The translations under genes were made by a program, and so were the position numbers. The notes beneath the pieces were generated by a model. The model had not been told where the DNA came from. It saw only the letters and a program-made list of their open reading frames with translations, and made no database searches. From positions 1-34,158 of IMG/VR virus record IMGVR_UViG_3300032316_000233: a DNA stretch of 34,158 nucleotides; one strand, 5' to 3'. Origin of the DNA: a virus. Of the stretch, positions 1 to 34,158 are shown piece after piece; position 1 is the first letter of the stretch, and each line of letters opens with the position of its first letter.

Positions 1-192
1 TGCAAGGCGGCCGGCAGCCAGAAGCTGTGGGCGGAGCAGCATGGCGTGTCGGCCGCATACGTCAGTGACGTGATCAATGCGCTGCGGCCGCCGGGCCAGT
101 CGATCTTGGATGGGCTTGGGCTGGTGCGGGTTGTGCGCTACCGGGCGAAGGCGTCTGCGGCGCCAAAGGGGAAGAAGGAGGAAGAGGCATGA
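1..192 (+). CDS. Truncated helix-turn-helix phage regulator (C-terminal 63 aa)
   Basis: The window opens inside this reading frame; 63 codons and a TGA are visible. The residues SQKLWAEQHGVSAAYVSDVIN form a classic helix-turn-helix pattern (alanine and glycine-valine-serine turn, then a recognition helix), followed by ILDGLGL and a lysine/glutamate-rich tail. Small proteins of this kind are common in proteobacterial phages as Cro/NinH-like DNA-binding proteins; this is family resemblance, and the target is unknown. The stop overlaps the next start as ATGA, so it heads or belongs to the same early transcript. The N-terminus and promoter lie outside the window. Confidence 0.6.
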   Translation, partial: CKAAGSQKLWAEQHGVSAAYVSDVINALRPPGQSILDGLGLVRVVRYRAKASAAPKGKKEEEA

Positions 193-614
193 GTGGATGG
201 GAGCCCGTGAAGACCCGCCTGGGGCGGGGGGATCAGGTTGCTGTCTCCTGGCGCATTACTGGCGGGCGTGCGACGCCGGCGCTGGCGGTGTCTATCAGCA
301 AGTCTGTGTGCGAGCGCATGGGCCTGCAGAAGAACGAGAAGGGGGGGCCGGTGCAGCGGGTTGTGGTCGAGCGCGACCGGATGCGTGGCCGGGTTCGCTT
401 GCGCCTGGCGGCGGTTGGGACGCCGCGCGTCGAGTGCCGGCACATGGCTTGGAAGGACAAGGGCTGCACGGTTGGCGTGCCGCTTGATGACGTGAAGCTG
501 GCGGGCAGGAAGCCTGCGCAGGACGTGCCCTGGTCGATCGAGGACGGATGGCTGGTGGTGAAGCTGCCGGCCTGGGCGTGCCCGCCGATCCGGGTCTTGG
601 AGGAGCTGACATGA
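189..614 (+). CDS. Hypothetical phage protein, 141 aa
   Basis: The ATG at 189 overlaps the preceding stop and has a strong ribosome site (AAGGAGG at about 176-182, seven bases upstream). The protein is mixed alpha/beta in character, with an arginine-rich middle (ERDRMRGRVRLRL) and a C-terminal WSIEDGWLVVKLP segment. I see no catalytic motif, membrane segment or zinc site. It ends in an ATGA overlap with the next gene, which supports the frame over the overlapping alternative ORF at 77-487. I do not recognise a family. A role in early takeover or DNA binding is possible from position and basic charge, but that is only inference. Confidence 0.6.
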   Translation: MSGWEPVKTRLGRGDQVAVSWRITGGRATPALAVSISKSVCERMGLQKNEKGGPVQRVVVERDRMRGRVRLRLAAVGTPRVECRHMAWKDKGCTVGVPLDDVKLAGRKPAQDVPWSIEDGWLVVKLPAWACPPIRVLEELT

Positions 615-943
615 CTGACATCGTTGATCGTCTGAGTGGGTTAGCTCACGCGCTGCGAAAAGACGGCAAGCAGATGACCGGCCATGAAGTTAAGGAAGCA
701 GCCGACGAGATCGAGCGGCTGCGGGCCGAGCGCGATGAGGCGCAAGCAGAAGCCAACGCGGGCAGGCAGGCCGAGCATGACGCCGATCTGGAACGTCGTG
801 CCGTTGAGTCTGAGCGGGACCGGCTGCGAGAGGCGCTTCAACACGTCATTCTTTGGGTTGAGCAATACGCAAACCCGCAGGCCATCCTACCCTACAACAC
901 GAAGGCCGCTCGTGCCGCACTCAAGGAGACGGGACATGACTGA
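611..943 (+). CDS. Small coiled-coil early protein, 110 aa
   Basis: The start is the ATG at 611, inside the ATGA overlap and preceded by GGAGGAG; a longer ORF from 548 is less likely. After an N-terminal MTDIVDRLSGL the protein has a long charged heptad-like helix (about residues 25-75, rich in Glu, Arg and Ala, for example EIERLRAERDEAQAEA), then a short hydrophobic patch (VILWVEQY). Such coiled-coil proteins are frequent in phage early regions and usually lack an assigned function. Its first 17 bases of start region are repeated at the next gene (933-949), which is unusual. Confidence 0.6.
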   Translation: MTDIVDRLSGLAHALRKDGKQMTGHEVKEAADEIERLRAERDEAQAEANAGRQAEHDADLERRAVESERDRLREALQHVILWVEQYANPQAILPYNTKAARAALKETGHD

Positions 944-1013
944 CATCGTGGACTGGCTCGCCGCTTGGGCGATTGCAATGGGCGCGATGTTGTTCCTGGG
1001 ATGGCTTGACTAA
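936..1013 (+). CDS. Tiny single-span membrane protein, 25 aa
   Basis: A 25-codon frame starts at an ATG eight bases inside the previous gene, with AAGGAGACGGG just upstream. It begins MTDIVDWL and is then almost entirely hydrophobic (AAWAIAMGAMLFLGW), ending LD, so it would form one transmembrane helix with little outside the bilayer. The start region copies that of the preceding gene. Tiny hydrophobic early proteins are known in phages, often acting on the host membrane, but nothing here shows a target. It could also be an untranslated by-product of the duplicated start; the good ribosome site argues mildly for expression. Confidence 0.45.
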   Translation: MTDIVDWLAAWAIAMGAMLFLGWLD

Positions 1014-1097
1014 CCTTCAGCAGGTTTCGTAACCAATCATTCATGATCTTTCCTGTTGACTGTGTTAATGGTGGTCCAATCAGCAAGGACGAACGAC
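1014..1097 (+). promoter_or_regulatory. Leader region ahead of the phosphoesterase gene
   Basis: This 84-base gap is more AT-rich than its surroundings. It carries a direct repeat of TGTTGAC (1054-1060) and TGTTAAT (1063-1069), nine bases apart. TTGACT at 1056-1061 looks like a -35 element, but no good -10 lies 16-18 bases downstream, so a promoter is only possible. A ribosome site AAGGA (1085-1089) serves the ATG at 1098. The half-site TGTTGAC also occurs in the dyad at 6726-6743, which may mean a shared regulator or may be chance. Confidence 0.25.
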
Positions 1098-2081
1098 ATG
1101 GGACACCGATCCCTGACGGACGACGAACTGAGGTCGATCTATTCGGACGTGGTCGCGCATGGAAAGGCTGGCGCGGCGCGCAAGCGGGGGGTGGCAGAGA
1201 CTACCCTCCGCAATCAATTCGGCCGAGCCCTACAGGTACTCGACCTGCCAGATCTGACGATCCAGGCGATCCCCAACCGTGGTGAAGCGGACGACCTGCA
1301 AGAGGTTCAATGGGGCGTGGAGAATGGCGTCTTCGCAGTATTCGGGGACTGCCACTGGACCAACCCCACTCAGGAGCGCAGCGTAGCCCACGAGGCTCTC
1401 CTTCGCGCATTGCCAAACATCAAGCCCGACTTTCTTCTTTGCACAGGCGATGCCCTAGACTTCGGGGAGATCAGCCGGCACGACCCGGTCGGGTGGCAGC
1501 CTCATGTCAAGGTGAAGGAAACGCTTGAGGCTGGGCAGATGCACTTCGCCGAGCTCGCTGCGGCGGTCCCCCAGGCTAAGAAGTTTTGGACGATCGGCAA
1601 CCACGACGAACGCCACGACAACTACCTGGCCAAGCACGCGGCGGCGTTCGAGGGTGCGGAGGGCATGCTTCTCGCCGACAAGTTTCCTGACTGGCGCATG
1701 GCCTGGCGGTTCGACTTTGGCGCGTTTTACGCCCTGCACCGTTGGCACGCGGGTGAGCACGCCGCCTACAACAATGTCATGAAAGGCGCGTCCAGCATGG
1801 TCACGGGCGACACGCACAAGCTGCGCGTCACGCCTCGCGAGAACCTGCGGGGCCGCATGTACGGCGTCGAGACTGGGATGCTGGCGGACCCGAAGTGGCC
1901 GTGTTTCATTTACCTCAAGGGCAAGCCGACTGCCTGGACGTCGGGCTGGGTCGTGCTGACGGTTCGCAATGGGCGTCTCCTCCAGCCGGAGACGTGCGAG
2001 GTTTTGGATGGCGTCGCCTATTTCCGGGGCGAGGCTTTGGCGGGCAAGCCGCGAGTGCGTGTGCAAGCAAGGAGAGGATGA
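1098..2081 (+). CDS. HTH plus calcineurin-like metallophosphoesterase, 327 aa
   Basis: The catalytic domain carries the metallophosphoesterase signature in order: GDCH (Asp84, His86), GD (117-118), GNHD (167-170), a histidine cluster (His214, 217, 221) and GDTH (His240), which together would bind two metal ions and hydrolyse a phosphoester. In front of it, residues about 5-45 (LTDDELRSIY, then GVAETTLRNQFGRAL) read as a helix-turn-helix, so the protein may be tethered to DNA. I chose the ATG at 1098 because of the AAGGA site eight bases upstream; TTG (1056), GTG or ATG (1068) starts in frame would only add an unconserved leader. Related phage phosphoesterases are thought to act on nucleic acids or nucleotides. 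The substrate here is unknown. Confidence 0.85.
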   Translation: MGHRSLTDDELRSIYSDVVAHGKAGAARKRGVAETTLRNQFGRALQVLDLPDLTIQAIPNRGEADDLQEVQWGVENGVFAVFGDCHWTNPTQERSVAHEALLRALPNIKPDFLLCTGDALDFGEISRHDPVGWQPHVKVKETLEAGQMHFAELAAAVPQAKKFWTIGNHDERHDNYLAKHAAAFEGAEGMLLADKFPDWRMAWRFDFGAFYALHRWHAGEHAAYNNVMKGASSMVTGDTHKLRVTPRENLRGRMYGVETGMLADPKWPCFIYLKGKPTAWTSGWVVLTVRNGRLLQPETCEVLDGVAYFRGEALAGKPRVRVQARRG

Positions 2082-2082
2082 C

Positions 2083-2316
2083 ATGATGAAGCGTACCAAA
2101 ACTCCGATGGCCCAGTCTCCGCTGGTCGCCCTGGCCGAGCAGGCTGGGGACGTCGAAGCCGCACACGGTGTTCTGCTGGTGCGGACGCATGACGGTCAGA
2201 AGGCCATGTATCCCATGGACGAAAGCGACCCCGACGTGCTGGTGGGGCTGTTGACTTGGGGCACTGCGATGATCTTCGCCGCCGAAGAGATTGAAGACGA
2301 AGATGATGAGGCTTGA
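2083..2316 (+). CDS. Small acidic-tailed hypothetical protein, 77 aa
   Basis: The ATG at 2083 follows the phosphoesterase stop by one base and has GGAGAGGA upstream; a second ATG directly follows. The N-terminus is basic (MKRTKTP). The middle looks folded, and the last residues are strongly acidic (EEIEDEDDEA). No motif is recognisable. The 3' end overlaps the start of the next gene by 14 bases, so the pair is probably co-translated. Acidic small phage proteins sometimes mimic DNA or bind host enzymes, but that cannot be inferred here. Confidence 0.55.
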   Translation: MMKRTKTPMAQSPLVALAEQAGDVEAAHGVLLVRTHDGQKAMYPMDESDPDVLVGLLTWGTAMIFAAEEIEDEDDEA

Positions 2317-2632
2317 TCTTGCTCAAGAGATGGAGAGGCTTCGTGAGGAAAATGCTCGAGTGCTATCGGACCTTGCGCAGGTTCATCGCCAGATCATACC
2401 GTGGATTGAAAAAGCGTCTCAGCTGACGGCTGATCTGCACTCGGCCAGAGATGCTCTGCCTAAGGAAGCGCATGCTGGGTTCTGCGCGGGCTTCGAGTCC
2501 GCGCGGGTTCAGCTTGAGGCGGCGGCGGAGAAGGCTCTGGCGGACTACCGATCGGTGATGAAGGCGATGCGCGCGGTGCGGTCGCCGGATCCCGTGCTGG
2601 CCACTGAGCCAGGGAAGCTGCCGGAGCGCTAG
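2303..2632 (+). CDS. Coiled-coil hypothetical protein, 109 aa
   Basis: The start is the ATG at 2303 (or the adjacent 2306); the only upstream alternative is a TTG at 2291. The N-terminal 50 residues form a charged helix with heptad spacing (LAQEMERLREENARVLSDLAQ). A second helix follows around residues 55-95, and the tail is flexible and proline-containing. There is no enzymatic motif. It is the last gene of the rightward early cluster: its TAG shares the bases CTAG with the stop of the oppositely oriented HTH gene, and a hairpin spans the junction. Confidence 0.55.
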   Translation: MMRLDLAQEMERLREENARVLSDLAQVHRQIIPWIEKASQLTADLHSARDALPKEAHAGFCAGFESARVQLEAAAEKALADYRSVMKAMRAVRSPDPVLATEPGKLPER

Positions 2633-2681
2633 AGCTTTCGCTCCGGCGGCGGGTTCTGCTCGTGCCAGCTGCCGGAGCGCT
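2616..2681. repeat. 15-bp direct repeat pair at the convergent junction
   Basis: AGCTGCCGGAGCGCT occurs at 2616-2630 (last codons of the rightward gene) and again at 2667-2681 (inside the leftward HTH gene), 51 bp apart. One copy supplies an arm of the hairpin at 2621-2646. It may mark a small duplication or recombination point between the two early gene blocks. Confidence 0.5.
2621..2646. terminator. Bidirectional hairpin at convergent gene ends
   Basis: CCGGAGCG (2621-2628) and CGCTCCGG (2639-2646) form a perfect 8-bp stem with a 10-base loop containing both convergent stop codons. There is no U-tract on either side, so this is a hairpin-type stop or an mRNA end stabiliser rather than a canonical intrinsic terminator. 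Confidence 0.4.
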
Positions 2682-2844
2682 CGAGCCACGCTGCGACGTC
2701 GTCGGGGATCCTGACGGCGCCTCGGGCCCACTGGCGGACGGTGCCCTCCTGCCGACCGAGGGCGGCGGCGAAACCGCGCTGGCTCCATCGGAGCGCAGCG
2801 AGGCATTCGCGGAGGCGGGTGGGGGTCATCGGGTCTGTCCTCAT
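2629..2844 (-). CDS. Small helix-turn-helix protein, 71 aa
   Basis: The start is the ATG at 2844, in ATGA overlap with the zinc-ribbon gene upstream; an ATG five codons further in (2829) is an alternative. The core reads LRECLAALRWSQRGFAAALG, then RQEGTVRQWARG, then VRIPDDVAAWLE, a standard lambda-repressor-like fold (helices 1-4, with TVRQWARG as recognition helix). The tail is short and basic. It is much smaller than a full CI repressor, so a Cro-like or accessory role is likelier. It is last in a three-gene leftward operon and may regulate the promoter at 3402-3446, which is inference from position only. Confidence 0.65.
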   Translation of the reverse strand: MRTDPMTPTRLRECLAALRWSQRGFAAALGRQEGTVRQWARGAVRIPDDVAAWLERSGSWHEQNPPPERKL

Positions 2845-3098
2845 GACTTTCGCTTTTCGCGCGAGAAGATTTGCTTGCCTCGGATCCGGGCGTAGTACGC
2901 CTGGAGTTTTTCGCGGTGGAGGCACCCGCAGGATTTCTGCCCAGCCCGCAAAGCTTTGCGCGTGATGGCCTTTGCGGTGCCGCAAACGCATTGGCAAAGC
3001 CACCTAGTGGGTTTTCCATGTCCACCCCCGTCTTCGCGAGAGAGGACGCGCAAGCGGCCGAATGTCTGGCCAGTTAGGTCTTCGGCTCGGTTGGTCAT
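2841..3098 (-). CDS. Stand-alone zinc-ribbon protein related to phage AP2/HNH endonuclease N-domains, 85 aa
   Basis: The sequence starts with LTGQTFGRLRVLSRE, followed by WLCQCVCG and SCGCL. This is the hallmark of the N-terminal DNA-binding module found in many phage homing endonucleases of the HNH and AP2 types, where Cys-x-Cys-x2-3-Cys and Cys-Gly-Cys bind zinc. Here the protein stops soon after the module and ends in a basic tail (SREKRKS), so no nuclease domain is present. AGGA lies upstream of the ATG at 3098. It may be a DNA-binding relic or an independent small regulator. It overlaps the downstream HTH start by four bases. Confidence 0.65.
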   Translation of the reverse strand: MTNRAEDLTGQTFGRLRVLSREDGGGHGKPTRWLCQCVCGTAKAITRKALRAGQKSCGCLHREKLQAYYARIRGKQIFSREKRKS

Positions 3099-3125
3099 GC
3101 GAGTTATCCTTTCTGAGAAAGTAAA

Positions 3126-3144
3126 GGGGGGGGCCTAGGCCCCC
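3126..3144. other. G-run and perfect palindrome between two leftward genes
   Basis: Eight Gs (3126-3133) run into a perfect 16-base palindrome GGGGGCCTAGGCCCCC (3129-3144) that includes the stop codon of the gene at 3135. It would form a tight hairpin on either strand. Without a U-tract it is more likely an mRNA structure separating two cistrons than a full terminator. Confidence 0.35.
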
Positions 3145-3353
3145 ACACCGTCACCGTTTGGGCCTGCAAGGGTGAGATCCGCCAGCGGATACCAAACGCC
3201 CTGATTCAGCTTGGCGCGAACCTCGCCACCGTTAATCGACACCAAGCCTGTGATCGTCAGCGCTTTCTTGCCATTGCCTCGGAACACCTTGCTACCAAGG
3301 CGGAAGCAGCCAACGGATGCAAAGTTGCGGACTTCGTGGCGGATGGTGGTCAT
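3135..3353 (-). CDS. Small hypothetical beta-rich protein, 72 aa
   Basis: The ATG at 3353 has a strong GAGGAGA site seven or so bases upstream and is the first gene after the promoter at 3402-3446. The protein alternates hydrophobic and polar residues (FASVGCFRLGSKVF, ALTITGLVSINGGEV, YPLADLTLAG), which suggests a small beta barrel or sheet, possibly SH3- or OB-like. No catalytic residues stand out and I do not recognise a family. It leads the three-gene leftward early operon with the zinc-ribbon and HTH proteins. Confidence 0.55.
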   Translation of the reverse strand: MTTIRHEVRNFASVGCFRLGSKVFRGNGKKALTITGLVSINGGEVRAKLNQGVWYPLADLTLAGPNGDGVGA

Positions 3354-3401
3354 CGGGGTATCTCCTCGTTCCGCCGGGCAGGATCGCCTCGGCTCCCCAG
3401 T

Positions 3402-3446
3402 CTTGTACGCACCATGCGGACATCACTCAAGAGCAAAATGCGTACA
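3402..3446 (-). promoter_or_regulatory. Leftward early promoter with flanking inverted repeat
   Basis: On the minus strand, TTGAGT (3430-3425) and TACAAG (3407-3402) are separated by exactly 17 bases and each match the sigma70 consensus at four of six positions. An 8-bp inverted repeat flanks the promoter: TGCGTACA (3439-3446) just upstream of the -35 and TGTACGCA (3404-3411) overlapping the -10. That arrangement fits an operator that would block polymerase. Transcription would begin near 3395, about 40 bases before the ATG at 3353. Confidence 0.5.
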
Positions 3447-3451
3447 TTTCC

Positions 3452-3483
3452 AAAAAAAGTTTGGGCGGCCCGGTCAGGCCGCC
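3452..3483 (-). terminator. Intrinsic terminator of the leftward replication operon
   Basis: On the minus strand, GGCGGCC (3483-3477) pairs with GGCCGCC (3470-3464) around a six-base loop holding the TGA stop of the primase gene. It is followed after five bases by a run of seven Ts (3458-3452). This is a good rho-independent terminator, and it separates the replication operon from the promoter at 3402-3446. Confidence 0.8.
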
Positions 3484-5783
3484 TCGTAGATCTTGGTCGG
3501 GGCGCCCCGCTGGCCCGTCCGCTGCAGCCGCACCGCGATCTGGCCCGCGTCCACCAGCGTCTGCATGACCTCCTCCCGCTCCCGCTTCTTCAGGAACTGC
3601 GTTGCCCGCGCCAGGTCGGAGCCCGTGATCGAGCCAGCCCGCTTGACAATCTGCAGCACCTTCTTGTGCGTGGCCTCGGTCTCGTTGTCGGAGACCTGAT
3701 CGTCGAAGAAGCTCTCGGCGTAACTGAGCAGCCAGGCCACGAAATCCCGGCTCATGGCGATGATCTCGCTGGTGATGATGGGCCGCACCGGGTCGCGGGC
3801 GATCGCCTCGATCATCGCGATCTTCGTCGACAGCTCCGTCGAGCGGACCCAGATGTAGCGCCCGTGGCGGCCGCGTTCGCGCTCCGTCAGCTTGATCGCC
3901 TTCAGCTCCTCGAGCGCGTCAGGATCCCAGGCCACCGAGATCAGGGACACGGCCGACGCTGACAGGTGCTGCTCGCCCGACAGGTTGCCGCCCGCCTTCT
4001 TGACTTCCCAGAATGCCTTCATCGCGTCCACCAGCGCTGCCGGCGGCGTGCGCGTGCGCTCCACGAAGCGGAACTCAGGGTAATCCTCGAAGGGCGGCAC
4101 CAGCAGGATGCGCGACAACATGCCGTTCTCCGCCATGGCCGGCTTCAGCGCAGGCGCCAGGCTGGAGGGGGTCGTCGAGCCGAAGACGTTGAAGTTTGGG
4201 TTGACAAGGTCGACGCGCTCGTTGGCCTTGTTGTCGACGTACTCCTGCCCATTGTAGATGCCCGAGGACGACGAGAAGAGCTCCAGCAGCATCTTCACGA
4301 TGCCGCGCTGGTGCGGGCTCGCGGTCTTCATCGCGACCTGCTCCAGCATCATGCCGAGCTCATCCATGTGGGAGATGCGGGACGGGTAGTCCTTCAGCGC
4401 GCGTAGCATGGCGCTGCCGGAGGAGAAGCTGTCGCCGCACAGCAGCTTGTCGAGGCCCGACGCCATGAACAGGCTCTTAATGCACTGGCGGCTGTGGTCC
4501 TTGCCCATGCCCGGCTTGGCGATCGCCACCGCGTACAGGTTCGTGCGCGTGTCCGTGAACTCCGTCCGGTAGCGCCGGCCGAACATCGTGCCGAGCGCGA
4601 CCAGCGTGTTGGCTAGGGCGAAGGTCGGCAGCGGATCCTGAGCCGTGTTCACGATCCAGCGGGTGATCTCGCCGACCAGGGAGCGGCTCTCAAACCACGC
4701 GTGCGGGAAGGTCTCGCGCGAGCCTGGCGGCAGATCCTTCGCGTTCTTCGCCGGCGGTGCCGGAGGCGGAGGGGGAGCTGGCGGCGGTGCGGCCACCTTG
4801 GCGCGCAGCTTGGAGGTGTCGATCGGGTTCTCCGCGATCTCGGCCTTCTCAGCGTTCAGGGCGACGTCGAAGGGGGCGACCCAGCCGTGCTCCATCGCGA
4901 GGTGGTAGATCGTGCCTGCGCCGATCCTGCGGGGCGGGCTGCGGCGGTAGCTGGCCCATCGCTCGCGGCAGGCTGCGGCGTCATATTTCGAGGAGGTCGA
5001 GGACCAGCCGTCGAACACGTCGAACCCCTGGCCGCCGGTGGCGGCGTAGATCGCCATGCCGACGCGGTTCCAATCTTCCCAATGCAGGTCGGGGTTCGGG
5101 ATGGCCTGGAGCGCCAGGGCGACCGCCTCGTGCGTGCCCTCCAGGACGGGGTTGGCCATCGGCGCAGCGCCGCTCTGGGGCTGCTCGGGCGCGCCCACCA
5201 TGTCCGGCGGCAGGATCTCGCGGACGCGCCGCAGAACCTCCTCCAACTGCTCTGGGGTGCAGGGCGGGAGATCCTCGAGGGGGATGTCTGCCAGATGCTC
5301 GATCGGCCACGCGTAGGGCTTCTGCGTGTCGGGGTGCGTGGCGTAGGCCACAAACTGCTGGCCCTCGCCGAGCACCTCCAGGGGGCCAACGCGGCGCTTG
5401 CGCATGCGGCCGCCGACGGCGCGGTAGTTCAGCATCATCTTCGGCGCCCGGCCGACGCGCACGGCGGGCGTCTCGCCCAGCACGCTGACGATGCAGGAGC
5501 GCAGGCGGAAGGATAGCTGCTCATCGAGCGTGTCGATGTCGAAGCCGAGGACATCTCCGCACATGATGCCAATGCCGGCGCCAGGCCAACGCTTCCAGAG
5601 GTTCACCTGATAGACGTTCGCGGGCTGGTCGAGGTAGCGCTCCCACGACTGCATGTTCCGCCAACCGGCGGAGGAGGCCCAGACGCCGGGCTTCTTGGTC
5701 CCTGGCATGATGGGGATGATCGAGTATCCGTTGTCGATCAGGCGCTCGCCATGGAGCTGGAAGTAGTTCGGGCTGTCGGACAT
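3474..5783 (-). CDS. Primase-polymerase / helicase fusion, 769 aa
   Basis: The N-terminal region (about 10-190) resembles the bifunctional primase/polymerase (AEP) domain: GIGIMCG followed by FDIDTLDE, with Asp82 and Asp84 as the likely metal-binding pair, and a later LEVLGEGQQFVAYATHP block. Residues about 220-300 match a primase C-terminal PriCT-2-like domain (HWEDWNRVGMAIYAATGG to TIYHLAMEHGW). After a proline-rich linker (331-345) comes an ATPase domain of the DUF3987 type, with Walker A KPGMGKD (423-429) and a Walker B-like SHMDELG (471-477). It should prime and unwind DNA for phage replication in the cytoplasm. It follows RusA with TGATG coupling, and its transcript ends at the terminator at 3452-3483. 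Confidence 0.85.
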   Translation of the reverse strand: MSDSPNYFQLHGERLIDNGYSIIPIMPGTKKPGVWASSAGWRNMQSWERYLDQPANVYQVNLWKRWPGAGIGIMCGDVLGFDIDTLDEQLSFRLRSCIVSVLGETPAVRVGRAPKMMLNYRAVGGRMRKRRVGPLEVLGEGQQFVAYATHPDTQKPYAWPIEHLADIPLEDLPPCTPEQLEEVLRRVREILPPDMVGAPEQPQSGAAPMANPVLEGTHEAVALALQAIPNPDLHWEDWNRVGMAIYAATGGQGFDVFDGWSSTSSKYDAAACRERWASYRRSPPRRIGAGTIYHLAMEHGWVAPFDVALNAEKAEIAENPIDTSKLRAKVAAPPPAPPPPPAPPAKNAKDLPPGSRETFPHAWFESRSLVGEITRWIVNTAQDPLPTFALANTLVALGTMFGRRYRTEFTDTRTNLYAVAIAKPGMGKDHSRQCIKSLFMASGLDKLLCGDSFSSGSAMLRALKDYPSRISHMDELGMMLEQVAMKTASPHQRGIVKMLLELFSSSSGIYNGQEYVDNKANERVDLVNPNFNVFGSTTPSSLAPALKPAMAENGMLSRILLVPPFEDYPEFRFVERTRTPPAALVDAMKAFWEVKKAGGNLSGEQHLSASAVSLISVAWDPDALEELKAIKLTERERGRHGRYIWVRSTELSTKIAMIEAIARDPVRPIITSEIIAMSRDFVAWLLSYAESFFDDQVSDNETEATHKKVLQIVKRAGSITGSDLARATQFLKKREREEVMQTLVDAGQIAVRLQRTGQRGAPTKIYEAA

Positions 5784-6217
5784 CAGAGGGGTGCCACCGT
5801 CACGATCAAACAGGGCTGCTGGGAATAGGTCTTGCGGGCGACGATCTCGACGACCTGCGCGTCATCGCGGAACACCACCGTGTTCAGCGCGTCGAGCGCG
5901 GCCTTGAGTGTGTTGTCAAGGTCGGGCCGCTTGAGCGGAAAGGCGCGCCGGGCGAGCGCGTCGGCGACGAGCCTCTTCGGAGCGGAGCGCGGGATCCCGA
6001 ATTGAGCCTCGACCTCGATGCGGACGGGGCCCTCGAGGGGCAGCGCGCCGGCCATCGCGTTCTGCGCTTCGTGGCGGATCATCGCCTCATACATGCGCGT
6101 TTTCTGCGGCGTGAAGGCGACGGAGCGGCCATTGGCCAGTCGGCCGATGCGGGCGCGGCCTTTGGCCTGGGGCTCGCCCATAAGCACAATGGTGATGCGT
6201 TGCGTCGGCAGGGTCAT
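5783..6217 (-). CDS. rusA: RusA-type Holliday junction resolvase, 144 aa
   Basis: Length and motifs fit RusA, a homodimeric endonuclease that cuts four-way junctions and is usually phage-derived. Visible are GEPQAKGRAR near the N-terminus and the catalytic block KRPDLDNTLKAALDALN, with Asp99, Asp101 and Lys105 corresponding to the conserved acidic pair and lysine. FRDDAQV (Asp118/119) supplies the third acidic position. Its start overlaps the regulator stop (ATGA) and its stop overlaps the primase start (TGATG), so the three are one translational unit. It would resolve recombination intermediates created by the annealing/nuclease operon across the divergent control region. Confidence 0.92.
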   Translation of the reverse strand: MTLPTQRITIVLMGEPQAKGRARIGRLANGRSVAFTPQKTRMYEAMIRHEAQNAMAGALPLEGPVRIEVEAQFGIPRSAPKRLVADALARRAFPLKRPDLDNTLKAALDALNTVVFRDDAQVVEIVARKTYSQQPCLIVTVAPL

Positions 6218-6603
6218 GTGAAGTCCCCCGCTCTCAAGCCGAGGCCGGTGTGCTCATTCAGCGCTTCCAGCGAAGCTGGAGATGGCACGACGCTCGCGCG
6301 GATCCATTGATGCATGGAGGTGTGGTGGACGCCGATCGCGCTGGCGGTAGCGGAGGCCGTGACGCCTTGGCTTTGCATCCACCGTATGAGGGCGGCGGAA
6401 CCCTTCGGCAGGTGATCCGTTTCCGCCCAGATGGTCACGGGAACGTGACCGTCCGTATGCTGCTCAATTAGCAGCGCCAGGCGCGGGTGAGGGATGCGAC
6501 TGCCGCGCGCCCAGCGCCAGACTGCAGCGCGGGAGACCCCGATTTCTTCGGCGAAATCCGCGTAGGTTTGCTCGTTCCGAGCGAGCCAATCCTTCAGGTT
6601 CAT
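6214..6603 (-). CDS. Tandem helix-turn-helix regulator, 129 aa
   Basis: Two XRE-like DNA-binding units are visible. The first spans about residues 5-45 (YADFAEEIGVSRAAVWRWARGSRIP). The second spans about 70-115 (LIRWMQSQGVTASATASAIGV, then HHTSMHQWIRASVVPSP). A short linker containing VPVTIWAETD joins them. There is no recognisable cleavage or oligomerisation domain of CI type. It is the first gene of the leftward replication operon and is transcribed away from the control region at 6604-6826, so it is a natural candidate to bind the dyad at 6726-6743. The ribosome site AGGA lies about eight bases before the ATG. Confidence 0.75.
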   Translation of the reverse strand: MNLKDWLARNEQTYADFAEEIGVSRAAVWRWARGSRIPHPRLALLIEQHTDGHVPVTIWAETDHLPKGSAALIRWMQSQGVTASATASAIGVHHTSMHQWIRASVVPSPASLEALNEHTGLGLRAGDFT

Positions 6604-6798
6604 TCCGACTGTCCTAGCATGTTGGCACTCAAAGCGTTAAAAATACGTCCACGCCCGTCTACCGGCGACGCGGACATCCTGGTGTGGCGTGGAAGATGGG
6701 CGCCAGCCCCAGTCGCTGTCAATACGTCAACAGGGGTGTTGACAGGTCGGCAACGCGGTGCCTATGTTCGGGACGTGACGCGCCACGAAGCGCACCAC
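6604..6798. promoter_or_regulatory. Divergent control region between the replication operons
   Basis: This untranslated region separates the leftward regulator from the rightward recombination operon. It contains AATACGTC twice (6642-6649 and 6721-6728, 79 bases apart), the dyad/promoter at 6726-6768, and on the minus strand a TTGACA (6722-6717) that could be a -35, although its only spaced -10 (CATCTT) is poor. AT-rich bases at 6633-6645 may belong to the leftward promoter. No tRNA, small RNA or origin-like iteron cluster is evident. Confidence 0.5.
6726..6768 (+). promoter_or_regulatory. Rightward promoter with operator dyad
   Basis: TTGACA (6739-6744) is a perfect -35 and TATGTT (6763-6768) a fair -10, with an 18-base spacer. 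The -35 lies within a perfect dyad GTCAACA-GGGG-TGTTGAC (6726-6743), so a dimeric repressor bound there would block polymerase. A further outer TGTCAA (6717-6722) mirrors the TTGACA. This should drive the recombination operon starting at 6827. Confidence 0.7.
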
Positions 6799-6822
6799 AA
6801 CCTGAACCTGAACCGGAACCGA
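6799..6822 (+). repeat. Four imperfect 6-bp tandem repeats in the leader
   Basis: AACCTG, AACCTG, AACCGG and AACCGA follow each other directly and end four bases before the ATG at 6827, where a ribosome site is expected. No strong Shine-Dalgarno sequence is present, so the repeat may matter for initiation or may be slippage. Confidence 0.5.
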
Positions 6823-6826
6823 GCCC

Positions 6827-7228
6827 ATGACCATCAAGAACCGCACCCTCGCCGACGTCGCCTCCGACCTGATGGCGGCCCGGGCGCTCGAGAAGAGCGC
6901 CACCGAACAGCGCATTGAGATCGAGGAAGAGCTGATCGCTCTGCTCGGCGCGAAGATTGAGGGCGCCGATACTCACAACATCGGACCCTACAAGGTCGTG
7001 ATCACCGGCAAGCTGACCCGCAAGCTGGACCTGAAGCGCTACGACCAGATCGTTGATCGCATCCCCGAGGCTCTCCGCCCGGTGAAGATCAAGCGCGAGC
7101 TGGACGCGACCGGCATCAAGTACCTCGCGAACAACGAGCCCGACATCTACGCGATCATCGCCAACTCCGGCGCTCTGACGGTCGAGCCCGCGAAGACGAG
7201 CGTCACCATCATCCGGACGGAGGACTAA
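6827..7228 (+). CDS. Small phage protein of the recombination operon, 133 aa
   Basis: An N-terminal helix with charged heptads (VASDLMAARALEKSATEQRIEIEEELIALLG) is followed by a beta-rich part (YKVVITGKLTRKLDLKRYD) and a C-terminal strand region ending VTIIRTED. Proteins with this helix-then-strand plan commonly sit directly before Sak4-like ATPases in phage recombination operons and are annotated as unknown (DUF7173-like, from memory). A helper or loader role is plausible but unproven. It is the first gene after the operator-controlled promoter. The ribosome site is weak and the ATG follows four small AACC repeats. Confidence 0.65.
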   Translation: MTIKNRTLADVASDLMAARALEKSATEQRIEIEEELIALLGAKIEGADTHNIGPYKVVITGKLTRKLDLKRYDQIVDRIPEALRPVKIKRELDATGIKYLANNEPDIYAIIANSGALTVEPAKTSVTIIRTED

Positions 7229-7232
7229 ACAC

Positions 7233-8000
7233 ATGGCCATTAGCCTAAACTCGCTGCGCCGCACTGGCGTAGCCCGACCGCCTCGCATCGTGCTCTACGG
7301 CACGGCCGGCATCGGCAAGACCACCTTTGCGGCGGGCGCCGATGCGCCCGTCTTCATCCCGACCGAAGAAGGGCTGGACGCCATCCAGGCGGACGCGTTC
7401 CCGCTCTGCAAGACCTTTGAGGATGTCATTGACTGCATCGCGGTCCTAATCAGCGAGGAGCACAAGTTTCGCACGGTCGTGCTTGACAGCGCCGACTGGA
7501 CCGAGCGCCTCGTTCATGGCCGCGTCGCGGCCGACAACAACGTCGCCAGCATCGACGCGATCGGCTACGGCAAGGGCTACAAGGCGGCGGTCGACTACTG
7601 GCGTCAGATCCTCGACGGGCTTGACGTGCTGCGCAACGACAAGGGCATGCAGGTAATCCTGCTTGCTCACTCGCAGATCAAGCGCTTCGACGATCCGCTG
7701 GCCGACCCTTACGACCGCTACCAGCTCGATCTGCACTCGGCGGTGGCGAGCGTCGTCACCGAGTGGTGCGACGTGCTGCTGTTCGCGAACCAGCGCTACA
7801 GCACGGTGAAGTCGGAAGTCGGCTTTAACCAGAAGGTCACGCGGGCGGTCGGGAATGGCGATCGCGTGATCTACACGCAGGAGCGGCCGGGCTGGCACGC
7901 GAAGTCTCGCTGGTCTCTGCCCGACACCCTGCCCCTCGACTACTCGAAGTTCTCCGCGTCCCTGATGGACGCGATGACGAACATCCAATCCGAAGCCTGA
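7233..8000 (+). CDS. Sak4-like RecA-fold ATPase, 255 aa
   Basis: Walker A is GTAGIGKTT (23-31) and Walker B is VVLDS (82-86). After that come the RecA-core features AHSQIKRF and a final strand region. Length and order fit phage Sak4-type single-strand annealing proteins (AAA_24 family in Pfam terms), which promote annealing and limited strand exchange in phage recombination, often with an SSB partner. The next gene is a DUF669 ssDNA-binding protein, exactly the expected neighbour. The start ATG has GGAGG nine bases upstream inside the end of the previous gene. An alternative reading as a general phage NTP-binding protein is less specific but cannot be excluded. Confidence 0.85.
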   Translation: MAISLNSLRRTGVARPPRIVLYGTAGIGKTTFAAGADAPVFIPTEEGLDAIQADAFPLCKTFEDVIDCIAVLISEEHKFRTVVLDSADWTERLVHGRVAADNNVASIDAIGYGKGYKAAVDYWRQILDGLDVLRNDKGMQVILLAHSQIKRFDDPLADPYDRYQLDLHSAVASVVTEWCDVLLFANQRYSTVKSEVGFNQKVTRAVGNGDRVIYTQERPGWHAKSRWSLPDTLPLDYSKFSASLMDAMTNIQSEA

Positions 8001-8022
8001 AAACGAGAAAGGATCTCACACA

Positions 8023-8532
8023 ATGGCACGCCTTGGCTTTACCTTCGACAGCAGCAACCAGCAGGGCCAGGACACGAACGATGTCCTCCCCGCCGGCGAC
8101 TACATCATGCAGATCATCCAGTCCGAGGTCCGCGCGACCAAGGACGGCAGCGGCCAATACGTCTGGCTTGAGTTCGACATCCTGGATGGCGAGCACCAGG
8201 GCCGGAAGTACTGGGACCGGCTGAACATCTGGAACGCCAACCCGACGGCGGCGGAGATCGCCAACCGCGCGCTGACCTCGCTCACGCGGGCGTGCGGGCT
8301 GGTGGCGATCGAGGACACCGACGAGCTGCACTTCAAGCCCATCAAGGTCCGCATGGGCGTCAGCAAGCGCAAGGACACGGGCGAGCTCCAAAATCGTGCG
8401 ACTTACTTGCAGCTGCATGAAGGGGGCGCCCCCCAGGCCCGTGGTCCGGCCCCCGCTCCGGCGGCTGGTCGCCCGGCTCCGGCCGCGTCCGCCGGCGCTA
8501 AGACGCCGCCCTGGGCAGCGCACCGGAAGTGA
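8023..8532 (+). CDS. DUF669-type single-stranded DNA-binding protein, 169 aa
   Basis: The conserved part (residues 1-135) has the DUF669 layout: FDSSN near the start, LPAGDYIMQIIQSEVR, WLEFDILDGEHQGRKYWDRLNIWN, then ALTSLTRACG and IKVRMGVSK. Members are OB-fold-like proteins beside Sak4 or other recombinases and are considered phage SSBs. The C-terminal 30 residues are Pro/Ala-rich and disordered and end PPWAAHRK. This differs from the acidic DDDIPF-type tip of bacterial SSB, so any partner contact must use a different signal. AGGATC provides the ribosome site. A very stable hairpin follows the stop. Confidence 0.8.
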   Translation: MARLGFTFDSSNQQGQDTNDVLPAGDYIMQIIQSEVRATKDGSGQYVWLEFDILDGEHQGRKYWDRLNIWNANPTAAEIANRALTSLTRACGLVAIEDTDELHFKPIKVRMGVSKRKDTGELQNRATYLQLHEGGAPQARGPAPAPAAGRPAPAASAGAKTPPWAAHRK

Positions 8533-8539
8533 TCTGAAC

Positions 8540-8561
8540 GGGCGGGGCTTCGGCCCCGCCC
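8540..8561 (+). terminator. Stable cUUCGg hairpin between SSB and nuclease genes
   Basis: GGGCGGGGC (8540-8548) and GCCCCGCCC (8553-8561) form a perfect 9-bp GC stem closed by a C(UUCG)G tetraloop. No U-tract follows (ACCCCTCTC), so it is probably a partial terminator or an mRNA 3' stabiliser that lowers expression of the nuclease and helicase relative to the SSB. Confidence 0.6.
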
Positions 8562-8584
8562 ACCCCTCTCGCGAGCGCAGGACC

Positions 8585-9538
8585 ATGGCACCCCTTCCGC
8601 CCATCCCCCTCACGACCGTCGGCGCGATCTACGCAGCCTACGAGGCCGAGCGCGAAGACCACCGGCGCGGTCACCTTGGCGCGTCCCTGATCGGGGGCGA
8701 GTGCGATCGCGCTCTCTGGCTCTCGTTCCGCTGGGCCTCGACGCCTCAATTTGACGGCCGCATGCTGCGGCTGTTCCAAACCGGTCACATGGCCGAGGCG
8801 CGCTTCGTCGCCGACCTCCGCCGCATCGGCGTGACGGTGCATGAGACCGACCCCGAGACCGGCCGCCAGATCTCCGTCTCCGCCGCCGGCGGGCACTTCT
8901 CGGGCTCCCTGGATGGCGCCGCGATCGGGATCCCCGAGGCGCCGAAGACCTGGCACGCCCTCGAGTTCAAGACGCATAACGTCAAGTCTTTTGCCAAGCT
9001 GAAGGCGGATGGCGTCCGGAAGGCGAAGCCGCAACACTGGGCCCAGATGCAGGTCTACATGCACCTGTCGGAGATGACGCGCGCGCTTTACCTCGCGGTG
9101 TGCAAGGACACTGACGAACTGTATGGCGAGCGCGTCGAGCACGACGAGGCCGAGGCCCTGAAGCTGGTGGCGAAGGGCCAGCGCATCGTGCAGGCGGGTC
9201 GGCCGCCCGAGCGGATCTCGGCCGACCCTGCCTGGTTCCTGTGCCGCTATTGCGACCACCGGGCCACCTGCCAGGCCAAAGCGCTGCCCGACGTGAGCTG
9301 CCGCACCTGCGCGTGGTCGACGCCGGTGGAGGACGGCACCTGGGTCTGCGACAGGCACGAGAAGATCCTGTCGATCGGCGACCAGAAGGCCGCGTGCGCG
9401 GACCATCGTTACATCCCGGACCTCGTGGCCGGCGTGCAGGTTGACGCTGGCGAGGGGGGGGAGTGGATCTCCTACGCCATGCATGACGGCACGACCTGGA
9501 CTGACGGGCGGGACGCGAAGCCGGAGCCGACGCCATGA
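8585..9538 (+). CDS. Cas4/AddB-like PD-(D/E)XK nuclease with Fe-S cysteines, 317 aa
   Basis: Nuclease motifs are GSLD (Asp110), LEFK (Glu127-x-Lys129) and the QMQVYMH motif (Gln154). Cys40 in GGECDRALW together with Cys220-x2-Cys223-x5-Cys229 reproduces the split four-cysteine Fe-S arrangement of Cas4 and AddB nucleases. Beyond it, Cys239, Cys242, Cys255, Cys271 and His274 form a second likely metal site. The family resects DNA ends. Next to Sak4, SSB and a helicase it is the likely exonuclease of the recombination module, not a CRISPR component (no array or other cas genes). The ATG at 8585 follows GCAGGA and excludes an unsupported upstream extension. It ends in ATGA overlap with the helicase. 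Confidence 0.85.
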   Translation: MAPLPPIPLTTVGAIYAAYEAEREDHRRGHLGASLIGGECDRALWLSFRWASTPQFDGRMLRLFQTGHMAEARFVADLRRIGVTVHETDPETGRQISVSAAGGHFSGSLDGAAIGIPEAPKTWHALEFKTHNVKSFAKLKADGVRKAKPQHWAQMQVYMHLSEMTRALYLAVCKDTDELYGERVEHDEAEALKLVAKGQRIVQAGRPPERISADPAWFLCRYCDHRATCQAKALPDVSCRTCAWSTPVEDGTWVCDRHEKILSIGDQKAACADHRYIPDLVAGVQVDAGEGGEWISYAMHDGTTWTDGRDAKPEPTP

Positions 9539-11136
9539 TCAAGCTGCGGCCCTACCAGACCGAGGCGATCGAGGCCGTCTTCGGCTGGTGGGAAGAGCGT
9601 CCCGGCAATGCGCTGATCGTGCTCCCAACAGGGACGGGAAAATCTTTGGTCCTTGCCGACACCTGCCGCCGCTGCCTGGAGTGGCCCGGCACGCGCGTTC
9701 TGGTGCTGACGCATGTCCGCGAGCTGATCCGGCAGAATGCCGAGGAGCTGCTCCGCCTCTGGCCGGAGGCGCCGATCGGCATCAATTCCGCTGGCCTGGG
9801 GAAGCGGGACTACCGGTCGCAGATCGTGTTCGCCGGCATCCAGTCCGTTCACGATCACGCGACCCGCTTCGGCAAGGTCGACATCGTGCTGGTCGACGAG
9901 GCGCATCTGATCCCGCGCACCTCAAGCACGATGTATCGCAAGTTCCTGCGCGAGCTGGAGATCATCAACCCGTACCTGAAGGTGGTCGGCCTGACGGCGA
10001 CGCCGTACCGGCTGGACAGCGGCCGGCTGGACCAGGGTGAGGGCGCGATCTTCGACGGCATTGCCTACGAGTACGCCATGCGACGGGCGGTGGAAGAGGG
10101 CTATCTCTCACCGCTGATATCGAAGGCGACTGAGACGAAGCTGGACGTGACCGGCGTTGGCACGCGGGGCGGCGAGTTCATCGCGGGGGCGCTGGAGCGG
10201 GCGGTGGACATTGAGGCGATCAACCGGGCCGTCGTCGACGAGACCATCGCCTTCGGGCAGGACCGCAAGGCGTGGCTGTTCTTCTGCGCTGGCGTCCAGC
10301 ATGCGCAGCACATCCGGGATCTCGTCCGAGCCCGGGGCTACACCTGCGAGAACATCTTCGGCGACACGCCGAAGGCCGAGCGCGATCTGATCGTCGCCGA
10401 CTTCAAGGCGGGCAAGATCCGGGCGCTGGCGAGCATGGGCGTGCTGACGACCGGCTTTAACGCGCCGGCGGTGGACCTGATCGCGCTCGTCAGGCCGACG
10501 CAATCACCGGGGCTCTACGTCCAGATTGCCGGTCGAGGAAGCCGCCTGGCGCCTGGGAAGGAGAACTGTCTGGTTCTGGATTTCGCTCGGAACATCGAGC
10601 GCCACGGGCCGGTGGATCTCATCAACCCGCGCAAGCCGAAGCGCAGCGACGAGGAGGGGCAGGCGCCGGTGAAGACCTGCCCGGCCTGCGAGTGCTTCGT
10701 CCCGATCTCGGTGCGCGAATGCCAGGAGTGCGGTCACGAGTTCCCGCCTCCTCCCCCGCCGAAGATCGAGCGCACGGCGTCCACGCTGGCCATCCTGTCG
10801 AACGGCAAGCCGCAGTGGACCCGCGTCTCCTCGGTCACCTACCACGAGCACCGCAAGGCTTCGGATCCTGACGCGCCGCCGACCCTGCGCGTTGAGTACC
10901 GCTGCGGGATGGTCACGCATCGCGAATGGGTCGCACTGGAGCACAAGGGGTATGCGCGGCAGAAAGCGGCGTCGTGGTGGGTCGGTGTCGGGGGCCGAGC
11001 CCCTGTTCCAAACAGTGTCGCCGAGGCCCTTGGACGGGTCGGAGAGCTCCCTCCCATTGAGGAAGTTCAGCTCCGCGATGCTGGGCGACACGCCGAGATT
11101 GTGGGGCGTCGGGCTATGCGCTCGGTGCCTGCGTGA
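9535..11136 (+). CDS. SF2 DEAH-box helicase with zinc-finger, 533 aa
   Basis: Motifs appear in order: RPYQTEAI (Q-like), PTGTGKS (31-37, motif I), VLTHVRELI (Ia), DEAH (121-124, II), TATP (154-157, III), the TTGFNAPAVD region (motif V) and AGRGSRLAPGK (332-342, VI). A four-cysteine zinc finger, CPACECF to CQECGHEF (Cys382 to Cys399), and a Pro-rich stretch follow the helicase core, then a C-terminal region of about 125 residues. It belongs to the RecG/UvsW-like phage SF2 helicases, which act on branched DNA (family-level knowledge). Translation is coupled to the nuclease by ATGA, so the two probably work together in end processing or fork remodelling. Confidence 0.9.
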   Translation: MIKLRPYQTEAIEAVFGWWEERPGNALIVLPTGTGKSLVLADTCRRCLEWPGTRVLVLTHVRELIRQNAEELLRLWPEAPIGINSAGLGKRDYRSQIVFAGIQSVHDHATRFGKVDIVLVDEAHLIPRTSSTMYRKFLRELEIINPYLKVVGLTATPYRLDSGRLDQGEGAIFDGIAYEYAMRRAVEEGYLSPLISKATETKLDVTGVGTRGGEFIAGALERAVDIEAINRAVVDETIAFGQDRKAWLFFCAGVQHAQHIRDLVRARGYTCENIFGDTPKAERDLIVADFKAGKIRALASMGVLTTGFNAPAVDLIALVRPTQSPGLYVQIAGRGSRLAPGKENCLVLDFARNIERHGPVDLINPRKPKRSDEEGQAPVKTCPACECFVPISVRECQECGHEFPPPPPPKIERTASTLAILSNGKPQWTRVSSVTYHEHRKASDPDAPPTLRVEYRCGMVTHREWVALEHKGYARQKAASWWVGVGGRAPVPNSVAEALGRVGELPPIEEVQLRDAGRHAEIVGRRAMRSVPA

Positions 11137-11425
11137 GGCGCGGGGGTTCGGGTTCAGCCCGGGCTTCGCGAAGCTGAAGGGAAACGACGTCGGGCTGTGC
11201 TCGCGTCATTGTCAGGAGAGATACATGGTTGACCCCACCCCGAACGAGAAGGCGGCCCTTGGCGAGGCTGCTGGAGCTGCTGGCCGGCACATTGAGGTCG
11301 TCGGCAAGACCGACTTCATGAATTGGACTGAGGAAGAGTTCGACGGGCTGATCGAGGCGACCGTCACGGCGTTCGTGGAGAAACTGAAGGCCCTCGTGGC
11401 GAAGGACAAGGAGATCCCTTTCTAA
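11078..11425 (+). CDS. DUF6511-like cysteine-containing protein, 115 aa
   Basis: The N-terminal part has CARCLREARGFGF and CSRHCQ, a four-cysteine zinc-binding knuckle. The rest (DPTPNEKAALGEAAG, GKTDFMNWTEEEF, IEATVTAFVEKL) matches what I recall of DUF6511 proteins, which are widespread in phages and of unknown role. The ATG at 11078 lies inside the helicase end (59-base overlap); AGGAAG sits 13 bases upstream, a rather long spacing, so the start is not certain. Its stop is TAATG-coupled to the next gene. A role in DNA metabolism is inferred only from the operon. Confidence 0.7.
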   Translation: MLGDTPRLWGVGLCARCLREARGFGFSPGFAKLKGNDVGLCSRHCQERYMVDPTPNEKAALGEAAGAAGRHIEVVGKTDFMNWTEEEFDGLIEATVTAFVEKLKALVAKDKEIPF

Positions 11426-11664
11426 TGAAACCGCAGATGTCGTTCGACGAAGCCAAGATTGGCAAACCCCCAGCAGAAGGCGGCGTGGTCGCGACCTTTC
11501 TCTGTGTGAGCGAAGACGTCGATCAGCACATGCACATCGTCATGGACCTTGGCGAAGTGATGACGCACAAGAAGCCGGCGGTTAGGGCCAGCATCCTCCG
11601 CATCTGCATTGAGATGTTGGAAGATCATGTTCTCGAGCTGGACGCGGAGGCTCGTTCGTCGTGA
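11425..11664 (+). CDS. Hypothetical protein, 79 aa
   Basis: The ATG overlaps the previous TAA as TAATG, with AAGGAG upstream in the DUF6511 gene. The protein has a Pro/Gly N-terminus, a compact alpha/beta middle (GVVATFLCVSEDVDQH, HIVMDLGEVMTH) and a C-terminal amphipathic helix (RICIEMLEDHVLELDAEA). No known motif is seen. It is coupled in turn to the next gene by TGATG. It is likely a small accessory protein of the recombination operon; function unknown. Confidence 0.55.
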   Translation: MKPQMSFDEAKIGKPPAEGGVVATFLCVSEDVDQHMHIVMDLGEVMTHKKPAVRASILRICIEMLEDHVLELDAEARSS

Positions 11665-11876
11665 TGCTGCAGCTGGACCCGCCGATGCCGCTGGAGACCC
11701 CACGCGGCAAGGCGATGGCGCACGTTTTAATTGATCCGGGAATTGAGCATCACCTGCTCTGGGTCTGCTTTCAGGACGAGACGGGCGAGTGCTGGACCTG
11801 GGCCAACCCCGACGTGCGGGCCCAGGCCAACCCGTCGATGGGGCGGCCTACGGTCAATAAGCCGCTGCCGCGTTGA
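11664..11876 (+). CDS. Hypothetical phage protein, 70 aa
   Basis: ATG at 11664 (TGATG coupling); a GTG one codon earlier is possible. The sequence LETPRGKAMAHVLIDPGIEHHLLWVCF and DETGECWTWANPDVRAQ is a pattern I recall from many phage genomes, usually annotated as hypothetical. The conserved histidines, cysteine and tryptophans suggest a compact binding fold, but no catalytic assignment is possible. It follows the recombination cluster and precedes a DUF551-like gene. Confidence 0.6.
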   Translation: MLQLDPPMPLETPRGKAMAHVLIDPGIEHHLLWVCFQDETGECWTWANPDVRAQANPSMGRPTVNKPLPR

Positions 11877-11896
11877 GCAGAAAGGAAACGAGTGCC

Positions 11897-12112
11897 ATGT
11901 CGCATGGACCTTGGCAGCCTATCGAGACGTTCCCGCAAACATGCGTGCCTGTCCTATGGACGGACGGGTTCCGCATGCGCGTCGCCAACTGGACGCTCGA
12001 GATGTTCGACTATCCCGACGGAACGATAGTCTGTTCCGCCAACATGGAAGAGCTTGAAGATGGGATTGCCTGGATGGAAATTCCTACCGCGCCTTCGCCA
12101 TCCGAGCAGTGA
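11897..12112 (+). CDS. DUF551-like small protein, 71 aa
   Basis: The N-terminus WQPIETFPQTCVPVLWTDG has the W-x-P-I-x-T-x-P signature of DUF551-type phage proteins, followed by MRVANWTLEMFDY and a closing WMEIPTAP. Function is unknown for the family. I chose the ATG at 11897 because AAGGAAACGAG precedes it; a TTG at 11873 overlapping the previous stop is less likely. Its last 29 bases overlap the end of the convergent 1260-aa gene. Confidence 0.6.
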   Translation: MSHGPWQPIETFPQTCVPVLWTDGFRMRVANWTLEMFDYPDGTIVCSANMEELEDGIAWMEIPTAPSPSEQ

Positions 12113-15100
12113 CCAACCCACCCTTCCGCTTCGGCTTCTTGACCTCGCCGCCTTCGGCGTAGAGGTCAATCTCGCCTCGCAGGAACTTGTTGTAGGTCAC
12201 GTCCATCGGCTCACCGCGAATGCGGGCGGTGATGCCGATGCGCTTCTGCAGGGCCTGCAGATAGGGGATAGGCTCTGACTTCAGCCCCGTGTCCTTGCCG
12301 CCGCCGACCCAGGCTGCCGACTGGGCTTGGGCAGGCTGCATCTTTCGGTCCTTGGCAACCTTCTGCCCCATGGCCTCCAGGTAGGCGTACTCGCCTGGCA
12401 GAAGCGCACCCTCTTCACCGAAGCTCTTCTTGGCGCGATCCATGCCCACGATGTCGCGGATGTAGTGCGTGTCGGAGGTGATGGGGCGCCAGTTGCCCAG
12501 CAGGTTCTGCTGATAGCTGATCGGCTTCGGGTTGCTCACCGGGTCCATCTCGCCGCCAAGGAACTCGCGGGTGCGCTGCGCGTGTTGCACCTGCGCCTTG
12601 GCCCCGTAGGGCGGGGGGAGGTCGCCGGCCAGCGTCTGAACCGTCTTCCCCGTGCGCGGATCGGAGACCTGCACGACCTGCGGCAGAGGCTCGCCGCGCA
12701 GCGCCCGGTTCAAGTAGTGCGAGGCCGTGCGGACGTTGCTCTCAATCGGGTTCGTCATCGACGTCGAGGCGTTCACCAGCGTCCAGAGGCGGAAGCGCTC
12801 ATCGCCTTCGGTCGGGCCATACATCGCGCGGAAGTCATCGCGGAGCTGCTGCAGGTTATACCAGCCCTGGTTCTGCTCGCCGCCTGCTTCGATGTAGCGG
12901 CGCAGACGCGCGGGGCCCTCGCGCTCAAGGCCTTCAAGGCGCTCAGTGACCTTCGGCGCGGCACGGGGGAGGTCGAACTGAGGCACATCCGGCATGCGGT
13001 TCAGGGCCGCCGGAGAGAGGTCGTAAAGAACGCCCCTGCCGCCCACCTCAGCGTCGTAAGACGTCGCGGCGCGGTTCACCTCGCGGGCGATGCGCGCGCC
13101 CTCCGCCACCTTGCCAGAGGTTTCTGCAGCCTCCTGCGAGGCCAAGCGCATGCCGGGCAGCTTGCCGGCAAACAGCGCCTCGGTTGTCGGCACCTGCTTG
13201 GTCTTGCCCTTGCTGTCGGTGAGCGTGACCGTCTTGCCGTGGCGCGCGATCGCCTCGCCGATGATCTCGCGGTCGGCCAGCTTCAGTCGGGTCGCGGCGT
13301 CGATCGCTTCATCGGACTGGCTCGCCAGCCCCTCGCGCACAAGCGGCGAGGCCCCCCCGCCGGTGAGGCCGAGAGTGTCGTACAGCTCGCCCAGGCCCTT
13401 GTAGGTAAGATCGCCGGATGCGCCGGCCGCGCGATTGATGTCCGCTGCCGAGGCCATGCCGGGCGGTGAAATGCCGGACAGGGCAGGAGGAGCGTCAGCT
13501 GCGCGAGCAGCCGCCAGGCCACCCCTAGTCGCCTCGCCGCCCTCCGGCACCAGCCGCTCGGCGAGCGCCCGCGCAACCTTCATCACCGCGCCGCCCCGGC
13601 TGTAGCCGCCGATCGCCGCAGCGCGGCGGGCGCCCTCGGGCGCCATGCGCTTGCCCATCTCCTCGATGATCGCCTCGACGATCGGGCTCATCTTCGGCTC
13701 TTTCACTCGACCACCCTTCGCGAAGCCGGCGTTGTCGGGAGGAGGCAGCAAACGCTGCGGCTCGGGAGGCGGCAGCATGCGCTGGGGCTGCGGCACGTTC
13801 ACCGTGGGCTCGGTGCGCGGAGCCGCAGACGCCCTCGCACCTCCGCCGATGTTGCTGACAGCCTCCGACAGGCTGCGCAGGGTGTTCATGATGACGTTGC
13901 CGTTCGGGCCGCTCAGGAGCTTGTTGATGCGGGCGGGGTCGCTCGACGACAGGATCTCGCCGACCTCGCGCATCACGTTCTCGTTCACGCGGGTGCGCCC
14001 ACGAGCGAGCAGGCCACCCAGGAGAGCCGTGCCGCCGGTCGTCAGCGGATCACCGGACGTGAAAATACCAACGCCTGCGCCCGCGCCCGCCCCGATGCTC
14101 ATGTCGCGCAGCTGCTGGGCGGTCGTTGAGTTGCCCTGCGTTGCCGACCGCAGGCGGTTCATGATGCCCTCGCGGCGCACGAAGGCCTCGAGCTGACGCA
14201 GTTCGTCAGCCGGCATGACAACCTCGAGCTTGCGCCGGTTCGCACCGTCGAACAGCCTGACCACGTCGCGGCTGTCTGGGGCGTTGCGCACCGTGTTCGC
14301 CAGCTCGGCCGCGAAGCCTCGGCGGAACAGCTCCTGCTCGGGGCCACTCATGGCCCGGAAGGCCTTTTGCGTGTCGGTCAGCTGGATCGCGCGGTTCTGC
14401 CGGAAGAAGGTCTGGCCCGCCTCCAGCGCGTCTTCAGCGCCGAAGAACTGCCGGGCCATGCCTCGCGCCTGTCCGAACTCCGGCACGGCCGCGTCCAGCT
14501 CCTCGTTCAGCCTCCTGCGGATGCCATTCAGCACCCGCGCCTCATCGCCTCCACGGGGCGCGGCGTCGGCCGCCTCGCGCAGGTTTCGCTGCACCTGATC
14601 CCAGAACTGCAGGTTCGGCCGGATCTGACCGCCATCAGGGGTCATACCCCAAGTCATGCGGCCCTGATCGTCGAAGCTGAACGGGTTGCGGATGACGAGG
14701 TCGCCCTCAAGAACCGCCCGATCGGCTGCCTTCTTCTCGACATCGCGGATGGCGGCCTGGACGGCCGGCGACTGGGCGATGCGATCCAGCGTCGGGTTCC
14801 ACAGGTCGGCGCTCTCGCCGGCCTGATAGGCAGCCCGATAGAGCGGAGCGTTCACTCGGCGCGCGGTATCCCGCAGCGTCTCGTTGGTCGAAGTCATGTT
14901 CAGGTTGCCGCCGAACAGGTCTTCGATGAAGTCGCCGAAGCGACCCTTCTGCTCGGTGTACCGAGGATCGGTGGCTGCCCGCAGGCGAGCGGCGGCATCC
15001 TCGGAGGTGTTACCTGCAGCGCGCGCCAGGCGGAGCGTGCCGGTGGCTCCGAGGTCGCCGACCACAATGTCCTGGCCGGCTGCACGCGCGGCGGCGATGT

Positions 15101-15866
15101 CAGCAGCTGTCAGCACGTCCTCGACCCCGCGAGCGCGGTCGGCCTCAATCGTGCGGCGCACGGCGCGCTCGGCGAAACTCTGCGGAGCGAGCACACGCTG
15201 GCCGGCGTTAAAGGTTCCCATAGCGACGGCCGGGAGCGCCCCAAAGGCTGCACCCAGGCCGCCCTCTATTGCTGCGCCCATGAGGCGATCTTCCGCCCCC
15301 TCACCTCGGCCGAAGCCACTGGCCGCGCCACTGGCGCCACCGGCTGTGATGGCAGCCTTGACGCCGCGCCCCACAAACCCAAGCGGCATCGCCACAGACC
15401 CGGCAATGTTCGCGCCGAGGTAGGTGTTCGGAAACTGCTCTTCGGCCGCCTTATCAAGTGCGCGCTCAACATCACGAGCGGGCGCATAGGCCTCTGTCGC
15501 ACGGCTACCGAAAGTCTCGGGGAAGGCGCGCTCTGCCAGCATGCGGACACCGCCGACAGCTGGCGCGATCCCTCGGGCGATGCCCGCAAGGCCAACGCTG
15601 GGAACATTGAGGGCATTCTGTACGGACTGAGGCAGGCCTGCGACGGCCGCCGCGCGGCCTCCAGCCAGCTCGTCGTTGAAGTTGGCCAGGAAGCCAGCCC
15701 TGGCCGCTTGAGCCGCAGCATCCAGCTGGGTCAGCTGGGGAGCCGGAGTTGCCGCTCGCCCTCCCGCCGCCTCCTGCATGACGCGATTGATCGTCTCCGC
15801 CGGCGTGTCGGCCGGAAAGTTGACGACGAGACCGTTCGGGCCGTTAACGCGGATCTGTTCGGCCAT
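12084..15866 (-). CDS. Very large internal-virion/ejection-like protein, 1260 aa
   Basis: The N-terminus (IRVNGPNGLVVNFPADTP then ETINRVMQEAA) is a small domain often seen at the start of large phage virion and polyvalent proteins. Long Ala/Gly-rich helical stretches follow, then charged helices, Pro-rich linkers near residues 690-720 (PQPQRMLPPPEPQRLLPPP), and a C-terminal conserved part (NASTSMTNPIESNVRTASHY, GNWRPITSDTHYIRDIVG). Three glycine-pair motifs occur: FAKGGRV, YSRGGAV and YAEGGEV. Size, composition and position at the end of the tail operon fit a protein packed in the head and ejected with DNA. No lysozyme or transglycosylase motif is apparent, so enzymatic activity is not claimed. 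Confidence 0.6.
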   Translation of the reverse strand: MAEQIRVNGPNGLVVNFPADTPAETINRVMQEAAGGRAATPAPQLTQLDAAAQAARAGFLANFNDELAGGRAAAVAGLPQSVQNALNVPSVGLAGIARGIAPAVGGVRMLAERAFPETFGSRATEAYAPARDVERALDKAAEEQFPNTYLGANIAGSVAMPLGFVGRGVKAAITAGGASGAASGFGRGEGAEDRLMGAAIEGGLGAAFGALPAVAMGTFNAGQRVLAPQSFAERAVRRTIEADRARGVEDVLTAADIAAARAAGQDIVVGDLGATGTLRLARAAGNTSEDAAARLRAATDPRYTEQKGRFGDFIEDLFGGNLNMTSTNETLRDTARRVNAPLYRAAYQAGESADLWNPTLDRIAQSPAVQAAIRDVEKKAADRAVLEGDLVIRNPFSFDDQGRMTWGMTPDGGQIRPNLQFWDQVQRNLREAADAAPRGGDEARVLNGIRRRLNEELDAAVPEFGQARGMARQFFGAEDALEAGQTFFRQNRAIQLTDTQKAFRAMSGPEQELFRRGFAAELANTVRNAPDSRDVVRLFDGANRRKLEVVMPADELRQLEAFVRREGIMNRLRSATQGNSTTAQQLRDMSIGAGAGAGVGIFTSGDPLTTGGTALLGGLLARGRTRVNENVMREVGEILSSSDPARINKLLSGPNGNVIMNTLRSLSEAVSNIGGGARASAAPRTEPTVNVPQPQRMLPPPEPQRLLPPPDNAGFAKGGRVKEPKMSPIVEAIIEEMGKRMAPEGARRAAAIGGYSRGGAVMKVARALAERLVPEGGEATRGGLAAARAADAPPALSGISPPGMASAADINRAAGASGDLTYKGLGELYDTLGLTGGGASPLVREGLASQSDEAIDAATRLKLADREIIGEAIARHGKTVTLTDSKGKTKQVPTTEALFAGKLPGMRLASQEAAETSGKVAEGARIAREVNRAATSYDAEVGGRGVLYDLSPAALNRMPDVPQFDLPRAAPKVTERLEGLEREGPARLRRYIEAGGEQNQGWYNLQQLRDDFRAMYGPTEGDERFRLWTLVNASTSMTNPIESNVRTASHYLNRALRGEPLPQVVQVSDPRTGKTVQTLAGDLPPPYGAKAQVQHAQRTREFLGGEMDPVSNPKPISYQQNLLGNWRPITSDTHYIRDIVGMDRAKKSFGEEGALLPGEYAYLEAMGQKVAKDRKMQPAQAQSAAWVGGGKDTGLKSEPIPYLQALQKRIGITARIRGEPMDVTYNKFLRGEIDLYAEGGEVKKPKRKGGLVTARMAKAR
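12139..12169. other. Hairpin inside the end of the 1260-aa gene, opposite the rightward operon end
   Basis: TTGACCTC (12139-12146) pairs with GAGGTCAA (12162-12169), and GCCG (12147-12150) with CGGC (12155-12158). The structure lies about 30 bases after the last rightward stop and could slow rightward transcription. It sits in codons for the YAEGGEV motif, so coding constraint may explain it. Confidence 0.25.
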
Positions 15867-15867
15867 A

Positions 15868-17406
15868 TCAGGGGGCTCCCGGAGACCAAGTGAACGATCC
15901 GTCAGCGTTGGGCGTCAGGCCGCCGCCACCGGTCCCACCACCCTGCTGGCGCTGCTGCTCGGTGCGCTCCGATTCCATCCGGTTGAACCGGGTGAAGGGG
16001 CTCGGCAGTTCGCTTAGGCGAGCAACGGCCGCCTGACGCGAAATCTCGCCGTTCGCTGCGGACGATGCGATCTGAGCGCGAGCGATGTTGTACTCGGCCA
16101 CCGACTTCAGGGTGTTTGAAATCATCGCGCGGCCTTCGGGGGTGCCAATCAGGCGAGGCAGCGACTGCTCAAAGTTGCGAGCATCGAAGTCAGACACGGC
16201 GCCCGGCATGCCCTGGCGCTGCGCCGGGATCAGCTGCTTCAGCAGCGCATTGGCGGTTTCGATGTAGGTGGCGCGCGGCCCGAAGCCGACGCGCGCGGCC
16301 TGCTGCTCGAACCAGCCGGGGATACCGCTTCGCAGGTCGGCGCTGACCTGATCAAACATCTGGAGGCGATCCATCAGCTGGCGCGCCTCTGCGCCGCCAG
16401 AAGCCAGTTCGCCGAAGGTGCGCGCCTGCTGTGTCGCGCTCTCTTCAGAGAAGCGGCGATTGGCCGCGTTCGCGGCGTTCTGCTGGCGCACGTCTTCCTC
16501 GGCCTGCTCGCGAGCTCTGGCGATGTTGGCCTGCCCTTCCGGGCTCTCGCGCACGATTGTCCGCGCGCGCTCCACCAGCTGCCGCCCCTGGGGGCCGGCG
16601 TACCGGCTTGGGTTGGCGGCAGCGTCCCCAAGCAGCCGCTGGGCACCGGCTACCAGAGGGTCGCTCGACTGGGTAGACGCAGGGGCCGGCGCAGCGGCGG
16701 CGGGGGGCGGCGCCGCTGGTTGGGAGGGCGGAGGGGGTGCGGCGCCCGGCGTCTGACCGCGCGCCCGCTCGAGCGCTGCGGCAACCGCAGGGCTATCTTC
16801 AGACATCCCCGGCGGCGGCAGAGGCGTCTGCGTGATCTGCGGCTGCGGGCCAACCGGGGAGGCCGACGGCATCGGGCCGCTCGCGCCCGGGACCGTGAGC
16901 TGCGTGCGCGTCTGCGGAACGCCGGGCTGGCCTTGGCCGCCCTGGAGCAATCCGAGATCCGCGATCGCGCCCTGCGAAGCCGCCAGCTGCGTCGGGAACT
17001 GCATGGCCTGCCCCATCAACGCCATGCGCTGCTGTGTCGCCTGAAGGCCAAGGTTCGCCGTTGCCTGCTGCAGCTGCTGGATCCGCATCGCGCGGTCCAG
17101 CTCGCTCTGGCGCTGCTGCTGAAGGGCGCCCGCATATCCTTCCGCGCCAGCCGCCAGGCTTTCGCCGAAGCCGCCCGCGCGCGTCGGGCGCAGCAGGCCG
17201 GAAGCGAGCTGCAGCATCGGGCTTGGCCCGGTGCCACGCTGGCTGTTCAGGAACTGCATCAGCGCGCTGTTCGCAGCGCGCCCCTGCTCCAGATTCTGCT
17301 GGATGTTCTCCTGCGCCTGCCGATACTGAGCGGGAAAGTCGCGCGCCTGTTCCTCAATGGATTGGCGGATCTGAGCAAGGCCGCCGGCGGGGTCGTTCTC
17401 AGCCAT
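15868..17406 (-). CDS. Ala/Gln/Pro-rich putative internal virion protein, 512 aa
   Basis: The N-terminal 140 residues are a long glutamine-rich amphipathic helix region (AQYRQAQENIQQNLEQGRA, LDRAMRIQQLQQATANLG). A Pro/Ala-rich disordered linker follows (about 205-250). The C-terminal half is helical and better structured (IPGWFEQQAARVGFGPRATY, LLKQLIPAQRQGMPGAVSDFD). It ends in a Gly-rich tail. No enzyme motif is seen. It lies between two similar proteins in a leftward chain (1-17 bases apart), as ejection-protein clusters do in podovirus-like phages. The ATG at 17406 has GGGAGA upstream. Confidence 0.55.
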   Translation of the reverse strand: MAENDPAGGLAQIRQSIEEQARDFPAQYRQAQENIQQNLEQGRAANSALMQFLNSQRGTGPSPMLQLASGLLRPTRAGGFGESLAAGAEGYAGALQQQRQSELDRAMRIQQLQQATANLGLQATQQRMALMGQAMQFPTQLAASQGAIADLGLLQGGQGQPGVPQTRTQLTVPGASGPMPSASPVGPQPQITQTPLPPPGMSEDSPAVAAALERARGQTPGAAPPPPSQPAAPPPAAAAPAPASTQSSDPLVAGAQRLLGDAAANPSRYAGPQGRQLVERARTIVRESPEGQANIARAREQAEEDVRQQNAANAANRRFSEESATQQARTFGELASGGAEARQLMDRLQMFDQVSADLRSGIPGWFEQQAARVGFGPRATYIETANALLKQLIPAQRQGMPGAVSDFDARNFEQSLPRLIGTPEGRAMISNTLKSVAEYNIARAQIASSAANGEISRQAAVARLSELPSPFTRFNRMESERTEQQRQQGGGTGGGGLTPNADGSFTWSPGAP

Positions 17407-17422
17407 TCCGATGTCTCCCGGG

Positions 17423-18508
17423 TCAGCTGCTGCGCAGGGCGTTCGCGAGTGTCAGGCCGCCCAAGATCTGCGAGAGGCCCGACGGCTGATAGATCGACGC
17501 AGGGCCCGTCGAGGCCGTGTTCGTGGTCTGCGAGTAGGGCTGGCCACGCACAAGGTTCGACAGAAACCCGAGCTGCGACTTCGGGTAGTCCCGCTGCGCC
17601 ACGAAGTCCTGGTAGGCCACGTCCAGGTTCCGCTGATTGAGCGCCTGCTGCTGCTGACCAATCGCCTCGAGCGCCGCAGTGTCGGTGTAACCCATCTGCT
17701 GGCCCGAGCGCGCAAGCGCGCCAAGCTGCTGACCGGCGCTAATCAGGTTCTGATTGCTCGCGTTCTGCAGGTTGCCCTGCGCCTGGCCAAGCTGCCCGAG
17801 GTTCTGCTGCTGCTGCAGGCCGAGGTTGCCGATCGTCTGGCCAATCTGGCCCTGGCGCCTCATGTCTTCCTGAGCCGCTGTCAGCGCGCCCTGGTAGCCC
17901 TGGTTCAGCAGCTTGCCCTGCTCAGCCAGGGCGCTCTCCTGCACGTCCCGCAGCGCTTGGCCGGTGGCTTCCTGCATGCGGCTAGAGCCGAACTGCCCGG
18001 CGCGCACGAAGGTGTCGCTCACCTGCGGCATCAGCTTCTCGCGAAGCTGCCGGGCCGCCAGGTCGCCGACGCGGTTCACGACGGCGTCTTGATAGGGGTT
18101 CATGTACTGGTCAACCATGCCCGGCGCCGTCTGCCCAGCAGCGGTGAGATACGGCATTGCACCGGTCGTCGGCGACATGCCGATGGCTTGGTTCAGGGTC
18201 GGGTTGGCAGCCTGGAACCCCGAGGTCTGGGTCGACTGGTTAATGGCGCCGATGCCCTGGTTTAGGGCCGGCGTGAAGGCGCCCTGCTGGGCGCGAGTCG
18301 CGGCGAAAGCGTCGCGCTGGGGAGCGCTGAAGTCCGCAAGGCGCGGCCCCCCGTAGATCTGGTAGGGCTCGGCCGCGACCGCGTTGCCCTTCGCCAACAG
18401 GCCCTGCGTGTAGTCTGACAGCCACTGCGGGATGTTCGCGCTGGTCGAGCCGTAGGTGGTGACCGAAGGCGGTGGATTGCCCTGGAAGAGGAAGTCGGTG
18501 ATGCTCAT
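17423..18508 (-). CDS. Gln-rich virion-associated protein, 361 aa
   Basis: The N-terminus MSITDFLFQGNPPPSVTTYG followed by IPQWLSDYTQGLLAKGNAVA and YQIYGGPRLADFS is a pattern I recall from many uncharacterised phage tail-region proteins. The middle and C-terminal parts are helical and rich in Gln, Asn and Ala (NLGLQQQQNLGQLGQAQGNL), similar in style to the neighbouring 512-aa protein, and the end is Ser/Thr-rich. No catalytic motif or signal peptide is present. I infer an internal virion or ejection component. GAGGTAAG provides the ribosome site for the ATG at 18508. Confidence 0.55.
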   Translation of the reverse strand: MSITDFLFQGNPPPSVTTYGSTSANIPQWLSDYTQGLLAKGNAVAAEPYQIYGGPRLADFSAPQRDAFAATRAQQGAFTPALNQGIGAINQSTQTSGFQAANPTLNQAIGMSPTTGAMPYLTAAGQTAPGMVDQYMNPYQDAVVNRVGDLAARQLREKLMPQVSDTFVRAGQFGSSRMQEATGQALRDVQESALAEQGKLLNQGYQGALTAAQEDMRRQGQIGQTIGNLGLQQQQNLGQLGQAQGNLQNASNQNLISAGQQLGALARSGQQMGYTDTAALEAIGQQQQALNQRNLDVAYQDFVAQRDYPKSQLGFLSNLVRGQPYSQTTNTASTGPASIYQPSGLSQILGGLTLANALRSS

Positions 18509-18512
18509 TGGC

Positions 18513-19724
18513 TTACCTCGCCCCGTGGAGGTAGCGCGCTGGATCCTTCGCGTCAGGGCTCATGCGGCCACGAGCAAGGCCGCCCGCCTTGTGCTTTCGG
18601 ATCTGCTCACGCATCTGATCGAGCTTCTTCGCGCCGGCGTCGGACGACCCGTCACCCAGCATGGAGACAGTCTCGGCGTCGAAGACGTACTCCCCATCCG
18701 ACAGCAGCGCCGGGATGCGGTCCTCGCGGCCGTGGCCCTGGCCCTTCACATACCGCCCCTGAGCAGCGCGCATCAGACCACCCATGGCGGCCGGCGTGCG
18801 CGGCGTCTCGGGCAGCTCGTTCTCCTCGTAGAAGTCCTGCTCGCCGCCGGCCATCGCGTAGCGGCTCAGGTCCGTCGGCATCTGGCGACGGGTGCGTCTG
18901 AACTCAACCTCGGGAAGGCGAGCGGTCATGTTCGGGTCGTTCTGCTGCGGCGGGGGCGCAGAACCGGACGAGCCTCGGGCATTGGTTGCGCCTAGGAGGG
19001 CGTTGCCGACCATGCCGAGCGCCGCGAGCTGGCCCACCCGGTTCAGCATCGAGCTGCCACCGGCAGCGGCGCCCCCTGCTCCGCCCGCAGCCGCGCCCCC
19101 GGCTCCGCCGGCCGCGCCGGCGCCCCCGACCGCAAGCTCGGGGGGCACGGGCGGACCCATTGGGCCGTTGATGAGGTTATTGATCGTGGGAGCAAGTCCG
19201 TTCTCGCCGAGGCCGGACAGGATCCCACCTTCCCCCACCAGCCCCGGGACTGTGTAGCCCGCAAGGCCGCCCGTCAGCGCGCCCGTCAGAGCGCCCTTGC
19301 CCCCGCCGGTCAACCCCCCCAGACCAGCGCCCAGGAGGCCGCTGCCGACCGTCGAGGCCGCCGTGCCCGTCAGCCCCAGGCCAGCGCCCAGCGCAGTCCC
19401 AAGGCCCGGCGCAACGAGGCTTAGGCCAACAGTCGCAGCCGGCGCGGCCCATTCCTTGAACCACTTCTGCTTCCAGAAGGGCTTGAAGGCGTACATGCCC
19501 GTCTCGGGGTTTCGCTCGGGAGGGCCGAAATGCCGGACCATCTCCTCGAACTCGGCCTTGTTGACGTGGACGATCATGCTGTCGCCGCCCTCGCCCGACC
19601 TGGCGACCTTCTTGGCCGATTGGGCCAGCCCGCCCTTGGCGTAAGGGGTCGCGCTAGGCCGGCTCATGTCGACCATGACCGGCGTGTAGCTAACGCGCTC
19701 GTAAGAGACTGCATTTCCGTTCAT
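18513..19724 (-). CDS. Gly/Ala-rich virion-associated protein with SDGEYVFDAETV motif, 403 aa
   Basis: I start at the ATG at 19724 (GAGGTATGAC upstream, two bases after the preceding stop). An early YAKGGLA motif is followed by a W/K-rich FWKQKWFKEW patch and a long glycine-zipper region (about 100-260, repeated GxxxG and GGAxG) that could insert in membrane. Near the C-terminus is GREDRIPALLSDGEYVFDAE, then AKKLDQMREQIRKHKAGGL. This signature recurs in many phage tail/virion proteins, where its role is unknown to me. The glycine-zipper composition fits a protein that forms a channel or crosses membranes during DNA entry (inference). Confidence 0.6.
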   Translation of the reverse strand: MNGNAVSYERVSYTPVMVDMSRPSATPYAKGGLAQSAKKVARSGEGGDSMIVHVNKAEFEEMVRHFGPPERNPETGMYAFKPFWKQKWFKEWAAPAATVGLSLVAPGLGTALGAGLGLTGTAASTVGSGLLGAGLGGLTGGGKGALTGALTGGLAGYTVPGLVGEGGILSGLGENGLAPTINNLINGPMGPPVPPELAVGGAGAAGGAGGAAAGGAGGAAAGGSSMLNRVGQLAALGMVGNALLGATNARGSSGSAPPPQQNDPNMTARLPEVEFRRTRRQMPTDLSRYAMAGGEQDFYEENELPETPRTPAAMGGLMRAAQGRYVKGQGHGREDRIPALLSDGEYVFDAETVSMLGDGSSDAGAKKLDQMREQIRKHKAGGLARGRMSPDAKDPARYLHGAR

Positions 19725-19725
19725 G

Positions 19726-19962
19726 TCATACCTCGGCGCGCGCCATCTGAACGAACCTCTCGGCCCAGTCTCGCCAGTCATCGAACAAGTCGGGAACCGG
19801 CGGAACCGTGACCGCAATCTTGGGCATAGCTATGACACGGTTGGCCCAGTCTTTCCAGCTTTCCAGTTCGTCAAGCCGAGAAACAGTCCCGTATCTTTCA
19901 AGCGTCAGAGCCATCATGTCCGTCCACTCGGTGACGCTCATGTTCCAGGTCGGCAAGATCAC
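19726..19962 (-). CDS. Small tail-operon protein with internal repeat, 78 aa
   Basis: Two similar segments are visible: SWKDWANRVIAMP (about 35-47) and DWRDWAERFVQMA (about 63-75), separated by a VPPVPDLFD linker. The repeat of D-W-A-x-R-[VF]-[IV]-x-M suggests two copies of one amphipathic helix. The start overlaps the stop of the gene upstream by four bases. Its neighbours are tail structural genes, so a small tail or assembly factor is likely, but the function is not known. Confidence 0.6.
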   Translation of the reverse strand: MILPTWNMSVTEWTDMMALTLERYGTVSRLDELESWKDWANRVIAMPKIAVTVPPVPDLFDDWRDWAERFVQMARAEV

Positions 19963-21485
19963 GACAATATCCTCCCGTCCGCCTGCTCGAGGTGAGCGAT
20001 GACCTGACCCATCTGGTAGTCCCCACCGACGGCGTTGCTCTCAAAGATCAGGCGCATCTCTCGACGCGCCTCCTTCAAGAACACGACCTGCTCCGACGGA
20101 TCATTTGCCACCGCCGGGAAGGTCTTGGCCTCGCCAGTCACCAGAAGGGAGCGAGCGTTGTACCGACCAGTCACCCGCACCGTCATGTTCTCGCGCTGCA
20201 CGAAGTCTGGCTCGATGATCGAAATGCGAACCGACTTGTTCACCGCGTCCTTCGGCAGAGCCGGCAGCGCTATGTCCCCCGTCTCGAAATAGGACCGCAC
20301 GGGGTTGATGGTCTGGCCGTCAATCTCATCAACGCCGTCCTCGTGCTGCCAGAGGATCTGCGTGGCCGTGATGGAGGACGATCCAACCATCAGAGGCTTC
20401 GCGCTCACGTTCACGAAGATGCCGCCCGATCGGCCAGCATTCGGCAGGGCCGTGTCGTACCAAGTCTGCTCGCGCACGTTGTAGATCACCGCGTGCGTGC
20501 ATTCCGTCGCGTTGCCGAAGGGGAAGCACCACCAGATCTCGCCATATTTTGGCACCGCCATGGCGAAGACCTTCTGGCGCTGGGCGAAGTTCAGGTTGTC
20601 GAAGAACCAGTTCAGGTTCAGCGTGTTCGGCACCTCACGCACGACGCCGTTGAACATCAGGAAGCGATCGACGCCAGCCCAGAAGTAAATGCCGTCATAC
20701 TCGATCACGCCCTGGCTCGACAGGATCGAGCTGGTGGCGCTGACAGTGTCGAACTGGAACACGGGCCCGCCGCCCACGAAGGTGGCGCGGATGACGCTGT
20801 CAAGAGACCAGAAGAGGCCGGAAGGCGAGTTGCCCGGGCCAGCGCGGAGCGGCAGCCCCTTCACGATCTTCTGGCCGGTGATGTAGCCGTCGCCAGAGCC
20901 GGCGCCCGCCCAATCGTTCGGGTTGCCAGGCACCGACCAGGCGACATACCCATCAGTGCCGTAGGCAAAGACGTAAGGGTGCAGCACCACAATTCCGCCA
21001 GAGACTGACGGGGCGCTCCCCCCCGCAGCCGCGAACGGGCCGGATCCGGTGATGTCGCCGAGGTAGATCGGCCGGTTGGTTGTCTCGTCCTGGTTCACGA
21101 GGTTCCGGCCCGCGTGCGCGACCAGCGTCTGGCCACCCGTCACGGTGTCAAACAGCACATCGAACTGCCACAAGTTGGCGGCATTCGACACGAAGCCGGC
21201 GGGGCTGCGGTCCACAACAGGCGAAGAGATGGCCTGGGCGTCAACGATCACCTGCTCGAGGCGCCCCTCTTCGCCGACGTGGACGTAGGTCTGGCCGTTC
21301 TCAGAAAAGGCGTGCATGCCGCGCGCAAGATTGGCAAGCTGGTTGGTCGCCCGGCGGAAGCCGCCCATCTTGCGCGGGTAGCCGCGTTGGAAGCGGCACC
21401 ACTGCCCGTCGACGTAGTTATCGCCCTGGAAGACGGTGCCGTCTCGCTTGATCCCCGGCGTCGATCGAATGATGGTAGGCGGCAT
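19959..21485 (-). CDS. Tail/DNA-stabilisation-type structural protein, 508 aa
   Basis: It begins with IRSTPGIKRDGTVFQGDNYVDGQWCRFQRGYPRKMGGFR, written here as adjoining blocks IRSTPGIKRDGT and DGQWCRFQRGYPRKMGGF, and continues as a beta-rich, probably propeller-like protein with recurring strand units (YVAWSVPGNPNDW, GLFWSLDSVIRATFVG, GEIWWCFPFGNA). This start pattern is widespread in phages and compares with P22 gp10-type packaged-DNA stabilisation or tail-hub proteins; I make that comparison from memory. ATG at 21485 is set by TGATG coupling to the previous gene, which rules out the long in-frame extension upstream. It probably forms part of the short tail. Confidence 0.65.
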   Translation of the reverse strand: MPPTIIRSTPGIKRDGTVFQGDNYVDGQWCRFQRGYPRKMGGFRRATNQLANLARGMHAFSENGQTYVHVGEEGRLEQVIVDAQAISSPVVDRSPAGFVSNAANLWQFDVLFDTVTGGQTLVAHAGRNLVNQDETTNRPIYLGDITGSGPFAAAGGSAPSVSGGIVVLHPYVFAYGTDGYVAWSVPGNPNDWAGAGSGDGYITGQKIVKGLPLRAGPGNSPSGLFWSLDSVIRATFVGGGPVFQFDTVSATSSILSSQGVIEYDGIYFWAGVDRFLMFNGVVREVPNTLNLNWFFDNLNFAQRQKVFAMAVPKYGEIWWCFPFGNATECTHAVIYNVREQTWYDTALPNAGRSGGIFVNVSAKPLMVGSSSITATQILWQHEDGVDEIDGQTINPVRSYFETGDIALPALPKDAVNKSVRISIIEPDFVQRENMTVRVTGRYNARSLLVTGEAKTFPAVANDPSEQVVFLKEARREMRLIFESNAVGGDYQMGQVIAHLEQADGRILS

Positions 21486-22822
21486 CAGAAGGAGCCGCCG
21501 TCGACGTTCCCCGCCTGAGCCACGCCAAGCGCAGCCCATGCGGCAGCCTGATTGGCAGCAGTCACGAGCGAGTCGCCCGTCGCCGTGATGCCGATAGCGG
21601 TTCGCGCCGCCGCCTGGGTGGCTGACGTGACGATCCCGTCGCCCACCCCCGTGATGCCGATGGCACTGCGGGCCGCCGCCTGGGACGCGGACTGAAAGAC
21701 CGCGATGCCCGTGCTGGTGCCGCCCAAATTGATGAGGGCAGCGCCAGCCGTCGTGGCGCCCGTACCGCCCTGCACGATCGAGATCGGCACCGAAAGGCCC
21801 GCAGTATCGGCCGCGACGACGTTCGTGCCATCGCAATAGAGGATGGAGCTCGCGCCCTGCGCAACCGCCACGCCCGTGCCGGCGGCCGTTTTTACCGTCA
21901 GCGTGAAGGCGCCCGTCGTGGCGTTCGTCACCCAGTACTGCTGCACCGTCGTCGGGACGATGATCTCGCGGTTTGCAACCAGCGCGCCGGTAAACCGGTA
22001 GGCGATGCGATTAAGCTGGCCGCCCGTCAGGGTGAAGGCCCCGCCGCCGGAGACGTTGATCGCCGTATAATCAAAGGCGAAGGTCGAGCTCTGCCCGAAG
22101 CCGACGGTGTAGAAGGCGGTGCCGTCGCAGATCACGAAGCAGCTATCGCCAGGCTGGAGCGACAGCGTCGCCTGCCCGTTGATCGTCTGAGGGCCGGTCG
22201 GGTCGATCGTGAGGGCGCCGGTGCCGGAGTTGCGCACCATGACAAACCAGTCCGCCCCGAGCGTGGACGCGTCGGCCGGGGCGAGAGAGCCGGCCGCGCC
22301 GGAGTAGAGCAGCAGATGGGCGCGGTCGTTGACGCCGGTCGTGTAGCCGGAGCTGCTGAAGGAAATGATGGGGGCCGACTGGTTCAGCGTCGTCGAGATC
22401 GCCTTGATGCCAGCGCCAGCCAGCGCTGCGGCATTCGAGACGGAAATCGAAGCGCCGTATTGAAACACCCTCCAGGTGCCCGCCGAGGTGGTGTTATTGG
22501 TCAGGTAGATCTGCCAGGCGGAGCCCGGCGCGATCGTCACGATGGACGCGCCCGTCGAGCTCTGGACGACGACGTCATTCACGCCGACGTTGTTGAACAG
22601 GACGGTCTCGCCTGGCGACACCAGCGTCGCGTTGGGCATGCGCAGCGCCAGGGACGCGGCGTTGCCGGTCACGTCAATGATCGAGGCGACTGGCGGCGGG
22701 CCGCTGCTCTCAGTCGGCCAGCGCAGCTGAAGCGGGCTGTTCGCGCTGGTCAGGGCATAGGATGCATAGGAGACTTGGGCCGGGGAGATTGACGTCCCGC
22801 CGAAGACGGAAGTGTAGGACAC
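21485..22822 (-). CDS. Tail fibre/appendage protein, 445 aa
   Basis: A GTG start at 22822 with GGGAGG upstream is used. The protein is Ser/Thr/Gly-rich and beta-structured throughout, as in fibre shafts (for example TSTGIAVFQS and TLSLQPGDSCFVICDG). Near the C-terminus there is a triple repeat: SQAAARSAIGI, TQAAARTAIGI and NQAAAWAALGV, each preceded by a GD-type turn. The last residues are NVDGGSF, nearly the same as the end of the 603-aa fibre protein (GIDGGTF). It likely forms a trimeric appendage on the tail; host-binding is inferred. Confidence 0.7.
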   Translation of the reverse strand: MSYTSVFGGTSISPAQVSYASYALTSANSPLQLRWPTESSGPPPVASIIDVTGNAASLALRMPNATLVSPGETVLFNNVGVNDVVVQSSTGASIVTIAPGSAWQIYLTNNTTSAGTWRVFQYGASISVSNAAALAGAGIKAISTTLNQSAPIISFSSSGYTTGVNDRAHLLLYSGAAGSLAPADASTLGADWFVMVRNSGTGALTIDPTGPQTINGQATLSLQPGDSCFVICDGTAFYTVGFGQSSTFAFDYTAINVSGGGAFTLTGGQLNRIAYRFTGALVANREIIVPTTVQQYWVTNATTGAFTLTVKTAAGTGVAVAQGASSILYCDGTNVVAADTAGLSVPISIVQGGTGATTAGAALINLGGTSTGIAVFQSASQAAARSAIGITGVGDGIVTSATQAAARTAIGITATGDSLVTAANQAAAWAALGVAQAGNVDGGSF

Positions 22823-22824
22823 GG

Positions 22825-23478
22825 TCAGGCCTCCCGCCTCTGGGCGTTACGGTCAATGATCTTCTGGGCGTCTTCGGACGCCAGAAGCGCCACCGCCTCG
22901 TCATAATAGGCTTTCCAGGTGCCAATGCGCTCGTCGTTTTTCAGGAACGGCGTGGCCTCGAGGAGCGACCCGTAAAGCAGCGCCTGGGGCGCGTACTCGG
23001 TCAGCCAGTTGGTCTGCAGGTCGTCACCCAGCAGGGGCGGCAGCGCATAGTACAGCACCTCGAAGGGGTAGGCCCGATCGGGCGTCGGCGAGATGAGCCA
23101 GTGCTGGTAGCCGTAGTCGGCATAGAAGCGCGGCTTGGAGCGCAGGGTCTCGTTCGGCCACAGGTTCCGGCAGTACTCGTAAGAGCGGCCGAAGATGGGG
23201 GCGCGATCGGTGAAGGTCGTGCCGTCGCCAAAGTTGAAGGAGATCGTGTCGCGCCAGCGGTCGGGCTTGGCATAGACCGAGGTGCCCGCAACCATGGCGG
23301 ACGTGACGATCTCGGTCGTGCCCTGAATCTTTAGCTGGCGCGCAAGGCGCCGCTCGCAGAACCCGATGAAGGTCGGGATTTCGTTGTAGACCGTCGGGTC
23401 GCTCGCCTCGGTGAGGCCGCGCTCAAGGTAGCGGGCAATGTCCGCCTTCAGCGAGGCGTAGGTCATGGCGGTTGCCAT
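22825..23478 (-). CDS. Tail/portal adaptor protein, 217 aa
   Basis: The N-terminal pattern YASLKADIARYLERG then IPTFIGFCERRLARQLKI, followed by TSVYAKPDRWRDTISF and YYALPPLLGDD, fits the family of phage adaptor proteins that ring the portal in short-tailed phages (SU10/T7 gp11-like adaptors, from memory). The ATG at 23478 forms TAATG with a 34-codon reading frame that fills the gap to the endolysin; the ribosome site GAGGAG lies inside that small frame. An ATG four codons in is an alternative start. It opens the second block of structural genes after the lysis cassette. Confidence 0.7.
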   Translation of the reverse strand: MATAMTYASLKADIARYLERGLTEASDPTVYNEIPTFIGFCERRLARQLKIQGTTEIVTSAMVAGTSVYAKPDRWRDTISFNFGDGTTFTDRAPIFGRSYEYCRNLWPNETLRSKPRFYADYGYQHWLISPTPDRAYPFEVLYYALPPLLGDDLQTNWLTEYAPQALLYGSLLEATPFLKNDERIGTWKAYYDEAVALLASEDAQKIIDRNAQRREA

Positions 23479-23582
23479 TACGACAACTCCTCGGGCACGC
23501 GCCCGCGCGCGCGGGCAGACGGCAGCCTAGCACCAGCAGCGGAAAATGGGTAGCGCTGAGAGCGGGTTCTAGGCTTGGCCAT
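23478..23582 (-). CDS. Possible 34-aa basic microprotein between endolysin and adaptor
   Basis: This small frame fills the whole gap between endolysin and adaptor. Its ATG overlaps the endolysin TAA (TAATG at 23584-23580) and its TAA overlaps the adaptor ATG (TAATG at 23480-23476). The peptide is strongly basic, with the pieces KPRTRSQRYPF and ARARGRVPEELS. A perfect palindrome GCCCGCGCGCGCGGGC (23501-23516) lies within it. Either it is a real coupled microprotein, or the frame serves only to carry ribosomes to the adaptor start. No homologue is recognised. Confidence 0.45.
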   Translation of the reverse strand: MAKPRTRSQRYPFSAAGARLPSARARGRVPEELS

Positions 23583-24106
23583 TAGGCGGTATGGTCTCCG
23601 GCCAGCTTTAGGCCGATCTCGCCCGCCTCCGCGACCCGGCGGGTCCAGCCCTTGCCGAAGGTGTCGAAGGTGGGGAGGGCCTCCAGGAAGTGCTGCCGGT
23701 TGCGCTGGAAGGCGGCGATGAGGGCGGCCGGATCATGGGCGGCCACCGTAGCCAGGGTCTTTGGGCCAATCGTCCCGTCGGGCATAACGCCCACGACAGA
23801 CTGGAGGACGCGAGCCGCCCGGCTGGGGCCGCTGTTCACCGCCATGTCAAACACGACGTAATCGAGGCCCGAAGGCAGGTCGTCGGCCCGCACCGCGTCC
23901 CAGAACCGGGTGCGATAGATGGACGTCAGGTGCTCGTCAGAGATGGCCCGCAGCTCGGCCTTTGTGGCCTGGCGGCCGAGCCAGTCGGAATAGGTCGCAA
24001 GCGTGACGCCCTTCATGGTGGCGCCGCCCGGATCTCGAGGATGGTCGGCCCAGCCGCCCTCGTGCGTCAGGACGTGCGCCAGGCTGGGGGCGAAGTTCTG
24101 CTTCAC
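23582..24106 (-). CDS. Endolysin, glycoside hydrolase family 108 type, 174 aa
   Basis: The N-terminal motif HEGGWADHPRDPGGATMKGVT is the GH108 signature, cited in pieces: HEGGW with catalytic Glu16, DPGGAT, and KGVTLATYSDWLGR. The C-terminal third (GVMPDGTIGPKTLATVAA, AFQRNRQHFLEALPTF) is the peptidoglycan-binding part typical of these phage muramidases. There is no signal peptide, so release needs the holin encoded directly upstream (four-base overlap). It cleaves the glycan backbone of the cell wall at the end of infection. Confidence 0.93.
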   Translation of the reverse strand: MKQNFAPSLAHVLTHEGGWADHPRDPGGATMKGVTLATYSDWLGRQATKAELRAISDEHLTSIYRTRFWDAVRADDLPSGLDYVVFDMAVNSGPSRAARVLQSVVGVMPDGTIGPKTLATVAAHDPAALIAAFQRNRQHFLEALPTFDTFGKGWTRRVAEAGEIGLKLAGDHTA

Positions 24107-24624
24107 TTGCTGCCCTTCAGTACCTGATTGAGCTGCTGGGTCTTTTCGCGGGAGCCGGCCGAGGAGCCGAAGTAGTAGGAGACGATCGCGCCCCAGGCCG
24201 TGCCGAGCGTGCCCAGCATGACGAGCAGGGCCTCGCCACCATTGATGGGCAGGCCGTAGGCGATCATCCAGGAGAGGATGCCGAAGAAGCCGCAGGTGAC
24301 TGCGCCGGCGAGAAGGCGGGGGGTTATGTCGCCGGTCTGAGCCTCGCGCTTGCGAGCGCTGTTGCGATCGGTCGCGTCGATGCGCTCGAGGTCGATCTCC
24401 AGTTCCTTCATCTGCACGGCGAAGTCCTGCTCGGCCTTCTTCAGGGCCAGCAACTGCTCCGGCGTGGCGCTCTTTACGGCGTCCAGAAGCTCGGCCTCGG
24501 TGCCGTCAGGCTTGCCGAGGAGGGCTTCGGAGATGGCGCGCGTGGCCATGCCGGCGAGCGGGCCGCCCACCGCAGTGGCGATGGTCGGAGCGACCGTTCG
24601 GACGAGGTTCAGAAGCTGTTCCAT
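24103..24624 (-). CDS. Holin of the three-TM superfamily, 173 aa
   Basis: An N-terminal hydrophobic, glycine-rich segment (TIATAVGGPLAGMATRAI) precedes a charged helical middle (LKKAEQDFAVQMKELEIDLERI) with DRNSARKREAQ. Two clear transmembrane helices follow near residues 105-126 (LLAGAVTCGFFGILSWMIAYG) and 131-152 (ALLVMLGTLGTAWGAIVSYYFG). The ending YYFGSSAGSREK is typical of 3TM-type phage holins. Start at 24624 is set by TGATG coupling. It would form the membrane lesions that free the endolysin encoded next. Confidence 0.85.
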   Translation of the reverse strand: MEQLLNLVRTVAPTIATAVGGPLAGMATRAISEALLGKPDGTEAELLDAVKSATPEQLLALKKAEQDFAVQMKELEIDLERIDATDRNSARKREAQTGDITPRLLAGAVTCGFFGILSWMIAYGLPINGGEALLVMLGTLGTAWGAIVSYYFGSSAGSREKTQQLNQVLKGSK

Positions 24625-24854
24625 CACTTGTCCGCCTTGCGCTCAAGGCGATCGAAGATGGCCTTCACCATCGCCTTGATGTCCTGAATGTCTGCCCGGT
24701 AGTCGTCCTTGCTGACGTAGGACGTGTGAAGCTCTCGCTCAATGCGCTTCATCTCGTCCTGCAAGATGCGGACGCTTTCCCAGACGACCTTTAGCATCCA
24801 GCCGATTGCCGTTCCGGCGATGCCGACGGCGATGTTGTAAAGATCTTGAGTCAT
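24624..24854 (-). CDS. Membrane/coiled-coil lysis-cassette protein, 76 aa
   Basis: One N-terminal transmembrane helix (LYNIAVGIAGTAIGWMLKVVW) is followed by a charged coiled coil (ILQDEMKRIERELHTSYVSK, IKAMVKAIFDRLERKADK). Placement just ahead of holin and endolysin, with TGATG coupling on both sides, makes it a member of the lysis unit. The one-TM plus periplasmic or cytoplasmic coil plan resembles inner-membrane spanins or XhlA-like proteins, but no o-spanin partner or lipobox is seen, so the exact role stays open. Confidence 0.65.
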   Translation of the reverse strand: MTQDLYNIAVGIAGTAIGWMLKVVWESVRILQDEMKRIERELHTSYVSKDDYRADIQDIKAMVKAIFDRLERKADK

Positions 24855-25294
24855 CACGGCACCCCTGGCCAAGAAACTTCCCACGGAAAGCCGGCCTGAG
24901 CCGGAACATCGCGCAGAGCGGCGCGGTAGGTTGCCCAGGCGAGGTCATCGACCGGGGCGTCGGCGAGCTGCGTCCAATCGGAGGCAGAGAGCCGGGCGTT
25001 GCGTTCGGCACGCACAGCATCGGCCTGACGCGCATCGAGGGCGGCGCAGGCGTCCGCGTCCATGTCCACCGCGATCCAGTTGGTGATCCAGTTCGCGCCG
25101 CTCTGGCGCACGCCGTCCATCGCGGCGGTCTGGTAGCGCGTCAGCGTGGGCTGCGGCCCTTCCAGCACCGGATCCGCGCCGAAGTCGGCGAGAAGCTCCT
25201 CCGACAGGACCGGCGGGAAGCTGGTCGCTGCGTGTGCAGCGCGGAACTGGTGGTCGGTGATGACGGAGCCATCGCTCCGGAGACGGATGAGCAT
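24854..25294 (-). CDS. Tail assembly chaperone-like protein (Phage_tail_APC type), 146 aa
   Basis: The C-terminal part carries ERNARLSASDWTQLADAP then WATYRAALRDVPAQAGFPW, the signature of the phage tail assembly chaperone family that follows fibre genes. The N-terminal part (MLIRLRSDGSVITDHQFRAAH, ELLADFGADPVLEGPQP) is the usual companion region. I chose the ATG at 25294, preceded by GGAGAACC. It lies directly downstream of the 643-aa fibre gene and probably helps fold or trim that fibre. Confidence 0.8.
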   Translation of the reverse strand: MLIRLRSDGSVITDHQFRAAHAATSFPPVLSEELLADFGADPVLEGPQPTLTRYQTAAMDGVRQSGANWITNWIAVDMDADACAALDARQADAVRAERNARLSASDWTQLADAPVDDLAWATYRAALRDVPAQAGFPWEVSWPGVP

Positions 25295-25305
25295 GATGGT
25301 TCTCC

Positions 25306-27237
25306 TTACGCGATGGCCAGGAAGATGTAGCTGGCAGTGTTGATGTTTACCAAGTTGCCACCAGCGTTGCTGAGTTCGAAGCCGCTCGCAGCCGTGTTCA
25401 CCCAGTCGGTCCCGGTGACTTCGGCAGCCGTGCTGTTCAGCGTCAGATAGGGGTCGTTGCCTGCGACGATGCCACGTGCGCTGTCCCACACATACCAGTC
25501 GCCCGTGCTGTCGGTACGCTTGATCAGGACGAACCGCGCACCAGCCGCGAAGCCGCAGTTGATGACCTGGGTCGCGCCCGTGCCAGTGTAGGTGCCGACC
25601 TTGCTGACGCCGGGACAGGAGGCGAAGAGGTAGGCGACGTAGGTGCCGCCAGCATAGTTCACAAAATCTGTGCTTGAGAGATTGAGTAGTGTGCTTGTGG
25701 GTGCTGCGGTATTAAAAAAATTCCAAGGAGCCCCATCAGCCGAAGCGCTTAACTCCAAAAACATATATCCAACATAAGCACTAGATACCGCCCATCGCCC
25801 TGTAATGGGGCCGCTTCGCAATTTCACAATCATCAATTCCGGTGCCACACCCAAGTTATGCGCCACCGTGCGGGCAACGCCCGTTCCCGTGTAGCACACC
25901 ACGTCGAAGAAGCCTGGGGCGCGACGAAACGCCTCAAGGATTCTTGTCCCTGATCCATTCGACGTGTTATTGCCTTGCCCGTTAGAAAAATAAACCTGTG
26001 TATTTGAGTCTAGTCGAGGAAACGCAGACGAACTCTCGGCAGAATTCTGTTGGGTGGACACCTCCTGCGTACCGCCGCGTAAACGATCAGTTGCAGAAAA
26101 ATTGTAAGAAGTACCCGCACGATTTGCGAATAACCCCAAATCAACCGGGAAGCCGGTTGTCTGCGGGTTTCCTGACGTTAAGGTCCCTGCGTAAGCAACA
26201 GGTGAAAACACACTCGTCCCGGTCGTCGGGGTCCGCATCGGGCCGCGCCGGATGGCGATGTAGATGTAATTGAAGCCATCCTGGTTATAGTCAATGTCGG
26301 TCGTCTCAAGTTGGAAACCCGTGGCTGTCGGCCTTACAAATGTGCCCGTGCTTTCGGAGTTGGGGAGATTTGGATTTAGTTCTGCGTCATTCGCGCCGAC
26401 AGGGAACCCACGCATATTGTCGATAAGGTTCCAATCTCCGCCGCCAACGCGCCTTATAAGTAACCATTGCGGCTCATAACCCAGCGCCACAACAGGGCCG
26501 GTCGCGGAGCCGTTGCCCGTATAGCTACCACAGCTAATCACATTGTCCGCGCCGGTCGCGCCAAAGCCGCCCGCGTCGTGGGCAAACAGGTACATGACAT
26601 AAGTGACGCCAGAAGCATTCATGCCTAAGGAATTGACAGCAATGCTTGTTGCCAAAGTAGAAATCGGAAACGAAAGTACATCTGATACAGCTGCTGAACT
26701 ATTGAGTAAAAACTCTCCAAAAATACGATTACTTCCACTGTCGCTAGAGCGGCAACAGGCTTTCCAATCGCCCGTCGTCGAGGTGGCCTTGATTATGATT
26801 GCGCCGGGTGCGCTTTGAAGATTGTGCGCCACAGTGCGACCAGCAACACCATTGCCCGTGTAGGTCACGATGTCGAAGAACTTCGGCTGCTCGCGGAAGG
26901 TCCAGGAGGCGTAGGTCGCCGCGTTGGTGTTGATCTTCGCAAGCGAGCCGATGCTGAAGCCGTTCGCAAGAAAGTCTGTCAGGCCCGTCGATTGCGTGGT
27001 CTGAGCAGTGATGGTGTTGGACGCGATGTCAAAGGTTGCGCCGCGTGCGGTGTCGTACAGCGCATGGTCGGTTGCGGCGCTGCGAGACTTTACCCAAACC
27101 AAACCTCCTTTGCCCGCCAGATCAATCCCGTTCGTGATCGTCTGCGTGCTGCCATTGCCCGTGTAGAGCCACGTGCTGAACACGTCCTCGATGAAGGTGG
27201 CGGATGTTGGCGTCGTGGCCTGGCTTGCGGAGAACAT
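25306..27237 (-). CDS. Modular receptor-binding tail fibre, 643 aa
   Basis: Start ATG at 27237, 11 bases after the previous stop. The protein has five similar modules, each built on a YTG[NT]G turn and a following [VI][KR]-type strand: LYTGNGSTQTITNG, TYTGNGVAGRTVAHNL, SYTGNGSATGPVVALG, CYTGTGVARTVAHNL and TYTGTGATQVINCG, mostly ending in W- or D-containing strands (GDWKACC, GDWNLIDNMRG, GDWYVWDSARG). This resembles the DUF7483 fibre domains, from memory. Patches within the gene (around 25660-25860, 25930-26160 and 26590-26770) are clearly more AT-rich than the rest, suggesting modules exchanged from other phages. It likely binds the host receptor. Confidence 0.8.
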   Translation of the reverse strand: MFSASQATTPTSATFIEDVFSTWLYTGNGSTQTITNGIDLAGKGGLVWVKSRSAATDHALYDTARGATFDIASNTITAQTTQSTGLTDFLANGFSIGSLAKINTNAATYASWTFREQPKFFDIVTYTGNGVAGRTVAHNLQSAPGAIIIKATSTTGDWKACCRSSDSGSNRIFGEFLLNSSAAVSDVLSFPISTLATSIAVNSLGMNASGVTYVMYLFAHDAGGFGATGADNVISCGSYTGNGSATGPVVALGYEPQWLLIRRVGGGDWNLIDNMRGFPVGANDAELNPNLPNSESTGTFVRPTATGFQLETTDIDYNQDGFNYIYIAIRRGPMRTPTTGTSVFSPVAYAGTLTSGNPQTTGFPVDLGLFANRAGTSYNFSATDRLRGGTQEVSTQQNSAESSSAFPRLDSNTQVYFSNGQGNNTSNGSGTRILEAFRRAPGFFDVVCYTGTGVARTVAHNLGVAPELMIVKLRSGPITGRWAVSSAYVGYMFLELSASADGAPWNFFNTAAPTSTLLNLSSTDFVNYAGGTYVAYLFASCPGVSKVGTYTGTGATQVINCGFAAGARFVLIKRTDSTGDWYVWDSARGIVAGNDPYLTLNSTAAEVTGTDWVNTAASGFELSNAGGNLVNINTASYIFLAIA

Positions 27238-27248
27238 GCGCTCGCCCC

Positions 27249-27860
27249 CTACGCCGCGTAGTTCTGCGCGATGGTGCGGGCCAGCCACACGCCACCGTCA
27301 GCCGTGAAGGCATACAGGTCGTAGCGGCTCGCCGTCGCCGTGATCGTCGGAGCTGTGCCGCCAGGCCAGCGCACCGCTGCGGGCCAAGTCACCGTGCGGG
27401 AACCCGTCGCGTCCTGGCGCAGGATCAGCAGGAAGCTGCGACCCGCCGTCGTGGCTGCCGGAAACGTGAAGGTGCAGTTGCCCGTCAGCGTCAGGTTCTG
27501 CACCGTGCCGGATGTCAGCACGATGGTGTAGTTCGTCCCGGTGTTGGCAGTGACCACCGCTTCCTTGTAGTCGCCGCCCAGGTCGAACCTGGCAGCGGGC
27601 GAGACGATGCCCAGGCCGAGATTGCCGCTGCTGTCGAGGCGCATCGCCTCAGTGCCGCCCTCGGTGAAGGCAATCGTGTCAGCCGCCGGGAAGAAGATCC
27701 CGGTGTTCGTGTCGCCGGTCGGGGCGATGGTTGGCGCGACGGCCGACCCTGCGGGAACCGCAATCGTGCCGGTGATCGAGGTGTTGCCGCTCGCATCGAG
27801 GACGATGTTGTTCGTCGCCGAGGCGTTGTGCTTCAGGTTCGTGGCTTGCAGGGTAGACAT
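27249..27860 (-). CDS. Tail fibre/spike protein, 203 aa
   Basis: The N-terminal half contains VLDASGNTSITGTIAVP, then GDTNTGIFFPAADTIAF and EAMRLDSSGNLGLG, a fibre-shaft repeat pattern very common in environmental phages. The second half (NLTLTGNCTFTFPAAT, VTWPAAVRWPGGTAPTITA) is a beta-rich knob-like domain of the kind found at fibre ends. The start ATG overlaps the stop of an 11-codon frame upstream (TGATG). Function as a short fibre or receptor-binding protein is inferred from family and location. Confidence 0.75.
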   Translation of the reverse strand: MSTLQATNLKHNASATNNIVLDASGNTSITGTIAVPAGSAVAPTIAPTGDTNTGIFFPAADTIAFTEGGTEAMRLDSSGNLGLGIVSPAARFDLGGDYKEAVVTANTGTNYTIVLTSGTVQNLTLTGNCTFTFPAATTAGRSFLLILRQDATGSRTVTWPAAVRWPGGTAPTITATASRYDLYAFTADGGVWLARTIAQNYAA

Positions 27861-27895
27861 CAGCCGAGCCCCTTCACGTTGATGGCGACAGACAT
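27860..27895 (-). CDS. Possible 11-aa coupled leader peptide before a fibre gene
   Basis: MSVAINVKGLG is encoded between the preceding gene and the fibre gene; GGAG lies just before its ATG and its TGA overlaps the fibre ATG as TGATG. It is too short for a folded protein, so it would act through translation, feeding ribosomes to the downstream start or sensing conditions. It could also be chance, but its fit is exact. Confidence 0.35.
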   Translation of the reverse strand: MSVAINVKGLG

Positions 27896-27898
27896 AGT

Positions 27899-28150
27899 CT
27901 ACTCCTTCATCGCCACAATTTGCGCCTGGAGGGCAGCAAGCTGTGCGAGCAGCTGCTCCTTCGTCGGGGCCGATGGCGCGACGGGCTCAGGAGGGGGCGG
28001 AGGTTCGGAGAAGGTGGCCCCGTCATAGAGCCAGCCCGGGCCTGCCACGTCCGCACACGGGATGGCGCCGACGGCCGCAGCGAACTCCGGGTCCGCAAGG
28101 ATGACGTTCGCCACTAGGCCGTTTTCGATGAGAGCGTATCGCTTGGTCAT
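27899..28150 (-). CDS. Small fibre-associated protein, 83 aa
   Basis: It begins MTKRYALIENGLVANVILADPEFAAAVG, quoted here as YALIENGLVANVILAD, a pattern frequent in small phage proteins encoded beside tail fibres. A WLYDGATFSEP turn and a proline-rich linker (PPPPPEPVAPS) follow, and it ends with a predicted helix EQLLAQLAALQAQIVAMKE. Such proteins are thought to be fibre chaperones or caps, but no experiment is known to me for this type. I chose the ATG at 28150 next to the AGGTG ribosome site. Confidence 0.6.
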   Translation of the reverse strand: MTKRYALIENGLVANVILADPEFAAAVGAIPCADVAGPGWLYDGATFSEPPPPPEPVAPSAPTKEQLLAQLAALQAQIVAMKE

Positions 28151-28158
28151 GTCACACC

Positions 28159-29334
28159 TCACCAGGTATAGACGCGAACGCGGCCGGCGCCGCCAGCACC
28201 GCCAGCGCCAGAATCGCTGCCAACCGAGGCCCCCCCTCCGCCGCCACCGCCGGCAAGGGAACCGCCAGCGCCGCCTGAACCACCCAGGCCAGATGTCGTG
28301 CCGCCCGCTCCTCCGCCGCCGCCCCCCTGGCGGCCTGTGCCGGCGCCGCCGGCGCCGCCTGCCGAGGTCGCAGTCGCCGCCGCAGCCCCAAGTGCGCCGC
28401 CCCCGCCTGCCGAGCCTGCATTGCTGCCACCAGCCCCGCCCTGAAAAGAAGCCGGTGTATTACTAATGGAGCCGCCGCCACCGCCGCCAGGGCCGCCTTG
28501 GTAAGAGCAGCCGCCGCCTCCGCCATTGTTTAAATATGAGCCGGCGCCGCCGGATGCGCCGCCGAAGCCTGCTGCTAGGCCGTCGCCTCCTCCACTAGTT
28601 CTAAATCCGCCGCCAAACTGCCCGCCCCCCCCCGAGCTAGACAGCGGTTCGCCCCCAAGGGTGGCCGAAGCCGCCGCGCTAAGGGCCCCGCCACCTGGGC
28701 CACCGACGCGTGAGGTGACTCCCGACCGCCCCCCTAGGCCACCAAAGCCGCCGTAAGCCGCCAAAAGAGAACCAAAAGTCGTATTGCCGCCGACTACGCC
28801 CGCGCCGCCGTCAGGGAAGACCCCCGTACCCCCAACACCACCTGAGCCGCCAGCGCCAATAGTAATTGTCTCAGTGGCGCTCACTTCCGCCGCGCTAAAG
28901 AGCCTGTAGGTATAAGAACCGCCACCGCCGCCACTGCCGCCCATGGGGGTGTTGGAGGTACCATAGCGTGCTCCACCGCCCCCGCCGCCGCCCGCGCCCC
29001 AAGCCTCGACCATGACGAAGGTCGCGCCGGCAGGCTTCGTCCAGGTGCCGGAGGCGGTGAACTCCTGCACACTCGCGGAGCCGCCTGCGGTCGCCAGCGA
29101 CCCGCCCGACAGGGTGAGCCCCGCGCCGACCGTGATCTCTTCGACCGCGCCAGTGCCCGCCGTGGTGCGGCCCAGCAGGCGGGACGTGTTCTGCGTCAGG
29201 CCGGAGGTCGTGATGGACCCAGCGCCAGCCAGAGAGCCGCCCGTCACAGGCAGCGTGAGCGTGGTGTCTGTGGCGGTCGCCGGAACGTCGAGGGTGACGC
29301 TGCCGCCTGCGGAGGAGTTGAGCTTTACGGGCAT
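28159..29334 (-). CDS. Glycine-rich tail adhesin, 391 aa
   Basis: The N-terminal 90 residues are a fibre-like segment (LDVPATATDTTLTLPVTGG). A conserved WTKPAGATFVMVEAWGAGGG motif then opens a glycine-rich domain of about 270 residues with many GG, GGG and GxGG runs, ending RVRVYTW. The motif matches the glycine-rich adhesin domain found on many phage fibre tips; polyglycine type II helices make such tips rigid, as known for phage S16 gp38. The variable loops between glycine runs (for example RYGTSNTPMG, FRTSGGGDGLA) would contact the receptor. Some loops use AT-rich codons unlike their surroundings. Confidence 0.8.
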   Translation of the reverse strand: MPVKLNSSAGGSVTLDVPATATDTTLTLPVTGGSLAGAGSITTSGLTQNTSRLLGRTTAGTGAVEEITVGAGLTLSGGSLATAGGSASVQEFTASGTWTKPAGATFVMVEAWGAGGGGGGGARYGTSNTPMGGSGGGGGSYTYRLFSAAEVSATETITIGAGGSGGVGGTGVFPDGGAGVVGGNTTFGSLLAAYGGFGGLGGRSGVTSRVGGPGGGALSAAASATLGGEPLSSSGGGGQFGGGFRTSGGGDGLAAGFGGASGGAGSYLNNGGGGGCSYQGGPGGGGGGSISNTPASFQGGAGGSNAGSAGGGGALGAAAATATSAGGAGGAGTGRQGGGGGGAGGTTSGLGGSGGAGGSLAGGGGGGGASVGSDSGAGGAGGAGRVRVYTW

Positions 29335-29390
29335 ACCGGTCCATCCTTGAAGACGGTCTGAGTTCCGTTGGCAATTCGCTTGATCGCCAT
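29325..29390 (-). CDS. Possible 21-aa coupled ORF between two fibre genes
   Basis: The ATG overlaps the preceding TGA (TGATG) and the frame runs 21 codons to a TAA ten bases inside the adhesin gene. The peptide reads MAIKRIANGTQTVFKDGPVCP in two pieces, MAIKRIANGTQ and TVFKDGPVCP. Its 3' part holds AAGGAT, which would be the ribosome site for the adhesin. It may be a leader peptide that regulates or couples adhesin translation. Confidence 0.4.
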   Translation of the reverse strand: MAIKRIANGTQTVFKDGPVCP

Positions 29391-29719
29391 CACGTTACAG
29401 TCCATGTCGAGCCAGAGCTAACAGTCACAGTCGCGCCCACAGCGACCGTGATGGGACCGAATGTACCAGCATTCTGCCCGGCCGGAATAGTGTAGTTTGT
29501 CGTGACCGTCTGACCATTCAGATAGAACGTCTGGTCATTGCCGCCGCCGGTCGCTCCGCCACCGAAGCTCTTAACCGTGCCCCCGGTGTCCTTGTAGAAG
29601 AGCTTGCCGTCCGTCGTGTTGATCGCCAGCTCGCCCGCAGCCATGTTGCCCGCCAAGGGCACGGCTCCACCGGTCGTGGATCTAAACAACTGAATAGGCG
29701 TGAAGCCTGCTTGCGCCAT
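29390..29719 (-). CDS. Tail fibre segment protein, 109 aa
   Basis: The protein starts AGFTPIQLFRSTTGGAVPLAG and AGELAINTTDGKLFYKDTGG, a short fibre-shaft pattern that is extremely common in phage tail fibre proteins, and ends in a beta-rich segment (NYTIPAGQNAGTFGPITVAVG). It is shorter than most proteins carrying this pattern, so it may represent a separate subunit of a multi-gene fibre. Coupled by TGATG to the 603-aa fibre gene upstream and, at its end, to the 21-codon frame. Confidence 0.7.
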   Translation of the reverse strand: MAQAGFTPIQLFRSTTGGAVPLAGNMAAGELAINTTDGKLFYKDTGGTVKSFGGGATGGGNDQTFYLNGQTVTTNYTIPAGQNAGTFGPITVAVGATVTVSSGSTWTVT

Positions 29720-31530
29720 CAGAATGTTCCTCCATCAATGCCGGCCCAAGTGGGTGCGCTGGCGCCCGCAGACACCAGCACCTGCCCGGCAGTGCCCGCC
29801 GCGCTAAACGCATAGGCCGTGCCCGTGCCGTAGGCGACAGCACCCGCCGTGGGTGTCGCAGTGCCATTCGTGCCACCGTAAGCGGTGCCGATGGTCGTCG
29901 CGTTCCACGTCCCGGCAGTCAGCGTCCCGACGCCCGTGACGCCCGTGTAGGAGCCGCTGATACGAGCCGTATCAATCGTGCCAGACGTGACCTGGTTGGC
30001 GGCAATCGCGATGGGCGCGTCAGCCGCCGCAGTCAGCTGGCCCTGGGCATTCACCGTGAACGTGCCGACAGAAGACGCAGATCCGTAGGAACCCGCCGTC
30101 ACCGCCGTGCTGGTGATGCTGAAGACGGTCCCGGCAAGGGTCAGGCCGGTGCCTGCGGTGTAGGTTACGACCCCCGAACTAAACTGCGAGAACTCGATTG
30201 CCGTGGTGCCGACCGTGATAGGTAGCGGTGTCTGCTGCACCCAGGAGGTGTTAGCGTTGACCCCGCCTGCCGTTATCAGGAAGAAGTCGCCCGCGTCGAT
30301 CTGATTGACGCCCGTGCCGGGCGTGTCGAAGTCAGTCGCGCGGGTGAGAATGAATGGCGTGGCGCCGCTGCCAGTTTGGGTAACGACATAGACGCCGTTG
30401 TGGGCCTGATTAACTTGGTCCTTGACCAAGATCCTATTATTTATATTGACGGGTCTGCTGTCGACCGACAACGACCCATTTGCCGTGGCTGTCAGCGTCG
30501 CACCGACGCCCGAAGCCCCGTTGTTATAGGTGCAGCTTGGCAGCGGCCCCGTTGTAGCCAACCGGCAGGCTTGGTGAAAGTTGAGGCCCGAAGCAATGGA
30601 ATCGGCATAGGTCTTGTTAACGATGTCGGTGCCGTTGGTCGGAGCAGTCGAAATGCTGCCGGTCGTCAACGCGATCGCGTTGATCGTCGTGTTCGTCGCA
30701 GAGGTGACCTGCCCCTTGTCGTTCACGGTAATGACCGGCACGACCGCCTGGGAGCCGTAGGTTCCAGCAGACGCGCCAGAGCTGGGCAGGTCTGCCGCAA
30801 CCAGCGCGCGGAAGGACGGCGCAGCGCTGCCAGCTCCTGCAGCCGGGCCCGCCAGGATCTGATTGTGCGATTGCACGTTCAGCGTGGCGGTCAACGTGCC
30901 GCTGGTCGTAACGGGGCTACCAGAGACCACGAACAGGTCAGAGGGCATCGCTAGGGCGACGGACTGCACCGTGCCGCCCGAGGTGATGTCGTAGAAGCCC
31001 CTCGTGCCAGATCCGTCGGTGCCGTAATACTTGGACCCGCCAGGCGAAACCTGATCGCCCTGAAGCGACAGCGTGAGGTTCGCGTTGAGGGCGCCACCGC
31101 CAATCAGGGAGCCGCTCGTGTCGACGCGCCGATCGGTGCTTACGCCGTCAGTGATGCCATACCCGGCCAGCGTGGTGGGCTTGCTGCCGACGTTGGCGAA
31201 GGTGAGCGCCACCTGCGAGGCAGCGTCCACGCGGCCGTAGTTGTCGACCGAGATCACCGGGATGAAGGACGCGCCACCCCAGACGCCGGCCGAGGAGTAA
31301 GGCGCGAGCGAGATGGTGCGATCTTGCGAAAGGTCGCCACCGCCCACCAGTCCGGCGCCCGTGTCGATGCGCCGCGTGACGGGCACAGCCGTCGCCGACG
31401 TCGTGCTCGCAAGGCTGGCCTGCTTCGTGACGCCGCCCTGCACCAGGATGACCGTGTCCTGAGGCGTCGGGTTCTGCGCCAGCGGAAGCTGGGTGATGCG
31501 GGTCGGGATGAGGTTGGACGGGACCGTCAT
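29719..31530 (-). CDS. Large tail fibre protein, 603 aa
   Basis: N-terminal ITQLPLAQNPTPQDTVILVQGG is an attachment region usual in phage fibres. Shaft repeats follow, each with a V-x-D/N-x-x-G-x-[VL] turn: VDNYGRVDAASQ, VNDKGQVTSATN, VNAQGQLTAAAD. Around residues 310-420 sits a shared fibre domain with RILVKDQVNQAHNGVYVV and RATDFDTPGTG. The C-terminus GIDGGTF echoes the NVDGGSF end of the 445-aa protein. Its ATG overlaps the preceding gene by four bases. It is the largest fibre component in the window; function as long tail fibre is inferred. Confidence 0.8.
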   Translation of the reverse strand: MTVPSNLIPTRITQLPLAQNPTPQDTVILVQGGVTKQASLASTTSATAVPVTRRIDTGAGLVGGGDLSQDRTISLAPYSSAGVWGGASFIPVISVDNYGRVDAASQVALTFANVGSKPTTLAGYGITDGVSTDRRVDTSGSLIGGGALNANLTLSLQGDQVSPGGSKYYGTDGSGTRGFYDITSGGTVQSVALAMPSDLFVVSGSPVTTSGTLTATLNVQSHNQILAGPAAGAGSAAPSFRALVAADLPSSGASAGTYGSQAVVPVITVNDKGQVTSATNTTINAIALTTGSISTAPTNGTDIVNKTYADSIASGLNFHQACRLATTGPLPSCTYNNGASGVGATLTATANGSLSVDSRPVNINNRILVKDQVNQAHNGVYVVTQTGSGATPFILTRATDFDTPGTGVNQIDAGDFFLITAGGVNANTSWVQQTPLPITVGTTAIEFSQFSSGVVTYTAGTGLTLAGTVFSITSTAVTAGSYGSASSVGTFTVNAQGQLTAAADAPIAIAANQVTSGTIDTARISGSYTGVTGVGTLTAGTWNATTIGTAYGGTNGTATPTAGAVAYGTGTAYAFSAAGTAGQVLVSAGASAPTWAGIDGGTF

Positions 31531-31829
31531 GGAACGAGATAGCCCTCGCCGTCTTCGGTGGTGATGAAGTCGTCCCCGTCCTGCGAGATGAGGCCGGCTG
31601 GCGCGGTCGCGATCGAGATGTCCGGTCGGACGAACGGCAGCACGATGCGGTCAGGCTGACGCGCCGGCAGGCGGTACGGGTCGAGATCGTCGAGATCCGC
31701 CTTGCAGACCCGCAGGCCTGGGTAGTTCGGATCCGAATACAGGTCGTCGAGTGACATCTTCCGCGAGCACCGGGCGCATATCCCGATGCCCAGCGTCGAT
31801 CGGCCGCGAGTGTCGAGAAAGACGCTCAT
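31527..31829 (-). CDS. Small Cys-containing phage structural-region protein, 100 aa
   Basis: The pattern GICARCSRKMSLDDLYSDPNYPGLRVCKADLDDLDPYRLP, seen here as ICARCSRKMSLDDL, PGLRVCKADLDD and PYRLPARQPD, recurs in many phage genomes between adaptor and fibre genes. Cys18, Cys21 and Cys42 may bind zinc or form a knuckle. The rest is an extended segment (IVLPFVRPDISIAT). Its function is not known. It overlaps the adaptor-like gene and the fibre gene by four bases each, so it is co-translated with both. Confidence 0.7.
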   Translation of the reverse strand: MSVFLDTRGRSTLGIGICARCSRKMSLDDLYSDPNYPGLRVCKADLDDLDPYRLPARQPDRIVLPFVRPDISIATAPAGLISQDGDDFITTEDGEGYLVP

Positions 31830-32881
31830 CGGGTGTATGGCCGCAAATTTGGAGCTATCTTCATCGGGGAGCTGTCGCGCTCCTCGAAGAAGCAGGTCGC
31901 GAGCGCCTCGTCCGCGAGCCCCTTCAGCGTGCCGATCATGCCCGGATCAACCTGGGGCGTCTCGAGCGCCAGGCGATAGGCCAGCATCGCCACGAGGCCC
32001 TCATACCAGCGCTGCGGGATGTCAAGCGTCTGGTTCAGCGTGCCGACGTCCATCAGGTAGCGCCGGCGCCAGGTCACGATCTGGTTGAACTGCTGCGCGT
32101 AGCCCGGCACCGGCCAGAGCCGGATCACCGGCACTTCGCGCTGGCGATCGAGCCAGAACTGCTGCGGGCGGCCCAGGAAGGTCTTGTTGGGGAAGTTGAC
32201 GTAGTCGTCCTGGTTCAGCCGGGCGAGCGGGATCTCGGTCGGGTTGAAGCCGGGGTAGAACTCCGCGACGTTCAGCGTGGTGCCGTTAACGGCCCGCAGG
32301 CGATAGAAGGACATCGGGAGCGCGCCCTCGACGTCGAACCAGCGGAAGACGCGAGCCTCATAGACGAGCGGACCCAGAGCCAGCGCCGTCATCCAGGTGA
32401 CGCCATCGGTCGAGGTCTCGACGACGAAGTCGTAGGTGCCGGCGGCGGTCGTTGCAATGCCGTAGGTCGTAACCGCCATCTGCGACTGGCCGGCGATCGT
32501 GATCGAGCCGTTGGCCGTCGCCTGGGTGCAGGAGGTCAGCATGTCGCCGTCGAAGGCGTTGTCGGCCACGCCGCTGGAGGAGGTGTACGAGCCCTCGATC
32601 CGCTGCATGGTGCGGATGTTCGTGTTCAGCAGGTCGACGGTGCCGACGGGCGTGTCAACGTAGGAAACGCCGTACGTAAACGGCAGGATGGTCTTCTCGA
32701 CCGTCCAGAGGGGCAGGCCCCGGTTCACGAGGTCGGACATCAGCAGGTAGAGCGCATCGCGCGCCACGTCCTGCATTTCAGCCGTGATCGCCTGCGGCGG
32801 CAGCCGGCAGCGACGATACGCATGGTCGACGACCTTGTTGGTGTCGAAGACCGTCGTCGATGTCGTCCCGGAGACCGTCAC
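31826..32881 (-). CDS. Tail adaptor-like protein with inserted discoidin-like domain, 351 aa
   Basis: The N-terminal 90 residues (KVVDHAYRRCRLPPQAI, ALYLLMSDLVNRGLPLWTVEK, PVGTVDLLN) and the C-terminal part (NFPNKTFLGRPQQFWLDRQ, ALETPQVDPG) look like a phage tail/adaptor component. Between them, residues about 93-210 resemble an F5/8C (discoidin) jelly-roll: ADNAFDGD, an ending like YRLRAVNG, and the strand WMTALALGPLVYEARVF between. The start is a GTG at 32881 with GGTAGGG upstream. It is likely part of the tail hub exposing a carbohydrate-binding domain, an inference from motif only. Confidence 0.6.
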   Translation of the reverse strand: MTVSGTTSTTVFDTNKVVDHAYRRCRLPPQAITAEMQDVARDALYLLMSDLVNRGLPLWTVEKTILPFTYGVSYVDTPVGTVDLLNTNIRTMQRIEGSYTSSSGVADNAFDGDMLTSCTQATANGSITIAGQSQMAVTTYGIATTAAGTYDFVVETSTDGVTWMTALALGPLVYEARVFRWFDVEGALPMSFYRLRAVNGTTLNVAEFYPGFNPTEIPLARLNQDDYVNFPNKTFLGRPQQFWLDRQREVPVIRLWPVPGYAQQFNQIVTWRRRYLMDVGTLNQTLDIPQRWYEGLVAMLAYRLALETPQVDPGMIGTLKGLADEALATCFFEERDSSPMKIAPNLRPYTR

Positions 32882-32899
32882 GTCACGACCCTACCGCGA

Positions 32900-32961
32900 G
32901 GAGCGGCCCGCCAGCCGAGCCGCTCCAACCATACACGCAAAGTTGGCAGAATACCAACTTT
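32900..32961 (-). promoter_or_regulatory. Two hairpins and a possible promoter before the adaptor-like gene
   Basis: AAAGTTGG/CCAACTTT (32939-32961, 7-base loop) follows the stop of the gene at 32971, and GGAGCGGC/GCCGCTCC (32900-32926, 11-base loop) lies just ahead of the GTG at 32881. On the minus strand TTGGTA (32957-32952) and TATGGT (32933-32928) are 18 bases apart, each a four-of-six match to sigma70. There is no U-tract. An mRNA structure controlling the GTG start or a weak late promoter are both possible. Confidence 0.35.
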
Positions 32962-32970
32962 CCCGTCACT

Positions 32971-33189
32971 TCAGCAGCCGGCCTTGCCGCCCTTGGCCTT
33001 CATGGCCGACGGCTTGACCATCTTCTTGATCATGGCCTTGTCCATGGCTGCGTCCTCGTGGACCTTGCCGCCCTTGGCCTTCATGGTTACGCAGCCACCG
33101 CGCGCGTAGCCGCTGACCATAATCTTCCCAGCCGAGCCGCTAAAGCCCTTGTCGGAGGGGAACTTAAACTCGCCGTACTTGACAGCCAT
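32971..33189 (-). CDS. Small basic protein with KAKGGK repeats, 72 aa
   Basis: After MAVKYGEFKFPSDKGFSG the protein contains YARGGCVTMKAKGGK and, 27 residues later, SAMKAKGGKAGC. The two copies of MKAKGGK are encoded by a 24-bp perfect repeat (32982-33005 and 33063-33086). Lys-rich and without enzyme motifs, it could bind DNA or the acidic surfaces of virion proteins. The same glycine-pair motif appears in the large presumed ejection proteins. Similar small KGG proteins are seen in environmental short-tailed phages. Confidence 0.6.
   Translation of the reverse strand: MAVKYGEFKFPSDKGFSGSAGKIMVSGYARGGCVTMKAKGGKVHEDAAMDKAMIKKMVKPSAMKAKGGKAGC
32982..33086 (-). repeat. 24-bp direct repeat within the basic protein gene
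   Basis: The 24-bp unit at 32982-33005 is repeated exactly at 33063-33086, 81 bp (27 codons) apart in the same frame. Each copy encodes the MKAKGGK motif. Identity at the DNA level implies either a recent duplication or gene conversion between the copies. Confidence 0.75.
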
Positions 33190-33190
33190 G

Positions 33191-33337
33191 TCAGCTTTCC
33201 TTCTTCCTGGACGCCTTCTCGGCGCCCTTCACGATGCCCTTGTTGATCGAGGCATAGAAGACCTTCTCGCCCTTCTTTGCCCCATACTCCTTTGCCATGG
33301 CCGCCTTAATTTTGGCCCCTTTTTTCGTGAGCGGCAT
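33191..33337 (-). CDS. Small Lys-rich phage protein, 48 aa
   Basis: This frame is short but well supported: GGAAGGG lies about six bases before the ATG and the gene fits exactly between its neighbours. The sequence MPLTKKGAKIKAAMAKEYGAKKGEKVFYASINKG, here in pieces LTKKGAKIKAAMAKEYG and KKGEKVFYASINKG, is a pattern I recall from many phage genomes near head-tail genes. It is strongly basic and has no known function; DNA condensation or head assembly is possible. Confidence 0.7.
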   Translation of the reverse strand: MPLTKKGAKIKAAMAKEYGAKKGEKVFYASINKGIVKGAEKASRKKES

Positions 33338-33338
33338 C

Positions 33339-33509
33339 TCAACCCTTCCTCCGCGCCGCGCGCATATTGTCGACGAGGTTTGGATAGGGGCGCCCTGCCG
33401 CCTTGGCCGCAGCCTTCGCGGCGTCCTTCTGCTTGTCGGTCAGGCCCTTCGGCTTGCCGAGATCCTTCGGGCGGGCCTTGGCCCAGACTGGCTTCGGGCT
33501 CTTCGCCAT
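33339..33509 (-). CDS. Small Lys/Ala-rich phage protein, 56 aa
   Basis: Start ATG at 33509 directly follows the stop of the DUF6321 gene. The sequence has KPVWAKARPKDLGKPKGLT and KQKDAAKAAAKAAGRPYPNL, ending VDNMRAARRKG, a combination very common in small phage proteins near structural genes. A basic N-terminus and a helical Ala/Lys middle suggest nucleic acid or virion protein binding. Function is not known. Confidence 0.7.
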   Translation of the reverse strand: MAKSPKPVWAKARPKDLGKPKGLTDKQKDAAKAAAKAAGRPYPNLVDNMRAARRKG

Positions 33510-33511
33510 GG

Positions 33512-33772
33512 TCAGCAATCCCACTTCCTGAGCGCGAGGGCCTTGCGCGTCGGCCGCCCCTTCTCGTCCTTCATCGGACCCGGCATGCCTGACGTCCTGG
33601 CGCAGAACGACTTCCGCCGCCCGGCCGCCACGTCGCTCTTCGCCGCTTGCTTGGCTGAGACCGGCGGCTTGATGTCGTGGCCCTGAGCCCGCAAAGACGC
33701 GCGCCCCTTGGCGTTCAGGCCGCCCTCGGGGTTCTTGCCTTCCTTACGCTGCCAGGCAGGCGTCTTCGGCAT
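33512..33772 (-). CDS. DUF6321-like small phage protein, 86 aa
   Basis: I take the ATG at 33772 (GGAGAGCGG before it). The protein starts MPKTPAWQRKEGKNPEGGLN and contains GHDIKPPVSAKQAAKS, RRKSFCARTSGMPGPMKDE and RPTRKALALRKWDC, the pattern of DUF6321 as I remember it. Function unknown; basic and probably nucleic acid or virion-associated. The frame is open to an ATG at 33826, two bases after the previous gene's stop; that extension contains QTRKALAL, a near copy of this protein's own C-terminus, encoded by a 20-bp repeat. The longer 104-aa form cannot be excluded. Confidence 0.75.
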   Translation of the reverse strand: MPKTPAWQRKEGKNPEGGLNAKGRASLRAQGHDIKPPVSAKQAAKSDVAAGRRKSFCARTSGMPGPMKDEKGRPTRKALALRKWDC

Positions 33773-33808
33773 CCGCTCTCTCCACAACAGCGCGAGGGCC
33801 TTGCGCGT
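33531..33808 (-). repeat. 20-bp direct repeats flanking the DUF6321 gene
   Basis: AGCGCGAGGGCCTTGCGCGT lies at 33531-33550 (C-terminal codons TRKALAL) and again at 33789-33808, just upstream of the preferred start. The copies are 258 bp apart, exactly 86 codons, so recombination between them would delete the gene and leave one in-frame copy. The upstream copy looks like the remnant of a duplicated DUF6321 end. Confidence 0.8.
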
Positions 33809-33828
33809 TTGCACATATGGCTGCATTG

Positions 33829-34158
33829 CTACGGATTTTGCAATGCGAGAAATGTCGGAACCGTCAGCGCGTCGGGAGCCTCGCCAACGTAGACGTTCGA
33901 GTTCCAGTTGACCGCAATGCCACCCCCGCCCGTGGTGACCGTCCTGGCAGGATAGACGTTATCACTGCGGAAGATGCGGATGCTGTCATTCTGATAGATG
34001 AAGTTTGCCGTGGAATTGTCCAAGAACAGGCTTATGGTGGCGGTGTTTATTCTCAAATTGCCAGCGTCCAGGGCAGTGATGCCGCCAAAGAAGTTGCGAA
34101 TGCCGTCCTCGGTCGACTGGTTGTAAACCCACCACGCATAGAGGGCGGCACCCAGGAA
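33829..34158 (-). CDS. Truncated tail/structural-type protein (C-terminal 109 aa visible)
   Basis: The frame is open to the right edge of the window, so the start is missing. Visible sequence includes FLGAALYAWWVYNQSTEDG, NFFGGITALDAG, SLFLDNSTANFIYQNDSIRI and APDALTVPTFLALQNP. It is beta-rich and uncharged, with the look of a fibre or virion decoration protein, but I do not recognise a family. The region uses more AT-ending codons than the small basic genes next to it. Its TAG stands two bases before an alternative ATG of the DUF6321 gene. Confidence 0.55.
   Translation of the reverse strand, partial: FLGAALYAWWVYNQSTEDGIRNFFGGITALDAGNLRINTATISLFLDNSTANFIYQNDSIRIFRSDNVYPARTVTTGGGGIAVNWNSNVYVGEAPDALTVPTFLALQNP

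Follow-up and report, generated by a model that had tools for sequence, protein, structure and literature searches.

A predicted discoidin-type jelly roll inserted in the fibre-dock domain of a short-tailed phage head-to-tail adaptor

A binding fold otherwise familiar mainly from enzymes, lectins and clotting factors is predicted here to lie within the head-tail joining ring of a phage, which raises the question of what it does there. The window, that is, the whole stretch of DNA that was analysed, is a virus record of 34158 bases. The gene concerned occupies 31826-32881 on the minus strand and encodes 351 aa from a GTG start, as checked by ORF and translation; relative L002 starts at the identical residue with an ATG codon. 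A plus-strand ORF at 31751-33109 was rejected as a mere shadow of the gene, the adaptor homology being on the minus strand. Nearby genes on the same strand are of fibre, virion-structural, ejection and lysis types according to PHROG matches. The gene, its predicted parts and two of its neighbours are as follows.

31826..32881, minus strand: predicted head-to-tail adaptor with an inserted jelly roll, whole gene (351 aa, GTG start)
32720..32842, minus strand: helices 14-24 and 34-54, first half of the predicted helix bundle (AlphaFold2)
32612..32701, minus strand: first part of the predicted beta dock domain, residues 61-90 (AlphaFold2 and no-insert model)
32252..32611, minus strand: predicted inserted domain of discoidin/CBM32 fold, residues 91-210 (boundary, fold, and Pfam on L082)
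32507..32557, minus strand: AFDGD...T...Q...NG loop, residues 109-125 (alignment columns)
32261..32263, minus strand: E207 (alignment column)
32021..32251, minus strand: second part of the predicted beta dock domain, residues 211-287 (AlphaFold2 and no-insert model)
31880..32014, minus strand: helices within residues 290-334, second half of the predicted helix bundle (AlphaFold2)
31829..31879, minus strand: C-terminal tail, residues 335-351, of low pLDDT, in the place of the embracing loop or helix of T7 and SU10 (AlphaFold2)
31527..31829, minus strand: CxxC...C protein of 100 aa, encoded with a 4-base overlap at the adaptor stop
29719..31530, minus strand: 603-aa tail-fibre-like protein, a candidate partner (PHROG 8745 over residues 296-472)

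Elsewhere in the window, a 660-aa protein (25306-27288, minus strand) has a DUF7483 match (3.4e-87) and a tail-fibre PHROG in its C-terminal part, a 104-aa protein (33512-33826, minus strand) has a clear DUF6321 match (8.6e-24), and only about the first half of a 1260-aa protein (12084-15866, minus strand) is matched by PHROG 5880, a family of unknown function. A DNA helicase gene lies on the plus strand (9535-11136) and the primase and structural genes on the minus strand (among them 3474-5783), a local strand switch.

The fold of the insert was approached by structure prediction. AlphaFold2 run on a 71-row alignment gave a model with a mean pLDDT of 83.5, the insert reaching ~89-94 per ten-residue block. 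The best PDB matches of this model by Foldseek are CBM32 domains (E 9.5e-8). VIA-align places the model closest to solved CBM32/CBM62 and fucolectin domains, which bind sugar, with Z from 14.7 to 17.7, the highest being the AlyQ CBM32 (7d2a; rmsd 2.0 Å, 121 aligned, residues 91-213 of the model). Pfam F5_F8_type_C, with a cut-off of 28.2 bits, gives 18.2 bits (E 0.0027) for the window protein, 20.8 for the insert alone, and 31.9 over residues 93-199 of L082, a relative 60% identical; it matches 17 of the 71 rows at E up to 0.01. A PDB profile search with only the insert returned weak matches alone (E 0.011 to 0.053). Fold and sequence agree, and the insert is predicted to be a jelly roll of the discoidin/CBM32 type (F5/8-C, galactose-binding-like); a chance resemblance via the AFDGD motif alone is ruled out, as profile and fold searches concur. 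Among the papers listed by full-text searches of a collection thin in subscription journals, no title or displayed abstract describes a discoidin or CBM domain within a phage adaptor.

The boundary of the insert is sharp. The adaptor of the Roseobacter phage CRP-901 matches residues 5-90 (E 7e-13) and 211-307 (E 5e-17) by BLASTP, and the gap between the two matches is 3 residues in CRP-901 against 120 in the window protein. Comparison at the sequence level thus places residues 91-210 as a clean insertion, or as a loss on the other branch. The sequence-only reading had supposed that residues ~93-210 interrupt an adaptor and that AFDGD (residues 109-113) and YRLRAVNG (193-200) are features of an F5/8C jelly roll; the former is borne out to two residues by the CRP-901 split and the 71-row alignment, and the latter by the fold matches given above. 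It had also proposed structure prediction with a fold search, and comparison with shorter homologues without the insert, as checks: the one finds the jelly roll over residues 91-213 and the other the sharp boundary against CRP-901.

The 71 rows are the window protein and 35 of 41, 14 of 14, 14 of 14 and 7 of 8 representatives of hand-listed locus subsets, from which near-copies had been removed beforehand. The insert is 120-131 aa long in 38 rows (full form: the group of the window protein and that of ctpbd312), 95-99 in 26 (reduced form) and 3 in 7. A quick tree of 50 of these rows, in which 18 of 47 inner branches are open and long-branch warnings were raised (L155 being one long branch), places a single long branch between the no-insert group, taken as the outgroup, and the whole set of 45 insert-bearing rows. 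The insert is conserved less than the core in every group; within the group of the window protein, mean identity is 0.625 in the insert and 0.706 in the core, the insert being lower in 232 of 276 pairs. Fifteen columns are invariant across the 38 full-insert rows, and the stretches ~109-125 and ~194-209 are strongly conserved, while the groups are only 42% identical across the insert.

VIA-align on the full model returned jelly-roll chains only, and the placement of the core was therefore taken from a relative without the insert (L246, 1242-1919), whose model has a mean pLDDT of 78.2. This model aligns with the adaptors of GP4 (Z 14.0, rmsd 5.0, 199 aligned) and cyanophage A4 (Z 13.3, rmsd 4.0, 198 aligned; Foldseek E 2.5e-8), the portal-tail adaptors of LME-1, VP1 and KHP30 also being among the best rows, and with T7 gp11 (Z 10.3, rmsd 4.2, 159 aligned), the KP32 adaptor (Z 9.7, rmsd 3.8, 165 aligned) and SU10 gp11 (Z 9.6, rmsd 4.2, 188 aligned). 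Despite the modest Z of ~10, the placement is credible because the leading rows are of one protein kind and cover nearly the whole chain. By Foldseek, the insert-bearing full model also matches the A4 adaptor (E 3.1e-5). The Pfam family SU10_adaptor (PF24175, cut-off 27 bits) scores 19.1 bits with the window protein, 52.4 with CRP-901 and 28.6 with the insert-bearing L196, and reaches E 0.01 or better in 40 of the 71 rows. A PDB sequence search with the adaptor core matched no adaptor, only unrelated chains; a profile comparison with SU10 gp11 gave no match (probability 0.4%), and NCBIfam gave nothing for five of five proteins. In the homologue ctpbd312, the adaptor gene follows the major capsid protein and precedes a tail fibre, and in CRP-901 it comes after a head protein; the window ends before any identified capsid gene. 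The protein is thus modelled as a head-to-tail adaptor of short-tailed phage of the T7 gp11/SU10 gp11 type. "Adaptor-like" in the sequence-only reading stands, and its "tail hub" gives way to a head-to-tail adaptor on the GP4, A4, T7 and SU10 alignments. Several copies, which it had set around the tail, are still expected, probably 12 and around the neck, by homology with the T7 and SU10 adaptors.

The literature drawn on covers phage adaptors, virions and hosts (PMC9509320, PMC6702177, PMC10575957, PMC10276861, PMC13320782, PMC11053796). In the papers on T7 and SU10, the adaptor is described as having three parts: a bundle of helices, a domain that docks the fibres, and a C-terminal segment that embraces its neighbour. 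According to these papers, the T7 dock is a small jelly-roll barrel that forms one of the fibre interaction regions and is absent from P22 and Sf6, and in SU10 dock loops protrude radially from the dock domain and hold the long fibres. In the window protein, helices (14-54) are followed by strands (61-90 and 211-287), helices (290-334) and a low-confidence tail (335-351). The insertion point, 90/211, falls within the beta domain, which comprises residues 60-153 of the no-insert model. This order of parts is that of the T7 and SU10 adaptors, and therefore the insert would lie within the fibre-dock domain, between two of its strands in the models. A binding surface separate from the fibres, as had been supposed, is not borne out, the insert being placed in the domain with which T7 and SU10 hold their fibres. 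The dock beta domain of L246 (60-153) further shows weak alignments (Z 6-7), one to the N-terminus of the T7 fibre gp17 and one to CBA120 tailspike 4, hinting that fibre dock and fibre root share a fold in these models, maybe just a common arrangement.

The same stretch of the dock domain harbours a different insert of ~80 residues, with only approximate boundaries, in the Pelagibacter phage HTVC027P (L163, 2458-3393), and none in its relative HTVC023P (L407, 6001-6693). The site therefore tolerates insertions, and domains can apparently be added at the dock loop.

Insert-bearing adaptors are not confined to the window. Relatives of the adaptor, with or without the full insert, abound in viral contigs, where searches confirmed 529 stretches in one case and 289 in another, the best 80 of each being kept. 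Among 50,697 phage records, five have a match covering at least 80% of the query, namely four Caulobacter phages, which according to the host literature infect laboratory strains of C. vibrioides, and ctpbd312; the copy in ctpbd312 carries the full insert and that in GB2A the reduced form. By these sequence matches, the insert-bearing adaptor appears to be common among uncultivated phages, and the cultured Caulobacter phages have the reduced form.

The residues of the insert were compared with those of sugar-binding relatives. In an alignment with BF3579 (3f2z, CBM32-like), columns 118-119 correspond to the Trp-His of the pocket loop, and none of the 38 full inserts has W or H there; the loop 142-149, aligned with the Arg stretch of 3f2z, has no Arg in 38 of 38. 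A Trp elsewhere in the loop 112-125 is found in one of the 38. Trp/His and Arg are what we take to be the classical sugar-pocket residues of CBM32. D111, T116, Q120 and E207 are present in all 38 full inserts; D111, T116 and E207 are presumably as expected for the metal site of F5/8-C domains, E207 being a putative partner. In the reduced inserts, the D111 column is gapped in 26 of 26, and Glu at 207 is kept in 4 and gone in 22. Since the domain persists in two groups of relatives that have dropped the apical loop, this loop and the putative metal site appear, from the alignment, to be dispensable to the domain. The earlier designation of the insert as a sugar-binding domain fares poorly, the pocket residues being missing from 38 of 38 full inserts and related adaptors dropping the loop while keeping the domain. 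Sugar binding does not follow from the fold, and is possible via other residues or a non-classical pocket, because the top CBM32 matches bind sugar (AlyQ with sugar) though they are only 14-20% identical.

The gene downstream of the adaptor encodes the CxxC protein. All 12 aligned rows have C18, C21 and C42, and an extra Cys occurs in the two from the ctpbd312 group; no Pfam, PHROG or NCBIfam match was obtained for its 100 aa, and it is possibly a zinc knuckle. A homologue is found among the first three downstream ORFs in 310 of 310 insert-bearing loci (4/4, 74/74, 79/79, 77/77 and 76/76 by group) versus 0 of 71 no-insert loci and 0 of 5 other adaptor loci, a count limited to loci where some ORF of 60 aa or more lies downstream, which leaves out 8 of the 318 insert-bearing and 10 of the 81 no-insert loci. 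In whole named records, it is present in two of two with the insert and none of five without this insert. Conversely, when loci were fetched with the CxxC protein (best 80 of 578, many on contigs already seen), an adaptor lies upstream in 79 of 80, the exception being 203 bases from a contig edge. The identical 4-base overlap between adaptor and CxxC genes is the commonest arrangement (34 of 79). In five of 79 the gap is 237 to 667 bases, where other genes may intervene, and in five of 79 the upstream adaptor is short, which is read as the contig starting inside it. A 179-aa ORF directly follows the adaptor at L072 (1808-2348) and L081 (3968-4508), and in L072 its start resembles what we take to be the GIY-YIG homing endonuclease motif. 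The co-occurrence of insert and CxxC gene is confounded by common descent, because one long branch separates the no-insert group and the two traits may have been inherited together; at the level of sequence, it is a pointer to a partner, not proof. It is rather doubtful, if worth stating, that the two genes form an undescribed neck module in a large lineage of short-tailed phages, in which the 12 domains would bind the small metal-binding protein and the latter would mount or gate the fibres.

What, then, might the domain do? That it is an enlarged fibre dock, a structural mount, has in our analysis about an even chance of being right, and is more likely than sugar binding. By homology with T7 and SU10, 12 copies of the adaptor would ring the junction between portal and nozzle, and each would bear a jelly roll projecting from its dock domain, 12 in all around the neck. 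There the domain would stand in for the fibre-dock loops that protrude radially in SU10, a match in chain position to the SU10 loop not being implied, and might hold the roots of the fibres and/or a small collar protein, for example the co-encoded 100-aa CxxC protein. No solved virion structure from this lineage was found. The faster change of the insert relative to the core counts against such a mount, as it would also suit a host-facing domain. It would agree with a carbohydrate-binding module, 12 neck copies of which would weakly hold capsule or O-antigen sugars and so add to the fibres. In favour of this role, the solved structures nearest to the insert (CBM32/CBM62 and fucolectin, Z 14.7 to 17.7) are domains that bind sugar. 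The binding loops of CBM32 are at the end opposite to the chain termini, and outward display would thus be geometrically natural; other phage virion proteins, as described for the R4C baseplate, have such modules. Nevertheless, the absence of the classical Trp/His and Arg from all 38 full inserts and the loss of the DGD loop from all 26 reduced ones argue against it, and the conserved motifs at 109-125 and 194-209 are unlike a receptor-switching surface. The discoidin-type fold also serves protein and lipid binding. Such a module is accordingly the less probable role, at a level that we regard as unlikely.

Somewhat less likely again is a brace to the capsid. The accessory Ig-like domain of the R4C adaptor is described as contacting the capsid and judged unlikely to act in adsorption, and the SU10 adaptor ring, in the account drawn on, also faces the capsid; however, the R4C domain is N-terminal rather than inserted and has another fold. 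A neutral insertion with no dedicated partner in a permissive loop of the dock domain would accord with the different ~80-residue insert of HTVC027P in the same stretch and its lack in HTVC023P. The domain, full or reduced, is nevertheless kept in 64 of 64 rows of the insert groups, a count biased by fetching with insert-bearing queries, and its 15 invariant columns in the 38 full rows also speak against neutrality, which we consider improbable. If the insert docks fibres, as in the preferred reading of an enlarged dock, it would represent a new mode of fibre mounting; if it binds sugar, the neck would be a receptor-binding site. Both the docking and the sugar readings are directly testable, and the reduced form is available in Caulobacter phage RW.

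Several known systems share part of this arrangement. The insert has the jelly-roll fold in common with CBM32 or F5/8 type C domains (AlyQ, 7d2a, 2.0 Å; AlyB-OU02, 5zu6, 2.3 Å; BF3579, 3f2z), together with the DG..T loop, although it is 14-20% identical to the CBM32 domains that top the match list, does not share the classical pocket residues of 3f2z, and sits within a phage adaptor. SU10 gp11 and T7 gp11 have the same helix bundle, beta dock domain and C-terminal tail (Z ~10 with the no-insert relative), whereas the parts of the literature drawn on describe no inserted discoidin domain in them. The adaptor of roseophage R4C bears, as here, an accessory beta domain on the outside, but in the account drawn on this is an N-terminal Ig-like fold on a siphophage adaptor, with no insertion. 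The CRP-901 adaptor (WED25073.1) shows homology, at 31-38% identity, to either side of the insertion, but it is 226 aa long with three residues in place of the insert, and its whole record has no CxxC gene. The adaptors of the Caulobacter phages RW, GB2A, RLK and KcrB (GB2A gp075c), annotated as hypothetical protein, are 43.5% identical over 97% of the query and are likewise followed by a CxxC gene, but their insert is the reduced one, without the DGD loop.
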